Assembly (NCBI RefSeq): GCF_003991905.1
Contig: NZ_RSCL01000020.1
Span: 1-64,000 of the forward strand
DNA length: 64,000 nt
DNA from: Dulcicalothrix desertica PCC 7102
GTDB lineage: Bacteria > Cyanobacteriota > Cyanobacteriia > Cyanobacteriales > Nostocaceae
Reading direction: 5' to 3'
Position 1 is the stretch's first letter; every line of letters starts with the position of its first letter. This document shows positions 1 through 64,000 of the stretch, piece after piece. The notes beneath the pieces are model-generated. The model did not search any database. It was not told where the DNA came from and saw nothing but the letters and a program-made list of their open reading frames with translations. A program made the position numbers and the translations under genes.

Positions 1-16
1 AACCGCCCCTACGGTA

Positions 17-655
17 TCATTCTTGGCGACCAATGGTTTGGGTTCTACCTGCTACGCTTTCGATGGCGGATTTGGCGCCTGCTGCTCCTGCTAAAATATC
101 GCGTTCTTGCCCTCCTAGGTATAGGCGCCCAAAACTACCTACTGCTTGGACTTCTAAAATATTGATGGATGCTGCTTTCTCTGCTTCGTTTGCTGCTAAT
201 GCTGCGTAAGCTGCTGGTTCGACTTCGAGAACATACAGTGTTTCCCCTGCTAATAGTAATTGTCCTCTGCGGGTACGGTTGATAAGCTGGGTTTGGTAAG
301 CATCGATGTTACGAATAATTTGGCTGGAGACTACACGCGGTTTAATGCATTCTTCGCGCTTAACTCCTAAAAAGGCTAAAATAGCTTGACCCGCAGCGCG
401 TGTTTCACCCTGCGAACCCGAATGAACTTCGAGTAAACCATATAATCTCTCAACAACTTGCACCCCTGGACGCACTGAAGCAGATTTTAATGCGACATCG
501 GTAATGCGATTAATTTCTATGCCAGGAGAAATTTCAATCCATAGCGATGTGTCCCCTGGTAATGGTAAGAAACCTTGGGCAACAGTTCCTATGTATGCTG
601 CATGTTGCGGTTGTAAGTTGTCGAGAAATACAAAACTGCGTAGTTCGATACCCAA
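17..655 (-). CDS. ccmP: Carboxysome shell protein CcmP (tandem BMC domains)
   Basis: A 212-residue protein with two consecutive bacterial-microcompartment domains, about residues 1-105 and 106-205. It reads like the beta-carboxysome shell protein CcmP, including [19 protein letters not shown] near the start and [20 protein letters not shown] at the start of the second half. In the family, tandem-domain trimers stack and form a large gated pore thought to pass bigger metabolites across the shell. Its length matches the family and the frame is complete, ending in TGA. No other ccm gene lies in the window, as usual for this satellite gene. The name rests on remembered similarity, not a search. 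Confidence 0.85.
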
Positions 656-829
656 GGATGTTCTCCAGTCGTAATGTTAATCAAAAAGTGCGTGCGTAAA
701 TCCAACGTATCATAAGCGCGGGACCTTGAAATTCCTTCTTTGGGTTCTTTTCCGAAAAATATTACTTCAATCGTGTATGTATATGTCTATATATATATTG
801 TGCGATGCTGTGCTTGTAGGTATACTAGT

Positions 830-2308
830 ATGCTGATTTTTGAAGAACACTTTCAAGATAACTGCCGTAACTGGGTTACACGCTCCGGTGTTGATTGTAG
901 TCTTGAGATTAAAGCGAGTCACTATTCGTTTGACCACAAGCGCACAGGGGATGATATATATTGGCTAAGTTGGAATTCTTGTGACTTTTTTTACGAGTTA
1001 AGTAATTTTCACATTTCTATCGTTTTCGAGAAAGTTAGCGGAGTTGATAGTTTCGGGTATGGTTTTAGCTGGGGACTCTTAGACAGCAGCAATTTCTTCG
1101 AGTTTATTATTTCGGGAAACGGGTTGTATCGTATCGCTCAATGTAAAAATGGTACATTTGAATATTTTACTAACTGGGAACTCTGTAGTTCCATACAGTC
1201 GGGTAATACAGTAAACCTGCTTGAGGTTCGACGCATTGAAGATAATGTTGAGTTTTATATAAACAGTACGCTGGTTGAGACGTTTGCAACTGAGCAAGTG
1301 ATGGATGTGTTAGGAAAGAGTTTTGGGTTTGTGATTCATGACCAGATTAATATTAAAGTTCATAGCTTGATTATTACTGGGGTTGAGGATGAGAAAGAAA
1401 CAACCAACTATAATATAGATGTAAAAGATTCAAAACCCGAAACCAGAGCAGCTTTTATTGAACATGAGGCGCCTGTTGGAGATACGCTCTTAAAAATAAT
1501 CACCGACTTGAATGAGTTAGTAGGACACTCAAGAACTAAACAAGAGCTATTTTCGCTTGCAAATTTCTTGAAAGTGCAAACCGAACGTAAACAACGAGGA
1601 ATGAAAACAGTAGACACCTCACTTCACCTAATGTTGTATGGCCCACCAGGAACAGGTAAAACCACAATTGCCAGATTAGTAGGACGTTTATACAAACAGC
1701 TTGGATTTTTAGAACGTGGACATGTCATTGAAACCGACCGTGCAGGAATAATAGGTGGATACATCGGTCAAACAGCACTACGTGTAGAAAATGCAGTACA
1801 ACATGCATTAGATGGAGTCTTATTTATAGATGAAGCTCATGCTTTAGTGCAAGAAGATACAGCAAATGATTACGGTAAAGAAGCCTTGCAAGTATTACTC
1901 AAACGAATGGAAGACCAGCGTGCGCGATTTGCCGTAGTAGTTGCGGGTTATCCAAGTGAAATGGAAAAATTTATCGAGTCCAACCCAGGTTTAAAATCGC
2001 GTATTAACCGTTTGTTTTATATTGACCACTATATGCCAAACGAGTTACTGTCAATTTTCAAGAAATTTTGTATTGATAACGGTTACTCAATTGATTTATC
2101 TGCATGTATAGTTTTGCAAAGAACATTTGAAATAGCTTACAATCAACGTAGCAATAACTTTGGCAACGGGCGCTTTGTGCGTACAATATTTGAGCGTAGT
2201 ATAGAGCAGCAAGCAAACCGCATTGTTAGTAATTTAGAAGAACTAGATGATAAGGAGATTTGTATAATTACAGGAGAAGATTTACGTTTCACGCACCAAT
2301 TCAATTGA
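830..2308 (+). CDS. CbbX/SpoVK-like AAA+ ATPase with N-terminal LamG-like domain
   Basis: A 492-residue protein. Residues 1-185 are rich in aromatic and beta-strand residues and look like a concanavalin/LamG-type sandwich. Residues 215-490 are an AAA+ module of the CbxX/CfqX type: Walker A GPPGTGKT at 271-278, Walker B LFIDEAH at 331-337, and a pore/arginine-finger region ending NPGLKSR at 385-391. The family remodels protein complexes; CbbX itself reactivates Rubisco, but no Rubisco gene is here. The ATG at 830 was chosen because a longer frame from a TTG at 740 adds only a low-complexity Tyr/Val/Ile run encoded by TA-rich DNA. The exoprotein gene follows after 58 bases on the same strand. 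The substrate is unknown. Confidence 0.8.
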   Translation: MLIFEEHFQDNCRNWVTRSGVDCSLEIKASHYSFDHKRTGDDIYWLSWNSCDFFYELSNFHISIVFEKVSGVDSFGYGFSWGLLDSSNFFEFIISGNGLYRIAQCKNGTFEYFTNWELCSSIQSGNTVNLLEVRRIEDNVEFYINSTLVETFATEQVMDVLGKSFGFVIHDQINIKVHSLIITGVEDEKETTNYNIDVKDSKPETRAAFIEHEAPVGDTLLKIITDLNELVGHSRTKQELFSLANFLKVQTERKQRGMKTVDTSLHLMLYGPPGTGKTTIARLVGRLYKQLGFLERGHVIETDRAGIIGGYIGQTALRVENAVQHALDGVLFIDEAHALVQEDTANDYGKEALQVLLKRMEDQRARFAVVVAGYPSEMEKFIESNPGLKSRINRLFYIDHYMPNELLSIFKKFCIDNGYSIDLSACIVLQRTFEIAYNQRSNNFGNGRFVRTIFERSIEQQANRIVSNLEELDDKEICIITGEDLRFTHQFN

Positions 2309-2366
2309 TTGTGACTTTTGGTGCCAAAGTGGGAATCATAAGTTCAAGAATTTAAATTTAGAATTT

Positions 2367-5195
2367 ATGAAAGCCTATTTACACCTACTTCCTTTAATGC
2401 TATTAGCCTTGGCTAACCCAGTAAACGCGCAAACTGTACCCGATAGCAGCGTGGGAACTATTGTGGCGCCTTCTGGGATAAACGATATCATAAATGGCGG
2501 CGCCATACATGGTAACAATTTATTTCATAGTTTCAGTGAATTCAACATTGACGCTGTTCGTGGAGTATATTTTACAAATCCAACAGATATAACAAATATC
2601 TTTACGCGAGTCACAGGCGCCAATCCAACGAACATTAACGGTACATTAGGGGTATTAGGAAATGCGAATCTGTTTTTAATGAACCCAAATGGTATTGTAT
2701 TTGGTACTGGCGCCAAATTAGATGTGAAAGGTTCATTTTTAGGAACTACTGCAAGCAGTATTAATTTTACTGATGGTAAGCAATTTAGTGTGGGAACTCC
2801 TCAAAATACATCATTGTTGACGGTGAGCGTTCCTGTTGGTTTAGGATTTGGGAGCAAAGTTGGCGGCATTGTTAATCGTTCAACAGTTGGACTTACAGTA
2901 CCAAATAATCGTAGCTTATTACTAGTGGGTGGTGATATTTCTTTAGAAGGAGGTAAATTACAAGCTTTTGGAGGTCGAATTGAATTAGCTGGATTAACTT
3001 CGCAATTCGATTTAGGTTTGAAAGTAGATGGCAGCAACTTGCAGTTGAGCGTTCCCAATACAGCACAAAAAGCAAATGTATCGCTTAGTAATGGAGCATT
3101 AGCTAGTGTCATAGCTCCAAAGGGCGGTACTATTGTGGTCAATGCTCAAAATCTGAATTTAACACAAGGAGTTCTGCAAGGTGGAATATCCGGTGCAGGT
3201 TCTTCTAGCTTGCAAGCAGGAAATATTGAAATCAATGCACCTGGGACTGTTAATCTAAATACAGGTGGTATTAGTAACCCAGTAACAGCAGGTTCTACAG
3301 GTAATACAGGTAATATCAACATTAATACTGGGTCGCTTTCGTTGACAAATGGCTCTTATTTATCTACTGTGTCTAGAGGGAATGGAAATGCAGGCAGTAT
3401 TAATATTAACGCTACCAACGCTGTCTCTTTCGATGGAGTAGATAAGATAGGTAATCCTAGTCTTGCATCTACTGTTGTGATTGGTTCTGCTGTTGGCAAT
3501 GCTGGTAATATAAACATTACTACTGGGTCGCTTTCAGTTACTAATGGTGGTTTTTTGTCTGTTGCCAGTCTTACACGTGGCAATAGCGGAAATATAGATA
3601 TTAAAGCTAATTCAATATTATTTGATGGATTTACACCTAGTGGTAGTGCGTCTTTTGCATCTACTGCCAAGAATCCAGGAGGAGCGGGTAACGCTGGCAA
3701 TTTTAACATTTCTACAGATTCACTTTCGCTAAGAAATGGCGCCTACTTTTCTGCTAGCACGTTGGCAACAGGAAACGCGGGAGATGTGAATATCAAAGCT
3801 AATACTGTCAATATTGATGGAGTTGGCAAAAATGGATACTCGACTTTTATATCTAGCGCGGTAACAGAAACAGCGCAGGGGAATGCGGGCAACGTTAATA
3901 TCACGTCTGATTCGGTTTCTGTGACGAATGGTGCATTTGTATCTGCCTCTACTCTTGGTAAAGGGAATGCGGGAAATGTAAACATCAACGCAAATACAGT
4001 TACTCTTGATGGAGTTGCGAGTAATGGCACTCCTAGCTTTGTAACTAGCGCAGTAAACCCAAAAGCAACGGGTAATGGTGGTGAGGTTAATGTTTCCGCT
4101 AGTGTACTTTCAATTACAAATGGCGCCCGTATCACTACAATAACCGCGCAACAAGGAAAAGGAGGTAATATTAATGTTAATGCCGACACCTTAAACGTTC
4201 TTGGTGGTGGACAAATTTTATCGACAAGCGCGAGTAGTGGTCGTGCAGGTGATATAACTCTCAATATCGCTGACAGTATTAATCTTGCTGGTAGTTACAC
4301 AAACTCTAAACCAATTGATGAAAATGTAGCTATTACTGCTGGTCTAAATAGTGGCATATTTGCAAATACATTAAAATATGCGACAGGTCAGGGGGGAGAT
4401 TTACGCATTAACGGTGGGCAACTATTTATTAGCGATAACGCTCAAGTTAGCGTTAGTAATCAAGGAACTGGAAAAGCAGGAGAGCTTTTGATAAATGTAC
4501 AAAACTTGCAACTTAATACAAAGGGTAGCGTAACTGCTACAAGTGCAAACGGTCAAGGAGGTAATATCAGGTTACAAGCACAAAATTTACAATTGTTGGG
4601 TAATAGCCAAATTAGTGCAACAGCAGGAACTGAAAACAAACCAGGTGATGGGGGTAATATCACCATCAACGCTGATACAATTGTCCAACTTGCCAATAGC
4701 GACATTACAGCAAACGCTTTTGAAGGTAATGGTGGCAGAATTGATATTAATACTCAAGGTATATTTCGTTCGTTAGATAGTGACATCCAAGCATCTTCTC
4801 AACTTGGTATTGATGGAGTCGTTAATATTACCACCCCTGATATTAAACAAGACAATTCTCTTGCGCCGCAATCAAGTGAATTTGTCAATGCAGAACAGGT
4901 AATTGCAAGTAGCTGTATCGCGCGTAGAAATGTGAACCAAGGTTCCTTCGTCATCACAGGTACAGGTGGTTTACAAGATTCACCAAGTGATAATTTTGAC
5001 TTAGATTATGCAGTAATTTCAGTACGTGCTATCGGTAAGCTAGCAATACAACCCTCTAATACTAATGTTGCTTGGAGTAGAGGCGCTGAAATTAGAGAAG
5101 CCACACAATTAATTACAACAGAAGATGGCAGATTACTGCTAACAGCTTATCCAAAGGGGCAAATTAATAGTACTCAAGACCTAACGTGTTCATAA
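2367..5195 (+). CDS. Two-partner-secretion exoprotein, filamentous haemagglutinin type
   Basis: A 942-residue secreted protein. Residues 1-21 form a signal peptide ending in NPVNA. Residues 22 to about 260 are the TPS secretion domain, with the typical NPNGIVFG motif near residue 107 and repeated NG turns. The rest is a beta-helix of imperfect repeats built around GNAGNINI and LSLTNGA. A short C-terminal domain contains an isolated SSCIARR segment, common in cyanobacterial members. In this pathway the protein crosses the outer membrane through a dedicated TpsB/FhaC pore and often acts in adhesion. No TpsB gene is in the window, so the partner must be elsewhere. Confidence 0.88.
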   Translation: MKAYLHLLPLMLLALANPVNAQTVPDSSVGTIVAPSGINDIINGGAIHGNNLFHSFSEFNIDAVRGVYFTNPTDITNIFTRVTGANPTNINGTLGVLGNANLFLMNPNGIVFGTGAKLDVKGSFLGTTASSINFTDGKQFSVGTPQNTSLLTVSVPVGLGFGSKVGGIVNRSTVGLTVPNNRSLLLVGGDISLEGGKLQAFGGRIELAGLTSQFDLGLKVDGSNLQLSVPNTAQKANVSLSNGALASVIAPKGGTIVVNAQNLNLTQGVLQGGISGAGSSSLQAGNIEINAPGTVNLNTGGISNPVTAGSTGNTGNININTGSLSLTNGSYLSTVSRGNGNAGSININATNAVSFDGVDKIGNPSLASTVVIGSAVGNAGNINITTGSLSVTNGGFLSVASLTRGNSGNIDIKANSILFDGFTPSGSASFASTAKNPGGAGNAGNFNISTDSLSLRNGAYFSASTLATGNAGDVNIKANTVNIDGVGKNGYSTFISSAVTETAQGNAGNVNITSDSVSVTNGAFVSASTLGKGNAGNVNINANTVTLDGVASNGTPSFVTSAVNPKATGNGGEVNVSASVLSITNGARITTITAQQGKGGNINVNADTLNVLGGGQILSTSASSGRAGDITLNIADSINLAGSYTNSKPIDENVAITAGLNSGIFANTLKYATGQGGDLRINGGQLFISDNAQVSVSNQGTGKAGELLINVQNLQLNTKGSVTATSANGQGGNIRLQAQNLQLLGNSQISATAGTENKPGDGGNITINADTIVQLANSDITANAFEGNGGRIDINTQGIFRSLDSDIQASSQLGIDGVVNITTPDIKQDNSLAPQSSEFVNAEQVIASSCIARRNVNQGSFVITGTGGLQDSPSDNFDLDYAVISVRAIGKLAIQPSNTNVAWSRGAEIREATQLITTEDGRLLLTAYPKGQINSTQDLTCS

Positions 5196-5209
5196 ATGTT
5201 GAAAATCCG

Positions 5210-5224
5210 AGAAACCTGGTTTCT
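5210..5224. repeat. AGAAACC-type palindromic repeat (imperfect copy)
   Basis: AGAAACCTGGTTTCT, one mismatch from the perfect palindrome AGAAACCGGGTTTCT/AGAAACCCGGTTTCT found many times in this window. It fills the 44-base gap between two convergent genes and could fold as a short hairpin in either transcript. Confidence 0.75.
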
Positions 5225-5239
5225 TGGTTTCTTTACTGT

Positions 5240-5827
5240 CTATTCCACCTCAACAACTTCAGGTTCAGTAACAACAACTTGTTTGAGGTTTTCTTGCAAA
5301 ATATCTAAAACAACTTGGGGGTCGGTTCTTTGCTGCATTACCTCAGCTTCGGGGTCGTGACGATCTTGCACGTTGGGTAAGTCACTTCGTAATTCTTCTA
5401 CTAATGCAATTAGTTTAGCAACTTTTTGCTCTGTAAGTAGATTAAGTTGTAACATTAAATGAGAGTTTTTAGTACTCATTTCTTCTTGACGAGCTTGATA
5501 TATCAGTACACCTGTGGAAATTAAGAGTGAAGCAACATCAATTCCTTGTTCGTGTAAATCGAATCTAGGAAATTCCCACGTTAAAACACCTATATCTGCC
5601 AGATGACTACAAATGCCCCAAGCAGTAAAAAAAAGAATTTCGGCATATAGAAACCATGCTTTACCAAAGGTAGCAGCGATTTTTTCTAAAATACGTTGAT
5701 GAGTTGGAACACTTTCTTCGTAATTAGCATGGAGAGCGATAATTGCCTCTATATTTTTTAATACATGTTCTGGTGCTTCCGTATCTTGAATGCTCAAATC
5801 AGTTTGTTGTTTAGTTTTAATCTTCAT
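5240..5827 (-). CDS. DUF1003 membrane protein
   Basis: A 195-residue protein matching the DUF1003 family: an N-terminal helical part (1-50), a first hydrophobic segment AWFLYAEILFFTAWG (about 57-72), the family's FPRFDLHEQGIDVASLL region, a second hydrophobic segment around 97-112, then YQARQEEMSTKNSHLMLQLN and a charged C-terminal tail. The function of the family is not established; it is an inner-membrane protein. It converges on the exoprotein gene with only a palindromic repeat between them. The ATG follows an AT-rich leader without a clear Shine-Dalgarno. Confidence 0.8.
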   Translation of the reverse strand: MKIKTKQQTDLSIQDTEAPEHVLKNIEAIIALHANYEESVPTHQRILEKIAATFGKAWFLYAEILFFTAWGICSHLADIGVLTWEFPRFDLHEQGIDVASLLISTGVLIYQARQEEMSTKNSHLMLQLNLLTEQKVAKLIALVEELRSDLPNVQDRHDPEAEVMQQRTDPQVVLDILQENLKQVVVTEPEVVEVE

Positions 5828-5913
5828 ATTCTAAAAGTGTATTTTAATTCAAGTCGTCATTCAAACTAAGCAAATACAGTTAGCAATAATAATAAATTTA
5901 TATATTCGCTCAA

Positions 5914-5928
5914 AGAAACCCGGTTTCT
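5914..5928. repeat. AGAAACC-type palindromic repeat
   Basis: Perfect copy AGAAACCCGGTTTCT in the 313-base gap between the divergent DUF1003 and COP23 genes. The rest of that gap is AT-rich leader DNA in which I recognise no other element. Confidence 0.8.
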
Positions 5929-6140
5929 AGGATTCTATTGTTTCATTAACATTATTGAACGCAATGCTGCAAATGTACCTATACCGCACGATAGAAATAA
6001 ATTAACTTCTGAGCGTAAAATAGACGTTTTAGGGGGTTTCAGGTTCCTTCATGAAAATTTGACACTTTTCAGAATCAAAATCAGAAATCATGCGTCAGTT
6101 AATTTATCAATCTAGTAATATTCCCTTTATAAGGTGACTT

Positions 6141-6947
6141 ATGTCTAAGCATCCTATTAAATTTTTGGTGTTTGGAGCTTTTGGTTTATCTTTGTTTGCA
6201 GGAAGTTTACCTGCATTAGCTCAGTATAATGGCAATGGTGATGTCGTAGTACCCACAACAGGTAGTGGTGGTAGTGTTGGTGGTTCGACTGATTCCTCTG
6301 TTTACTCTGGTGATAGATATCCATCCGGAGGTTCTGTAAACACGAGCGCACGGTTTGTTTGTCAACAGTTTAATGGTCAAAATACTGTGATGTATCAACC
6401 GCAAAGCCAACCAGGACAATATTTTGCCTGGGCAACTCCTCGCACTTTGGGTGGTGGTTGGGATACTGCACGTCGCTGCCAAGCTATAGCTCAACGTTTA
6501 GAATCATACCGTGGTGACGGTCTGCTCGAACTCCAAACAAGTGTAATGAATGGAGAGAATGTTGTATGTGTTACTACTGAAGCAAACCCATCTTGCCGTA
6601 TTGTTTTCACCGTACCACGTGACAAAGACCCCTATATTGTTCGTAACAGTGTATTTGAAAACTTAGCATCTGCCGACGACGGACAGCAAACAACCGCTAT
6701 CAATACATACCGTGATAGAAATGGTAATCAAATTGACCAGATTTATCGTACTATCGTGGGTGGAAATAACGGTAGAAGTATTAGTAATAATCGTTCTGCA
6801 AAATCTCCAATTGCTTTAAAACCATTTTTAGACAGAGCAGATGGTGGTACTGGACAAGGATTGAAAAACGGCGCCAAAATTGGGCGTCAACCAAACACGA
6901 GACAGCAACCAGGCGCCCGTCTTAACCCAAGTAGATTCAAAAGATAG
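6141..6947 (+). CDS. COP23 domain protein
   Basis: A 268-residue exported protein. Residues 1-27 are a signal peptide ending in SLPALA. A Gly/Ser/Val-rich linker follows, then the COP23 domain (about 72-205), recognisable from FVCQQFNGQNTVMYQP, the W-x-T motif and the paired cysteines around ENVVCVTTEANPSCRIVFTV. COP23 was described as a circadian-oscillating membrane-associated protein in unicellular cyanobacteria; its biochemical role is unknown. The tail (210-268) is basic and low in complexity. A GGTGACTT sequence lies just before the ATG. It stands alone, with divergent and convergent neighbours. Confidence 0.8.
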   Translation: MSKHPIKFLVFGAFGLSLFAGSLPALAQYNGNGDVVVPTTGSGGSVGGSTDSSVYSGDRYPSGGSVNTSARFVCQQFNGQNTVMYQPQSQPGQYFAWATPRTLGGGWDTARRCQAIAQRLESYRGDGLLELQTSVMNGENVVCVTTEANPSCRIVFTVPRDKDPYIVRNSVFENLASADDGQQTTAINTYRDRNGNQIDQIYRTIVGGNNGRSISNNRSAKSPIALKPFLDRADGGTGQGLKNGAKIGRQPNTRQQPGARLNPSRFKR

Positions 6948-7105
6948 GCTCAATAAACAATTGAGAGAAGAAACTTTTGTCTTCTGCTCAAATATAAATT
7001 GTAGAGGCGCCTTGTGAACGGTTACATTAATTGCGTCTCTACATTTTTCAACAGCCGCGCTTTTTAATTACACGCGCAGGAACATCTACTGCAACCGAGT
7101 TTCGT

Positions 7106-8575
7106 TTAAACTTGCTGTTTAAATAATTTGGAAGCACGTAATTTCAACATCAACATAGTTACTCCTGTAAATAATGCACCAATTATTAAGTTTTCTAAAC
7201 TAAAACTTTTACCGCTATGAATTACCAACATTGTTTCTAATAGAAGAGAAGGTAATAAAATTGCAATTAATAGCAATAATCTATTAAAAATTAATCTTTT
7301 TTTTGCCAAAATACTTAGGAAACCTAAATAAAATCCTAGAGGTGTAAAAGTTAGCCCATAGTAAATTATTTTTTGTTCTCTTGGAATTAGTTCTAGTAAA
7401 TTAAAATAGTAATAATTTTGTAATTTATCTACGTACACTTGGATTGTTGCTTTAGAATAAGTAATAATTATATTATGAATATTTGTATCCGCAAAAATAT
7501 TAGGAACTTTTAGTTCTATATGAGCAGCGTTTTCTCCAGTAATTGATGTTCGTATCCGCAAATTTAAATTAGTCTTTTGCTGTCCTAAAGTAAAATTGCG
7601 GTTTAAGGTACTTCTTGAAAGTGTAATTATACGTGCAGGGCCAGTTTGATTTGTATCAGCAGTAGCGACAGTCGTTAATACTGTCAATTCAGATGTTTCA
7701 CGTATCCTTTTATTTAACAAAGTTGGAGGAACTCTTGTTTTTAGCCAATAGCTAGGACTTAAAATAACTCCTTTGTCATCTCTAATATCGCTAATATTTG
7801 ATGAATTTCCCTGTGGTAATAGTTCAGGCATTTGACCAGTGAGGTCTTGGTAACCTTTTTTATCAGTCAACTTATAATCAGCTAACAAAGATTGTTTGGT
7901 ATTATCTAAAATACTTTTAATGTCTAATAACTGTGAAATCTCGCTTCTAGAAAATGCTCTATCAGACAGTTGAATTTTTGAGATATATCCATACCAAGGT
8001 CTATCGCCTGTATTTTCATTACCAAGCATCAGCGGATGATTTAGACTCCAATTATTTAGAGTAGTTGTACTTTGCCATAATATCGAAATTAAAAATGAAA
8101 TAAATAAATATCCAATGAAAAATAACTTGATTTGTTTGATAGAATTACCAAATTTACCATTTTCTATACATTCTAATATGTATATGAAGCTTTTTGAATG
8201 CCACAAATAAAAGCAAATTATACCAACAATCCCACCAATCGTATTGTTTATAATATCAGCAGGTGTTGGGGTTCTAGAAGATAAAAATATTTGTAAAGTT
8301 TCAACTAGCAATGATAATCCAGTACTAATAGATGCTACTATTAATAGTTTGAGAAAAAAATTGATACTTTTTCTTTGCAAAATAGCAGTACAACTAAAGC
8401 CTAAAGGTATAAACAATAAGATATTGTTCACAAAATCTACAAAAGAACTACTGTTGTCAAAACTAGCAATAATATATTGTAGAGAAAAAGTATCAGTAAA
8501 AGAAAAATTAAAGGGATAAAGTGTAGCTATTAATACTACTGAAACGCTGAGAATTACCAAAGTTAAATTTTTCAT
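7106..8575 (-). CDS. VanZ-like membrane protein with inserted LamG-like domain
   Basis: A 489-residue protein starting MKNLTLVIL. Residues 1-150 form a VanZ-like membrane unit with the signatures DFVNNILLFIPLG and TPTPADIINNTIGG. One more membrane segment follows, then a large soluble part (about 170-400) resembling a LamG/concanavalin sandwich (RPWYGYISKIQLSDRAFSRSEI). Three hydrophobic segments end the protein. It is the last gene of a leftward run of surface-glycan genes, 31 bases after the glycosyltransferase. The start at 8575 avoids overlap with that gene. VanZ-type proteins are linked to envelope functions; a role in surface polysaccharide is inferred from position. Confidence 0.75.
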   Translation of the reverse strand: MKNLTLVILSVSVVLIATLYPFNFSFTDTFSLQYIIASFDNSSSFVDFVNNILLFIPLGFSCTAILQRKSINFFLKLLIVASISTGLSLLVETLQIFLSSRTPTPADIINNTIGGIVGIICFYLWHSKSFIYILECIENGKFGNSIKQIKLFFIGYLFISFLISILWQSTTTLNNWSLNHPLMLGNENTGDRPWYGYISKIQLSDRAFSRSEISQLLDIKSILDNTKQSLLADYKLTDKKGYQDLTGQMPELLPQGNSSNISDIRDDKGVILSPSYWLKTRVPPTLLNKRIRETSELTVLTTVATADTNQTGPARIITLSRSTLNRNFTLGQQKTNLNLRIRTSITGENAAHIELKVPNIFADTNIHNIIITYSKATIQVYVDKLQNYYYFNLLELIPREQKIIYYGLTFTPLGFYLGFLSILAKKRLIFNRLLLLIAILLPSLLLETMLVIHSGKSFSLENLIIGALFTGVTMLMLKLRASKLFKQQV

Positions 8576-8606
8576 AAGTTTTTCATAAGTATTAATTAGT
8601 TGTATG

Positions 8607-9473
8607 TTATATAGGTAGGTAGCCAAATTTGACACATCCGATTAATTGTCCTGCGCGCCAAGCCAATGTAAGCATCCATTTGGCGATTGCGTCTTTATCA
8701 CGCACTTTAAAAGATATTACTTCTAGCATGAACTCAAGCGGCGCCTTAATAAAGCTTTTCCATGACATAAGCATTTTGGGTATACCGTAATTTTTATGTT
8801 TTTTATACAGCAATGCTTCGTATACACCTACACCCCATGCACGCTGGCAAACCATCTTGAAGTTTTTTCGCAGTCTGTAATGAACTACAGCTTCCGACAC
8901 TTGCTGTATCTTAATTCCTTGTTCTTGAATACACCAAGAATAGTCAATATCTTCAATCATTGCAAAAGTTTCGTCAAATCCACCAACTGCTTGATGAACT
9001 GCACGCTTAACACCGATATTACAGCTAATCGCAAAGGGTAAATATGGGTTTTCAATAATACAAAAACCGTCTGATGAGCCATGATTTGCAATTACCCAAG
9101 GCTCATTTAATTTATTGTATAAACTACGACCAGTAACAAAATCATATTTAGTCAGTGCTTCACCCATTGCTGCAACCCAGAATGGCGCCACTTCGTCGTC
9201 CGCATCGCAAAATGCCAGTGCCTCAGCATAAGCAACACTGGCACCTACGTTACGAGCATACGCAGCACCTTTTTTAGCAGATGCATCAACTATTCGCAAA
9301 GAAGGTATTGTCTGTTTGAATAATTCAGCAATCGCAACAGTATTATCTGTTGACCCGTTGTCGGCAACTATTACTTCCCAAGGTTGTGACCATTTCTGAT
9401 TTGCAAGGGCTTCGAGTTGGATAGCGATTGTACTTGCTGCATTGTAGCAGGGAATAATTACACTTAATTTCAT
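8607..9473 (-). CDS. Family 2 glycosyltransferase
   Basis: A 288-residue GT-A fold glycosyltransferase of family 2. It opens with MKLSVIIPCYNAASTI, carries VIVADNGSTDNT around residues 34-45, the nucleotide-sugar/metal motif CDADDE near 88-93, and a central EDIDYSWCIQEQG segment that fits the catalytic-base region. The C-terminus has no strong membrane segment, so it probably acts on a lipid-linked or surface glycan from the cytosol. It lies between a membrane acyltransferase and the VanZ-like gene, all leftward and closely spaced. Donor and acceptor sugars cannot be told from sequence. Confidence 0.88.
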   Translation of the reverse strand: MKLSVIIPCYNAASTIAIQLEALANQKWSQPWEVIVADNGSTDNTVAIAELFKQTIPSLRIVDASAKKGAAYARNVGASVAYAEALAFCDADDEVAPFWVAAMGEALTKYDFVTGRSLYNKLNEPWVIANHGSSDGFCIIENPYLPFAISCNIGVKRAVHQAVGGFDETFAMIEDIDYSWCIQEQGIKIQQVSEAVVHYRLRKNFKMVCQRAWGVGVYEALLYKKHKNYGIPKMLMSWKSFIKAPLEFMLEVISFKVRDKDAIAKWMLTLAWRAGQLIGCVKFGYLPI

Positions 9474-9504
9474 AATTGGAGGGAATTGGTGATGTTTACA
9501 TTAA

Positions 9505-10686
9505 TTAATGATTAGTACGTGTTAGCCAATTTTTAGATTTTTGATAACTAGCTTGCTCGATTGTCAAATAAAATACATATGCGAAAGCTAACGATACTAT
9601 TATACCTACTGCATAAAGGGTGATTGCGAATGCAGTCGGAGACATATTGAGATTGGTGAGTAATTGCCGTAATAATGTGATTACTGGAGCGTGAGTCAGG
9701 TACCAACTGTAAGAAAAAGCACTTAATTTTATTACCCAGGTGTTCTCAAGTATTTGCAAAATAATATGTTTTTTTCGCTCACTCACAATAATTTTAGTAC
9801 AATCAATTATTAAACAAGCGGCAGCAATACCAGCAATAGACTCATATATCCAAGCTGCTATTCCTAGCTTATTCCACTCAGTTACAATTGCAATAGCTGC
9901 AAAAACAATACTTAGCTGGCCCCAAGGTAAAGAGTTTTTTAACTTAATTAAAAAAGGCGCCTGTGAGAATGTGATTTCTGCTGCCAGCATTCCGAAAGTA
10001 AATGAACCCATTAACCAAGGATGGCTTACATCCATATAACCATTGAAAAAATAGTGAGGTATCAGTCCCAGAAAAAAAGCAATTGCTATAGTTGATATCC
10101 AACCATAGCGGCGCCTAATTGGTAAAAATAACAGAGGAAACAAAAAGTAAATTTGCCATTCTAGCGACACACTCCATAATGGAATGTTAAGCATGTACGT
10201 TTGGGTATTAGTAGCGAAGTTTTGAATCAAAAGGCTATGTATAAATACGTCTACTATAGAAAAGTGAGGATAAAACATATCTTTATCTATTGTCTGCCAT
10301 TGAAAAGGTGTAAATCTCTCCAAAGCTAATATGCCTAAACTAAGCAAGCAGCAAAATAAAATTACTGCGTAATAAGCTGGTATAATTCTTCTAGCTCTAC
10401 GCTTAAAATAATCTAAAAGAGTCCCAGAAATATAACCTGCTTGAGACCTTGCCACTGGTAGCATTAGGCAGTATCCAGAGAGAACAATAAAAACTACAAC
10501 GCAAAAAGAGCCATATCTTACAAACTTTGTTGGTATAGTGATCCACGGAGGTAAATTTTCTCCTTGATATAACCATAGATGGGTAAGCAGCACATAAAAA
10601 GCGGCGATACCACGCATTCCATCTAAAAAATGAAGACGAAATTTTCGTTCATCAGAAATTTTTGTCTGAATATAATTTTCAGTCAT
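9505..10686 (-). CDS. Membrane acyltransferase-3 (OafA-like), copy 1
   Basis: A 393-residue integral membrane protein of the acyltransferase-3 family, which O-acylates sugars or other surface molecules. The signature HFLDGMRGIAAFYVLLTHLW near residues 19-38 holds the family's conserved Arg and His; FKRRARRIIPAYYAV follows near 110, with about ten hydrophobic segments to the end. It is clearly paralogous to the next gene upstream in transcription (10706-11905), sharing LSGYxLMLPVxRSQxGYIS and SVxxEWQIYFxFPL. The spacing of 19 bases suggests one operon. Confidence 0.88.
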   Translation of the reverse strand: MTENYIQTKISDERKFRLHFLDGMRGIAAFYVLLTHLWLYQGENLPPWITIPTKFVRYGSFCVVVFIVLSGYCLMLPVARSQAGYISGTLLDYFKRRARRIIPAYYAVILFCCLLSLGILALERFTPFQWQTIDKDMFYPHFSIVDVFIHSLLIQNFATNTQTYMLNIPLWSVSLEWQIYFLFPLLFLPIRRRYGWISTIAIAFFLGLIPHYFFNGYMDVSHPWLMGSFTFGMLAAEITFSQAPFLIKLKNSLPWGQLSIVFAAIAIVTEWNKLGIAAWIYESIAGIAAACLIIDCTKIIVSERKKHIILQILENTWVIKLSAFSYSWYLTHAPVITLLRQLLTNLNMSPTAFAITLYAVGIIVSLAFAYVFYLTIEQASYQKSKNWLTRTNH

Positions 10687-10705
10687 AATTTACACTCCTC
10701 AAAAA

Positions 10706-11905
10706 TCATAGTTTTTTTGTATTAGTGGGATGTTGAAAATTGGTATCTTGTAATTTCCGTTTTTGGAGGAAATTTGACATAAAGGGTTTTTCAAACAATA
10801 GGTAGAAAAGATAAGCAAAAATTAGTGATGCAATTGTACCAAATAGGTAAGATGCAGTAGCAAATGCACCAGCAGGTAATTGTAAGTTGAACAAACCATA
10901 ACGGACTAACGAAAGTATTGGCCCATGAGTTAGATATAAACTGTAAGAAATGGTTCCCAAGTCCACTGCTAAAGGATGCTCAAATATCTTTAAAATTAGA
11001 GGCGCCTTTTTACCATCAGTGATAAACTTCGTACAGTAAATAAATAGGCAAGCACTTGCTATACCAAAAAAGCTATGACCTATCCATATATGTAATCCTA
11101 GCTTCCTCCACTCAGTGATAAAAGCTACAAGATTAAACATAATACTGAGGGCACCCCAAGGTAGAGAATTTCTCATTTCAACTAATTTTGGTTTAGTCGA
11201 AAATCCAATTTCTGCCGCTGCCATTCCTAAAGCGAACACTCCAAGATACCAAGGTGAAGCTGACTCAAATAACCCATTAAATAGATATATAGGTAAGAGA
11301 CTAATCACAAAAGCTGTGATTACAGATGCAAGCAAACCAAAACGGCGCCAAACTGGTAGTAATATTAAAGGGAAAATAAAGTAAATTTGCCACTCTGTCG
11401 CAACACTCCACATTGGTGGGTTTATAGTCATGTGAGTGACAGGACTAAGATTATGAACCAATAGTAAGTGAGATAATACATCAATAAACGTAAATTTTGG
11501 AGAGAATGGCCCTTCTCCGGCAATCTCATTCCATCGAAATTCACTCACATTCTCCAGTAAAAATACTGCAAAAGCTAGTAGTAAACTAAACAATAAAGCA
11601 GCGTAGTAAGGTGGTAAAATTCGACGAGACCGACGTTTAATATAGTCAACCAAAGTGCTTGAAATATAACCACTCTGAGAACGCGATACAGGAAGCATTA
11701 AAACATAACCAGATAGAGCTATAAAAATTGCTACAGCAAATCCTCCGTATTTCAGAGTTTTTCCAAACAGTGACCAGAACAAAGGTAATGTTGCTCCCAG
11801 TTTTGGCTCAATATGGACAAGTACTACATATAAAGCAGCAAGTCCACGTAAACCATCTAAATAATGAAGACGCAACCGAGACGATTTTTCTATAGGCTTA
11901 TTCAT
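10706..11905 (-). CDS. Membrane acyltransferase-3 (OafA-like), copy 2
   Basis: A 399-residue acyltransferase-3 protein. The motif LHYLDGLRGLAALYVVLVH is at about residues 13-31, followed by IKRRSRRILPPYYAALLF and a series of membrane helices; the C-terminal tail is polar. It is a tandem paralogue of copy 1. Its start lies only 4 bases after the stop of the beta-helix acyltransferase upstream, so translation is probably coupled. The family uses a conserved His-Asp/Arg centre to move acyl groups across or at the membrane onto glycans. The divergence between copies suggests different acceptors, which is inference. Confidence 0.88.
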   Translation of the reverse strand: MNKPIEKSSRLRLHYLDGLRGLAALYVVLVHIEPKLGATLPLFWSLFGKTLKYGGFAVAIFIALSGYVLMLPVSRSQSGYISSTLVDYIKRRSRRILPPYYAALLFSLLLAFAVFLLENVSEFRWNEIAGEGPFSPKFTFIDVLSHLLLVHNLSPVTHMTINPPMWSVATEWQIYFIFPLILLPVWRRFGLLASVITAFVISLLPIYLFNGLFESASPWYLGVFALGMAAAEIGFSTKPKLVEMRNSLPWGALSIMFNLVAFITEWRKLGLHIWIGHSFFGIASACLFIYCTKFITDGKKAPLILKIFEHPLAVDLGTISYSLYLTHGPILSLVRYGLFNLQLPAGAFATASYLFGTIASLIFAYLFYLLFEKPFMSNFLQKRKLQDTNFQHPTNTKKL

Positions 11906-11909
11906 TGAT

Positions 11910-12653
11910 TTATTCTCGAACTAAATTGGTAGCTAGTACTCCAGGTTGTAAAGTTTGTTCTGCATTTGCTCGTCTATTTTTGATAACTCTTGCTGGTATA
12001 CCGACTGCAACTGAATATGGAGGAATATCCTTAGTAACAACTGAACCGGCGCCGATAACACTTCCCTTCCCGATAATGACTCCATCTAAAACAGTCACTC
12101 CATGTCCAAGCCAGCAATCGTCTTCAATGACAATTCCTTTGCGAGTAACACCTTGTAATGCGATATCTATGGTTAGGTCTGAGAAAATATGATTGTTTGC
12201 ATATATACCTGACTTTGCGGCAATCATGCAAGATTTACCAATTCTGATATTTCCTGGTCCAGCGATAGAGACATAAGGGCCGAGAAGTACATCATTATCA
12301 ATAATAATCTGAGTATCATTTAATGCCTGAAAATTTACACCTTGCTGAATTTCTACTTCTGAACCGAAAGAAATACGATTGTTCTCGTGTCCAGATGCAT
12401 CGATATGTGTTCCCCTGTGTATACGAACAAAATTTCCTATATCTATATTTTGTGTTCCAATAAATTCAACACTGTCTTGAATGTAAACTTTTTGACCAAT
12501 CTCAGCGAAAATTAAGCGATATACTGAGGTTCTAAGGTTTGAGCCAATAATTCGTAATGGAACGCTCATCAGTAAAGTTGTTACTATAATCTCTACATAA
12601 TGCTGCAATTTGCTTTTGAAGTTATTTTTCAAATTATTGTGTAAAGTATTCAT
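11910..12653 (-). CDS. Left-handed beta-helix acyltransferase, copy 1
   Basis: A 247-residue member of the hexapeptide-repeat (LbH) acetyltransferases. After a helical N-terminus (1-60), hexapeptide rungs run from about 65 to 215, with the C-terminal signature DDCWLGHGVTVLDGVIIGKG and SVVTKDIPPYSVAVGIPARV that marks the WbbJ/NodL/CysE-like O-acetyltransferases. These use acetyl-CoA and act as trimers; the catalytic His is probably in the NNHIF segment. The neighbouring gene upstream (12708-13370) is a paralogue. Placed in a glycan cluster, a role in sugar acetylation is likely. Confidence 0.87.
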   Translation of the reverse strand: MNTLHNNLKNNFKSKLQHYVEIIVTTLLMSVPLRIIGSNLRTSVYRLIFAEIGQKVYIQDSVEFIGTQNIDIGNFVRIHRGTHIDASGHENNRISFGSEVEIQQGVNFQALNDTQIIIDNDVLLGPYVSIAGPGNIRIGKSCMIAAKSGIYANNHIFSDLTIDIALQGVTRKGIVIEDDCWLGHGVTVLDGVIIGKGSVIGAGSVVTKDIPPYSVAVGIPARVIKNRRANAEQTLQPGVLATNLVRE

Positions 12654-12707
12654 GGTACATTACTCTCTTAAAATTTATTTAACTGGTTAATTTTTTGAAA
12701 ATTAATT

Positions 12708-13370
12708 TCAATATTTTTGTCTGCTTTTAATTACTCTTGCTGGTATACCTTCTGCATTGGAATAAGGTGGTATATTTTCGGTAACGACTGAGTTGGGGCT
12801 AATCACACTACCTTTACCAATAGTAACTCCGTTTAGAACAGTTACTCCATGTCCAAGCCAACATTCGTCTTCAATTATAATTTCTTTTTTAGTTACAGAA
12901 TTAAATTTAGTACTAACGTTGTTTAAAATATGATTCATAGCAAAAATTACTGAATTATCTCCAATAAAACAATCTTTACCTATTTTGATACTTCCTAATC
13001 CAATTATATAAACATCATCATCAATTAATGTACGTTCACCAATATAAATATTAGTAGATAAGAGTGCCTTAATCGTAACTCTTTTTTTCAAGATAACTCC
13101 ATCTTTTATTACAATATGGCTATTTACATCTCTAGCATCAATACAAACTCCCTCAAGAATATGTACTAATTGACTAATTTCAATACATTTTGTACCGAAA
13201 AATTTGGCGCCTTCTTGGATAAAAACATGGTTATCGATTTGTTTAAAAATACTCTTGTAAATAAAATTACGAAGCTCTAAACCTAAACAAGCGACTGGAA
13301 CGTTACCAAAACAAGTAATTAAAAATAATTCTTTCAATCTTTCAATCACTGTTTGATTTTGATACATCAT
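12708..13370 (-). CDS. Left-handed beta-helix acyltransferase, copy 2
   Basis: A 220-residue hexapeptide-repeat acyltransferase, paralogous to the next gene in the operon: both begin with a helical leader, carry IQxxxxFxGTxxIxI, and end with DECWLGHGVTVLNGVTIGKG and NIPPYSNAEGIPARVIKSR. The putative catalytic His is in the MNHIL segment near residue 140. It is the first gene of the leftward six-gene run ending with the VanZ-like protein. Upstream DNA is AT-rich and I see no clear Shine-Dalgarno. Substrate unknown. Confidence 0.87.
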   Translation of the reverse strand: MMYQNQTVIERLKELFLITCFGNVPVACLGLELRNFIYKSIFKQIDNHVFIQEGAKFFGTKCIEISQLVHILEGVCIDARDVNSHIVIKDGVILKKRVTIKALLSTNIYIGERTLIDDDVYIIGLGSIKIGKDCFIGDNSVIFAMNHILNNVSTKFNSVTKKEIIIEDECWLGHGVTVLNGVTIGKGSVISPNSVVTENIPPYSNAEGIPARVIKSRQKY

Positions 13371-13440
13371 AAATACTTAGTGACCATTTGTTGAGTAGAA
13401 TAGACTTGAATGCAATTCCTCTTGCGTGATTAAAGCAATA

Positions 13441-13752
13441 TTAAAGACTTTCTGGACAATCACCAAATTGTTCTATTAACTTATCAATTTGTTGCTGATT
13501 TGAATCTTTCCAAACTTCGCTAACATGTTTTTGCATCCAAACAGAATTGATTGTGACATTTTCGTGATACCTACAAGTTAATACTCTGTCATGAGGTGCT
13601 TCAAGTTTTTTAAGTTGAGCAGAAAATTCTCGCTTTTGACTGCCTTGCTCCCATCCTCTAGGAGTTAAATGCCACTCAGTCCACTCGTTTAAATTGCTAG
13701 ATTTCGGATAGTAAACGTTCATATGTTTTTCTTGACTACAAATTGTTGACAT
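13441..13752 (-). CDS. Small hypothetical protein
   Basis: A 103-residue soluble protein I do not recognise. It is rich in Trp, Gln, Glu and Lys (SNLNEWTEWHLTPRGWEQGS, then VLTCRYHENVTINSVWMQKH), with no membrane segment or signal. A good ribosome-binding site, AGGAAAAAGAC, directly precedes the ATG at 13752 and supports this start; an internal Met at residue 11 is the alternative. It reads in the same direction as the acyltransferase operon, about 70 bases upstream of it, but its composition gives no link to glycan chemistry. Confidence 0.65.
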   Translation of the reverse strand: MSTICSQEKHMNVYYPKSSNLNEWTEWHLTPRGWEQGSQKREFSAQLKKLEAPHDRVLTCRYHENVTINSVWMQKHVSEVWKDSNQQQIDKLIEQFGDCPESL

Positions 13753-14475
13753 GTCTTTTTCCTATAAATTAATTATCTGTTTTTAGCTTGAATCAATGAA
13801 CGGCAGTGAGTTCATTATTAAACAAGCTTTAATTAAAAAGCATGGCATAGACAATTTACGTTATTTAAAAGCTTATATATCATTGAAAAAGCACAATAAT
13901 AATTTCTCAAGATATAAGCTTAGACATGCTAAACTTCAAAGCTTATTTGCAAATATAGAACTATTATTATTATTATGATTTGACTTATTTTTACTACTTT
14001 TGCCAAATCTGAATAAAGTTCAAAATTATTACACCAATATTGAATAATTGTATAAAAAAATTAGTATCTATACGTGTATATTTTGAAGTAAACTAATTGC
14101 GTAGTAGTTACAAAATCACTCATAAGCTTACTGAACTTAGTTATTAAGCTAGTTACACACAGAAAAATACTGATTTTATTTTTACAACTTGATAACGAAA
14201 CAAGTATCTATTAATACTTAATAGTACTAATGTTAATACTAGTTACTCGTGTGGTTTTAGCGAAAAACAAACTTACACAAAAGTGTTCTCAGTAACATTG
14301 AAAGCTGTAGATTTGAATAGAAGTATGTCAATTAGACCCATTAGGCACATATTCTTTAGTTACAACTCACTTCCAAGTGCTAACTTTCTTAATTATTAAG
14401 TCAAATATTCAAATTAGCATTACTAGTCATAAAAGCTACATTTAAATGCTGATTTGATTACGTATCTTGAAATTA

Positions 14476-14604
14476 CTAAGGTGGAGTCTCGCCTACTTCA
14501 GCCAGTTCATTGAAGTTTACCATCGGCGCGAATATGTAAGCACTCCCCCGATTTCGGTGGCGCCAAAGTTGTATGTAGTTTTCAGAGGCTGTTAGTATAA
14601 TCAT
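14476..14604 (-). CDS. Short open frame, possible gene remnant
   Basis: A 42-codon minus-strand frame inside a gene-poor region. It contains NYIQLWRHRNRGSAYIF and ends LAEVGETPP. Base composition here is unlike the AT-rich flanks, and the end vaguely resembles C-termini of some cyanobacterial transposases, but this is a weak impression. There is no ribosome-binding site. It may be the 3' relic of a decayed mobile element or noise. Confidence 0.2.
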   Translation of the reverse strand: MIILTASENYIQLWRHRNRGSAYIFAPMVNFNELAEVGETPP

Positions 14605-14833
14605 AGCAATCACGGTGGGTCAGACCTTTGAGCTACCTTTATGCCCTTTAATCTGAAGATTTTACATTTATTCCTGTAGCTTACACTAACACAGACTTTT
14701 TAAAGTAAGTGTGAATTATGCAAAATATTTATAAAGCTTGTATGAAATTACATTATAACATTATATTGATTATGGCAATCTTTGATTTTCCGGTTTAATT
14801 CCATCTGCTGCAACTTGCCAAATTACGCGGAAT

Positions 14834-14911
14834 GAAACCTGGCTTCTATGCATTCATTGTCGCAGACAAATCGTTGTTTGTATTACATGATATCAACGAA
14901 AAAACCAGGTT
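14834..14911. repeat. Composite palindromic repeat element, copy A
   Basis: Starts with a degenerate GAAACCTGGCTTCT and ends with AACCAGGTTTA. In between is CATTGTCGCAGACAAATCGT, which recurs exactly at 32291-32310 inside a second element with the same ends. So these are two diverged copies of one element of about 78 bp. Confidence 0.7.
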
Positions 14912-14967
14912 TATAAAGTTTAATCTTTGGTTAATAAATTCAATAGCGTTAGTTAAAAATTGATGAA

Positions 14968-16128
14968 TTAAATTTTAAACTTCATCCCAAATAAGAAGCG
15001 TATTAAATTAAAACGTTTGATTGATTCATAAAAAATCAAAATGCTCAAGAATGAAGCTAAAGTAACAAGCATAAACTTAAATATTATATTTATATCCCAT
15101 TGAACCGCGTAAAAACCAATAGGGATAATAAAATTCATATGAACTATATAAACCGGATAAGACGCTTGATTGAAATAAACAACAAATGGATTACTCCAAT
15201 TTAGGTATTGTTTAGCGAAATTTAATAAAACAATTAGCCAACAAAAACTATTTAAGCTCAAAATTAGTTGAATTAACACATTTAGAAAAGTAAATTTATA
15301 AACTAAGTGAAACTCGCTAATATCCAAAAATGATAAAAATATTGTTAATGTCAAAACCCAAATTAATGCAAATGTATTATTTTTCTCAATTATGATTTCA
15401 ACCTGCGGATTAAATATAAATAAATAGCCGAGTATGAAAAATAGAAAATAGTAAAGAGGATTGTAATATACTAAGCAAGTAATTCTTGCTAAAGTCAATG
15501 GGATTATATATAAAAAGATTATGAATTTCGATTGATGTGATAAAGATGTTATGGCTTTTATCAAATTCTGACCGTTGCTTGTCTTTAAATAGCCAGAGAA
15601 AGGTAGAAGAATCAAAGAAAAGCCAATCAGATACAGAATAAACCATAAGTGTCCAGGTGTAAATGTACCTGTAAAACCATTAATATGTTTATAATCAATC
15701 TTGAAAAAAAGTGGGTAGTACTGCAAAAATGATATCTTGACATTCTGATGGTGATTAAGGAATGTAAAATAACCAATGGGTGGAAGTAATACAAAAATAC
15801 CGAAGATAAACGGAATCAATAATCGCTTTAACCGTTCAAAACAATATTCTTGCTTACTTCTACTATCTAAAGAATACTTTGCTGCGGCGCCTGCAATAAA
15901 AAAGAATAGTGGCATAAACCACTGATTAACAAATCTGATAAAAAACTCAAAGCTGGGATGAGTAGTATTATTCTCAAGATAATAAGAATATATAACATGA
16001 GGTTTAAAAATAAGCGCGCTATGGTAAGGAATCAGTAGTAAAGTTGCTAAAATTCTTAGCCAGTCTAAATAGTAGCGTCTTTCCTTACCTTCTTTGAGCG
16101 TAGACACAATTATACCCTGCTGCAACAA
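14968..16128 (-). CDS. Membrane acyltransferase-3 family protein
   Basis: A 386-residue polytopic membrane protein of the acyltransferase-3 superfamily, in the branch with RRYYLDWLRILATLLLIPYH at residues 17-36 (conserved Asp, Arg and His), FFFIAGAAAKYSL near 76 and the FxxERLKRLLIPFIFG segment near 98-113. About ten hydrophobic helices follow, ending with a basic tail. It is not close in sequence to the two acyltransferases at 9.5-11.9 kb and is separated from them by more than 1 kb, so it is probably an independent unit. Substrate unknown. Confidence 0.85.
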   Translation of the reverse strand: MLQQGIIVSTLKEGKERRYYLDWLRILATLLLIPYHSALIFKPHVIYSYYLENNTTHPSFEFFIRFVNQWFMPLFFFIAGAAAKYSLDSRSKQEYCFERLKRLLIPFIFGIFVLLPPIGYFTFLNHHQNVKISFLQYYPLFFKIDYKHINGFTGTFTPGHLWFILYLIGFSLILLPFSGYLKTSNGQNLIKAITSLSHQSKFIIFLYIIPLTLARITCLVYYNPLYYFLFFILGYLFIFNPQVEIIIEKNNTFALIWVLTLTIFLSFLDISEFHLVYKFTFLNVLIQLILSLNSFCWLIVLLNFAKQYLNWSNPFVVYFNQASYPVYIVHMNFIIPIGFYAVQWDINIIFKFMLVTLASFLSILIFYESIKRFNLIRFLFGMKFKI

Positions 16129-16156
16129 TATATAAACAATATATATGTTACTTCAT

Positions 16157-16294
16157 CTTGTGGAATGGGCATCCTTGCCCGTCCCAAGCATAGGGCGTTT
16201 GCGTTGACACGAGGATGAATGTTTGGTAGACGGTTGTTGTTCATATTTTTTACTTAAAATTATTGCTGCACAGGCAGGATGCCTGTGCCACAAT
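16157..16294. repeat. Two copies of the CTTGTGG...GGGCATCC repeat in opposite orientation
   Basis: CTTGTGGAATGGGCATCCTT at 16157 is a forward copy of a dispersed repeat. GGCAGGATGCCTGTGCCACAA at about 16273-16293 is a reverse, CAGGC-type copy. They flank about 80 bases between the convergent-side end of the EF-G gene and the acyltransferase start. Each copy contains a GGGCAn4GCCC-like hairpin. Confidence 0.75.
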
Positions 16295-18301
16295 CTATAC
16301 TTTACTTTGGTAGCTGGCAAATTCCATTGTGAAGGTTGCCATACCAGAGGTGATTGACCTAAGTGCGGTTGAGTAGCCAAACATTTTGAAGAGTGGAACT
16401 TCTGCTTGAATGACTGAGTACCCCTGCATTGTTTGTGACCCTAATAGCAAACCTCTTCGTGATGACAAGTCACCTTGTACTCTTCCTACATATTCGTTGG
16501 GTGTTTCTACCTCAACGTGCATGATAGGTTCGAGTAAGTGAGGGTCTGCTTGGGTGAATGCTGTTTCAAACGCTTGTTTTGCTGCCATTCGGAATGCAAA
16601 CTCGTTTGAGTCTACTTGGTGATATGAACCACCATTAAGCACTATTTTGGCGCCAACTACAGGATAACCATCTATTTTTCCAGCTTGCATAGCTTCGATA
16701 AAACCTTTTTCACAAGCTGTAATAAATGTACTAGGAATGGCGCCACCAACTACACGATTAATAAATACAAATGGTTCATCGCACGGTTCAATCCAACCAG
16801 TAACGTGAGCATATTGACCTGGCCCTCCTGATTGTTTCTTTAATCGATAGTCAAAGGTAGCTTTTTTACCAATCGTTTCGCGATAAGCAACGGCAGGTTT
16901 ACCAACATACATTTCAGCATTATACTCGCGCTTAATACGCTCAATATAAATTTCTAAGTGCAGTTCACCCATTCCTGATATTAAAGTCTCACCTGTTTCT
17001 GCATCAACACTGACGCGGAAAGTCGGGTCTTCTTTTTGGAAACGGTTGAGCGCTTTAGATAATTTATCGCTGTCTTCTTGTTTCTTGGGTACTACCGAAA
17101 GCGATATTACAGGTTCTGGAACGAACATTGCTTCTAAAGAAATAAGTGTCTCCCCGGTATAGAAAGTATCACCACTTGCACACTCAACTCCTAAAAGTGC
17201 AACAATATCCCCAGCTACAGCAATCTTTACTTCCTCACGTTTGTTAGCGTGCATTCGTAGCAATCTACCAATTTGCACCCGCTGTTTTGTACGAGCGTTG
17301 TATACTATATCACCAGGTTTTAATGTGCCAGAATAAATACGTGTGTAAGTTAATTGCCCAAATGATTCTAGTGTCAGCTTAAATGCTAACGCCACTAAAG
17401 GCGCCTCAACTTCAGCATACAGACTAATGTTGTCAGATGTCTTTACTACCTCACGCTCAACAGGAGACGGAAGATAACGTGCGACAGCATCAAGCAAGTT
17501 TTGCACACCTTTATTCTTAAACGCAGAACCAAGTAGTACAGGAACTAATTCCAGATTCTTTGTAGCATTACCAATAGTCTCCCAAATCAATTCGTTTTCA
17601 ACTTCTTCACCAGCTAAAAGCTTTTCAGTCATTGGTTCAGAAAACAGCGACAATGCATCAAGCATTTTCTCACGCGCTTCTAACGCTTCGTGCATAAGCG
17701 ATTCAGGAATTTCTGTTTTCACCCAGTTTTCACCAGCTTCACCTTCATAAAAATTTGCAATCATTTCTACAAGGTCAATAACTCCCTGGAATTCGTTTTC
17801 TTTACCAATTGGATATTGAACGAGTAACGGATTCAGTTGTAATTTATCGCGTATCGCTTGCACTACTGTAAACGGATTGGCGCCCGTTCTATCCATCTTG
17901 TTAATAAACGCAATTCTCGGTACACGATAGCGCTTCATTTGCCTATCTACCGTTATTGACTGCGACTGCACAGAGGCAACCGCACATAACACCATCACCG
18001 CACCATCTAATACACGCAGCGCACGCTCAACTTCAATAGTAAAATCAACGTGTCCAGGTGTATCTATCAGATTAATTTGGGTATCGTGCCACGTACAAGT
18101 AGTTGCAGCAGATGTAATTGTGATACCGTGTAATTTTTCTTCTGGCATGTAATCCATAGTGGCGCCTTTTCCACCACCACGTACTTCTTCGATCGCGTGA
18201 ATTCTACCCGTGTAATACAAAATTCGCTCGCTAATTGTTGTTTTACCAGAATCAATATGTGCAGAAATACCGATGTTACGGACACGGGTTCTCTTAATCA
18301 T
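16295..18301 (-). CDS. Elongation factor G paralogue
   Basis: A 668-residue translational GTPase with the EF-G domain order: GTPase domain with P-loop AHIDSGKT at 14-21, switch II DTPGH, NKMD specificity motif, then domains II to V ending SGMATFTMEFASYQSKV. The IDSGKT form of the P-loop (HVDAGKT in canonical bacterial EF-G) and the RVRNIGISAHIDSGKTT start place it nearer the spdEFG/mitochondrial EF-G1-type branch than the housekeeping one. There are no rpsL, rpsG or tufA neighbours, so this is a second copy. It may act in translocation under special conditions or in ribosome recycling; that is inference. Confidence 0.88.
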   Translation of the reverse strand: MIKRTRVRNIGISAHIDSGKTTISERILYYTGRIHAIEEVRGGGKGATMDYMPEEKLHGITITSAATTCTWHDTQINLIDTPGHVDFTIEVERALRVLDGAVMVLCAVASVQSQSITVDRQMKRYRVPRIAFINKMDRTGANPFTVVQAIRDKLQLNPLLVQYPIGKENEFQGVIDLVEMIANFYEGEAGENWVKTEIPESLMHEALEAREKMLDALSLFSEPMTEKLLAGEEVENELIWETIGNATKNLELVPVLLGSAFKNKGVQNLLDAVARYLPSPVEREVVKTSDNISLYAEVEAPLVALAFKLTLESFGQLTYTRIYSGTLKPGDIVYNARTKQRVQIGRLLRMHANKREEVKIAVAGDIVALLGVECASGDTFYTGETLISLEAMFVPEPVISLSVVPKKQEDSDKLSKALNRFQKEDPTFRVSVDAETGETLISGMGELHLEIYIERIKREYNAEMYVGKPAVAYRETIGKKATFDYRLKKQSGGPGQYAHVTGWIEPCDEPFVFINRVVGGAIPSTFITACEKGFIEAMQAGKIDGYPVVGAKIVLNGGSYHQVDSNEFAFRMAAKQAFETAFTQADPHLLEPIMHVEVETPNEYVGRVQGDLSSRRGLLLGSQTMQGYSVIQAEVPLFKMFGYSTALRSITSGMATFTMEFASYQSKV

Positions 18302-18346
18302 AACAACTTGACCTTAATTTTTTAATTTTCGCGCATTGTTGACAAT

Positions 18347-18415
18347 CTTGTGGAACAGGCATCCCTGCCTGTTTCTATATATTCTCAGGGCGGGCAAGGA
18401 TGCCCACCCCACAAG
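18347..18415. repeat. Inverted pair of CTTGTGG...GGGCATCC repeats
   Basis: A forward copy (CTTGTGGAACAGGCATCCCT, 18347-18373) and a reverse copy (GGGCAAGGATGCCCACCCCA, inside 18388-18415) lie 14 bases apart, able to pair into one long stem-loop upstream of the EF-G gene. Confidence 0.75.
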
Positions 18416-19378
18416 AGGGTGCTATTAAATTGGGGTAATAGCTATATAGAGAGGGGATGTAATTCTCATTTGTGGACGGGCATTGTGCCTCACAATCTTC
18501 CTTTTCTTCACGTACTCTCTATTTAATTTTTATGCCCGCGTACTAAACTCATGACTTTGAACTCCTCGTAGAGCTATGATATCGCCTCTGCGTGAGCAGC
18601 TTTTTTGATTATATGCTACAAATCATAATACAGCAAGGAGTATTTTGGCAAGGGTGCCTCTACATAACAGCATGTTTCCAAAATTGGTAGCTGCGCGGGT
18701 CGATACTACCTCTCTCTACATTTAAACGTGCGTAATTTGTTAGTTTTGCCACTAATACTTGTACTTTTATTTCATAAGTATTACAAGTTATATTTTTGAC
18801 TTTATTCTCTTGCAAATATTTGTCTATATAACCTGTAAGCATTTACAGGAGATGTTTTTACTGTATTTATTTAATGGTTATTCTTATATCAAAAGTGATA
18901 TTAAATACTTAATTTCCAGCATGTAGCACAAACTACTACGTAATTAATAATGAAAAATTATACTAGTTAATATAAGCGCCAATTTAATTATTCTGCAAAA
19001 ATCTTCAGTAACAGTTTCATGAGTGCGAAAGGTAAGTAATTGTGCATTTCAATCAACATAGAAATAGCTAACTAGGTATAAAATGGAAAAAATAAGTAAT
19101 GAAAGTTCTAGGTCTTATCTTGATAGTTTACTAAAACATACTCATGAATCTTTAATATGGGTTTGGCAAGTTGTTAATGGGTCTTGTTCTTGTAACTGCC
19201 GTAGAGAAATCTTATCCATTTTGTATATTATTATTTTATAAATATATACCATTTTCAAATACTTTAAATAAACAAATAAATCTGATTGTACAAACTATCC
19301 CATCGGATGTTAATCCAATCGTAGTTTGTCCTTTGACCACTTATAGGCGCCAGCAAAAGTAAAATGCTTAATAGTCAT
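18416..19378. other. Gene-poor stretch of about 1 kb
   Basis: I find no supported gene. A 60-codon minus-strand frame (18660-18842) lacks a ribosome-binding site. A 51-codon plus-strand frame from the ATG at 19083 (MEKISNESSRSYLDSLL...) has a plausible composition at its start but a hydrophobic, low-complexity end. Both are left uncalled. Confidence 0.5.
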
Positions 19379-19411
19379 AACCACGATTACACGCTTCTCG
19401 TAATCGTGGTT
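19379..19411 (-). terminator. Stem-loop with perfect 12-bp arms
   Basis: AACCACGATTAC and its exact reverse complement flank a 9-base loop, starting 4 bases after the stop of the leftward coiled-coil gene. On the plus strand TTGTTT follows; on the minus strand there is no strong T tract. It probably ends or stabilises the 3' end of the coiled-coil transcript. Confidence 0.65.
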
Positions 19412-19415
19412 TTGT

Positions 19416-19841
19416 TTACTGGTTACTTAGCCCTTCCAAGCGTTGCAGAATATGGCGGTTTTCAGTTTGTAAAGCGAGCATGGTTTGCCTAAATAACGCA
19501 TGTTCCGCTTGGTTCGCTTCTATAGATTGTTGCTGGGAAGCTACTATGTTAGCTAGGGTTCTAACCGAACTAGTTGTGTTTCTAACCGAGTTAGCAACAC
19601 TTGTAACCGAGTTAGCAATAATTGTAATCGAGTCAAACAGGGAGTTTACTGCATCCGTTAATGCCTCAGTTCTTTCCCTCAGTTCGGCATCTCTAAGACG
19701 CAAATCGGCATTTAAAGCAACTTGATTGTCTAATTGTTGAGACTGTTGAGACATTTTTTGAGACATTTCAGACATTTGTTGAGACACAAGCTCTAAGGTC
19801 GCCTCAATCCGGTCTAATCTATCTGGTTCTCGTTCATTCAT
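19416..19841 (-). CDS. Coiled-coil protein of unknown function
   Basis: A 141-residue, almost wholly helical protein. It begins MNEREPDRLDRIEATLELVS, continues with a Gln/Ser/Met-rich heptad region (QQMSEMSQKMSQQSQQ), a repeated SVTSVANSVRN segment (about 77-95) and ends LQTENRRHI-like, matching a widespread cyanobacterial type of short 'DRLDRIE...LQTENRRIL' coiled-coil proteins of unknown role. The start is firm: AGGAGG lies 7 bases before the ATG. A strong stem-loop follows the stop. Some of the direct repeats are visible in DNA (GAGTTAGCAAC-like units), suggesting internal repeat expansion. Confidence 0.7.
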   Translation of the reverse strand: MNEREPDRLDRIEATLELVSQQMSEMSQKMSQQSQQLDNQVALNADLRLRDAELRERTEALTDAVNSLFDSITIIANSVTSVANSVRNTTSSVRTLANIVASQQQSIEANQAEHALFRQTMLALQTENRHILQRLEGLSNQ

Positions 19842-19996
19842 GGTACTTACCTCCTGTTTCTATAATTTAATAGGTTTATAGCGTCGGCGCCTTGCCCAGC
19901 CTACAAAAAACACGACACTTTGACCCTATAAATAAGACACTCACACGCATTTTCCATAAGGCAGATGGAATAAGAGTTTTTCCTGGTCTATATTTA

Positions 19997-20040
19997 GTAT
20001 AGTCATTTGACTATACATGTGCCAAGACAATTTATAGTCA
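19997..20040. promoter_or_regulatory. Candidate operator for the ribbon-helix-helix protein
   Basis: GTATAGTCA and its exact inverse TGACTATAC are separated by two bases (19997-20016), and a further half-site TATAGTCA lies at 20033-20040. The sites are 72-115 bases before the RHH gene. Small RHH proteins commonly repress their own promoters by binding such repeated half-sites; the assignment is inference from spacing and symmetry. Confidence 0.5.
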
Positions 20041-20111
20041 ACGTCGAGCTATAATGTATACGAACGTTTTAATGAGCTATTGTATAGACGTGTTTATATA
20101 TTTGAGAGAAC

Positions 20112-20336
20112 ATGGCTTATAGAGAAGATCAGTTAAACTTGCGCGTAGACGCAGAACTCAAGAAAGCATTTATTGCGAAAGCCAAGGAGAACGGCACAAC
20201 TGCCACTCATTTGATAGTTGACTTTATGAAGGAGTACTTGGGACTGGCGCCTAGTCAATCATCAGATGAAATGGCTGAAATGAAACAAAGGCTTGCAAAA
20301 CTGGAGCAGTTAGTTATGGGGGAGTTAACAGCCTGA
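20112..20336 (+). CDS. Ribbon-helix-helix DNA-binding protein, C-terminus apparently frameshifted
   Basis: A 74-residue protein with an N-terminal RHH fold: the beta strand DQLNLRVDAELKKAFIAKAK (6-25) followed by two helices (NGTTATHLIVDFMKEYLG), typical of CopG/ParD-like repressors. Residues 52-74 are the start of a coiled coil (EMAEMKQRLAKLEQLVMGEL). The frame then stops in TGA, but the -1 frame continues at once with LREENSSLRQWRDRVMELD and stops at 20401. That tail looks like the missing part of the coiled coil, so a one-base deletion or a programmed frameshift is likely. No toxin gene follows. Confidence 0.75.
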   Translation: MAYREDQLNLRVDAELKKAFIAKAKENGTTATHLIVDFMKEYLGLAPSQSSDEMAEMKQRLAKLEQLVMGELTA

Positions 20337-20965
20337 GAGAAGAAAACTCGTCTCTTAGGCAATGGCGTGACCGTGTAATGGAATTAGACCCTAAAAGATA
20401 ACATTTACTATAGAACGTAGATGTTATTTTTTGTCTATTTATAATCTACGCAAGAAATCACAAATTTGTATATATTTTTGTCTATACAATGTGTATTAAA
20501 AACATAGTTTGATTTTTAGTTATAAGCTGATTATAACACTTTTATCCGTTTTCGGATATTGGAAATTATTAATTTTCTGTGTGTACCAGTTCTTGCTTGC
20601 CTTTTTGTTGATTGGCGCCTGCGCTCATTACTTAATATATATGTTATTTGGACGATTGTTTGTTGATACTCATGTTTTAGGTGCGGGTTTACAAAAATTT
20701 TCGTTTTATAACGATATTGTTATATAACCCGCCCCGGAGGTATTTTGGATGTAACAATGATAAATATTCTTATTTTTCATTTTAATAGAATTGGGCTATT
20801 TATATGGGTATTTTCAATTCCATGCGGGTATGAACGAAGCGAAATAATACTCAAGAACCACGTATTTAATAATACTTCAAATTATTTATAAATCAAAATA
20901 TAAACATCGTCCTAAAACGAACTAAATGTTCTAAACTCAAGAACATCAGAACTACGTATTGATTT
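20337..20965. other. AT-rich intergenic stretch
   Basis: After the frameshifted RHH tail (to 20401) there are about 560 bases without a supported gene. A TTG-initiated 72-codon hydrophobic frame (20509-20727) has no ribosome-binding site and poor codon composition and is not called. Confidence 0.5.
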
Positions 20966-21172
20966 ATGACTGATGACACACAGTGTGCAGACTACGATAG
21001 TCCGTGGAAAACTATCTTAGAAAAATACTTTCAGCAAGCAATGGAGTTTTTCTTTCCCAAAACTGCTGCACTTATTGACTGGCAAGTTCCTCATGTGTTC
21101 TTGGATAAAGAACTCCAGGCAATATCATATGACGCAGTACAGGGTAAAAGATTTGCGGAGTTGCTCTGGTAA
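20966..21172 (+). pseudogene. N-terminal remnant of a Rpn/DUF4351-type nuclease-like protein
   Basis: Sixty-eight residues beginning MTDDTQCADYDSPWKTILEK, then FFFPKTAALIDWQVPHVFLD and KELQAI. This matches the start of a large cyanobacterial family of Rpn-like (PD-(D/E)XK, recombination-promoting nuclease) proteins, usually around 300 residues long. The frame stops after GKRFAELLW, and the downstream DNA does not continue the family in any frame I tried, so only the 5' end remains. The next bases contain a dispersed repeat. Confidence 0.6.
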
Positions 21173-21248
21173 TGTGTCTTGTGATGCTGCTTGTTGTTTT
21201 TGCTGGGATAATACAGATGCTTTAGATTGATTGTGCATACATTGCTGT

Positions 21249-21276
21249 CTTGTGGAACAGGCATCCCTGCCTGTAC
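21249..21276. repeat. CTTGTGG...CAGGCATCCC dispersed repeat
   Basis: Begins CTTGTGGAACAGGCATCCCT, nearly identical to the copy at 18347. It lies between the nuclease remnant and the methyltransferase 3' end. Confidence 0.75.
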
Positions 21277-21370
21277 CTATATTACATAAATTGTGGTAAA
21301 CCCGCTTTTTGGTGATGGGGCGGGTTTACAATGTTGTTGGTTTGTATGGAGGTTGTGGGTTAACCCGCCC

Positions 21371-22270
21371 CTACAGGTTTGTCGTATACGCGCTGTATCC
21401 GTATGCCATTGGTTCGCGCATTGATTCTACGGGTTTGATGCTGCGGTTGATGGATTGGGCAAATGGTATTTTTATGCCTTTGATGGTTTCTGGTACGATG
21501 GAATATTCGTTTGTTGGTTCTACGCTGTATTGGGGACATTTGGCTTTCATTCCCGCTTCTATTAGCATTTCGTCTATTTCGGCTGCGGTAAATTGTCTCA
21601 AATAAATTTCGTTTTTACCTGCTGGGTTTAATCGACGTATCCAGTTGTGGATGATGTGGGAAGGACAAACTTTATTGTGGAATGAGTGGTTGAATATAAA
21701 TGTTCCACCTGGTTTGAGTACGCGCGCCATTTCTGCCATCAGTTTCCGCAGTTGCGCTTCGGGGATGTGCATGAATACACAGTTGGAAATTAGTAAATCT
21801 ATTGAGTTATCTTCTAACGGTAGAATTTCGGCTGAGTTACAAATCACGTTAAATTCGGCACCTGGAAAGAAATTATACTCTTGCTTACACTTGAGTAGGC
21901 GCCGTAATAAAGGTTCAGATATATCTAGACCGTAATATTTTTGACAGTTAAGATTTTTATCTAATGAGAGAAATAAAGGAATGCGTCCATAACCGCAGCC
22001 AATCTCTAATATACTGTCAACAGTCTTATTTTTAGGAAACTTGCTCCAAACACCCGAAGGCGTCCCAGTTAAAAGCTTATAATCTTTTTTGATAGCGGCG
22101 CCAGCTTCAGCTTGTTCGATTTTTTGCGAACCATAGTACGTCTTACCGATTTCATCCCACAATTGCTTGTGTCCGGTACTATTTAAATTTTCATAATCTT
22201 TAGGCAAGTAAACACCATCCCGAAGCTGATACTCATTCAGGTTGGGTTTTACGCTCATCGCTTGACTCAT
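21371..22270 (-). CDS. Class I SAM-dependent methyltransferase
   Basis: A 299-residue Rossmann-fold methyltransferase. Motif I ILEIGCGYGRIPLFL is near residues 88-102, the acidic ribose-binding residue is in YYGLDISEPLL, motif post-II appears as CNSAEILPLEDNSIDLLISN, and RVLKPGGTFIFNHS near 188 is the usual strand-5 region. The N-terminal 85 residues form a helical cap. It has methyltransferase type 11-like features; the acceptor is unknown. Starts at Met1 or Met5 are both possible. It stands alone, with the nuclease remnant downstream and a gene-poor region upstream. Confidence 0.82.
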   Translation of the reverse strand: MSQAMSVKPNLNEYQLRDGVYLPKDYENLNSTGHKQLWDEIGKTYYGSQKIEQAEAGAAIKKDYKLLTGTPSGVWSKFPKNKTVDSILEIGCGYGRIPLFLSLDKNLNCQKYYGLDISEPLLRRLLKCKQEYNFFPGAEFNVICNSAEILPLEDNSIDLLISNCVFMHIPEAQLRKLMAEMARVLKPGGTFIFNHSFHNKVCPSHIIHNWIRRLNPAGKNEIYLRQFTAAEIDEMLIEAGMKAKCPQYSVEPTNEYSIVPETIKGIKIPFAQSINRSIKPVESMREPMAYGYSAYTTNL

Positions 22271-22411
22271 AAAAGTAATTGCTCTTGAGTATTATATGTT
22301 TTCGGTTATACGCGCAATCTATAGTAAACCGCAATTGTTAGATTTGCGGGTATATAAAGACATTCCCCTTTATTTTATAAGTATTTTTCCCGAAACATAT
22401 AGAAATTCCCC

Positions 22412-22476
22412 GTTATAAGGACTCGTTATAAGGACTCGTTGTAAGGACTCGTTGTAAGGACTCGTTGTAAGGACTT
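22412..22476. repeat. Five tandem copies of a 13-bp repeat
   Basis: The unit is GTTATAAGGACTC, changing to GTTGTAAGGACTC in the third copy onward; the last ends in T. It lies 140 bases upstream of the methyltransferase start and is not in a coding frame of any called gene. Short tandem repeats of this kind are common in heterocystous cyanobacteria and prone to length change. Confidence 0.9.
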
Positions 22477-22698
22477 CAGTTCTTAACACCCAAGCGCCAC
22501 ACAAAAAAAGTTTGATGACAAAAGTTATTATTTATCGTGTCATACACCCAAAAATCCCTTCTAGCTTGATTCATTCTCAAAAATCAACTAATTAACTTTA
22601 TATATTTTTATATTGTCAATCAAATTTAGTAATGATGTAAAACTAATAACCTACATTCCGCATTTCAAATATTAGTATTTACTTGCAATAAACGAATT

Positions 22699-22750
22699 GA
22701 TCCTCCCAACCCCTCTTAACAAGGGGGGTTAGGGAAGTTAGGGGGATTAT
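22699..22750. repeat. CCCCTCTTAACAAGGGG hairpin repeat
   Basis: A C-rich then G-rich segment (CAACCCCTCTTAACAAGGGG followed by GGTTAGGGAAGTTAGGGGGA). It matches a dispersed intergenic repeat type I know from cyanobacteria. It can form a short stem and sits in the 770-base gap before the P-type ATPase, in which I see no gene. Confidence 0.6.
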
Positions 22751-23042
22751 TATGACAAACTATTGCATTAACTATCTTCAAAACAACACTAAAATTACAC
22801 AAAGATAAAATCTATTAAAATTTAGGTAATAATCACTTATTGAAGCAATTTTGCATTTGCTAAAAAACAAACAATCCTTATCTGACAAACATTTGAGCCT
22901 ATTATCATTACGCCTTTACAAGCTATTGCAAACACTAAAAGATTATTGCTAATGTTATCTAAGGAACTCAACTCATATCTGAGAAATTTAAATTTAAATT
23001 TTATTTACTCTCCATATCTCGCGCGTAAGGCTAGTGACGATT

Positions 23043-25190
23043 ATGTACACCATCACATCAGGGGCAAAACAAAAAGTTGTGCCGCACATACCAAACACAA
23101 CTTTCAAAGTAAACTATCAAATAGTCCATGCAATTCCAGGACGAATTCGATTTCGTGTTCCACTACTTGCTTTAGACCAAAGTTATGCTTTGCGTTTGGA
23201 AAATTTGCTGAATAACGAAACTCATGTAACCAAAGTTCGGATTAATCGTAATGCAGGTTCAATAGCTATTCATTACCGACCAACACAAAATAATCTAATA
23301 CCCTCACTACCGCAACTGATTCAAGATGCAACTTGCTCTCTCGCAATAGAACACCACCATCACCATCATGGTGAGGATGGATTTAAAGTTCCTGCTTTTG
23401 CGACATTGATGGCACTGTTAAAGTTAGCATTTCCAATTCCAACAGCTTTGGTTGCCTCAACGGTAGCAGTTGCTGCATTGCCTGTTTTCAAACGCGCGAT
23501 GGCAAGTATTACACATCAACGTAAATTAAATATAGATTGTTTAGATTTTTTGGCAATCGTTTTGACTTCATTTCAAGGTAACTTACTGGCGCCAGCTTTA
23601 CTAATGACGTTACACGAAGTTGGAGATACAATTCGTGAACGGACTGCTAAAGTTTCAGATGAAGGTACATCTGACTTATTAGAGTCATTGGGTAGTTTTG
23701 CTTGGGTAGAAGTTAATGGCGAAAAATTGCGCGTACTTGCTACTTCCGTTCAACCGGGAGATAAAGTAGTTGTTTACCCAGGTGAACAGATACCTGTTGA
23801 TGGAAAAATATTGTCTGGTGAGGCATTAATTGACCAACAAAAACTTACAGGTGAATCAATGCCTGTTGTACGTTCAGTGGGCGAATATGTATATGCTTCT
23901 ACTTTAGTACGTGAAGGTACAATCTCGATTAATGCTGAACGAGTGGGAAGTGATACTCGTGCAGGCGCCAGTATTCGATTGATACAACAGGCGCCTGTAT
24001 ATGATACACGCATGGTAAATCATGCCGCCCAAATAGCTGATAAAACGATTGTTCCAGCATTAATACTTGCGGGCATAGTATTTGCTGCTACCCGTAACCC
24101 AGTACGTGCAGCCTCAATTTTAACGCTCGATTTTATGACGGGCATTCGTGTATCCTTACCAACATGTTATTTAGCTGCTCTCAAACACGCAACTCGACAT
24201 GGTGTACTAATTCGTAGCGGTCGGGCATTAGAAAAATTAGCACAAGTAGATACGTTAGTCTTTGACAAAACAGGAACACTAACACAAGGTAATATTGAAG
24301 TTATTGGAATAGAAACAGTACCAAACGGAATATCACCTCAAAGATTATTAGAACTAGCAGCAGCAGCAGAACAGCGATTAACACATCCAGTCGCTCAAGC
24401 TATAATGCGTTACGCGACGCAACAAGACGTGCGAATATTACCGCGTGGTAAATGGAACTACGAAATTGGTTTGGGAGTTGAAGCATTCATAGAACATACA
24501 CATGTTTTAGTTGGAAGCGCACGGTGGATGGAACGTAATGATATTAATGTTTCTGTGAATTCAAGCTCTATATATGATTCACGAATGTATGTAGCAGTAA
24601 ACGGAGAATTCCAAGGAGCAATTGTATACACCGACCCATTACGCTTAGAAAGTTCAGAAGTAATTCGTAAACTACAAGATAAATACGGTATGTCAGTTCA
24701 CCTGCTTACAGGAGACAATAAACATCGAGCAATTGCCGTAGCCTCAAACCTAGGGATACCGTTACAAAACGTGTACGCGGAAGCGTTCCCCGAACAAAAA
24801 GCCGAAATTATTCGTAACCTACACTCGCAAGGAAAAACAGTAGCATTTACGGGAGACGGAATAAACGACTCTGCCGCACTAGCATATGCAGATGTATCAA
24901 TATCTTTCGGTAACGCTTCTCAAGTCGCGCGTGAAACTGCTGATGTAGTGCTAATGGAAAACAACTTAGAAAATCTACTCGAAGCTATCGCCATTGCCCA
25001 AGAAACAAAACAAGTAATCAACCAAAACATAGGTTTAGCTGTAATTCCTAATTTAGCTGCATTAGGACTTGCCGCTACAGTTGGTATACATCCTTTAGTT
25101 GCCACCACAGTTCATAACGGTTCAGCAATTGCCGCAGGTTTAAACGGTTTACGTCCTTTAATGCATAAAGACCGAGCAGTGGTAATGTAA
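23043..25190 (+). CDS. Heavy-metal-type P-type ATPase with native His6 stretch
   Basis: A 715-residue P1B-like ATPase. An HMA-like domain (about 20-100, without a CxxC) is followed by EHHHHHHG at 103-110, membrane helices, the actuator LTGES (268-272), the phosphorylation site DKTGT (408-412), TGDN and GDGINDS in the P domain and two C-terminal helices. The membrane motif that normally reads CPC is TLDFMTGIRVSLPT, without either Cys, so copper or cadmium selectivity cannot be assumed; Mn, Zn or another substrate is possible. ATG 23043 was preferred over GTG 23034. The oxidoreductase gene follows after 5 bases. Confidence 0.85.
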   Translation: MYTITSGAKQKVVPHIPNTTFKVNYQIVHAIPGRIRFRVPLLALDQSYALRLENLLNNETHVTKVRINRNAGSIAIHYRPTQNNLIPSLPQLIQDATCSLAIEHHHHHHGEDGFKVPAFATLMALLKLAFPIPTALVASTVAVAALPVFKRAMASITHQRKLNIDCLDFLAIVLTSFQGNLLAPALLMTLHEVGDTIRERTAKVSDEGTSDLLESLGSFAWVEVNGEKLRVLATSVQPGDKVVVYPGEQIPVDGKILSGEALIDQQKLTGESMPVVRSVGEYVYASTLVREGTISINAERVGSDTRAGASIRLIQQAPVYDTRMVNHAAQIADKTIVPALILAGIVFAATRNPVRAASILTLDFMTGIRVSLPTCYLAALKHATRHGVLIRSGRALEKLAQVDTLVFDKTGTLTQGNIEVIGIETVPNGISPQRLLELAAAAEQRLTHPVAQAIMRYATQQDVRILPRGKWNYEIGLGVEAFIEHTHVLVGSARWMERNDINVSVNSSSIYDSRMYVAVNGEFQGAIVYTDPLRLESSEVIRKLQDKYGMSVHLLTGDNKHRAIAVASNLGIPLQNVYAEAFPEQKAEIIRNLHSQGKTVAFTGDGINDSAALAYADVSISFGNASQVARETADVVLMENNLENLLEAIAIAQETKQVINQNIGLAVIPNLAALGLAATVGIHPLVATTVHNGSAIAAGLNGLRPLMHKDRAVVM

Positions 25191-25195
25191 TATAG

Positions 25196-26731
25196 ATGAA
25201 CCGTGAACAATCAAAAGCTACTATGTCAATTGCGTCACATCATAAAAAAGTAGTCGTTGTCGGCGCCGGTTGGGCAGGGTTAGGCGCCACGTATCATCTT
25301 GCCAAACAAGGGTATGATGTGACGCTGTTAGAAGCAGGCGCCTATCCAGGTGGGTTAGTAGCAGGTTGGAAAACTCCAGGTGGACGTTCAGTAGAAGCAG
25401 GTATTCACGGATTTTGGTATCCTTACCGCAATATATTCTCCCTCACCAACGAATTAGAAATAAACCCTTTTACTCATTGGACACGTTCATCGCAGTATTC
25501 TCCTAACGGTTTAGAGGTTGAATCTCCAATTTTTCAAGATTTACCCAGACTACCAACCCCATTGGGTACATTTGTTTACACCCAATTTAAACGTTTACCA
25601 TTAATTGACCGCATTAGCGCTTTACCTTTATTGTATGCTGTCGTTGACTTTGATAACTCCGATGAAGCTTGGCGCCGTTACGACTCAGTGACAGCGCGCG
25701 AGTTATTTAAACAATTTGGTGTTTCTGGGCGCCTTTACCGCGAATCATTTGAACCAATGTTATTGGTAGGATTATTTGCCCCAGGTGAGCAATGTTCTGC
25801 GGCTGCAACATTGGGAATGCTATATTATTTTATTCTTGCTCATCAACCTGATTTTGATGTTGTTTGGTGTCGTGGTACTGTAGGGGAAAAAATCTTCCGT
25901 CCTTGGGTAGAACATATCGAAAAATTAGGCGCCAAAGTCTTAGCAAATCGTCGCGTTACTGATGTAATTACAGAAAATAACAAAGCAACAGGTATTGTTT
26001 GTGGTGACGAGGTATTCGATGCTGATGCTGTAATTTTTTCAGTTGGCATTACGGGAATGAAAAAAATAGTAGCAAATAGTCCCACTCTGCAAAGTCGTAG
26101 CGAATTTAGAAATTTGACAAACTTAGGCGCCGTTGATGTACTTGCCGTGCGTTTATGGTTTGATAGAAAAATTAATATACCCCTTCCTTCTAACGCTTGC
26201 TTTGGTTTTGACGAAACAACCGGATGGACATTCTTTGATTTAAACGCTTTACATGACGAATACCGCGACGGACCAGGAACCGTTGTAGAGGTAGATTTTT
26301 ATCACGCTAATCAATTTATACCCCTCCAGGACAAAGAAATTATCCCAATCGTGCAGCAGTATTTACAATCATGTGTACCTGCATTTGCTGGCGCCAAAGT
26401 AATTGATAGCAGCGTAATACGATTACCACAAGCCGTGTCACACTTTGCACCAGGTAGTTATCGACACATGCTACCAGCCACTACAAGTTTTTCCAACGTA
26501 TTTATGAGTGGTGACTGGATAATTACCCGTCATGGTTCATGGTCACAAGAAAAAGCATACGTAACAGGTTTAGAAGCAGCTAACTTAGTAATTTCACAAC
26601 TAGGTGAAGGTACATATGCAAATGTACTACCTATCGAACAAGATGAAGCGCATATCCAAACCTTTAGACAACTTAATCGCAATTGGCGCCAGTTCAGCAA
26701 ATCTATTTTGCCCGACTTTTGGTTGCCTTAA
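25196..26731 (+). CDS. FAD-dependent oxidoreductase, carotene-desaturase-like
   Basis: A 511-residue flavoprotein. The dinucleotide-binding motif VVVVGAGWAGLGATYHLAKQ begins near residue 18, followed by LEAGAYPGGLVAGW and HGFWYPYRNIF, a pattern shared with phytoene/zeta-carotene desaturases and related amine-oxidase-fold enzymes. The C-terminus has NVFMSGDWI and the GLEAANLV motif that closes the FAD site. The start may be Met10 (25223). It begins 5 bases after the P-type ATPase stop, so the two are co-transcribed and probably coupled. Whether it acts on a carotenoid is not certain; no other carotenoid gene is nearby. Confidence 0.8.
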   Translation: MNREQSKATMSIASHHKKVVVVGAGWAGLGATYHLAKQGYDVTLLEAGAYPGGLVAGWKTPGGRSVEAGIHGFWYPYRNIFSLTNELEINPFTHWTRSSQYSPNGLEVESPIFQDLPRLPTPLGTFVYTQFKRLPLIDRISALPLLYAVVDFDNSDEAWRRYDSVTARELFKQFGVSGRLYRESFEPMLLVGLFAPGEQCSAAATLGMLYYFILAHQPDFDVVWCRGTVGEKIFRPWVEHIEKLGAKVLANRRVTDVITENNKATGIVCGDEVFDADAVIFSVGITGMKKIVANSPTLQSRSEFRNLTNLGAVDVLAVRLWFDRKINIPLPSNACFGFDETTGWTFFDLNALHDEYRDGPGTVVEVDFYHANQFIPLQDKEIIPIVQQYLQSCVPAFAGAKVIDSSVIRLPQAVSHFAPGSYRHMLPATTSFSNVFMSGDWIITRHGSWSQEKAYVTGLEAANLVISQLGEGTYANVLPIEQDEAHIQTFRQLNRNWRQFSKSILPDFWLP

Positions 26732-26738
26732 AATCCCA

Positions 26739-26753
26739 GAAACCCGGTTTCTT
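26739..26753. repeat. AGAAACC-type palindromic repeat
   Basis: Perfect AGAAACCCGGTTTCT seven bases after the oxidoreductase stop; as a hairpin it could shape the transcript end. The rest of the 335-base gap up to the CAP gene shows nothing I recognise. Confidence 0.8.
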
Positions 26754-27066
26754 CGTCACTGAACATGAATATCATCAAATAAAACGAAAAGAAACTAGCC
26801 ACCAATTTTTATTTGAATAATTTTAATAAATAATACTATGGATAGGCGCCTTTTAATATCACGTCCTTGTCAGTAGCGTTAAATGTAAGCTACAGACAGA
26901 CGAATATTTTGCAAAATGCATAAGTTTTACCCCACCAGGAATAGTAAGTAAGTGTAGCCTGATGTGGCAGGTTACTGATTTAATTGTTAATTTTGCGTAA
27001 TTTCAGCGATTTTCGTTGTGTAATTACTATATTCCGGGTTTTTTGTGCATAAACGGGGAATCTCAA

Positions 27067-27732
27067 ATGACTACTGATAATAAAACTGGTACCTGGTGGA
27101 GATATATACTTTTTCTGGCAATAATCATATTTGCAGGCCCAGCAACGTATTTTACTGCTCAAGCGCTGCGTGGACATCCGGTTGACCCGAACTATTTTTG
27201 GACGGAGTGGTCGCCATTTGGTTTGTTCGGTGGGCGTTTATATAATGGTAAAGGTGGCACCAATTGGAAAATAGGCGAAGCGAAAGCAAATATTTTGAAT
27301 GCTGATGAACTGCGTAAGCTACCCGAAGTGCGACAATTTGCTCTGGAATTAGTCAACCGTGACCGCAATCTTAATACATTAGGTTCAGTAGTTATCGACC
27401 CAATATTAAATGATGCTGCACAACGTCACGCCGAAGATATGGCACAGCGTCGATACTTTGACCACAAGTCACCCGAAGGAAAAACTCCACGCGACCGTTT
27501 TATTGCTGCTGGTGGTAGTGAGTACAACGGAGTTGGTGAAAATATCGCTTATCAACCCACAAGCAACAGTTTTGGTTTAACCTATGGTGTTGCAGAAGAA
27601 CTACAGCGTGGTTGGATGTACAGCAACGGACACCGTGAAAACCTTCTAACTCCTGAATATAAAAAATTTGGCTATGGCATTGCAGTTACTCCTTCGGGGC
27701 GCGTATATGCTGTACAAATGTTTTCAGATTAG
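27067..27732 (+). CDS. CAP/SCP-like extracellular domain protein
   Basis: A 221-residue protein with one N-terminal membrane anchor (about 11-32: YILFLAIIIFAGPATYFTAQ). The CAP domain runs from about 95 to 220, recognisable by HAEDMAQRRYFDHKSPEG, GVGENIAY and NGHRENLL, with His and Glu residues of the conserved cavity. Bacterial YkwD-like CAP proteins act outside the cytoplasm in sporulation, development or cell-envelope processes; the activity is often unknown. The ATG at 27067 was chosen because the anchor then begins close to the N-terminus. The aminotransferase follows after 63 bases. Confidence 0.82.
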   Translation: MTTDNKTGTWWRYILFLAIIIFAGPATYFTAQALRGHPVDPNYFWTEWSPFGLFGGRLYNGKGGTNWKIGEAKANILNADELRKLPEVRQFALELVNRDRNLNTLGSVVIDPILNDAAQRHAEDMAQRRYFDHKSPEGKTPRDRFIAAGGSEYNGVGENIAYQPTSNSFGLTYGVAEELQRGWMYSNGHRENLLTPEYKKFGYGIAVTPSGRVYAVQMFSD

Positions 27733-27795
27733 TAGATGCGAGAAAAAGAGATATGCTGGAGATGATTGGAAATATGCCAAATAGAAAAAGTAACG

Positions 27796-28962
27796 ATGAA
27801 ACTGGCACAAAGAGTTAGTCAGGTAACGCCTTCGATTACCTTGGCTATCGCAGCGAAAGCTAAGGCGATGAAGGCAGAAGGAATTGACGTTTGTAGTTTT
27901 AGCGCTGGCGAACCGGACTTTGATACTCCAGCACATATTAAAGCCGCAGCTGTTAAAGCGTTAGAAGATGGTAAAACTAAATATGGCGCCGCGTCGGGTG
28001 AGCCAGGTTTGCGTGATGCTATCGCTCGTAAGTTGAGCTTTGAAAATAATCTTGATTTTAAACCCGAAAACATCATCGTTACCAATGGTGGTAAGCATTC
28101 GCTATATAACTTGATACTTGCTTTGATTGAACCAGGTGATGAAGTTATTATTCCGGCGCCATATTGGTTAAGTTATCCAGAAATGGTCACTTTAGCTGGT
28201 GGTAAATCAGTTATTGTACATACCGATGCTGCAAACGACTATAAAATAACACCCCAACAGCTACGCGCATCGATAACCCCTAATACTAAATTATTCATCC
28301 TCAATTCACCATCCAACCCTACCGGGATGGTATATACTCCTGAAGAAATTAAAGCAATTGCTGATGTCATCGTCGAAAAAGACATTTTAGTTGTCTCCGA
28401 TGAAATTTACGAAAAAATTCTCTACGACGGCGCCAAACATGTCAGCATCGGTTCATTAGGAGCAGAAATTTTTGCGCGCACCATTATTAGTAACGGTTTT
28501 GCTAAGGGTTACTCAATGACCGGTTGGCGTATTGGTTATCTCGCTGGCCCCGACGATTTAATCAAAGCTACAATTACCATTCAAAGCCACAGCACATCGA
28601 ACGTTTGTACCTTCGCTCAATATGGCGCCATTGCAGCATTAGATGGTGATCAAAATTGTATTGAAGAAATGCGTCTCGCTTTTGCAAAACGACGCGAAGT
28701 CATGTACGACCGTCTCAATGCTATCCCAGGATTAAATTGTCCCAAACCCGATGGCGCCTTTTATTTATTACCCGATATCAAAAAAACCGGGTTAAAATCC
28801 TTAGATTTTTGTAACAAACTTCTTGAACAACATCAAGTAGCTGTTATTCCTGGTATCGCATTTGGCGCCGATGATACAGTACGTTTATCTTACGCTACTG
28901 ATATGGCAACAATTGAAAAAGGAATGGACAGATTAGAAAAGTTCGTCAGGTCAAAAATCTAA
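27796..28962 (+). CDS. aspC: Aspartate aminotransferase, class I, PLP-dependent
   Basis: A 388-residue fold-type I aminotransferase. Visible landmarks: [11 protein letters not shown] (35-45), [11 protein letters not shown] (170-180), the PLP-pyridine aspartate in SDEIYE (D202), the Schiff-base lysine in [18 protein letters not shown] (K237) and a C-terminal Arg in DDTVRLSYA. This is the Igamma-type aspartate aminotransferase common in cyanobacteria, moving the amino group between aspartate and 2-oxoglutarate. An upstream extension to 27766 is possible but the conserved start is [13 protein letters not shown]. It converges on the glycosyltransferase-TPR gene across a hairpin repeat. Confidence 0.9.
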
Positions 28963-29040
28963 TTGTCATGCTGAACGTAGTGAAGCATCTAATAACATTC
29001 AAGTTTTTGAGAGATTCTTCGCTGCGCTCAGAATGACAAT
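28962..29040. repeat. Long imperfect inverted repeat between convergent genes
   Basis: ATTGTCATGCTGAACGTAGT at the left end pairs with GCTGCGCTCAGAATGACAAT at the right end, giving arms of about 29 bases with few mismatches. It is a copy of a dispersed cyanobacterial repeat and probably acts as a bidirectional terminator or RNA-stabilising hairpin. Confidence 0.8.
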
Positions 29041-29061
29041 TTTATATTCAGAATGACAATT

Positions 29062-30249
29062 TTAAATTAATCCCATTTCTTGTAAACCTTGTCGGAGTCT
29101 CGCTGCTTCGATGGGGTTATCTTGTTCGTGGAGGGAAATTGCTTTGTTAAATGCTGCTAAACTGGCTTTTTGATTTCCCACTTTTAACCATACGACACCC
29201 AAATTTTGATATGCCGATGCGTATTTTGGGTCTAATTGAACCGCGCGCTGGTATGATGATATTGCTTCTGTAAATTTACCCATTGCTTTTAGCGTCATTC
29301 CTAAGTTGTAGTGTCCGATAGCAAAATTTGGGTCGATACGAGTTGTCATCTCATAGGCACTTTTAGCGCTTTGTAAGTCTCCTAAGCTTTTAAGTAAGCT
29401 TCCTAAGTTATTATAGGCGCCTAATTTTAATATCGGAATCACGACTTGTTTAATGGCTGCTTGATAATGCGATACTGCTTTTCTTATGTCTCCAACACGG
29501 GTATATCCAATACCTAAATGGTAGTGCAATTCATACATCAAGTCTATATTGGCTTGTTTCGATGCTATTCCACGCTGCAATAATTCTATTCCTTCTTCGA
29601 GTTTTCCATTTTCAATATATAAACCCCCAAGCTTACTACATACGTAAGGGTCATTGGGATGATGTACTATAAACCCTTCCATTGCAGCTTGTGCTTTTGT
29701 TGCTTTGTTTTCTTGCTTAATAGCTGATAAAGTATACCCTTCGTGTAATATTGCTACTTCGCTCAAATGTCCAATTTGCCAATCTGGCTCTTTTTGTAAT
29801 ATCTCAATTACGCTGTCGTCTATTATTGCATGATATGGACGCGAAAATTTGATATCTGGATGCTTGCGGAATAACCTTGACACCATTGAATATGGTGATT
29901 GAGCGGCGCCTATTTCGTGACGGAGCAAGTTTACCATAATATATTCTTGCATGGAGATTGTCTGTTGAATATGCGATTTTATTTTCGGTGTCAACCTCTC
30001 GTCTGCGTCTAACACTAATACCCAATCACCTGTTACATATCTTAATGCTTCATTACGTGCAGCACTAAAATCATTATTCCACTCATATCTATAAACTTTT
30101 GCCCCTAATTCCTCAGCAATTCTTACTGTTTTATCTATAGAACCTGTATCTAATACTACAACTTCATCAACAATGCTTGTGGCACTTCTAATGCATTTAG
30201 CCAGTGTGGACTCTTCGTTTTTGGCAATTATGCAGAGACTGAGTTTCAT
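29062..30249 (-). CDS. Family 2 glycosyltransferase with TPR repeats
   Basis: A 395-residue protein. Residues 1-220 are a GT2 domain: MKLSLCIIAKNEESTLAKCI, VVVLDTGSIDKTV, NEALRYVTGDWVLVLDADER with the DxD-type motif DAD near 81-83. From about 200 to the end there are five or six tetratricopeptide units, including NFAIGHYNLGMTLKAMGKFT and KYASAYQNLGVVWLKVGN. This combination is common in cyanobacteria and may modify proteins or surface glycans; the TPR part likely binds a protein partner. Its start faces the PsbP-like gene, sharing a 57-base divergent promoter region. Confidence 0.87.
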   Translation of the reverse strand: MKLSLCIIAKNEESTLAKCIRSATSIVDEVVVLDTGSIDKTVRIAEELGAKVYRYEWNNDFSAARNEALRYVTGDWVLVLDADERLTPKIKSHIQQTISMQEYIMVNLLRHEIGAAQSPYSMVSRLFRKHPDIKFSRPYHAIIDDSVIEILQKEPDWQIGHLSEVAILHEGYTLSAIKQENKATKAQAAMEGFIVHHPNDPYVCSKLGGLYIENGKLEEGIELLQRGIASKQANIDLMYELHYHLGIGYTRVGDIRKAVSHYQAAIKQVVIPILKLGAYNNLGSLLKSLGDLQSAKSAYEMTTRIDPNFAIGHYNLGMTLKAMGKFTEAISSYQRAVQLDPKYASAYQNLGVVWLKVGNQKASLAAFNKAISLHEQDNPIEAARLRQGLQEMGLI

Positions 30250-30306
30250 AATTTACTTGTATAATAAAATATAGACTAAAATTTTAAAGCATTTTCTAAA
30301 ATCAGA

Positions 30307-31035
30307 ATGGTAGGCTCAGAACAACACCATGATGGTGCAAACAAGTTAAATGATGCACAAAATCTTGATAGCATACCATCACTAGAGACGCAAGTTCCCT
30401 GGAAAGTTATTATAATTGGCTTAACGGTAGGAAGTATTTTTGCTTCGGCGCCTTTTGCAGTATCGTATTTACTCAGCTTGCTAACCTCACGCCATAGGTT
30501 AGTACCTTACGCGGATAGTAACAATGGTATACAAATACAACGACCTCTAGATTGGGAAGTCCGTAAAATTAACAATAATTTTATTGGTGATGTGGTGGAA
30601 TTTATATCGCCAAAAATCGAAGGTGATAGCTTCTTTGAAGCAGTAACAATAAGCGTCGAGAAATTTTCTGGCACTTTCAAACAATATACACAATCAGAAC
30701 TTCAGGATATTAAGCTCTATCTTAAATCGGCAAGCATTACTATTAATCGGTATAGTACGCTTGCAGACAATAAAGCATTCGAGTTGGAATATACTACAAA
30801 AGAGAGAAGTAAACTCACCAAGTACTGGAAAAAATCAACTTTATATAATAAAAAAGTTTACAAAATAACTTATGCCGCCAATGTCGCTGATTACAAAAAG
30901 TATTTCCCGACAGTGGAGCTTATGGCACAATCATTTAAAATTAAATCCACTCTTGTTGGCGCCTTTATTGTACCAACCCCGCACGCAAAGCACGTACAGC
31001 AGCTTGAGTACGGTCGGCAACACAAAGTTTACTAA
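30307..31035 (+). CDS. PsbP-like domain membrane protein
   Basis: A 242-residue protein with a polar N-terminus, one membrane helix at about 33-56 (VIIIGLTVGSIFASAPFAVS) and a PsbP-like domain (about 70-220): GIQIQRPLDWEV, VVEFISPK, TLADNKAFELEYT and KKVYKITYAANVADYKKYF are the family's typical turns. PsbP-like domains bind at the lumenal side of photosystem II or occur as stand-alone extracytoplasmic domains in cyanobacteria; which applies here is not clear. The last 71 bases overlap the 3' end of the convergent NarL gene, so residues after about 218 are an unusual tail. Confidence 0.7.
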   Translation: MVGSEQHHDGANKLNDAQNLDSIPSLETQVPWKVIIIGLTVGSIFASAPFAVSYLLSLLTSRHRLVPYADSNNGIQIQRPLDWEVRKINNNFIGDVVEFISPKIEGDSFFEAVTISVEKFSGTFKQYTQSELQDIKLYLKSASITINRYSTLADNKAFELEYTTKERSKLTKYWKKSTLYNKKVYKITYAANVADYKKYFPTVELMAQSFKIKSTLVGAFIVPTPHAKHVQQLEYGRQHKVY

Positions 31036-31678
31036 GAATACCGCGAACGTGAGTTTTGACGGTACCAACGGTTAGGTAAAGCTTGCCAGCAATTTCTGCA
31101 TTATCGCATCCCGCAACAATCAACTCTAGTACTTCTTTTTCCCTTTGAGTTAACGGGTAAGCTACTATTGTTTTTTCAATATCTGGGTCAATACCCTGAA
31201 TTACAACTCGTTTACCGCTCTCAGAACTGCCATCTACATCTTGTCGTAATTGACGCAGCACAATATCCGCTATTACCGAGTCTATCCACGAAGTACCATT
31301 AGCTGTAGTTTTTACTGCTTTGATTAAATTCTCGCTTTCAATATCCTTCATACAGTAAGAATCTGCTCCTGCTGCAAAAGCAGCCAAAACAGTATCCTCA
31401 CTGTCCTGCATCGTCAGCATCAGTACTTTTGTATGATTATCGTCGTTTTCGGCTTGAAAATGTCTAAATAGACGTGTCAACTCAACACCATCCATATCAG
31501 GCAAACCGATATCAATGGTCGCAACATCTGGCTTGAGCGTTTTCAGAAGCTGTAACCCCTGCTTTGCATTGGCAGCTTCACCCACTATCTCGATTTCGGT
31601 ATCAGCCTTTAAAGCTGCCCTCAAACCCATTCTGGTAAGGTTGTGGTCTTCAATTATGAGAACCTTGACATCGCTCAT
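30965..31678 (-). CDS. NarL/FixJ-family response regulator
   Basis: A 237-residue two-domain regulator. The receiver (1-125) has D11 and H12 in the acidic pocket, the phospho-acceptor D56 in DVATIDIGLPDMDG, the switch Thr in VLMLTMQ and K110. A linker (about 130-170) leads to a LuxR-type helix-turn-helix (173-237) with YPLTQREKEVLELIVAG and GTVKTHVRGILSKL. It should act as a DNA-binding transcription factor after phosphorylation. No histidine kinase is adjacent. It overlaps the PsbP-like gene tail to tail by 71 bases. Confidence 0.9.
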   Translation of the reverse strand: MSDVKVLIIEDHNLTRMGLRAALKADTEIEIVGEAANAKQGLQLLKTLKPDVATIDIGLPDMDGVELTRLFRHFQAENDDNHTKVLMLTMQDSEDTVLAAFAAGADSYCMKDIESENLIKAVKTTANGTSWIDSVIADIVLRQLRQDVDGSSESGKRVVIQGIDPDIEKTIVAYPLTQREKEVLELIVAGCDNAEIAGKLYLTVGTVKTHVRGILSKLCVADRTQAAVRALRAGLVQ

Positions 31679-31952
31679 GGCTGTCTCTTCTTTACCTAAC
31701 TTTTTCTAATGTAATTTAATTTAGCTATTTTAATCAAATCCTTATGTAAATAGAAAGGTGACAAATAACTTCATCTATCGCAAGCTGCAATATAAGCTGG
31801 CATACGATTTTCGTGAGAGAGGTCTGAATACACATCTCACACTATAAACCTAAGTTTTACATCTTTCCGCAGAGAGATTATAGCAGCTAAATCGATTATT
31901 ACATATAAGTATTTGTAATGTCTCATTATACGCCATGCCGATAGTCAAATAC

Positions 31953-31983
31953 AAAAAATCCCGATATCTACTTAGATACCGGG
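31953..31983 (-). terminator. Rho-independent terminator of the CsbD gene
   Basis: On the minus strand the sequence forms a CCCGGTATCT / AGATATCGGG stem with a short loop and runs into ATTTTTTG. It lies 72 bases after the CsbD stop. The remaining 31679-31952 stretch upstream of the NarL gene shows no feature I can name. Confidence 0.75.
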
Positions 31984-32054
31984 ACTATATTACCTCACAA
32001 AACCTATGACAACTAGAGGTGAAAAACTTAAAAGACTAAAAATTTGCTTGAGAA

Positions 32055-32237
32055 TTAGTTAAGAGTTTTCTTTACTTCATCCTTAAGGTTTTCTGCGATG
32101 TGACGAACTTGCGCTTCGGCTTGTTTCGCTTTACCTTCAGCTTTATCATTAGGGTTGCCAGTAACTTCACCGACTACTTCTTGAATTTTGCCTTCGATAT
32201 TTTTAGCTACTGCTTCTACACGATTTTCAATGCTCAT
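32055..32237 (-). CDS. CsbD-like stress protein
   Basis: A 60-residue hydrophilic helical protein: MSIENRVEAVAKNIEGKIQE, then VVGEVTGNPNDKAEGKAKQ, the CsbD signature, and a C-terminal amphipathic helix. CsbD was found as a general-stress (sigma-B) protein in Bacillus and is abundant in many bacteria under stress; its activity is unknown. The ATG at 32237 is preceded by GGAG at 8-11 bases; the in-frame TTG upstream overlaps that site and is rejected. A terminator follows. The long AT-rich 640-base region upstream probably holds its promoter. Confidence 0.82.
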   Translation of the reverse strand: MSIENRVEAVAKNIEGKIQEVVGEVTGNPNDKAEGKAKQAEAQVRHIAENLKDEVKKTLN

Positions 32238-32268
32238 AATTTTCTCCAACTAAATATTACTAAATTTT

Positions 32269-32347
32269 AGAAACCGGGTTTCTACCCTTTCATTGTCGCA
32301 GACAAATCGTCATTTATATTACATATTTAAATAAAGAAACCCGGTTT
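32269..32347. repeat. Composite palindromic repeat element, copy B
   Basis: Begins with AGAAACCGGGTTTCT, contains CATTGTCGCAGACAAATCGT exactly as in the copy at 14834, and ends with AGAAACCCGGTTTA. About 79 bp with palindromic ends. The rest of the 32250-32891 gap is AT-rich and holds nothing else I can support. Confidence 0.8.
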
Positions 32348-32891
32348 ATTTAACGTTAACCAAACTTATATATTTAGATTAATTGTTTTTATGTTGTGGC
32401 ACTTCTACCTTCCGGATATTATTAAACTTTTAACCTTTGTCCATCGTATATAATTTAGTCATAATGAACTCAACTTTAAGATGTTATTACTGAATCTTTG
32501 GTTATAGCAATTCAAGTTAATTCTTCTTACACACGGCTAATTTCTTTATATCCAATGGTGGATAATTTTAATTTTAACAATGTGGTATGTTAAGAAAATT
32601 TGTAACCACTTATACACTTTATATCTTTTGACATATCTCTTTTGACTTCATCCAGATTAACTTTCCTAACGCTTTTAAAGTTGCTTGAAAATAAATAATA
32701 GATTTAACATTTCTTTACATTTGAATTAAATGCTCATAGGTTATACGTCTCTAAGTAAATGATTAAACACAAGAAAGTATCGCAAGATTTTTGATATTAT
32801 TTCGTTAGATAGAACAACATATTTTCAATTTGGTTTTTAATAAGTATTAACAAAAGCAGTTAAAAGTTTATATCAAAAAGGAGATATTCAA

Positions 32892-33170
32892 ATGGGTAAC
32901 ATTATTGCATGGTTAGTATTAGGTTTAATTGCAGGCGCCATAGCTAAAGCTTTTTATCCAGGACATCAAGGTGGCGGTATTTTCTCTACAATCGCATTAG
33001 GTATTTTAGGCGCCATGCTTGGTGGTTACTTAGGTCAAATATTGTTGGGAAGTAGTGGAGCAGCAGCAGCATCAGTAGGAGCATTATCAATAGGAAGCAT
33101 AATCTTTGCTGTAATTGGTGCAATGTTATTAATTTTCATCTGGGGTTTGTTAACTCGTAGAACTGTCTAA
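32892..33170 (+). CDS. GlsB/YeaQ/YmgE family membrane protein
   Basis: A 92-residue, highly hydrophobic protein with three membrane helices separated by Gly-rich turns: MGNIIAWLVLGLIAGAIAKA, a polar YPGHQGGG turn, then ALGILGAMLGGYLGQILLG and a third helix ending LLTRRTV. This is the transglycosylase-associated/GlsB fold, linked to stress response and of unknown biochemistry. A strong ribosome-binding site, AAAGGAG, precedes the ATG by 9 bases. With CsbD nearby on the other strand it forms a pair of small stress-type genes around a repeat element. Confidence 0.85.
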   Translation: MGNIIAWLVLGLIAGAIAKAFYPGHQGGGIFSTIALGILGAMLGGYLGQILLGSSGAAAASVGALSIGSIIFAVIGAMLLIFIWGLLTRRTV

Positions 33171-33188
33171 TAGTGCGCTCGTATCTGT

Positions 33189-33216
33189 CTTGTGGGATGG
33201 GCATCCTTGCCCGTCC
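33189..33216. repeat. CTTGTGG...GGGCATCC dispersed repeat
   Basis: Begins CTTGTGGGATGGGCATCCTT and continues GCCCGTCC. It sits just after the GlsB-like stop. Confidence 0.8.
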
Positions 33217-33283
33217 TAATCTCACACTCCCAATCTCACAATATTATATATATAGATAACCAAATATTTTATACAAAAACCCA

Positions 33284-33694
33284 ATGACTGCTGACCCAAA
33301 ATACAACGTCATCTATGATGGCAACTGCAACCTGTGCGTCACCCTAGTACAACTATTAGAAAACCTAGACCAAGGAAAACTATTTATTTACACCCCCATG
33401 CAAGACAGTCAAACCCTTACACAATGGGGAATCACACCCCAAGACTGTGAAATGGGGATGATTTTAATAGACGCAAATACACCCACACGACGCTGGCAAG
33501 GTAGCAACGCAGCAGAAGAAATAGGGCGCCTTATGCCAATGGGCAGTATATTCGTAGATGCATACCGCGCATTACCTGGTGTGAAATGGGCAGGAGATAA
33601 ATTTTACGAACAAATCCGCGATAACCGCTATACAATCTTTGGCAAACGCGACAGCACGTATAAATCTCAGTTTTGTACAGAATGCGGAAATTAA
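33284..33694 (+). CDS. DCC-family thiol-disulfide oxidoreductase-like protein (DUF393)
   Basis: A 136-residue protein of the DCC family, named for the conserved residues in YDGNCNLC (10-17), where the paired cysteines form a CxxC-like site in a predicted thioredoxin-related fold. Further marks are DANTPTRRWQGSNAAEEIGR and the C-terminal YxxIxxNRYTIFGKR, followed by a Cys pair (QFCTECGN). The family is thought to act in thiol-disulfide exchange, but substrates are unknown. It ends one base before the stop of the convergent glycosyltransferase-like gene. Confidence 0.82.
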   Translation: MTADPKYNVIYDGNCNLCVTLVQLLENLDQGKLFIYTPMQDSQTLTQWGITPQDCEMGMILIDANTPTRRWQGSNAAEEIGRLMPMGSIFVDAYRALPGVKWAGDKFYEQIRDNRYTIFGKRDSTYKSQFCTECGN

Positions 33695-33695
33695 A

Positions 33696-34469
33696 TTATC
33701 TGTAAAAAAATTCAAAATCATTCAAAGCTTTCAAGCGTGCAAAATTAAGACGAGAATGGTAGGTCAACCGTAATTTCCATGTATCCCAAGAGCTTGATGG
33801 TGTTGATATATATGATGCATCGATATGGTGAGTTGCTTGCTTAACTGTTTCCCAACCTGAGCAATGGACTACCCAACCTACCTTGGCAGCAGCTAACCCC
33901 ATTGCATTACCTTCACCACCATGAATTCCTTGGAATTCCAAAAACCTACCGACTTTACCCCAGTAGTTGAAAAATTCGATTTCTTTACCATTATCGCGCG
34001 TAATGACAAATAACGATTCTCCAACATAATTAACTTTTTCAAGCGGTAAATCTAACTTAGATGCTAATTTTTGCAGCGACTCTAAGCGTTCGGGATTATA
34101 TTTTTGGGCATGTTCAACTAAATTCTTGCAGTGTCCTACTGTAATACCAGGTTCCCAATGCAAATCATCAGGAATATCGGCAGTAATTCGCGTATCAGCA
34201 TCAATACAAATCGCTGCGCGAAATTTAGATAAAGCTTTTGCAAGTACTAAGCGTTTGTCATTGTAGCAAAGTAATGTTCCCTGCTGACGGTGTTTGAATG
34301 CTAAAACATTATTGTACGACCGAAAATCATTAACATTATCTGTGTACACATATATAAACGCTTTGGGGCAATATTTCGCTAAATCAGTTGCTAGTTGCTG
34401 TGTCAGAATTCGGTACTTTTTACCGAGTGCTAACGTACAAAAGCAATAGTCGATTGTCATTGAACTCAT
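33696..34469 (-). CDS. Putative glycosyltransferase-like protein
   Basis: A 257-residue soluble protein I do not assign firmly. It begins with a beta-strand pattern (MTIDYCFCTLALGKKYRILT), has PKAFIYVYTDNVNDF and a DxD-like AAICIDADTRITADIPDD near residues 85-102, and a later GIHGGEGNAMGLAAAKVGW. These resemble GT-A enzymes that use a nucleotide-sugar with a metal bound by Asp residues. It has no membrane segment. The gene converges with the DCC-family gene, the two stops touching. Confidence 0.6.
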   Translation of the reverse strand: MSSMTIDYCFCTLALGKKYRILTQQLATDLAKYCPKAFIYVYTDNVNDFRSYNNVLAFKHRQQGTLLCYNDKRLVLAKALSKFRAAICIDADTRITADIPDDLHWEPGITVGHCKNLVEHAQKYNPERLESLQKLASKLDLPLEKVNYVGESLFVITRDNGKEIEFFNYWGKVGRFLEFQGIHGGEGNAMGLAAAKVGWVVHCSGWETVKQATHHIDASYISTPSSSWDTWKLRLTYHSRLNFARLKALNDFEFFYR

Positions 34470-34675
34470 TAGTTTATATTATTACAAATAACTAAGTTTA
34501 TACTTAAAATTTATTACTGTATCAATTTAACTTTATATTTACTATCTCATCCAGAGAATTTATACTGATATATAATGTAATTTTTTATGAGTTGACAAGC
34601 GAATATACGTGTAAGCACTGTGGCAAAATACTGTTACTTACATGTATATAAAGGTTTTGGTAGACGGCACCTACC

Positions 34676-36142
34676 TTACAGATTTCTAGATTTTTCAAAT
34701 GCAGCAATTTGGGTTTGCCAATTTTGAATTAACTTAGCTTTCGTTGTCTCATCAACAAAAGCATATTCTAAACTATTACGCGCTAACTGCTTGACCTCAT
34801 CCCAGGTTATATCAGGATGTGATAACACAGCGCGTGTAAATTCTTCTGTTATATCACTGCTAAATATCCCCGCATCATCTGTATTTAACGAAACCGGAAT
34901 TCCCATCCGCATCCATTTTAAAAATGGGTGTTTTTCTAAAGGTAATTTCAATAGTAAATAGTTACTAATAGGACAAGCTTCTATCAATATTTTACGGCGC
35001 CGCATTAAAGTCACTTCAGGAGCGTTGGGTTGAGGAGAAGCTTCTAAGTTAACACCGTGTCCAATACGTTCGGCGCCCATTAATATAGAATCACGAATAT
35101 GCCAATCCCATTTTGTACGTTCACCTGAGTGTATTGATAAGCGTACAGCTGGATATAGGCGCCGTAAAGTTGAAATATAATCTTCAACTGCTGATGGTGC
35201 AGCTATTTCTTGACCTACTTGCACATCTTCAGAATATTCGTTACCAACTAAATTGATTCCAGCGATGGCATTTCCCACAGCATCGTTTGCTGCTGCTAGT
35301 TCAAAAGCTATTGGTAATTGAGTAAATAATTTAGCACTCGTGCGTCGAAACGACAGCATAAACCGTAATTCCACCCTTTCGTTTTCTGGTAGCTGTTGGT
35401 TTGTACTTTGCACTGCTGCAAGTAAATTACTCATATGCTCGCGTGCTGCCGTTAAGTTTAACACTTTATATTCATCCGCTTTACTTGCACCAACAGGAGT
35501 ATTGGGAAACGGTGATAACATAACTTCAACGTAACTCAAATTGTGGCGCTGTGCATTCTTAACTGTTTCAGCTAACATTTGACGAATAATTTCTGGGTTT
35601 CCCGTTAGCGCATCACCACGAGCGAACACCGCATTGAAAAATACATTATTCGGGTTTGGCTCGTTTACCGCTATCATTTGAGAACTTAGATACATTGCGC
35701 GCTGTTTTTGCTCAATTTCTGTACGAGGGTTAACAAGATTTGCAACAGCTACAAAAGTCGCGTTATTGTCTGGGTCTGGAGCAGTTTTTTCTAAAGGTAC
35801 AGCGATAAATTTATATGCGTTTGCATCATCACTCTTCCAGCTTTGTTTTGGTACGCGAATAAAATAACGATATTGTTTTGACTGTGCAGCAAGTTCAAGT
35901 AAACGTTCGGGAGCTATGCTACCACTTAGGTGCGTGTGTAACTCTCCACCTTTGGGCATTTTTTGCAGGAACGCACGTAGCTGGTTTTGATTACGTTTTA
36001 TATTGGCAAACTGTTTACTATGTTGAGTTGGAACGGGTTGTTTACTCGTGGCAGTTTGCAATAAACTTCCGCCAAAGGCAATACTACCAAATATCCCTAA
36101 CCCAACTGCAAAAGCAATCAGGCGCCTGCAAAATTTTTTCAT
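34676..36142 (-). CDS. Adenosine-deaminase-like amidohydrolase, membrane-anchored or exported
   Basis: A 488-residue protein. A basic then hydrophobic start (MKKFCRRLIAFAVGLGIFGS) is a signal or membrane anchor. The catalytic part follows the adenosine deaminase pattern: ELHTHLSGS with metal ligands H69 and H71, HSGE (H338, catalytic E341), GHG (H362) and NTDDAGIF with D422 and D423. Length and export resemble ADGF/ADA2-like enzymes more than cytosolic Add. It should deaminate adenosine or a related purine outside the cytoplasm; the exact substrate is uncertain. It stands alone with 200-base flanks. Confidence 0.83.
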   Translation of the reverse strand: MKKFCRRLIAFAVGLGIFGSIAFGGSLLQTATSKQPVPTQHSKQFANIKRNQNQLRAFLQKMPKGGELHTHLSGSIAPERLLELAAQSKQYRYFIRVPKQSWKSDDANAYKFIAVPLEKTAPDPDNNATFVAVANLVNPRTEIEQKQRAMYLSSQMIAVNEPNPNNVFFNAVFARGDALTGNPEIIRQMLAETVKNAQRHNLSYVEVMLSPFPNTPVGASKADEYKVLNLTAAREHMSNLLAAVQSTNQQLPENERVELRFMLSFRRTSAKLFTQLPIAFELAAANDAVGNAIAGINLVGNEYSEDVQVGQEIAAPSAVEDYISTLRRLYPAVRLSIHSGERTKWDWHIRDSILMGAERIGHGVNLEASPQPNAPEVTLMRRRKILIEACPISNYLLLKLPLEKHPFLKWMRMGIPVSLNTDDAGIFSSDITEEFTRAVLSHPDITWDEVKQLARNSLEYAFVDETTKAKLIQNWQTQIAAFEKSRNL

Positions 36143-36197
36143 TCCACGCACCACTTCAAAATTGCCACATTAATAATACGTGATTATAACCATAGTT

Positions 36198-36225
36198 GTA
36201 GAGATTTTATATGTAACGTCTCTAC
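36198..36225. repeat. GTAGAGA...TCTCTAC dispersed palindrome
   Basis: A 28-base copy with conserved ends GTAGAGA and ACGTCTCTAC and a diverged centre, from the same family as copies at 42605, 43411 and 51785. Another half, AACGTCTCTACTC, follows at about 36239. Confidence 0.7.
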
Positions 36226-36466
36226 CCATAGGCAATATAACGTCTCTACTCACGGGCGATGTTTCTGTGGCGCCGAACAAGTATACTTCTAACATTTACA
36301 TTTGGAGAGGATTATCGAGTCACAAATCTTATGTAAATTCTAATTTAAATATCAAGCCAAAAGTATCCTAATTGACAGTAATTTTATGTCAGTCTGCCAA
36401 AATTCGTAAAAATATACTTACAAACTGTAGGTGTATATTACAGTTTTTAAGTCATTGGAGACATTT

Positions 36467-36586
36467 ATGAGTACCAATTTGAGTGGTCAAATAACCTGGA
36501 AAGTACCTGGTACTACCAATTGCAGTTTGCACCTTCGTTACAATAATGCAGAACATTGGCGTTTTGACTGTTCCACATCAAGCTGA
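36467..36586 (+). CDS. Candidate 39-residue protein upstream of the bilin lyase
   Basis: An open frame of 39 codons, MSTNLSGQITWKVPGTTNCS then LHLRYNNAEHWRFDCSTSS. TTGGAGAC lies 7-14 bases before the ATG, a fair ribosome-binding site, and the composition (two Cys, two Trp, no low complexity) is protein-like. It is 140 bases upstream of the phycobilin lyase on the same strand. I recognise no family. It could be a small real gene, a leader peptide or chance. Confidence 0.4.
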   Translation: MSTNLSGQITWKVPGTTNCSLHLRYNNAEHWRFDCSTSS

Positions 36587-36728
36587 TTCATCCACACAGC
36601 TATAGTTCTTCACTAGCAATATATACAGAATTAAACATTTTTTAATGTTAAGATATGTAAATGAGTTTGAGAAGAGCTTGACCAAATGTCAAGGATATGA
36701 TGGTGTAATCGTGAAAGAGGTATTAACT

Positions 36729-37265
36729 ATGACAACTTCCATACAGACAGCGCAGTATACGTTAGAAGCATTAGCAGACAAATTTTTTGAGCAATCACAA
36801 GGTAACTGGCACTCAGAGCGTCGTTACTACACCCTAAAGAGCGGGCAAATAGAAGAAGTCGTTAGTCACATAACAGTTAAATATTTAGAACGGGGCAACG
36901 AAGAATTGTTAGAGCTTGCCCAAATGCACGAATTAGAAGACCCGAATGCAATAATTTGTGGCAGCAGAATTACATGGGAAAGTAACTATTCAGAACCAGG
37001 ACGTAAACCCACCACAGGTTCAACAATATTTGGTATTCAAGGAAATATTTTGTATCGTGACCGTGGTTTTGCTACACCCAAACCAGTCACAGCTATATAC
37101 ACTATGCGTGACCCCAAAACTCTTCATTTACGAACCGAGTACAACGGTTCTGCATTCGAGGAAGAAATTAAACTTATTGGTGCAAGCCATCGCACCCGCC
37201 AAACTATTATCTCGCGTGCGGGTGAAGAAATTATGATTGGGCAGTATTTAGAAAGAAGAATTTAA
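36729..37265 (+). CDS. Phycobiliprotein chromophore lyase, CpcS/CpeS family
   Basis: A 178-residue lipocalin-like bilin lyase. The signature FFEQSQGNWHSERRYYTLKS (about 19-38) is followed by ITVKYLERGNEELLELAQMH, CGSRITWESNY, GSTIFGIQGNILYRDRGFAT, the LRTEYNGSAFEEE strand and the end IISRAGEEIMIGQYLERRI. S-type lyases attach phycocyanobilin to Cys-82/84 of beta subunits and allophycocyanin. The ATG at 36729 has AAAGAGG just upstream; the frame upstream from 36645 is not conserved-looking. It lies 875 bases before cpcB, consistent with work on phycocyanin. Which S/U subtype it is I cannot settle. Confidence 0.85.
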   Translation: MTTSIQTAQYTLEALADKFFEQSQGNWHSERRYYTLKSGQIEEVVSHITVKYLERGNEELLELAQMHELEDPNAIICGSRITWESNYSEPGRKPTTGSTIFGIQGNILYRDRGFATPKPVTAIYTMRDPKTLHLRTEYNGSAFEEEIKLIGASHRTRQTIISRAGEEIMIGQYLERRI

Positions 37266-38140
37266 AAAAGTTAGGAGTAGAGACCAAATTAATTCGGTCT
37301 GTACAGGAGTTAGGAGTTATGAATTGTAATTCCTAGCTCTTAACTATTTAAACTTTTGTGCGGCGCCTTTTAAATTGCATCAATAACTTTATATTAATCA
37401 TTTTTTATTGCAAATTATAACTATTTCCTTTGTTTATTCGTGACGAGTGTGTTCTTTGTTTTTAAATTAAAAATTTTTCTTTAATAAACTTTTCAAACTA
37501 ATAAACTGCCTCAAATTCGCACTGCGATAGTTCAAACTAGATATAGGGGTGTGAGTGAAGGATGCCCACCCCATAAGTTAACTTACCGGAATGCAGCATT
37601 CTCAATAAGCTTAAAGAAACCGGGCAGGCGCGCATTCCGGTGAGTTAGGAGTGGAGATTTTTCGTAACATCTGCCGTGGGGTTTTCTGTTCGACCTGTAT
37701 AGAAAACTGGCAACGCTAACTCTTAGGGCGTAGGTCTGACTATTCCATAAGGCTGAAACCCAAGCCTAGACTGACTATGAGCATTTATGTAAAGTTATGT
37801 AACGGTTTGACTCGACATCATAATAATTTGTAACGAAATTTAGGGCAAAGGCATTGTATAAATTAAATTTGGGAGGGTAAAAAGCAGAACGAGGTTGACC
37901 AAAGTCTTGCTTATTCGTGCTTTTATGCTTTTCAGCCAAAGATAAAGTTTTGTTAAAAAGTTTTAATCTTTTGGCACAAGGACTACTAAACTGTATAACA
38001 GATGTCCTTTTTACCTTTCCGTGCTGCTATTGCAGCCTGACATCAGCCAGAAACTGAGTTTCTCAAGAGTGAGTGCTTAAGTTATTTCAGTTTTGAAGCA
38101 AAGTTAAAGTCGAAAATCAAGCAGATAGGAGATTGAATCG
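37266..38140 (+). promoter_or_regulatory. Long leader and promoter region of the phycocyanin operon
   Basis: An 875-base gap before cpcB. It holds a partial dispersed repeat (37558-37577), a 16-base inverted repeat at 37579-37594 and 37632-37647 with one mismatch, a GC-richer segment (about 37640-37790) with a hairpin AGGCT-n8-AGCCT near 37761-37778, and a purine-rich GGGAGGG at 37871. AGATAGGAGATTG directly before the ATG is the ribosome-binding site. Cpc operons typically have long 5' untranslated regions; the transcription start cannot be placed by eye. Confidence 0.6.
37579..37647. repeat. Large stem-loop in the cpc upstream region
   Basis: TAACTTACCGGAATGC pairs with GCATTCCGGTGAGTTA with one G-U type mismatch across a 37-base loop. 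It lies about 490 bases before cpcB and about 310 after the lyase stop. It may terminate the lyase transcript or belong to the cpc leader. Confidence 0.7.
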
Positions 38141-38659
38141 ATGTTAGATGCGTTTGCTAAAGTAGTATCCCAAGCTGATGCTCGCGGTGAGTACCTAAGC
38201 GGCTCACAATTAGACGCTTTGATGAACATGGTTCGTGATGGCAACAAGCGCATGGACACTGTAAACCGCATCACCAGCAACGGTTCAGCAATTGTTGCTA
38301 ACGCGGCTCGTGCATTGTTTGCAGAACAGCCTCAGCTAATCGCACCTGGTGGAAACGCTTACACCAACCGTCGTATGGCTGCTTGCTTACGCGACATGGA
38401 AATTATTTTGCGCTATGTAACCTACGCAATTTTCTCTGGCGACGCTAGTGTTCTCGATGACCGTTGTTTGAACGGTTTACGCGAAACCTACTTGGCTTTA
38501 GGAACCCCCGGAGCTTCAGTAGCAGTTGGCGTTCAAAAGATGAAAGAAGCAGCATTAGCAATTGCAGGTGACCCCAACAATATCACCAAAGGTGATTGCA
38601 GCGCATTGATGTCTGAAGTATCTAGCTACTTTGACCGTGCAGCATCTGCTGTATCATAA
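38141..38659 (+). CDS. cpcB: C-phycocyanin beta subunit
   Basis: A 172-residue globin-like phycobiliprotein with the standard CpcB length. The two chromophore cysteines are C82 (in [10 protein letters not shown]) and C153 (in TKGDCSALM), and N72, the residue methylated in beta subunits, is in [12 protein letters not shown]. It pairs with CpcA to form the alpha-beta monomer of rod hexamers that harvest orange-red light. Bilin attachment at C82 fits an S-type lyase, encoded upstream; the CpcT lyase for C153 is not in the window. First gene of the operon, with a strong ribosome-binding site. Confidence 0.96.
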
Positions 38660-38758
38660 GCTGTAGTTTAACTACCGCACCGCAATCGCTGACTATATAT
38701 AGTCAGTTCGACATAAACTACTTTAAACAAAATTTTGTAAAAGGGAGATACTGGACCG

Positions 38759-39247
38759 ATGAAAACTCCTCTTACCGAAGCAGTAGCATCTGCTGACTCA
38801 CAAGGACGTTTCCTAAGCAGCACCGAAATGCAAACCGCTTTTGGTCGTTATCGTCAAGCAACAGCAAGCTTAGAAGCTGCTAAAGCATTGACCAGCAACG
38901 CACAACGTTTGGCAGATGGTGCAGCAAATGCTGTATACCAAAAGTTTCCTTACACCACTCAAATGCAAGGGCCAAACTACGCTTCTACCCAAACAGGTAG
39001 AGACAAGTGTGTACGTGACATCGGTTACTACTTGCGAATGGTTACCTACTGCTTAGTTGTTGGTGGAACTGGTCCAATGGATGACTACCTCATCGCTGGT
39101 TTGGCAGAAATCAACAAAACATTTGATTTATCTCCCAGTTGGTACGTAGAAGCTCTCAAGTACATCAAGAACAACCACGGTTTAAGTGGTGACCCTGCTG
39201 TAGAAGCTAATTCATACATCGATTACGCAATTAACGTCCTAAGCTAA
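38759..39247 (+). CDS. cpcA: C-phycocyanin alpha subunit
   Basis: A 162-residue CpcA of normal length. The single bilin site is C84 in [19 protein letters not shown], and the C-terminus [10 protein letters not shown] is that of the family. It forms the alpha-beta monomer with CpcB; the bilin at C84 is added by the CpcE/CpcF lyase, whose genes are at the end of this operon. The start MKTPLTEAV lacks the Val found after Met in many relatives (MVKTP). It follows cpcB after 99 bases with GGGAGA before the ATG. Confidence 0.96.
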
Positions 39248-39261
39248 GACGCGGGACTCTT

Positions 39262-39334
39262 TGCCCGGAAGGTTGAGCGGCTCAACTGGCCATAAAGCTA
39301 GGAGTTGTTTAGCTTTCCGGGCAGTTTTAATTTT
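39262..39334 (+). terminator. Stem-loop after cpcA, likely partial terminator
   Basis: TGCCCGGAA at 39262-39270 pairs with TTCCGGGCA at 39315-39323, with further internal stems (AAAGCTA / TAGCTTT, TTGAGC / GCTCAA-like) and a GTTTTAATTTT tail. In other cpc operons such a structure makes the abundant cpcBA message separate from the rarer full-length operon message; the same is inferred here. The following 340 bases up to the linker gene show no other feature. Confidence 0.75.
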
Positions 39335-39674
39335 AAAAAGATTTGTAAAAACGAAACGACTTTCAAGTAAGAGCGCGTTAGCTTTCTAGATAATATTCGC
39401 GCTCATGGGAAACAGAAAAGAAGGGTATTTCAAGAAAAAAAATCTTGCTTTTTCCCATGAATAGTAAATTCAAGACTCTAATTCACTTAACTTCACTCAA
39501 GTGATTCTGAATTTTTGTTTTTGATAAAATTGAATACGATATTATAGAAAGCTTTGCCGATAGTGTCTACTCTCAGGCATTCTTTGGCGTATATAAGCGC
39601 GTGTTGATTTGATGTAGTCGGTCGTTACTTACATAGGTGAATACAACACTATAGTGTAAGGGAGGCTAGGTAAT

Positions 39675-40457
39675 ATGACCGCGATAGTTGCAGAAACTCC
39701 AATCATTGAGTTACGTTCTGACCGAAGCGACGACGATATCGAAATAGTAATTCGGGCAGTTTATCGTCAAATATTGGGTAATTCTTATTTGATGGATAGC
39801 GACCGTCTTCTCACTTCTGAGTCATTATTACGTAACGGTAGCATTACAGTCAAAGAATTTGTACGTGCTGTTGCAGTTTCAGAACTGTACCGCGATAAAT
39901 ACTTCCATAGCAACTCGCAAGTCAGATTCATCGAACTTAACTACAAACACTTACTTGGACGGGCGCCTTTATATGAATCAGAAATAGCTTACCACGTAGA
40001 CCTATATAATGCAGAAGGCTACGAAGCAGATATTGATTCATACATCGACTCACCAGAGTACGAAAATAACTTTGGCGAAAATATCGTTCCATACCATCGA
40101 GGTTTTAAAAGCCAAGTTGGTCAAAAGAACATTGGATATAGCCGAATGTTCCAATTGTATCGAGGCTATGCTTCTAGTGACCTCGCCCAAGGATACAAGA
40201 ATGGACGGTTAACTTGGGAAGTCGCAAAAAATCTTGCCTCACCAATACACCCAGCATCAACTAATGCATTAGCAGGAGCAGCAAGTGGTTCTAGAGGTGA
40301 AGTCTACCGAATTCGTTTAATGAGTTCTGCTTCACCCAAATCAACGGTAGTACGTAAAGTAACCACCGAAATATTAGTACCACTAGAACAACTCTCCTCG
40401 AAATTGCAGCAGTTGAACCGCAAGGGCAATAAAGTGATGAGCATAACAAGAGCGTAA
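39675..40457 (+). CDS. Phycobilisome rod linker, PecC-like
   Basis: A 260-residue rod linker. The phycobilisome linker domain (about 20-160) carries [28 protein letters not shown] and [20 protein letters not shown]; the C-terminal CpcD-like domain (about 205-260) begins [11 protein letters not shown]. Features such as [27 protein letters not shown] and [12 protein letters not shown] remind me of PecC, the phycoerythrocyanin linker, rather than of CpcC, but no pecBA genes are present. Linkers join hexamers into rods and tune energy flow. GGGAGG precedes the ATG. It follows the stem-loop after cpcA, with cpcC 63 bases downstream. Confidence 0.85.
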
Positions 40458-40520
40458 ATTGCTTTTTTTGAATCAAATTCAACTTGTTCAAAATCTATAA
40501 AGTCTAAAAAGGTCTAATAC

Positions 40521-41393
40521 ATGGCAGTCACAACCGCAGCATCACGTCTAGGAACCGAAGCTTATACTGATGTAACTCCAGTTGAGATACGTCAACGCCC
40601 AACAAAAGATGAAATTGAATTCGCAATTTCAGCAGTTTACCGTCAACTTTTAGGTAACGACTACCTAATGAAGTCACAGCGTCTAATTAGTGCTGAATCA
40701 CTCTTACGTGACGGTAAAATTACAGTTCGTGACTTTGTACGTCAAGTTGCAAAATCCGAGCTATACAAAGAAAAATTCTTTTACAACAACTTCCAAACTC
40801 GTACCATTGAGTTAAATTACAAACACCTCCTAGGACGCGCACCTTACGACGAGTCCGAAGTTGTTTTTCACTTAGACATGTATCAAAACCAAGGTTACGA
40901 TGCTGACATCGATTCATTCATAGATTCAGAAGAATACGAAGAAAACTTCGGTGAAAACATCGTTCCTTACTACCGTGGTTTCAAAACCCAAACCGGTCAA
41001 AAAACTGTTGGTTTCAACCGCATGTTCCAGTTGTATCGTGGTTATGCAAATAGTGACCGCGCACAACTCAGAGGCGCCACTCCACACCTAGCAGTTGAAT
41101 TAGGTCGCAATAGCGCTAGTGCAGTAGTTCCTCCTAGCGGTAACGGTAGCGAAGGATTTGCATACGTTGCACCAGGTCGTGGCATCACACCTAGCAGTAC
41201 ATTTGGTGGCGCCGGAACCTTTGGAAAAGAAGGTAGAATGTTCCGCGTTGAAGCCGCAAAAGTATTTGGTTCTGGTTATCCCAGCACTCGCCGTGTTAAC
41301 CAAGCAGTAGTAATTCCTTACGAAGAATTATCTACCTACATCCAAAGAGTTCTAAAACAAGGCGGCAAAATCGCCAGCGTAACCCCCCTCTAA
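40521..41393 (+). CDS. cpcC: Phycocyanin-associated rod linker CpcC
   Basis: A 290-residue rod linker starting [17 protein letters not shown], as in CpcC proteins. The linker domain (about 25-175) has [40 protein letters not shown] and [20 protein letters not shown]; the CpcD-like domain (about 235-290) begins [19 protein letters not shown]. It attaches the outer or middle phycocyanin hexamer of a rod. It is paralogous to the preceding gene but 30 residues longer, the difference being mainly in the Gly/Ser-rich interdomain stretch. Confidence 0.93.
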
Positions 41394-41411
41394 TCTCTGT
41401 AATGTAATCAT

Positions 41412-41440
41412 CTTGTGGAGCGGGCATCCTTGCCCGCCCC
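41412..41440. repeat. CTTGTGG...GGGCATCC dispersed repeat inside the cpc operon
   Basis: Begins CTTGTGGAGCGGGCATCCTT and continues GCCCGCCCC. It lies between cpcC and cpcD, so its hairpin is transcribed within the operon message. Confidence 0.8.
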
Positions 41441-41482
41441 CTTATATCAACAAGAAAAATCATTTATCACCAACAAAAATAT

Positions 41483-41755
41483 ATGCTTGGTCAAATCGCA
41501 CCCAACAAACAATCAGCAGCACGTTACTTTCGCTACGAAGTAACAGGAATACGCCAAAACGAAGAAACTGATAAGACCGATTATCAAATTCGTTCAAGTG
41601 CTAGCACCTTTATAACCGTTCCTTATAACCGAATGAATTCAGAAATGCAGCGTATTACCCGTATGGGTGGCAAAATAGTAAACATTGAGCCTTTATATAG
41701 TGAAGGCGCCCAATCAGATACTAATGCCGACGCTTTTAAAAATGAATTCCAATAA
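41483..41755 (+). CDS. cpcD: Rod-capping linker CpcD
   Basis: A 90-residue protein consisting of one CpcD domain: MLGQIAPNKQSAARYFRYEV, FITVPYNRMNSEMQRITRMG and GKIVNIEPL. This small linker caps the distal end of phycocyanin rods and sets rod length. The ATG directly follows an AT-rich AAAAATAT, with no good ribosome-binding site, so it may be translated weakly. The last 14 bases overlap the start of cpcE. The acidic C-terminal tail is slightly longer than in many homologues. Confidence 0.92.
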   Translation: MLGQIAPNKQSAARYFRYEVTGIRQNEETDKTDYQIRSSASTFITVPYNRMNSEMQRITRMGGKIVNIEPLYSEGAQSDTNADAFKNEFQ

Positions 41756-42590
41756 GGATAACTTTCAACCCTCATCATCGTCAGAAACACCTGGCGGTGG
41801 TGAATCATTAACAATAGAAACCGCAATCGCAAATCTAGAAGGTACAGATTCTGGTTTGCGATTTTATGCTGCTTGGTGGTTAGGTCGATTTAAAGTTAAT
41901 GAACCACGAGCTATTGCTCTTTTAATCGAAGCACTCGCAGATGAGCTTGATAGAACACCCGAAGGTGGTTATCCACTGCGACGCAATGCAGCCCGCGCAT
42001 TAGGTAAACTAAATGATAAAAGCGCAGTACCTGCTTTAGTTAAAAGTTTAGAATGTTCTGATTATTACGTGCGCGAAGCAGCCGCCGAATCATTAGGGAT
42101 GTTATCAGATGCAAGCGCAATTCCTGCTTTACATAACTTATTAATTACTGGATTAACAGGTGAAGAATTAGTTATCGAATCTACTCCAAGCCACCCGTAT
42201 GATGCAATATTAGAAGCTTTAGGCAATCTTGGCGCCAAAGAATGTGTACCACAAATTGAACTATTTTTAAAGCATCCAGTCGAACGGGTGCAGTACTCAG
42301 CAGCACGTGCAATGTACCAACTAACAAAAAATTCTTCATATGGAGAACGGTTGGTAAAAGCCTTAGCAGGAAATAACCTACAACTACGACGCACTGCACT
42401 CGCAGACTTAGGTGCAATAGGATACTTTGAAGCCGCAGACGCAATTGCTCAAACTCTTGCAGAAAACAGTTTAAAATTAATCGCACTAAAAGGATTACTG
42501 GAATATCAGGTAACAGAGTTAACACCCCCCACCCCCACTTTATCTGACGGTGCTATAAAAGTCATGAAATTAATGGACTCTCTACTTTAA
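41742..42590 (+). CDS. cpcE: Phycocyanin alpha-subunit phycocyanobilin lyase, CpcE subunit
   Basis: A 282-residue protein of HEAT-like repeats: GLRFYAAWWLGRFKVNEPRA, LRRNAARALGKLNDKSAVPA, YYVREAAAESLGMLSDASAI and further helical pairs. CpcE joins CpcF to form the lyase that attaches phycocyanobilin to Cys-84 of CpcA. The start at 41742 (MNSNKDNF) lies inside the end of cpcD, in another frame, indicating coupled translation. An upstream frame to 41685 would overlap cpcD by 71 bases and is less likely. Confidence 0.93.
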   Translation: MNSNKDNFQPSSSSETPGGGESLTIETAIANLEGTDSGLRFYAAWWLGRFKVNEPRAIALLIEALADELDRTPEGGYPLRRNAARALGKLNDKSAVPALVKSLECSDYYVREAAAESLGMLSDASAIPALHNLLITGLTGEELVIESTPSHPYDAILEALGNLGAKECVPQIELFLKHPVERVQYSAARAMYQLTKNSSYGERLVKALAGNNLQLRRTALADLGAIGYFEAADAIAQTLAENSLKLIALKGLLEYQVTELTPPTPTLSDGAIKVMKLMDSLL

Positions 42591-42604
42591 TTAGTTATGA
42601 GTCA

Positions 42605-42630
42605 GTAGAGACGTGATTCATCACGTCTAT
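42605..42630. repeat. GTAGAGACGTGA...TCACGTCTAT palindrome
   Basis: An inverted repeat of about 26 bases in the 65-base gap between cpcE and cpcF, from the GTAGAGACGT family. Confidence 0.8.
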
Positions 42631-42655
42631 ATAAATTTATAAGTTATTTAAAAAT

Positions 42656-43378
42656 ATGACTAGTAATAATGTTCAACAATTAATTAGTGCAGTAGAAGAA
42701 GCTGATTCCTCAGCGAAATTAGTCGAAGCTGTACAAAATTTAGCATCTTTTGGTTCAGAAGATGCCGTACCAACATTGATTGCAGCTTTAGGATATAACA
42801 ATCCCGGCGCCGCAGTTGCAGCAGTTGATGGGTTAATAGAAATAGGGGAAAAATCTGTTAAACCTTTATTGCAATTACTTGATAACTATAACTATGGAGC
42901 GCGTGCTTGGGCAGTACGTGCATTAGCAGGTATTGGTGACCCCAGAGGATTTAATACTTTACTCGATGCTGCAAAAAATGACTTTGCTTTAAGTGTACGT
43001 CGAGCAGCAGCGCGGGGTTTAGGAACAATTCACTGGCAGCAAATGCCATCTGAACAACGCTCAACCTCCCAACAGCAAGCTCTCGAAACCTTAATTCAAG
43101 TTTGTCATGACCCAGAATGGGTAGTGCGTTATGCAGCAGTCACCGGACTAGAAGCGCTTGCAAATGCTGCGAGTGAAACTCAACCAGATAAATTACCACA
43201 AATTACGGCGCCGCTTTTAGAAATGGCAAACAACGACGAAGAAGTCGCAATTAGAGCGCGTGCTTGGATGGCAATACATCAACACCATAGTCAAATAGAA
43301 ATGCCCAACATGAAAACGCTCGCAGAATCTGACGACGAAAAAGAAGTACCAAGTCGCGGCAGTGGCAGAAGAACGTAA
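42656..43378 (+). CDS. cpcF: Phycocyanin alpha-subunit phycocyanobilin lyase, CpcF subunit
   Basis: A 240-residue HEAT-repeat protein: GSEDAVPTLIAALGYNNPGA, IGEKSVKPLLQLLDNYNYGA, RAWAVRALAGIGDPRGFNTL and VRRAAARGLGTIHW fit CpcF. With CpcE it forms the bilin lyase for CpcA. The C-terminus (residues 215-240) is charged. It is the last recognisable phycobilisome gene here; in Nostoc cpcG linker genes normally follow, but the next gene is recJ. A palindromic repeat lies in the short gap. Confidence 0.93.
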   Translation: MTSNNVQQLISAVEEADSSAKLVEAVQNLASFGSEDAVPTLIAALGYNNPGAAVAAVDGLIEIGEKSVKPLLQLLDNYNYGARAWAVRALAGIGDPRGFNTLLDAAKNDFALSVRRAAARGLGTIHWQQMPSEQRSTSQQQALETLIQVCHDPEWVVRYAAVTGLEALANAASETQPDKLPQITAPLLEMANNDEEVAIRARAWMAIHQHHSQIEMPNMKTLAESDDEKEVPSRGSGRRT

Positions 43379-43410
43379 AATTCTCTCAGAACGTGTGTAT
43401 CATTAATAAT

Positions 43411-43436
43411 GTAGAGACGTGACATGTCACGTCTCT
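43411..43436. repeat. GTAGAGACGTGACATGTCAC palindrome between cpcF and recJ
   Basis: A perfect inverted repeat centred on ACATGT, same family as the copies at 42605 and 51785. Its central ATG (43424) is in frame with recJ. Confidence 0.85.
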
Positions 43437-43483
43437 CCACCACGTTTGAATCCAACAATCAAATTCCAAAAAACCCTCCTGCA

Positions 43484-45811
43484 ATGCAACCTCAACCGCA
43501 TTGGAATTTAATCACAACCGAACAACCACCGCAGTGGTTCACCGAAGCAGTCAAACGCTACACACCAAATTCGAGCGGTAAATTTGCCGCAAGCTTATTA
43601 TGGCAGCGAGGAATTAATCAAGTCGAACAACTAGAAGCATTTATTAACCCAAAAATATATAAGTCAGCAAGTGCATTTGAATTTGGACAAGAAATGCAGT
43701 TAGCCATAGCACGGTTAACTGGAGCGCGTGCCAACCGTGAAAAAGTCGCAATTTGGGGAGACTTCGATGCCGATGGTATTACATCAACAGCAGTATTATG
43801 GGATGGGTTAGGACAATTTTTTACCCAGGACACCAAATTAATTTATTACATTCCCAATCGCATCACCGAATCGCATGGACTGAATATAAAAGGCATTGAA
43901 ACGCTTATCAAACAAGGATGTAAGCTGATAGTTACTTGTGACACAGGTAGCACAAACATCCAAGAAATTGCTTACGCAAACAAGTATGGTGTAGATATCA
44001 TAGTTACAGACCACCATACTTTACCAACCGAACGCCCAAACGTCACAGCAATAATTAACCCGCGTTATTTACCGTCATTACATCCGTTATATAATTTATC
44101 TGGAGTCGCAGTAGCTTATAAATTAGTCGAAGCACTATATACAGCTTTACCTAACATTGCACAGCAACCACTCGAAGATTTACTAGATTTAGTCGCAGTT
44201 GGACTGATTGCTGACTTAGTACAACTTAGCGGAGACTGTCGTTATTTAGCGCAGCGAGGAATTCAGCGTTTACAAACCGATTTTCAACAACCACCCGCAC
44301 AACGTCGGCGCCCAGGAGTAGGTAGACTATTAGAACTGTGTCAAAAAAGTGGCGATAGACCAACAGATATATCCTTTGGTTTGGGACCACGCATCAACGC
44401 AGTTAGTCGTATTCAAGGTGACGCGAGGTTTTGCGTAGAATTACTAACAAGTCGCGACCAAACGCGCGTCAGCCAACTTGCAGAAGAAACCGAACTAGCA
44501 AACGCGCGTCGTAAATCTCTCCAAAAAGATATTACACAACAAGTCAATCAAAAGCTTTCTCAAACAGATTTATCGACAACAAACGTTATAGTTCTTTCAG
44601 ACCCACAGTGGTCAGCAGGAGTATTAGGACTCGTAGCGGGGCAAGTAGCACAAGAAACAGGGCGCCCAACTATTCTACTAAGTACAGAACATTCTCCTAG
44701 CAACCTTGCCCGTGGTTCTGCACGTTCGATAAATTCCGTAGACTTATATCAACTCGTTAAAGACCAAGCACACCTATTACATAAATTCGGTGGACATCCA
44801 TTTGCTGCCGGGTTAAGTTTACCTGTAGAAAATATTCCCTTATTTAGCGAAGCCATAAATCAGCAACTACGACAAACCATAGGTACCGCAATATTGGCGC
44901 CAACAATACAAGCTGATATAAAAGTTCAAGTAGCAGACTTAAGCAAAGAATTATTTTTAGAGTTTAAACTACTAGAACCCTGCGGAATGGGCAACCCAGT
45001 TCCCAAACTGTTGATTCAAAATTGCTGGTTTAAAAACGCTTGGCATCGTAACCAGCAAGACACGCAAGGTAAAAAAATACAATATATTAAAACTGAGTTT
45101 GATATTCTCGATAACTCCACAGTCAACCCATTCCCAGGTATATGGTGGGGACACTATAAAGAAGAACTACCTGAAGGTAAATGCGATTGTATTGCCGAAC
45201 TCGACTACAACAGCTTTAAAAAACGCTACGAAATTCGTCTCATCGCAGTACGCCCTAGTACTAATTCACTACCAAATACTCAAAAAATCTCTAATCCTAT
45301 ATTAGACTGGCGCCATTCTTTAAAAAACTCAGCACTCAGCACTCAGCACTCTACACTCTTACTAGAAGAATGTCCTGCTTCTTGGGATGAAATCCGCGCA
45401 TGGATTAAAAAGTCATACCATGTTAATCAACCTTTAGCACTCGCTTGGTCAAAACCACATTGGGAACCACCACAAGAAGTTTGGTATAAATTAGCCGGAC
45501 TAGCTAAGTACCTTGCACGCACTCAACAACCAGTTACACGCATACAAGTACGAGATAAACTTGGTATTGGAGACCAACCCTTACATTTAGGGTTAAAAGC
45601 TTTACGAAATTTAGGTATCAAAAGTACTTTCAGTGACCGTAATTTAATATTTGTCGAGAGTTCTAAGCCTCAATCAAATTTATCATCAGCACAATCTGCA
45701 CTCGAACAATTTTTAGCCGCAGTTCAAGAAGAACAGTTTCAACGCGCGTATTTTGCTGAAGTTCCACTTTCTGCGGTAAATGCAATGGCAGGAAGAATTT
45801 TTGATTCATGA
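43484..45811 (+). CDS. recJ: Single-stranded-DNA-specific exonuclease RecJ
   Basis: A 775-residue DHH/DHHA1 phosphoesterase. Catalytic motifs: WGDFDADGITST with Asp residues at 93-97, CDTGS near 152, TDHHT with the DHH at 176-178, and a later FGGHPFAAG. RecJ degrades single-stranded DNA 5' to 3' in recombination and repair. The start MQPQPHWNLITTEQPPQW was chosen over the in-frame ATG at 43424, which lies inside a dispersed palindrome and adds an unconserved-looking leader. The protein has a cyanobacterial C-terminal extension, and a repeat-derived segment of about eight residues (SALSTQHS) lies near residue 615. Confidence 0.9.
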   Translation: MQPQPHWNLITTEQPPQWFTEAVKRYTPNSSGKFAASLLWQRGINQVEQLEAFINPKIYKSASAFEFGQEMQLAIARLTGARANREKVAIWGDFDADGITSTAVLWDGLGQFFTQDTKLIYYIPNRITESHGLNIKGIETLIKQGCKLIVTCDTGSTNIQEIAYANKYGVDIIVTDHHTLPTERPNVTAIINPRYLPSLHPLYNLSGVAVAYKLVEALYTALPNIAQQPLEDLLDLVAVGLIADLVQLSGDCRYLAQRGIQRLQTDFQQPPAQRRRPGVGRLLELCQKSGDRPTDISFGLGPRINAVSRIQGDARFCVELLTSRDQTRVSQLAEETELANARRKSLQKDITQQVNQKLSQTDLSTTNVIVLSDPQWSAGVLGLVAGQVAQETGRPTILLSTEHSPSNLARGSARSINSVDLYQLVKDQAHLLHKFGGHPFAAGLSLPVENIPLFSEAINQQLRQTIGTAILAPTIQADIKVQVADLSKELFLEFKLLEPCGMGNPVPKLLIQNCWFKNAWHRNQQDTQGKKIQYIKTEFDILDNSTVNPFPGIWWGHYKEELPEGKCDCIAELDYNSFKKRYEIRLIAVRPSTNSLPNTQKISNPILDWRHSLKNSALSTQHSTLLLEECPASWDEIRAWIKKSYHVNQPLALAWSKPHWEPPQEVWYKLAGLAKYLARTQQPVTRIQVRDKLGIGDQPLHLGLKALRNLGIKSTFSDRNLIFVESSKPQSNLSSAQSALEQFLAAVQEEQFQRAYFAEVPLSAVNAMAGRIFDS
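45327..45350. repeat. CTCAGCA repeat tract inside recJ
   Basis: Three and a half copies of ACTCAGC, of the kind found intergenically at 55953-55979. Here it lies within the recJ reading frame without breaking it. Confidence 0.85.
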
Positions 45812-45893
45812 TTCAGCCTTTAGGTGTTCACCTTAATAAAAAATTAAGATTATGATGTACGATAGCTTACTCTGAGTTTCAGAGCATATTTTA

Positions 45894-48800
45894 GTGATGA
45901 AAAGTGACGAAGTAGAATTTCTGAATGGCGGTGGCGAGATGGGGGAGCGGATACGCTCATTTAATTGGGCAGCCACTCCGCTTGGTGACGTTAAAAACTT
46001 TCCTCAAAGCTTGCGGAGTGCCATCAGTATTTTGCTGCCTTCTAAATCGCAGATTGGGCTGTTCTGGGGTCAAGACTTTATTAAGTTATATAACGATGCT
46101 TTTAGTTCGGTGTTAGGTGTCAAGCATCCTTATGTATTGGGAACACCCGCGCGCTCATGCTGGAGCGAGATTTGGGAAACTTTAGAACCTTTGTTAAACG
46201 GTGTCGTCGAAACAGGTGAAGCGTTTTGGGCACAAGATTATTTATTTTTAATCGACCGTAGTGGCTATATTGAGGAAACTTATTTTGATATTTCTTACGA
46301 CCCTGTACGTGATGAAAGCGGTGGTGTAGGCGGTGTTTTCTGTATAGTGAGAGAAAATACTGGGCGGGTATTAGGTGACCGACGGTTGGAAACTTTACGT
46401 GATTTAGCAATTCAAACAGCACAAACTAATACAGCCGAGGCTGCGTGTGAGCAAGCAGCAGTTGTGTTGAGCCAAAATCCATTTGATATTAGTTTTGCAC
46501 TACTTTATTCATTAGATGCAGACGGTATCGCGCGGCGAGTTGGTGTAACTGGCATAGAACCAGATTTGCAATGCAGCCCATCTATAATAAACGTTGATGA
46601 TGCAGTATGGATGCAGTGGTCACTAGCCCAAGCGCTTAGTACTGGGCAACCACAAATTGTCACAGATTTGCAAACGCCTAAAGATGATGCAATTCCAAAT
46701 GTAGTATTAGGTAACGCAACGAGTCGTTGTAATACTGCAATGGTATTACCGTTAACGCGCGCTTCAGAACAGCGTCCGTTTGGATTTTTAATTACTGGCA
46801 TTAGTCCCTTCCGAAAGCTTGATGCTGCTTATAAAGACTTTTTGGAACTAGTAGCAAGTAGCATTACAACAGCAATAATTAACGCGCGCTCAAAAGAAGA
46901 AGAACGTCAAAGAGCCGAGGCACTTGCAGAACTAGACCGTGCGAAAACCAATTTTTTTAGCAATATTAGTCATGAATTTCGCACTCCCCTGACTTTAATA
47001 TTAGGACCGTTAGCACAAACTCTGGCTACAGCACCCGAACTTGGAAACGAACATCGTCAACAATTAGAAACTGTACAGCGCAATGGGCAGCGTTTACTAA
47101 AGCTTGTAAATACATTATTAGACTTTTCACGCATTGAAGCCAAGCGCGTTCAAATGAATTATGAACCAACAGATGTAGCATCCCTTACTGCTGAACTTGC
47201 TAGCTTGTTTCGCTCGACAATTGAGTATGCAGGAATACGATTAATTGTCAACTGTCCGACTTTACCAGAACCTGTATATGTAGACCGGGACTCATGGGAA
47301 AAAATAGTCTTAAATTTGCTCTCCAACGCTTTCAAATTTACATTCTCTGGAGAAATTGAAGTTTCGCTCTTGTGGGCGCCTACACAAGTTGAGTTAAAAG
47401 TACGTGATACCGGAATTGGCATTAAAGAGTCAGAATTATCACGCTTGTTTGAAAAATTCTATCGTGTGCAAGGGGCAAAAGGACGCAATACCGAAGGCTC
47501 AGGGATTGGATTATCATTAGTTCAAGAGTTAGTACATTTGCATGGTGGAACAATTGACGTTAGTAGTGTGGAGTGTAAAGGAACTTGTTTTACTGTCTCA
47601 ATTCCTACAAGTAATGCTCACATAAGCGAAAATCAAATTAAAACAAGTACAGCTAACTCTACCACCAATGCTAGCTCTTATGTAAAAGAAGCACTGCGCT
47701 GGCTACCAACTAAAGAAGAAAGTAATCAACATCTAGTTTCGTCAGTTTCAAATATTCCGAGAATTTTGCTTGCGGATGATAACGCTGATATGCGCGCGTA
47801 TATCCAACGACTTTTAGAACCTGAATATGAAGTTGAAACAGTAACTGATGGAAATGCGGCATTCTTAGCGGCGTTAAAATACCCACCAGATTTGGTACTT
47901 ACCGATGTAATGATGCCAAATTTGGATGGTTTTGGGTTACTTAAAGCGCTGCGACACAATCCGACAACCCGTGAAATTCCGATTATTCTCTTATCGGCAA
48001 GAGCTGGGGAAGAGTCTCGAATTGAGGGATTAAATGCAGGCGCCGATGATTATTTAGTAAAACCTTTTTCTGCACGCGAACTATTAGCAAGAGTCAAAGC
48101 TAATTTAGAATTGGGACAACTTCGGCTTGAAGGGCGGCGAATTAGCGAAGCACGCATGTTGTTAGCGTTAGAGTCTGCTGAGTTAGGCACTTGGGATTAT
48201 TATCCAATAACAGGCGTTCTAAATTGGGACGAGCGTTGTAAAGCAATGTTTGGTTTGGCGCCAGATGCTCTTGTAAATTACGACATATTCTTAGCTGGTT
48301 TGCATCCAGAAGACCGGGAGCGTACTGACAAAATAGTACAACAAGCGATGAATCCCAACGGTAACGGTAAATATGATATTGAGTATCGTACTATTGGCAT
48401 TCAAGATGACATTGAACGGTGGATAGCAGCAAAAGGGCAAGCCTACTTTAATCGTGAGGGAGAAGTAGTAAGATTTGTGGGAACGGTTCTTGATATTACC
48501 CAGAAAAAGCAAGCAGAAGTCGAGCGTGAACAGTTATTGAAGAGCGAACAAGCTGCACGCGAACAAGCCGAAGCCGCAAATCGAGTCAAAGATGAATTTT
48601 TAGCAGTATTATCTCATGAACTCAGAACACCACTCAACCCAATTTTGGGATGGCTGAGATTACTACAAACCAAAAAATTAGACTCCGCTAAAACTACTGA
48701 AGCCCTTGCAACTATCGAACGTAACGCAAAATTGCAATTAAGATTAGTTGAAGACTTGCTAGATATTTCTCGCATTATGCGTGGGAAATTATCCATGACT

Positions 48801-49265
48801 GTGGCGCCAACAAATTTAAAATCGATAATTATTAGTGCAACAGAAACAGTAAAGCTAGCAGCAGAAGCCAAACAAATTCAACTAGTATTACACCTTAATT
48901 CTATTGAATCAGTTTCAGGTGATGCAGCCCGTTTACAACAAATCGTCTGGAACCTGCTTACAAACGCCATAAAATTTACACCGAATGGTGGAAAAGTTAC
49001 TGTCACCTTACGCACCATTGGTAATTATGCCCAAATTCAAATTATTGATACAGGTAAGGGAATAAAACCAGACTTTTTGCCGTATATGTTTGAATATTTT
49101 CGCCAAGAAGACAGTTCCACTACTCGTAATTTTGGCGGGTTAGGACTTGGGTTAGCAATTGTGCGTCAATTAGTAGAACTGCATGGGGGAATAATTTGGG
49201 CAGAAAGTCCCGGAGAAAATCAAGGCGCCACCTTTACAGTGAAATTACCAATAGTAAAAAATTAA
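45894..49265 (+). CDS. Hybrid sensor histidine kinase with two kinase cores
   Basis: An 1123-residue soluble protein. Order: PAS-like sensor (15-155, with LFWGQDFIKLYNDAF), GAF (about 165-330), HisKA with H360 (SNISHEFRTPL), HATPase with N478 and the DTGIG box, receiver (623-740) with D671 and K723, PAS (about 750-872), second HisKA with H908 (AVLSHELRTPL), and a second HATPase with N1024 and GLGLGLAIV. No membrane segment, so it senses cytosolic or bound ligands. Two complete transmitter cores around one receiver imply an internal phosphorelay. The second Met may be the start. Confidence 0.92.
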   Translation: MMKSDEVEFLNGGGEMGERIRSFNWAATPLGDVKNFPQSLRSAISILLPSKSQIGLFWGQDFIKLYNDAFSSVLGVKHPYVLGTPARSCWSEIWETLEPLLNGVVETGEAFWAQDYLFLIDRSGYIEETYFDISYDPVRDESGGVGGVFCIVRENTGRVLGDRRLETLRDLAIQTAQTNTAEAACEQAAVVLSQNPFDISFALLYSLDADGIARRVGVTGIEPDLQCSPSIINVDDAVWMQWSLAQALSTGQPQIVTDLQTPKDDAIPNVVLGNATSRCNTAMVLPLTRASEQRPFGFLITGISPFRKLDAAYKDFLELVASSITTAIINARSKEEERQRAEALAELDRAKTNFFSNISHEFRTPLTLILGPLAQTLATAPELGNEHRQQLETVQRNGQRLLKLVNTLLDFSRIEAKRVQMNYEPTDVASLTAELASLFRSTIEYAGIRLIVNCPTLPEPVYVDRDSWEKIVLNLLSNAFKFTFSGEIEVSLLWAPTQVELKVRDTGIGIKESELSRLFEKFYRVQGAKGRNTEGSGIGLSLVQELVHLHGGTIDVSSVECKGTCFTVSIPTSNAHISENQIKTSTANSTTNASSYVKEALRWLPTKEESNQHLVSSVSNIPRILLADDNADMRAYIQRLLEPEYEVETVTDGNAAFLAALKYPPDLVLTDVMMPNLDGFGLLKALRHNPTTREIPIILLSARAGEESRIEGLNAGADDYLVKPFSARELLARVKANLELGQLRLEGRRISEARMLLALESAELGTWDYYPITGVLNWDERCKAMFGLAPDALVNYDIFLAGLHPEDRERTDKIVQQAMNPNGNGKYDIEYRTIGIQDDIERWIAAKGQAYFNREGEVVRFVGTVLDITQKKQAEVEREQLLKSEQAAREQAEAANRVKDEFLAVLSHELRTPLNPILGWLRLLQTKKLDSAKTTEALATIERNAKLQLRLVEDLLDISRIMRGKLSMTVAPTNLKSIIISATETVKLAAEAKQIQLVLHLNSIESVSGDAARLQQIVWNLLTNAIKFTPNGGKVTVTLRTIGNYAQIQIIDTGKGIKPDFLPYMFEYFRQEDSSTTRNFGGLGLGLAIVRQLVELHGGIIWAESPGENQGATFTVKLPIVKN

Positions 49266-49405
49266 ATTTTACTGAATACTTCATATCATTAAAACATAAT
49301 TTCTAGTCTCTGTGGTCAAAAAACATGACTAAAGTCATGGTAACAAAATGACTTTTGCCACAATTTTTCAATAACACTAGTTATGTATAGTGAGTAGTGT
49401 AAACT

Positions 49406-50128
49406 TTACTTTTGCTCGTCTATACTCTCAATACCCACTTCTCGTTCGCATTTATAGCCAGTTTGGCGCCAAGCGTCTAAATTTACATCTTTAAGATTTA
49501 TTACATTTGCACATTGTGGATGTTGAAAATGGCTCCATAGTGCCCAAGCAAAGCTGCGAATAATATCTAACGCAGTTTTGAAGGGTGATTCTTGGTTTCC
49601 GGGAACACCTTGCTCTTGCACAACGTCAAACTCTACCCAGATGCCATGCGCTCCAAAAATAATTTGTGCCATCCATTTGGCCCGGGGTAAATGACTGTGC
49701 GAGGTAATCAACTTGATTTTACGAGCCTTCCAACTCTCCAAAATAGGCAAACTGTAAAAAAAATTATCAAAAGTTGAATTTGCACACTTTTCTAGCCAAA
49801 TATTACTCAAAATGGCTCGTTTGCGCTTAAAAATCGACAAAATACATGGTTCTTGCGAGCCTTGCGAGATGAGAACCGGAATTTTAGCGTTTTTAGATGC
49901 AAAATCTGCGGCATAGACTTCGCGTGCAATGCTTCCACCTAACACAAAAGTGGCACTAACTGGCTTGGAAGATGAATTAATTAAGGTTATAGTGTTAAAA
50001 ACCAGCCAAATACAAAGGAGTAAGCATAAACTTAGCTTAAGTTTTTGTAAAAATTGCCACCTCAACAACCGAGGTCTACGGTTTGTGCGGGTGGATAATG
50101 TGTAACTTTTTGTTTTATTGTTTATCAT
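49406..50128 (-). CDS. YdcF/ElyC family (DUF218) protein
   Basis: A 240-residue protein with one N-terminal membrane helix (about 26-48: LKLSLCLLLCIWLVFNTITL) and a DUF218 domain: FVLGGSIAREVYAADFA, PVLISQGS, NTF-like NSTFDNFFYSLPIL and LITSHSHLPRAKWMAQIIFG. The family acts in the envelope and is linked to undecaprenyl-phosphate metabolism in ElyC. The start at 50128 is preferred because the basic region and helix then stand at the N-terminus; an in-frame ATG at 50179 adds 17 residues. It diverges from the protease gene. Confidence 0.8.
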   Translation of the reverse strand: MINNKTKSYTLSTRTNRRPRLLRWQFLQKLKLSLCLLLCIWLVFNTITLINSSSKPVSATFVLGGSIAREVYAADFASKNAKIPVLISQGSQEPCILSIFKRKRAILSNIWLEKCANSTFDNFFYSLPILESWKARKIKLITSHSHLPRAKWMAQIIFGAHGIWVEFDVVQEQGVPGNQESPFKTALDIIRSFAWALWSHFQHPQCANVINLKDVNLDAWRQTGYKCEREVGIESIDEQK

Positions 50129-50432
50129 AGAATTTAATGGAGTAATCTTTCTAAAAATTCCCACATTTAAAAGATTCAAGTGCTATCTTAGTAGACACAA
50201 GATTAGGTGCTTGGTACGTATATAAGGGTGTCATTTGATTCTAAGTTGCGTAGGGAGAGAATCGGCTCTATTAAGAAAGAATGTAGCAACAGTTACATCT
50301 GTTTTCCAAAATAAATTTCCGGTTAAATTTTCTTTCTTTGAGGAAGCAGAAACAGTATAAAGACTTTAATCGCTTCTTTAAAAAGCTAATTGCTAAACTG
50401 TCAACAACACATAATTATTTCAGCTAATATAC

Positions 50433-51779
50433 ATGAACCAATCTGCGAAACGTTACTCGCCGCTGCAAGTCGCTTTGATTGGTGGAGCAATTGCCTCCAC
50501 AGCTATGCTTTCTGTGTTTGGTCCGGCATGGTGTCGGTCGGTCAAAGCTGCGCTACAAGATAGTCCAAAAGCGATTGTTGACCAAGTATGGCAGCTAGTA
50601 AACCGTGAATATGTAGATGGCAAATTTAATCAACAAAATTGGGTAGCTATTCGCCAAGAATTGTTGAGCAAAAACTACTCTTCGCGTGACGAAGCATATG
50701 TTGCCATTCGCGGTGCTTTACAGAAGTTAAATGACCCCTACACTCGATTCTTGGATCCAAAGCAATATGAAGCCCTGACTAGTCAGACTTCGGGTGAAGT
50801 ATCTGGGATTGGTATCCGGATGGAGGTTAATAGTAAAACTAAGCGCTTGACGGTAGTTGAAGCCATCGAAAACTCACCAGCTTTGAGGGCAGGTGTTAAA
50901 CCTGGTGACCAAATTGTCGCAATTGACGGCAAACTGACGCAAAACATGAAGGTTGACGATGCCTCGAAGTTGATTCGTGGTAAAGCTGGAACACCAGTCA
51001 CCTTAAGATTATTACGTGACGGCAAAAGCGATTTTAATTTAAATTTAACACGAGCTACTATCGAAGTTCCAACTGTTCGCTACGCTTTACGTAATGAAGG
51101 TACTAAGCGTGTTGGTTATATTCGTCTACGTGAATTTAGTGCCCATGCTGGCGACCAAATGCGAAAAGCTATTCGTGACCTTAACACAAAAGGCGCCGAT
51201 AGTTACGTATTAGATTTACGTGGCAACCCAGGTGGTTTACTACAAGCGAGTATTGAAATCGCGCGCATGTGGATGGACAATGGTTCAATTGTTCGCACGG
51301 TAGACCGTGAAGGTGTAAGTGACGAAACCTTTAAAGCCAACCGTACAGCATTGACAAATTTACCTCTTGCTGTATTAATCGATGGGAATTCTGCCAGTGC
51401 TAGTGAAATTCTTACAGGCGCCCTTAAAGATAATAAGCGTGCGGTTGTAATTGGTTCTCAAAGTTTCGGTAAAGCTCTTGTACAATCTGTACACGAATTA
51501 GCAGATGGTTCAGGTGTCGCAATTACAATTGCCCACTACTACACACCACAAGGAACCGATATTAACCACAAAGGTATTACCCCAGATGTCAAAATTGACC
51601 TGAGTGAGTCACAGCAGCGCTACCTAGCATCAAATCCAGATTTATTAGGTACACAAAATGACCCTCAGTACGCTCGCGCGTTATCAGTACTAACCAGCAA
51701 TAACTTTGCAAAACCATCTCCACCAAATCAAACTTCACAAAGACCCGTCAACGGACGTGCAGTTGATTTGAAACTGTAA
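50433..51779 (+). CDS. Carboxyl-terminal processing protease (S41), CtpA-like
   Basis: A 448-residue protease. An N-terminal signal/anchor (about 14-40) is followed by a helical part, a PDZ domain (about 105-200) with GIGIRMEV and AGVKPGDQIVAIDG, and the S41 catalytic domain with LDLRGNPGGLL, the nucleophile Ser in GNSASASEIL and the general base Lys in GSQSFGKALVQ. Cyanobacterial Ctp proteases act in the periplasm or lumen; CtpA trims the D1 protein of photosystem II, while CtpB and CtpC have other roles. Which paralogue this is cannot be said from sequence alone. Confidence 0.9.
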   Translation: MNQSAKRYSPLQVALIGGAIASTAMLSVFGPAWCRSVKAALQDSPKAIVDQVWQLVNREYVDGKFNQQNWVAIRQELLSKNYSSRDEAYVAIRGALQKLNDPYTRFLDPKQYEALTSQTSGEVSGIGIRMEVNSKTKRLTVVEAIENSPALRAGVKPGDQIVAIDGKLTQNMKVDDASKLIRGKAGTPVTLRLLRDGKSDFNLNLTRATIEVPTVRYALRNEGTKRVGYIRLREFSAHAGDQMRKAIRDLNTKGADSYVLDLRGNPGGLLQASIEIARMWMDNGSIVRTVDREGVSDETFKANRTALTNLPLAVLIDGNSASASEILTGALKDNKRAVVIGSQSFGKALVQSVHELADGSGVAITIAHYYTPQGTDINHKGITPDVKIDLSESQQRYLASNPDLLGTQNDPQYARALSVLTSNNFAKPSPPNQTSQRPVNGRAVDLKL

Positions 51780-51784
51780 ACAAT

Positions 51785-51812
51785 GTAGAGACGTTACATG
51801 TAACGTCTCTAC
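51785..51812. repeat. Perfect 28-base palindrome, GTAGAGACGT family
   Basis: GTAGAGACGTTACA followed by its exact reverse complement, five bases after the ctp stop. It could serve as a transcript-end hairpin. Confidence 0.9.
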
Positions 51813-51902
51813 AAACAAAAATATCAATTTAGGATTTTGGATTGGGAATACTATGGACGTAAGTAGTAAGTAGTAAATCCCATTATTCAAAATCCTTATT
51901 TT

Positions 51903-52877
51903 ATGACTACAAAATCAAACGATACATTAAACAACAAACACATAAATTATTTGCCCAAAGTTTCTGTAGTTGTTCCAGTGTATAATGGTGAAGAAGATTT
52001 ACGCGAGCTAATACCTTGCTTACTGGCACAAACTTATCCATCAGAACTCGTAGAATATTTACTTGTAGACAATAACAGCAGCGACAATACCCTAAAATGT
52101 CTACAAACAGCGGCAGAACAGTGTCCGATTACAATACATCCATTCAGCGAAAATAAAATACAAAGCTCTTACGCAGCTAGAAATACAGGAATTCGTGCAG
52201 CAACTGGAGAAATAGTTGCTTTTACAGATGCTGACTGTCGTCCACAACCGCAATGGTTAGAGTTATTAGTACAACCATTCGTTAATCTTGATGTTGCCAT
52301 AGTAGCGGGTGAAGTTGCTGCACTCCCTGGCAAGACATTATTAGAAAGATTCGCCGACCGTCAAGAGACATTATCACAGAAACATACTTTAGCACATAAG
52401 TTTCGTCCTTACGGTCAAACGGCTAATTTAGCGATTCGACGTATTGCGCTACAAAAAGTCGGATTATTCCGTCCTTATTTAACGACAGGGGGTGATGCCG
52501 ATATTTGCTGGCGAATTCAACAAGAGTATATTGGTAAATTAGAATTTGCGCCTCTTGCTATCGTTCAACACCGTCATCGTACTACTTTAAAAGAACTTGC
52601 CTCGCAATGGCGCCGTTATGGACGTTCTAATCGCTACCTGCACGAATTGTACGGTATTGATTTAATGCGGGCAATAACGCTCTCTGAATGTGGCTACGGT
52701 TTGGTTCGTTGGATTGTTAAAGAAGTGCCCAAACTTAGTTTAAAAGCTGCTTTAGGTAAAGGAAGTGTGATTGATATATTAAGTACTCCTATTGGATTAT
52801 TTACTGCTAGAGCGCGCTATTACGGTCAAATGTCAGCGACTATGCCAGAAAAGGCCTCTGATATTGATTGGTTGTAA
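51903..52877 (+). CDS. Family 2 glycosyltransferase
   Basis: A 324-residue GT2 enzyme: VSVVVPVYNGEEDLRELIPC near 19-38, LLVDNNSSDNTL, the DxD-type motif FTDADCRPQPQW near 102-113, AARNTGIRAATGE, and GGDADICWRIQQEY as the catalytic-base region. The C-terminal portion (240-324) lacks clear membrane segments. It stands alone between the ctp palindrome and a tandem repeat array. Substrates unknown. The ATG follows TTATTTT without a clear ribosome-binding site. Confidence 0.87.
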   Translation: MTTKSNDTLNNKHINYLPKVSVVVPVYNGEEDLRELIPCLLAQTYPSELVEYLLVDNNSSDNTLKCLQTAAEQCPITIHPFSENKIQSSYAARNTGIRAATGEIVAFTDADCRPQPQWLELLVQPFVNLDVAIVAGEVAALPGKTLLERFADRQETLSQKHTLAHKFRPYGQTANLAIRRIALQKVGLFRPYLTTGGDADICWRIQQEYIGKLEFAPLAIVQHRHRTTLKELASQWRRYGRSNRYLHELYGIDLMRAITLSECGYGLVRWIVKEVPKLSLKAALGKGSVIDILSTPIGLFTARARYYGQMSATMPEKASDIDWL

Positions 52878-52878
52878 T

Positions 52879-53099
52879 AAAGAAACCGGGTTTCTATATG
52901 AAATCCTTGTTTCTATTGCAAGATACCGATAAAGAAACCGGGTTTCTAGCGCGAAATCTCTGTTTTGATTACAAGCTTGACAAAGAAACCGGGTTTCTAT
53001 ATGAAATCCTTGTTTCTATTGCAAGATACCGATAAAGAAACCGGGTTTCTAGCGTGAAATCTCTGTTTTGATTACAAGCTTGACAAAGAAACCCGGTTT
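52879..53099. repeat. Tandem 103-bp duplication built from AGAAACCGGGTTTCT palindromes
   Basis: Two units, 52879-52981 and 52982-53084, differ at one position (AGCGCGAAAT versus AGCGTGAAAT); a third unit begins at 53085 with AAAGAAACCCGGTTTCT. Each unit has two palindromes about 50 bases apart with distinct spacers (CCTTGTTTCTATTGCAAG and CTCTGTTTTGATTACAAG). So the short composite element seen elsewhere was duplicated recently. Confidence 0.95.
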
Positions 53100-53170
53100 C
53101 TATTGCGTTTCTGCACTGGCGCCATCAAATCGCGTTAAATTTAAGAAAAGTATGGGACAAGGATGAGTCA

Positions 53171-53866
53171 ATGTCAGCACAATTGTTACTGGTAGATGAT
53201 GAACCAGGATTGCGCGAAGCCGTGAAAGATTACTTAGAAGATAGTGGTTTCAGCGTTCAAGTTGCCAGTAATGCCCGTGAAGGGTGGGATTTGATGCAAC
53301 AAAATACACCAGATTTGCTAATCTCGGATATTATGATGCCACAAGTAGATGGCTATCAATTTCTGAAGCAAGTACGTGAAGACGCCCGTTTTAAATCATT
53401 ACCTGTAGTATTTTTAACAGCGAAAGGGATGACGGGCGACCGTATTCAAGGATATCAGGCAGGAGTAGATGCTTATTTACCCAAGCCGTTTGACCCCGAT
53501 GAATTGGTCGCTATTGTCGAAAATTTATTGATACGACGTACTCCCAGTACGCAGCAATCAGGAGATGATGGTGAAACGCCAGATATTGCCGAACTGGCGA
53601 AACAAATTGCTCAAATAAAAGCACTTTTAACCCAGAAAAATGCAATAGCGCAATCACCAGCACCATTTACCATCGATTTGACACCTAGAGAACAAAGTGT
53701 TTTAAATCTGGTTGCCGAAGGATTAATGAATAAAGAAATAGCTCGTCGTTTAGAAACAAGCGTTCGCAACGTCGAAAAATACGTTAGTCGTCTATTTAGT
53801 AAAACTGGTACAAATAGCCGTACTGAATTAGTACGTTTTGCACTCGAACACGGATTGGCAAAGTAG
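53171..53866 (+). CDS. Response regulator with LuxR-type HTH
   Basis: A 231-residue regulator: receiver 1-125 with D9-D10-E11, phospho-acceptor D53 (DLLISDIMMPQVDG), Thr in VVFLTAKG and K105 (AYLPKPFDPDEL); linker 126-165 with a Gln-rich helix; LuxR helix-turn-helix 169-231 (LTPREQSVLNLVAEGLMNKE, SVRNVEKYVSRLF). The receiver is of the PatA/OmpR-like kind in sequence while the output is NarL-like, a frequent cyanobacterial arrangement. AGGATGAG before the ATG is a possible ribosome-binding site. Its kinase is not evident nearby. Confidence 0.9.
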   Translation: MSAQLLLVDDEPGLREAVKDYLEDSGFSVQVASNAREGWDLMQQNTPDLLISDIMMPQVDGYQFLKQVREDARFKSLPVVFLTAKGMTGDRIQGYQAGVDAYLPKPFDPDELVAIVENLLIRRTPSTQQSGDDGETPDIAELAKQIAQIKALLTQKNAIAQSPAPFTIDLTPREQSVLNLVAEGLMNKEIARRLETSVRNVEKYVSRLFSKTGTNSRTELVRFALEHGLAK

Positions 53867-54407
53867 GAGTTACGGGGGGTGTCTAAAAATCCCCCTGTCT
53901 CCTAGTACAAAAATTTATGAAAATGTATTGCGGAGCGAAAAATTACCCTGGAATAATTTGGTTGTCAATCTGACCTTGTTTATAAGCAAGGAATGATTGG
54001 TTTAGTAGGCACCCAAGTATCTTGTGTAGTGCAATGGGTGAGGGCTACTGTAAACGTGACGACTTTTCTTCCGTTAAGAGCTTGTGAGGCAATCTACAAT
54101 TTCCGGCTGTTACTTAATCAAAGTGAAGCGCATCGGCCGCTTGTTTATCTCCAGAGAACACCTAAAAAAAAAATCCATTTAGTTAAAGGTTGTTCCTGCT
54201 GACCAATCGACGTGCCAAATAAAATTATAGGACTGCCTTTGAAAGCCTATACAGCATCGGAATAGAAGTTGTAGGGTTTTCGTTACATAAGCCGACTTGT
54301 GCATGTTGTGTACAAACTGTGAACATAGAGTATTGCTGGCAAACTTAAAAAAATTTACCTTTTTATCTATTCTATGAACGCTATACTTAGATTAAATTAT
54401 TTAAGTA
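53867..54407. other. Intergenic stretch without a supported gene
   Basis: Contains a short hairpin GGGGG-n11-CCCCC at about 53875-53895 just after the regulator stop, a likely transcript end. A 69-codon frame at 53993-54202 has no ribosome-binding site and is not called. Nothing else recognised. Confidence 0.5.
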
Positions 54408-54689
54408 TTATTGATTTGTTTCAGTAGAGTTACGTAAACGCATTAATTGACGACGCATTTGCGGAGAAGCCTTAAACTCGCTAACTTCATGAGCTTTAAC
54501 CGCCGTTTGCAAAGTCTGAATGAAATCATCTGACCCATCTACTAATGCTTCTAAAAGCACTTGTAGTAGTTGGTCGCGGTCGGAAAATAAACTTTTTTCC
54601 TCAACCAAACGAAACTTGAGATGGATTTCACATTCGTATACGCCAACTTCGACGCTATTAATTGGACGTGGTAACGGTTTCGAGTTCAT
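54408..54689 (-). CDS. Small regulator-like protein, resembles the Npun_R1517 heterocyst family
   Basis: A 93-residue soluble protein: MNSKPLPRPINSVEVGVYEC, IHLKFRLVEEKSLFSDRDQL, LQVLLEALVDGSDDF and KASPQMRRQLMRLRN. From memory this resembles a short conserved family of filamentous cyanobacteria annotated as Npun_R1517-type heterocyst-differentiation transcriptional regulators. I see no classical DNA-binding motif except a basic C-terminal helix. The 840-base region upstream is long for so small a gene and may hold developmental control sites. Confidence 0.6.
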   Translation of the reverse strand: MNSKPLPRPINSVEVGVYECEIHLKFRLVEEKSLFSDRDQLLQVLLEALVDGSDDFIQTLQTAVKAHEVSEFKASPQMRRQLMRLRNSTETNQ

Positions 54690-55532
54690 AATTTTCAGGA
54701 TTCCTTCGGTTGTTGGGTCAGTCGTTACTGGGGAGCAGCAGTTTAAATCGCTGCTATTAGCTATATCTTTTTTAAATCTCTCTAGTTTGAATTAAGAATT
54801 CTTGTTAGTCAATGCAATTTGTATCCCATGTTGCTCCTTTGTTTACTTTTTTTTGTACTTATACTCTTTTTTGTCTCTCAATTTACCCAGCTACCCCCAC
54901 TCCTATGCAATTTAGGTAAACCATAACTATTATTCAATTTTTATGATTCTATACAATGAAGTTTTTGTAAGAACTTGCTGGTGCTTTTTAAAGGTTTTTA
55001 CATCAACTTGATATTAACGTCAACAACAGTTTTTGTTTTTACCTTTAATGTGGTGTTTATACGTAAGTGATAACGCTGATTTTTTTTTGATAATGTCACG
55101 CTAGAGCCAACTGCATCATTACTACGTAAAAATACTAAATGTATGATTTGTTCATTGGAACGAAAATTGATAAGAATTGGGTAAAGAAACTAAGTGTTTT
55201 TGACAGTAAATAACTGCATCGGTATGAACGAAACTTTTTGTAGTCAGAAACCGGGTTTCTTTACCCACATCTTGTAATAAAAACAACGATTGTACATAGA
55301 AACCCGGTTTCTTAGGTTTCTAGCAGTAAATACTATTGCCGAATGACCACAACTAAAATACTCTAGTTCCCAAAAAAATAAAGAAATCAACACAAATCTA
55401 TTCTGTAGCCTCAAACACGAATGCTTTGCATCAACAAATATAGGGGCAAAGAGTTGGGGTGAGAGAGTCTACAATTATTTAGAGTGAAATTAACCCTTAA
55501 GAGAAAACATCCTCCCTATGGAAGACAACGCA
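54690..55532. other. Long AT-rich divergent intergenic region
   Basis: Lies between the divergently read small regulator gene and ndhM. It contains one composite palindromic element (55246-55312) and no supported reading frame. Promoters for both genes must lie here, but I cannot place them. Confidence 0.5.
55246..55312. repeat. Composite palindromic repeat element, 67 bp
   Basis: Starts with AGAAACCGGGTTTCT and ends with AGAAACCCGGTTTCT, the same end structure as the elements at 32269 and 52879, with an unrelated core. Confidence 0.85.
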
Positions 55533-55871
55533 ATGCTGCTTAAGTCAACAACCCGACACATCCGTATTTTTGCGGCAGAATTAGACGCATCTGGAGAATT
55601 GGTACCCAGCAGTCAAGTCTTAACGCTGGATGTTGACCCCGATAACGAATTTAATTGGAGCGAGGATGCCCTACAACAGGTTTATCGCAAATTCGACCAA
55701 TATGTCGAACAGAACGCAGGTAGTGACCTCACCGACTATAACCTCCGTCGCATCGGCTCAGATTTAGAACATTTAATCCGCTCACTTCTACAAAAAGGTG
55801 AAATAAGCTACAACCTGAATGCCCGTGTTGCTAACTACAGCATGGGTCTTCCCCGCGTTGAGGCACAATAG
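55533..55871 (+). CDS. ndhM: NAD(P)H-quinone oxidoreductase subunit M
   Basis: A 112-residue NdhM, an oxygenic-photosynthesis-specific subunit of the NDH-1 complex involved in cyclic electron flow and respiration in the thylakoid membrane. The sequence [60 protein letters not shown] and [11 protein letters not shown] is diagnostic. Homologues begin [11 protein letters not shown], so the ATG at 55533 was chosen over the one at 55518. It is monocistronic; an inverted repeat array follows the stop. Confidence 0.94.
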
Positions 55872-55878
55872 AGTGGAA

Positions 55879-55979
55879 AGTGCTGAGTGCTGAGTGCTGA
55901 GTTGTAAGTTTTAAGTTATGAGTACACGTAGTAAGTTTTAACTTCGCTCCTCAACACTCAGCACTCAGCACTCAGCACT
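55879..55979. repeat. Inverted pair of GTGCTGA repeat tracts
   Basis: AGTGCTGAGTGCTGAGTGCT at 55879 faces CACTCAGCACTCAGCACTC at about 55956, about 50 bases apart, so the transcript after ndhM could fold into a long stem-loop. The same tract occurs inside recJ at 45327. Confidence 0.9.
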
Positions 55980-55994
55980 CATAACTCTTTAACT

Positions 55995-57359
55995 ATGCTT
56001 AAATTCACCTTAACCTTAGCTGTTATTTCACTACTAAGTGTTTCGCAAGTGCAAGCTGCCGAACTTGTTGGACGGGCAATTTTAGCGGCTGATACATTTG
56101 CTCCTGGCTCTACTAGTGGGCAGTTTAAAAAGACTCAACGTACTACCCCTTTTTTATTTGCTCAACCAGTACAAGGATTTTCGTGTGTTGAACCTGGACC
56201 GAAAGAGGGTACATTTTACGTGATTTCAGATAATGGGTTCGGCGCCACTCGTAATTCTTTAGATTATGTGCTGCGGATATACGCGGTTGAACCAGATTTT
56301 TCTACGGGCAAAGTATATCCTGTTGATTTTCAAACGGGAGAGCGACTTGTGTGGTTTAGTCGTCAAAGCTTTATTGAACTCAACGACCGTAACAAAAAAG
56401 CGAATTTTTCTATTGTCGCTCTTCAAGTAAATTATCCTAACAGCAATATTGCTGTGTCGCAGATAATCAAAACCAATCGCTTACTCACAGGTGGTGATTT
56501 TGACCCAGAATCTTTTCGGCGCCTAGATGATGGTAGTTTTTGGATAGGAGATGAGTTTGGCCCATTTTTACTACATTTTGACAAAACAGGTGAACTACTG
56601 GCTCCTCCCATACCACTACCAAATTTTTCACAAAAAGGCGCCCAAGAATTTGTGAAATCTCCTGATAACCCAGAATTTGCTTCGTTTCCAGAACAGAAGC
56701 GTGCAAGTGAAGCTAACTTGGGCGGTTCTAGCGGTTTTGAAGGTTTAGCAATTAATACTAGTTTTACCAAGCTGTACGCAATGTTAGAAGGGGCGCTTAA
56801 AAAAGATGTGCCTACTCGTTTGTTGATTAATGAGTTTGATATAGCAAGTCAAAAATATACAGGCAGGGTTTTTGCATACAAGTTAGAAAATGCAAGTCAT
56901 GCCATTGGCGAATTAACTGCGGTTAACGATAACGAATATATTGTGATTGAACGGGATAAGAATCAAGGCGACCCCAATAATCCGGCTTTTAAAACACCTG
57001 CCTCGTTCAAGCGTCTTTACAAAATTAATCTTGACAAAGTAAATAAAGCAGGTTTTGTAGAAAAAGAATTATTAGTAGATTTGCTGAATATTTCTGACCC
57101 CAAGGGTATTGGTACAAATGCCACTAAAAACGGTGTGTTCACATTTCCCTTTGTAACGATTGAGAGTGTGCTGCCACTTGATGCTAGAACGCTGCTGGTA
57201 ATTAACGATAATAACTATGCCGATAGCATTGGGCGAATACCGAAACAAGCTGATAACACCGAATTAATTAAAATCAGGCTAGACAAACCTTTGAACTTAA
57301 CTGTTACTAGTGGCGCCACAGCCTCTATGAGACAAAATGCCTACTCCAATTCTAAATAA
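55995..57359 (+). CDS. Secreted phytase-like/esterase-like protein
   Basis: A 454-residue exported protein with a signal peptide (MLKFTLTLAVISLLSVSQVQA). The rest fits the 'esterase-like activity of phytase' family, a beta-propeller: FSCVEPGPKEGTFYVISDNG near 58-77, GDFDPESFRRLDDGSFWIGD, GFEGLAINTSFTKLYAMLEG and LLVINDNNYADSIGR. Such proteins are thought to release phosphate from organic phosphates or to act as periplasmic esterases. It may help phosphate acquisition; no pho gene is adjacent to support this. Confidence 0.83.
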   Translation: MLKFTLTLAVISLLSVSQVQAAELVGRAILAADTFAPGSTSGQFKKTQRTTPFLFAQPVQGFSCVEPGPKEGTFYVISDNGFGATRNSLDYVLRIYAVEPDFSTGKVYPVDFQTGERLVWFSRQSFIELNDRNKKANFSIVALQVNYPNSNIAVSQIIKTNRLLTGGDFDPESFRRLDDGSFWIGDEFGPFLLHFDKTGELLAPPIPLPNFSQKGAQEFVKSPDNPEFASFPEQKRASEANLGGSSGFEGLAINTSFTKLYAMLEGALKKDVPTRLLINEFDIASQKYTGRVFAYKLENASHAIGELTAVNDNEYIVIERDKNQGDPNNPAFKTPASFKRLYKINLDKVNKAGFVEKELLVDLLNISDPKGIGTNATKNGVFTFPFVTIESVLPLDARTLLVINDNNYADSIGRIPKQADNTELIKIRLDKPLNLTVTSGATASMRQNAYSNSK

Positions 57360-57607
57360 TTTTTTGGTTTAAATTAAGCGTTATTTTGCTCGTGTTCTTA
57401 TAGACTATAACAATAGTTTCTTAATTTTTTACTGTCTAATCGTCAAAAAACCTGATTGTGACTGTGTTATACATAATTTGTAACCAGATTCATGTAAACG
57501 AAAGTCAATGGTTGATATATATTAAAAAAACCATGCGCGGTATAGGGTGCCGCTGTTTGTTGTTTTGATTAAAATTGCTAAGGTAAGCCGATCGGTCGAA
57601 GAAAACT

Positions 57608-59908
57608 ATGGAACAAGATGCGGCAACGCTCCACTGCCCAAACGAACTTTGTCAGGCAGCCAACCCGCTTAAGCACAATTATTGCCAACAGTGTTCAACG
57701 CCTCTGCCGAAGCGTTATCTTTGGGCAGTCACAGAAGGAAAAAGTCTGGGAGTCTTGGGCAACCACATCGCCGATCGCTATTTAATTATTAGCCAGTTTG
57801 TTGTTCTAGATACTAGACCCGGACTAGTCCCACAGGTACCAGACACTGAATCGCTACAAAAGTTAAGACCCTATCTCCGCTTATTTCCTTACCGCTTACA
57901 CGTTCCTCAAGTGTATGGAATTATTCCTAAAAGCGATTCGTCCATGCCTTCAAACATTTTGCTTTTAGAGAAACCACCGCTTCATATAAACACAGAACTC
58001 GAAGTGCATTTGCATCAATCGTTGGACTCAGCATGGGGTGAGGCAACCTCAATGCGTCAGTTAAACTGGTTGTGGCAAATCGCACATATTTGGCAACCGT
58101 TGGCAAGTGAGGGAGTCGCGACTAGCTTGTTAGACCCTTTATTATTGCGACCCGAAGGCGGTTTAGTAAAAGTATTAAAATTACGCTCAGACCCTGAAGT
58201 TGCTCCTTCTATCTCGCAATTAGGTGATTTTTGGCGCGTGAATTTACTGCCAAACACAAAAAGTGCCATCAAAGAATTTTTTACCCAAGTTTGTGATGCT
58301 TTAATATCGGGTGAAATTCATTCTGGTGAGCAGTTAGTTGCTGTTTTAGACCAAGGACTAATCTCACTTGGCGCCGCAAGTGGGGATATGTCTCAGTATT
58401 CGGTAAAAATAGTTACAAACACTGATACAGGGCCAAGCCGTCAGAGAAATGAAGATGCATGTTATCCAGCAGCAGGCAACATAATTAGCAAGCCACCATC
58501 ACCTACAGCTTTAGCAATTGTTTGTGATGGTATTGGTGGACATGAGGGTGGTAATGTCGCCTCGAATATTGCCATAGATGTAATTCAACAGCAAGTTAGT
58601 CAGTTAGCATCAGTCCCTCGCGACCGTATCGACCCGACAGTTTTATTAGCTGACTTAGAAAAAGCGGCGGCGGCAGCAAACGATAAAATAGCTGTGCGAA
58701 ATGATAGCGAGGGTAGACAAGGGCGCCAACGGATGGGCACGACGTTGGTAATGGCATTACCTATTGCCCACGAAATGTATATCACTCATGTAGGTGATAG
58801 CCGTGCGTACTTAATTACACGCAAAGGGTGCTACCAAGTCACCCTAGATGATGATGTGGCATCACGAGAAGTACGACTCGGATATGCAGTTTACCGCGAT
58901 GCCGTTATGCAAGGCGCCAGTGGTTCTTTAGTGCAAGCTTTGGGAATGGGTAACAGTAACTCGCTGCATCCAACGGCTCAAAGGTTTGTGCTAGATGAAG
59001 ACTGTGTGTTTTTGTTATGTTCGGACGGTTTGAGCGACTTTGATAGAGTTGAACAATATTGGGAGACAGAAATATTACCGATTTTGACCGACGGTGTAGA
59101 CATTACAGAAGCAGTCAATAATTTAATCGAAATAGCTAATAAGCAAAATGGACACGATAACGTCACAATTGCACTGGTTCAGTATCAAATAAAATACACA
59201 GAACCAGAAAAAATACAGGTTCCAAATATTGCTGATTTATCCACGAATTATAAGTCAGGCAGCTATTCTACCACTAGTGCGCCGACTAATTTGGTTTCAG
59301 GACACAGAACACAAGTAATACCTGATACAGCCCAGGCAAAGAAACCGATACCTTTACATTTAATAGCACTGTTGGCTGTGGTGACAGTGGGAGGTTTAAT
59401 TGGGCTATTAATACAACAAATACTTTCTCGTCAAATTCAGCTTGGGACGACGATATCAACATCACCACCAGTTGCAACATCTCCAACTTCAGTAGAAAGA
59501 GTCGCGCCGACCAAAGGTTCGTTAATTAGCGTCATATCCCCAATTGCATTTAGTCGCAATAGCTCTTATCAAGTAGCTGGTAGTATTCCACAGAATACAA
59601 CTTTAGTGGTTATAGACTCAAAATCAACAACAGGCGCCGACCAAAGCGACTTACTGCATTTGCAGGTTTGTCAAGTACCCAAACAACAGGCAGAAGCACC
59701 CCCAGTTGCACAAAAAACAGTGCCAATTATACAAAGTGAAGAAATTTGGGTTCAAAAAGAAATACTTCAACCAAACAAGAACGTCTCAATATCCCAACCA
59801 GAGAAAAACGTTAATTCTCCATGTAATGCAATACTCAAGGAATCTACAAGCGGCAATATAGAAAAATCTCCATCGAAGACAGAACGTGCTCGTCCACGCA
59901 ATTTATAA
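57608..59908 (+). CDS. PP2C-family phosphatase with zinc ribbon, possible pseudokinase region and membrane helix
   Basis: A 766-residue protein. Residues 10-29 hold four Cys (10, 15, 26, 29), a zinc ribbon. Residues 45-250 resemble a degenerate kinase fold: RQLNWLWQIAHIWQPLASEG lies where a kinase has its catalytic-loop helix, but HRD and DFG are missing. The PP2C domain (265-530) has the metal Asp residues D307, D397, D473 and D517 (VCDGIGGHEGG, THVGDSRAYLI, LCSDGLSDF, GHDNVTIALV). A membrane helix (about 581-604) precedes a low-complexity tail. It should dephosphorylate Ser/Thr. The CHAT-FHA gene follows after 85 bases. Confidence 0.88.
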   Translation: MEQDAATLHCPNELCQAANPLKHNYCQQCSTPLPKRYLWAVTEGKSLGVLGNHIADRYLIISQFVVLDTRPGLVPQVPDTESLQKLRPYLRLFPYRLHVPQVYGIIPKSDSSMPSNILLLEKPPLHINTELEVHLHQSLDSAWGEATSMRQLNWLWQIAHIWQPLASEGVATSLLDPLLLRPEGGLVKVLKLRSDPEVAPSISQLGDFWRVNLLPNTKSAIKEFFTQVCDALISGEIHSGEQLVAVLDQGLISLGAASGDMSQYSVKIVTNTDTGPSRQRNEDACYPAAGNIISKPPSPTALAIVCDGIGGHEGGNVASNIAIDVIQQQVSQLASVPRDRIDPTVLLADLEKAAAAANDKIAVRNDSEGRQGRQRMGTTLVMALPIAHEMYITHVGDSRAYLITRKGCYQVTLDDDVASREVRLGYAVYRDAVMQGASGSLVQALGMGNSNSLHPTAQRFVLDEDCVFLLCSDGLSDFDRVEQYWETEILPILTDGVDITEAVNNLIEIANKQNGHDNVTIALVQYQIKYTEPEKIQVPNIADLSTNYKSGSYSTTSAPTNLVSGHRTQVIPDTAQAKKPIPLHLIALLAVVTVGGLIGLLIQQILSRQIQLGTTISTSPPVATSPTSVERVAPTKGSLISVISPIAFSRNSSYQVAGSIPQNTTLVVIDSKSTTGADQSDLLHLQVCQVPKQQAEAPPVAQKTVPIIQSEEIWVQKEILQPNKNVSISQPEKNVNSPCNAILKESTSGNIEKSPSKTERARPRNL

Positions 59909-59993
59909 CCACTCCGTCATATAAACTAGTAGCAAACCTAAAATATTTTTATGGCGAATTCGGTTAAAACTATAAAGAGATAGTCCCTAAAGA

Positions 59994-61589
59994 ATGCCCC
60001 TTGAAACCATGCCATCCTTAAACCTGGCGATAGCCCGTCTAGTTCATGCTGGCACCAACAATTTCGCTATTTGGGTGGTGCGCGCTCCTTACTCTAGTGG
60101 GCACGTTTTTCACGATTGCGTTTGGACACCCAACCTGACACAAGTATGGCAGGAATGGCAACAATTGTTTGCTCTTCACAGCAACCTCGATGTATCTCCC
60201 AACGCCAGCGAATCTGATAAAATTCAATCGAATTACTCCTTACCAATCGAATTACCCCAACCTGCCACAGGACAACCAACTAACTACGCTGGGCGCCTAA
60301 TGCAGTACTTTGGTAACTGTTTATGGCAATGGGTATTCGATGGACCAATTTTAAATAGCTTAGAACACAGTCGAGGAATCGCAGCAGGACAAGAAAAAAG
60401 TCTCCGTCTGCGTCTAGAAATACGCGATCCTTATTTGGTATCGGTACCTTGGGAAATTATGCAGCGTCCCGGTCAAGCTGCAATTTCTCTCAGTCAAAAC
60501 GTCATATTTAGCCGTACCACCAGCGACGTTGACAAATTACCATCTTTACGTAGCGATGCTGGGTTAAATGTATTGCTTGTGCTTGGCGATGACGAAAATC
60601 TTCAACTCGAAGCTGAAGCTGAACTTTTAAAGCGAACCTTAACACAAGGTACTGCCATTGGTAGCAACTCACGTGGTTACGCTCCATGTATCGTTACTAA
60701 ACTAATTCGCCCTACCCCCGAAGAATTAATCGCGGCATTAGAAACGCGGGCATATAACGTGTTTTTTTATGCTGGTCATGGCTTGCGTGGACCAGATGGC
60801 GGCATATTAAATCTCCACCCCAAAGCCACACTCAACGGCATTGAGTTGGCTCAGGTATTAACGCGCACAGGTGTAAAATTAGCTGTTTTTAATTCGTGTT
60901 GGGGCGCCCAACCTTTGGCAGTTAATCATCAACCAATACCTTACAGTAGCTTGGCAGAAGTATTAATACGACATGGCGTACCAGCAGTACTGGGAATGCG
61001 CGATGTCATTGCCGACCGTGAAAGTCTTAGCTTTATTCAAGCTTTCTCAGAAGCACTGCGCTCACGTCGAGCTATTGATGAAGCAGTAGCCGATGCTAGG
61101 CAAAAACTACTATCTTTATATAAATTTAACCAACCTGGTTGGACACTACCCGTTCTTTATTTACATCCAGAGTTTGACGGGCAATTAATTCGCAGCTTAG
61201 ACGAGAGCATTACCGAATTACCGACTTCTCTACCAGAATTTAGAAAAACATTCCCTGCTGCTTCACTGCGACTACTTACAGATGGAACAAAACAACTACT
61301 TCCAACTCCCATCACCCGTATTGGTCGCACCACAGACAACAACATCATCATTCCCGATTTATCAGTTTCTAGGCAACATGCTCAAATTATTTGTCGAGAT
61401 AGTTTTATTGACACAAAGTTAGAGCAAAGCTACTACTTACGTGATGATTCAACAGCAGGTACTTTAATATATCAGTCTGGAGCATGGCAACGAATTCATC
61501 ATGAAGAAGTACCACTAAGGTCAGGGACGCAATTAAAATTTGGCAGTAGCCGTGGTGACATTTGGGAGTTTATGATTGAAAACTCATAG
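59994..61589 (+). CDS. CHAT protease fused to a C-terminal FHA domain
   Basis: A 531-residue soluble protein. An N-terminal part (1-180) with LRLEIRDPYLVSVPWEIMQR leads to the CHAT caspase-like core (190-400) with the catalytic pair H262 (FFYAGHG) and C302 (FNSCWG), and GVPAVLGMRDVI. An FHA domain (424-530) has TRIGRTTDNNIIIPDLSVSR and QH at 461-462, residues that bind phosphothreonine. CHAT enzymes are caspase relatives used in regulated proteolysis, including defence. The fusion suggests control by phosphorylation, next to a PP2C phosphatase. The start could also be Met6. Confidence 0.88.
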   Translation: MPLETMPSLNLAIARLVHAGTNNFAIWVVRAPYSSGHVFHDCVWTPNLTQVWQEWQQLFALHSNLDVSPNASESDKIQSNYSLPIELPQPATGQPTNYAGRLMQYFGNCLWQWVFDGPILNSLEHSRGIAAGQEKSLRLRLEIRDPYLVSVPWEIMQRPGQAAISLSQNVIFSRTTSDVDKLPSLRSDAGLNVLLVLGDDENLQLEAEAELLKRTLTQGTAIGSNSRGYAPCIVTKLIRPTPEELIAALETRAYNVFFYAGHGLRGPDGGILNLHPKATLNGIELAQVLTRTGVKLAVFNSCWGAQPLAVNHQPIPYSSLAEVLIRHGVPAVLGMRDVIADRESLSFIQAFSEALRSRRAIDEAVADARQKLLSLYKFNQPGWTLPVLYLHPEFDGQLIRSLDESITELPTSLPEFRKTFPAASLRLLTDGTKQLLPTPITRIGRTTDNNIIIPDLSVSRQHAQIICRDSFIDTKLEQSYYLRDDSTAGTLIYQSGAWQRIHHEEVPLRSGTQLKFGSSRGDIWEFMIENS

Positions 61590-61807
61590 ACGATTTGTCA
61601 AAAATCCATGAAATTACTCTTGACATAATTAGATTTTTATTTAAAACATATTATTTCAACGTATTATTCTGTGAGTATCACTTAAATATTTTGTATCACA
61701 CAAAAACAATACGCGATCATTTTATTCGTTTTGCGGAAACCAGAGCGCTTATGCTGTAGCTCATGGTACACAAACAAATTAAACCATCCAATAAGGAAAG
61801 CCTAGAA

Positions 61808-62446
61808 ATGACTCACACAAAAAACGACGCACTTAACAGTTCAGAGTTCCAACCATCTGCAATTCACCTAGAGTTGCTCGAAGCATTACTCGACGACGAA
61901 GCAACATATCCCTGGAACCCAGCATCTCCCGAATCAGAAGATTTCTTTCATCAATGTGACGCGCATTTTGCCATTGATGAACTTCTCGAAGTTGATTCCG
62001 GGCGCCAAGAAGCTTTTTACAGCCATCTTGATACTTTGTGGTCTAACACACCAACCTTGCAATCTCAATGTAACACACCTGTAGTATCAATATCAAAACT
62101 TAAAGAAAGTTTACAATCAGCGATTTCTTCCCGGATTCCTCACGAATGGATAGAAAAGATAGCACAAAAAGCAAGTGATTTATTTAATTCGCCAATGTCA
62201 ATAGCAGACCAATTAGTAGAAATTGCCGCATCTGTAGTGCCCGCTTTAGGTGCTGATGATTTATCTGTACTAGCGCGTCCATATGCGTATGCAATGCGTA
62301 GCGAAACAACTACATTAGAATCAACACTTAAAAAAGTGGGTGGACACGAATGGAATAATTTATCAGAAATCGAGCAAGCACGGGTGAGTGTAGCAGTAGC
62401 TTACTACGCACTCCAACAACTCAAAAATTCTCAAGCAATAGACTAA
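61808..62446 (+). CDS. Hypothetical protein downstream of the CHAT-FHA gene
   Basis: A 212-residue soluble protein I do not recognise. The N-terminal half (1-115) is acidic: LLEALLDDEATYPWNPASPE, SEDFFHQCDAHFAIDELLEV. The C-terminal half (120-212) is helical: WIEKIAQKASDLFNSPMSIA, DQLVEIAASVVPALGADDLS, and RVSVAVAYYALQQLKN. No signal, membrane helix or enzyme motif. The start at 61808 has AAGGAAAG upstream and is preferred to 61763. A conserved place after a CHAT protease would make it a substrate, inhibitor or adaptor candidate; that is inference. Confidence 0.7.
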   Translation: MTHTKNDALNSSEFQPSAIHLELLEALLDDEATYPWNPASPESEDFFHQCDAHFAIDELLEVDSGRQEAFYSHLDTLWSNTPTLQSQCNTPVVSISKLKESLQSAISSRIPHEWIEKIAQKASDLFNSPMSIADQLVEIAASVVPALGADDLSVLARPYAYAMRSETTTLESTLKKVGGHEWNNLSEIEQARVSVAVAYYALQQLKNSQAID

Positions 62447-62632
62447 GTGCTTGGTAAAAAAGATGTGATAAAACGCACTCTAGTATCAAAAGACCATTTC
62501 ACTATTTTAAATCTAACTATAGGCTCTTGTTGTGTAATAACCATCTATCAAAAGATAGAAATAAAGTGAAAGCAAAACAGTGAAGTACTGCAATTCAGGT
62601 TATAAGTGAGTCATATGAATATCAAAATAAAA

Positions 62633-62668
62633 AGTAACCGGGGAAAACCCAGTTGCTTTTTTATTTTC
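62633..62668. terminator. Bidirectional rho-independent terminator
   Basis: AGTAACCGGGG pairs with CCCAGTTGCT across AAAA, followed by TTTTTTATTTT on the plus strand and, on the other strand, by CTTTTTATTTT. It lies after the rightward hypothetical gene and directly next to the stop of the leftward FHA-PrsW gene, so it can end both transcripts. Confidence 0.8.
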
Positions 62669-64000
62669 GTTCTAAAAAACGTGTAGCAAAATTTTGTGAA
62701 CGGTTTGGAGAAAGAGCGCGTGCTTTAAGAATAGCAGCCATCAAAAAGGCGTATGAAATTACACCAACAACAACTAATAACAAAGCATTAATAGCTCCAG
62801 AAGCATTCCATAAAGCATGAAGCGCGGCCGCAGTTAAGTAACCCACAATTAAAATTCGCACACCCCTACTTGGTTTAAGAACAGCCAAACCAATGAAATA
62901 TCCTAGATAACCGCTATAAGCCATATGACCAGCGACTAATCCTAATATTCGGGGAATTAAAAGCTGTAACCCTACCAACTGCCCAGCATCGGCGCCCGAT
63001 TGTTGTGCAACACTTAATGTAATTTGTGGCACATATTGACCTAGTGTTTCCAACAGAGTAAAACCGACCGCCGAAGCAGTGCCAAGTAGAATACCATCAA
63101 GAGGTTCAGAGACACCAAGTCGTTCACGCCAAGGAGAAGGAAGCGTTCTTGATATTAAAAATATACCCAAAACAGGCAACGCTTTGAGCAATTCTTCCAT
63201 TAACCCGGCGCCAAAAAACATCCGCACAAGTAATTCAGTTAAGGTAATTTCCTGATTTTCTCTGGGTAAATTACCTGGTAGAACAACACGGAATATATAA
63301 ATAAATAAATCTAAAATAGGACTTTTTAAAAGTATTGCCGTCCCCAAAGCAGAAGCGAGTAATATCCACCAAGGTTTGTGCTTGCCACACAAACGATAAA
63401 TAAAATAATATGCAGCAGAAGCAATATAAGTACCAACAATAACTTGATTAGCTTGCGGCGAACCAACCGTAGCAAACATTAACACTACAAATACAACAGT
63501 TAAGATACCAGGGATTAAAAAAGCTTTGCTAGTTAAATCCTTTCCGGTTGAGATAATTGGGAACAACTGTGTAAAGCTTACAGAATCTATTTGTGTAGGC
63601 GCCTCATATTTGCTTGCGGGGGTAAGTGAAGTAGCGGCAGCGGAATTAATAGCAGTTTGTTGATGAGCATTATTTTCATATTCAAACTGAAATATAGGTC
63701 CATCCTGTGCCAAAGAAATGCGGTCTCCAGAATGTAACTCTTGACAACCCTCAAGACGCTGACCATTAAGGTAAGTACCATTAGCACTACTAAGGTCACA
63801 AATCACCCAACTGCATCGACCATCAGGGGAAGGAGAAATGGAACGAACAACCGCATGGCGCCGTGATACCATCCGAAACTTAATGGCATCCAGAGCAATT
63901 TGACAACCAGGGTCGCGTCCAATTACCACCTCTCGATTTTTGAGTAGGGCATAATTCGACTCAGACCCACTAGGTACTCCGTTACCAGACACTAGCCGCA
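62661..64000 (-). CDS. FHA domain fused to PrsW-type intramembrane protease (5' end cut by window)
   Basis: At least 443 residues. Counting from the GTG at 63992, an FHA domain (10-105) has VVIGRDPGCQIALDA, SRRHAVVR and SSANGTYLNG. Then about eight membrane helices carry PrsW marks: EELLK (266-270), E315 in FTLLE, H356 in AGHMAYSGYLG and H392 in LHALWN. PrsW-like proteases cut within membranes; in Bacillus PrsW degrades an anti-sigma factor. The frame stays open upstream to the window edge (RLV before the GTG), which fits FHA starts, so the true start is probably outside. It faces the CHAT-FHA module. Confidence 0.85.
   Translation of the reverse strand, partial: RLVSGNGVPSGSESNYALLKNREVVIGRDPGCQIALDAIKFRMVSRRHAVVRSISPSPDGRCSWVICDLSSANGTYLNGQRLEGCQELHSGDRISLAQDGPIFQFEYENNAHQQTAINSAAATSLTPASKYEAPTQIDSVSFTQLFPIISTGKDLTSKAFLIPGILTVVFVVLMFATVGSPQANQVIVGTYIASAAYYFIYRLCGKHKPWWILLASALGTAILLKSPILDLFIYIFRVVLPGNLPRENQEITLTELLVRMFFGAGLMEELLKALPVLGIFLISRTLPSPWRERLGVSEPLDGILLGTASAVGFTLLETLGQYVPQITLSVAQQSGADAGQLVGLQLLIPRILGLVAGHMAYSGYLGYFIGLAVLKPSRGVRILIVGYLTAAALHALWNASGAINALLLVVVGVISYAFLMAAILKARALSPNRSQNFATRFLERK

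Follow-up and report, generated by a model that had tools for sequence, protein, structure and literature searches.

A Conserved Cyanobacterial Locus Combining a HetF Paralogue, a Distant PatU Relative, and Domains Linked to Phosphorylation

Introduction

HetF is a caspase-like protease of heterocyst formation, and together with PatU it controls cell fate and cell division. FHA domains are readers of phosphothreonine. In the OdhI/GarA switch, which is under PknG/PknB and PstP, an FHA domain acts by a lock mechanism.

The literature adds two details to the first of these systems: PatU3 is cut by HetF (PMC12288457), and HetF carries a transmembrane (TM) and a TPR part (PMC8406250).

A locus that resembles this pair can be found in Dulcicalothrix desertica PCC 7102, at the end of a 64,000-nucleotide stretch of DNA (the window; contig NZ_RSCL01000020.1, positions 1 to 64,000). 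It consists of four genes, encoding a PP2C phosphatase, a protein with a CHAT and an FHA domain (CHAT-FHA), a PatU-like protein (U), and a PrsW-type protease with an FHA domain (FHA-PrsW). Like HetF and PatU3 of Anabaena sp. PCC 7120, CHAT-FHA and U are a co-occurring pair, in which the protease belongs to the same CHAT clade and the partner has a related C-terminal region. The two systems also differ. CHAT-FHA has 531 residues and ends in an FHA domain, whereas HetF has its TM and TPR part. PatU directly follows hetZ, whereas U adjoins PP2C and FHA-PrsW, and a different gene follows hetZ in this genome. Cutting is reported for PatU3 and is a prediction for U.

Gene Order and Conservation

The four genes were confirmed to be real, and the locus is old and conserved across relatives; the CHAT-FHA and U pair is present in many cyanobacteria. 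PP2C, CHAT-FHA, and U lie on the forward strand; FHA-PrsW lies on the reverse strand and converges on them. In the loci of 80 named relatives, CHAT-FHA is followed by U in 79, PP2C precedes CHAT-FHA by at most 1.5 kb in 75, and FHA-PrsW converges on U in 72. The same four-gene order occurs in 5 of 15 loci from other orders.

An earlier note had read these genes as a phosphorylation-controlled protease module whose four families should co-occur, and across relatives they are indeed kept together. What stands of that reading is the conserved neighbourhood and the invariance of the catalytic and reader motifs. A role in stress or cell death and a linked kinase, which it also suggested, are not supported, and its third protein of no known family is reassigned below.

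Genes upstream of the locus, such as an NdhM-like gene, likewise stay near in relatives. BREX-like genes lie beyond the window; among six relatives' loci read by eye, a piece of them occurs only in the near-identical L094. Rfam at gathering scores and ARAGORN gave no match within the window.

The CHAT-FHA Protein

CHAT-FHA (59994..61589, +) contains a CHAT domain at residues 107-376 (60312..61121, +; PF12770, 70.5 bits, cut-off 24). The catalytic residues His262 (60777..60779, +) and Cys302 (60897..60899, +), on whose conservation in orthologues the earlier reading hung, are both invariant (73/73). With the domain above the Pfam cut-off and both residues present, the protein is a predicted CHAT protease.

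Its FHA domain occupies residues 441-517 (61314..61544, +; PF00498, 53.1 bits). The proposed reader function agrees with the conservation of R445 and S459 (73/73 each) and of H462 (72/73). At position 488 the usual Asn is replaced, by Tyr in 65 of 73 sequences. The linker before this domain holds the motif DESITELP (61200..61223, +), in which T407 is kept in 72 and P410 in all of 73 sequences. A T-x-L/I-P pattern was seen by eye in 7 of 8 CHAT-FHA linkers from other orders.

In a tree of 36 CHAT sequences, CHAT-FHA and HetF form one clade as sister groups (support 100/100), and 25 other CHAT proteins of this genome fall outside it. Against the HetF model NF045509 (cut-off 1200), CHAT-FHA scores 159.3 and the true HetF of the genome 1416.8. 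Judged by sequence, CHAT-FHA is a HetF paralogue in which an FHA domain replaces the C-terminal part of HetF. No paper combining a CHAT and an FHA domain in cyanobacteria was found in the open-licence literature.

The PatU-Like Protein

U has 212 residues (61808..62446, +). It carries a YPW motif (61907..61915, +; Y in 98, P in 97, and W in 98 of 98 sequences), for which the PatU counterpart is FPW in 50 of 50. An arginine that is invariant in U (98/98; R179 in a 227-residue frame; 62297..62299, +) aligns with one kept in 43 of 50 PatU sequences. As a guess from the alignment, R179 may be the cut site.

Single-sequence BLAST of U against PatU finds nothing (E 15), and the kinship is visible by profiles only. 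Profile comparison places a PatU-like C-terminal region at 62123..62437 (+) with a score of 46.7 (E 8.4e-6). Controls reached at most 26.4 for 300 shuffles and 24.4 for reversed sequences, and 13 other families gave a Prob of at most 0.8. With U as the query the comparison gives Prob 68.6 and E 4.6e-5, and a U profile built from Nostocales alone gives only Prob 18.8 and E 0.0013. By these profiles the protein once assigned to no known family is, in its C-terminal region, a distant PatU relative.

Other searches with U gave little. Pfam and NCBIfam scans of 29 homologues produced matches in one member each only, and the best hit of the U profile in a PDB sequence search was a designed helical bundle (E 0.01). 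A structure model of middling quality (pLDDT 71.5) gave no Foldseek match under E 0.001, the best being 0.094. A second PatU match in the genome (E 2.6e-11) was set aside; it covers PatU residues 18-66 only and sits at the start of a 284-residue frame that is otherwise different.

The Phosphatase and FHA-PrsW

The PP2C gene (57608..59908, +) encodes 766 residues, arranged as a zinc ribbon, a kinase-like region, the PP2C domain, a tail, and a likely membrane helix. The zinc-ribbon cysteines 10, 15, 26, and 29 (57635..57694, +) are invariant in 44 sequences, and weak Pfam zinc-ribbon matches are present in 25 of 25 members. Residues 36-256 (57713..58375, +) may form a kinase-like region without HRD and DFG, as suggested by the structure model and its matches. 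Foldseek ranks PknG first among the matches of this predicted N-terminus. A kinase profile does not match it, leaving the region without support at the sequence level. It is probably a pseudokinase, going by the model.

The phosphatase assignment itself holds up, as the motifs of the catalytic domain (residues 272-525; 58421..59182, +) are nearly invariant in 68 sequences. In the tail, the motif TQVIP (T568-P572; 59309..59323, +) contains a candidate phosphothreonine, T568, kept in 64 of 68. A hydrophobic stretch seen by eye at residues 582-606 (59351..59425, +) is likely a transmembrane helix.

FHA-PrsW (62661..64000, -) has 458 residues, with its start at 64037, beyond the window. The PrsW intramembrane protease domain (62730..63377, -) scores 127.6 bits against PF13367 (cut-off 23.5), and its motifs MEELLK, FTLLE, HMAYSG, and HALWN are nearly invariant in 40 sequences. 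It scores 22.6 against the PrsW equivalog NF033739, below the cut-off of 225. In contrast to other PrsW-family intramembrane proteases, with which it shares the Pfam domain and motifs, this protein has an additional N-terminal FHA domain (63711..63929, -; Pfam 62.9 bits), whose GR and SRRH motifs are invariant in the same number of sequences, as expected of the reader claimed earlier.

A Possible Mechanism

Because HetF cleaves PatU3, the most likely role of CHAT-FHA is to cut U or to exert its effect by way of U. Phospho-control of the module is plausible. A Ser/Thr kinase had been expected just beyond the right end of the window; no kinase match lies within 12 kb there, although the genome has 98. 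A Hanks-type kinase encoded elsewhere in the genome would phosphorylate threonines of the module, the best candidates being T407 of the CHAT-FHA linker and T568 of the tail of the putative membrane phosphatase. The FHA domain of CHAT-FHA would read such phosphothreonines, and the protease would be locked in cis or docked at the membrane. PP2C would undo the signal, and FHA-PrsW would be its second, membrane-embedded output. CHAT-FHA would cut U as HetF cuts PatU3 and in this way control the amount or state of a protein that regulates cell differentiation, division, or the envelope.

The OdhI/GarA switch shares with this scheme a conserved threonine in a linker that precedes an FHA domain, a PP2C phosphatase beside it, and PknG, the match named above. 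Here, by contrast, the FHA domain is fused to a protease, the kinase-like part lacks catalytic motifs, and locking is putative. Scores against the OdhI model NF041660 (15.8 and 30.1, cut-off 200) fall short, and the FHA domain alone is common to both.

The locus may be a second, phosphorylation-coupled edition of HetF-PatU, in which CHAT-FHA would cut U and both the phospho-signal and a role in differentiation are presumed. In favour of this reading are the conserved neighbourhood, the common clade of CHAT-FHA and HetF, the match of the U and PatU profiles, the cutting of PatU3 by HetF, the conserved catalytic residues, FHA residues, and threonines, and the fitting Anabaena locus numbers. Against it stand the genomes that have only one member of the pair, the BLAST result for U and PatU, the lower values of the Nostocales profile and of the comparison with U as query, and the replaced Asn of the FHA domain. 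We give this reading an even chance.

Alternative Explanations

Co-occurrence also favours the second-edition reading: within pairs, phi is 0.80 for U and CHAT-FHA and 0.79 for PatU and HetF, compared with 0.57 to 0.69 across pairs; these values and the genome counts ignore phylogenetic kinship. Speaking against it, at E 1e-60 U lacks CHAT-FHA in 18 of 205 genomes and CHAT-FHA lacks U in 7 of 194. U could instead be an inhibitor or adaptor, or act with the protease on a shared target, while the protease cuts something else; adjacency and co-occurrence would suit any tight partner. U does outlive CHAT-FHA in some genomes, and at three loci it is retained beside a CHAT-FHA relic. The parallel pair, however, is a protease and its substrate (PMC12288457), and a purely regulatory partner seems rather doubtful. 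Another reading, an improbable one, is long-standing proximity of genes that serve different functions, in which PP2C and FHA-PrsW would have no action on CHAT-FHA and U. FHA-PrsW is the most loosely linked gene: in the 120 genomes with positions for both, it converges on U in 71 and lies away from it in 48 (39 on another contig, 9 far). At E 1e-60 it occurs without U in 10 genomes and U without it in 69, and upstream neighbours such as the NdhM-like gene stay near as well. Yet CHAT-FHA and U adjoin even in 8 genomes with inverted order, the four-gene order is found again in other orders, and three carry phosphorylation-linked domains.

Caspase-like proteases also serve as effectors of conflict systems (PMC7159879), and there are the BREX-like genes beyond the window. 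A cell-suicide module with the CHAT protease as killing effector is nevertheless very improbable. None of the four proteins has a PADLOC match (E 0.1), 193 of 194 genomes have a single CHAT-FHA match (E 1e-60) amid conserved neighbours, and the BREX-like piece is confined to L094 among the loci read. No pointer to stress or cell death was found; the nearest relatives, HetF for the protease and PatU for U, act in differentiation and division.

Possible Counterparts in Anabaena

Going by locus numbers, the genes prpJ/all1731, all1730, all1729, and alr1728 may be the counterparts in Anabaena. PrpJ, a PP2C with a likely membrane helix, is likened to the phosphatase here by its fitting locus number; a cited paper names its membrane location in the title. 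Heterocyst phenotypes are published for two of the four genes, and all1729 and PatU3 are both listed among filament-specific genes (locus numbers from PMC6161253, PMC4005646, PMC2821919). In the open-licence papers searched, no mention of all1730, no anchoring of the locus numbers via ndhM/all1732, and no account of a module of PP2C, CHAT-FHA, U, and FHA-PrsW was found.

Significance

In HetF and PatU3, a caspase-like protease of bacteria and the protein it targets are tied to cell fate. If the locus numbers are right, the locus would unite prpJ, alr1728, and all1729, which the papers found treat separately. It is possible, though doubtful, that a phosphothreonine-gated proteolytic cascade predates heterocysts, with a pseudokinase-PP2C at the membrane, a HetF-type FHA protease cutting a PatU-type regulator, and an FHA-PrsW arm, and that it controls cyanobacterial cell differentiation in parallel to HetF-PatU. 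If the proposed reading is true, the HetF-PatU design would have been duplicated early in cyanobacteria and joined to Ser/Thr phosphorylation.

Gene set and conservation of the locus

The four neighbouring genes claimed in the earlier note are all present in the 11.4 Mb genome of Dulcicalothrix desertica PCC 7102. PP2C (57608-59908, + strand), CHAT-FHA (59994-61589, + strand) and FHA-PrsW (− strand, starting 37 bases beyond the window end) carry domains that score above the Pfam cut-offs. U (61808-62446, + strand) encodes a conserved short protein of 212 residues. It has no Pfam match above cut-off, and at E 0.1 neither NCBIfam nor PADLOC gives one. The first named relative is Calothrix sp. 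PCC 7716, whose CHAT-FHA is 99% identical.

The four genes are a real, old module. Evidence for this is provided by gene neighbourhoods, whose conservation the earlier note had proposed to check. A CHAT-FHA relative is encoded at 426 places, of which the best 80 make up the named loci. Among these 80, PP2C lies at most 1.5 kb upstream of CHAT-FHA in 75, U follows at a distance of at most 1.5 kb in 79, and a convergent FHA-PrsW is found in 72. Where at least 3 kb upstream and at least 4.5 kb downstream were available (73 loci), PP2C is found in 70, U in 72 and FHA-PrsW in 68. Among 291 genomes sampled from the order, U is present in 205 (E 0.001), CHAT-FHA in 194 (E 1e-60) and FHA-PrsW in 146 (E 1e-60). 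U and CHAT-FHA co-occur in 187 of these (phi 0.80).

Both positions were available for 128 genomes. CHAT-FHA is followed by U in 94 of them, with a gap of 89-549 bases; in 8, all from one family, the order is inverted yet the genes remain adjacent. The two are on separate contigs in 23 genomes and distant in 3. In the class sample the U profile matches 121 of 252 genomes. Fifteen loci were picked by hand from U-bearing genomes of other orders: five have the complete four-gene order, CHAT-FHA adjoins U in nine (one truncated by a contig end), and in six only U of the two is seen. All of these counts ignore kinship between the genomes.

Relationship to HetF and PatU

CHAT-FHA is, judged by its sequence, a HetF paralogue. 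Among NCBIfam models it matches HetF best (E 1.3e-46, with a score far below the cut-off), and a true HetF is encoded elsewhere in the same genome (1416.8 bits, cut-off 1200). A tree was built from 61 CHAT domains: 16 from CHAT-FHA, 20 from HetF and 25 of the genome's 27 other CHAT matches. It unites CHAT-FHA and HetF with support 100/100, as subgroups supported at 84/98 and 100/99, under a midpoint root and with long branches flagged among the other CHATs. The catalytic residues H262 and C302, on whose conservation the earlier note had staked its proposal, are invariant in 73 of 73 sequences.

U is likewise, to go by profile matches, a distant PatU paralogue. When 29 U homologues are combined into a profile, a search of this genome finds U and one other place, at an E of 0.145 that taken alone carries little weight. 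This place is a 277-residue frame behind a gene passing the HetZ cut-off (608.6 against 550), where PatU is expected from the hetZ-patU gene clusters described in PMC12288457 and PMC11298460. Because no family library scanned gave the frame a name, its name PatU rests on gene position.

Profiles were then compared, built from 77 sequences for U and 50 for PatU. PatU against the U profile scores 46.7 (Prob 83.4, E 8.4e-6, 97 columns), and U against the PatU profile scores 41.6 (Prob 68.6, E 4.6e-5). For the control comparison, 18 families were found and 14 were of fitting length, one being U itself; the 13 others reach a Prob of at most 0.8 against U. Maxima were 24.6 for 150 block shuffles and 26.4 for 150 column shuffles, and reversed profiles score 20.6 and 24.4. 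When the U profile is limited to the named loci, it remains PatU's top match of 14, but with only Prob 18.8 and E 0.0013. Upstream of the matched region, U and PatU have a [YF]PW motif in common.

Within-pair phi over the 291 genomes is 0.79 for PatU/HetF (limits E 0.001 and a strict, query-dependent E 1e-100) and 0.80 for U/CHAT-FHA. Across pairs it is 0.57 for U/HetF, 0.58 for CHAT-FHA/HetF, 0.65 for U/PatU and 0.69 for CHAT-FHA/PatU. At these limits, 28 genomes have U and CHAT-FHA without PatU and HetF. Thus, the second pair seems to be independent of the first.

Loci with only one of U and CHAT-FHA

At the limits used, CHAT-FHA is missing in 18 of the 205 U genomes and U in 7 of the 194 CHAT-FHA genomes. 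Eight loci from such genomes were examined. PP2C, U and PrsW are kept in five, with CHAT-FHA reduced to 40-48 C-terminal residues in L194, L195 and L196 and without a match in L200 and L201. The CHAT-FHA frame is broken in L199, PP2C and PrsW are the sole module genes seen in L197, and U is the sole one in L198, where a contig end and a run of N are close by. Genomes and loci with only one of the two count against reading CHAT-FHA and U as a protease with its PatU-like partner. Since U is kept where CHAT-FHA is not intact, it functions without this protease and has a CHAT-FHA-independent role.

The PP2C tail pattern, a TQVIP motif (T568-P572) with a candidate phosphothreonine, was not found in the five loci without CHAT-FHA; a near form was seen by eye in two. 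The reading frame is broken in two genes, PP2C of L196 (L196:4370-6642) and CHAT-FHA of L199 (L199:7820-9545), through either decay or assembly error.

Other copies and flanking genes

A second FHA copy at the end of contig C11 (L010:7737-8894) is 81% identical to CHAT-FHA residues 396-530 and has no CHAT part. Calothrix sp. NIES-4105 has a second CHAT-FHA copy (L098:9446-11575), a 709-residue frame with a different N-terminus and similar-looking neighbours. A 284-residue frame on contig C9 (L278:1510-2364) resembles PatU residues 18-66 at its start and then diverges. The genome also has a second FHA-PrsW gene (G000:C17:128173-129480, + strand), 51% identical over residues 8-456.

Beyond the window lie BrxA-, BrxB- and BrxC-like genes of BREX defence (L009:11853-15384, contig C20 68852-72383). 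The BrxC-like frame, of 725 residues, matches its 1180-position model only up to about position 680. In a near-identical strain (L094), just a 136-residue piece of these genes is seen, with the same start.

Possible counterparts in Anabaena

Upstream of PP2C are a 93-residue gene (54408-54689, − strand) and a gene at 55518-55871 (+ strand), presumably NdhM-like; both also occur in six relatives' loci. The former may, by number, be the counterpart of asr1734. A search of open-licence papers found none that states the ndhM locus tag.

Locus numbers and strands by themselves suggest that the module's counterparts in Anabaena sp. PCC 7120 would be all1731, all1730, all1729 and, on the opposite strand, alr1728, a layout that agrees with the module. 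According to PMC6161253, all1731 is prpJ, whose mutant is without the major heterocyst glycolipid and does not fix nitrogen under oxic conditions; the title of a reference cited there describes PrpJ as a plasma-membrane PP2C. For alr1728, PMC4005646 reports a functionally uncharacterized Fox gene that is upregulated upon FurA overexpression, and all1729, together with HetR, PatU3 and HetZ, belongs to a core of ten genes listed for filamentous species (PMC2821919).

The locus as a whole

HetF can, according to a review, cleave PatU3 and thereby limit a negative regulator (PMC12288457). Of the phosphorylation-linked protease locus suggested in the earlier note, the conserved locus is real and can be sharpened to a putative HetF-PatU paralogue pair with a phospho-reader. 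That CHAT-FHA would cut U, and that phosphorylation would act as the switch, are predictions.
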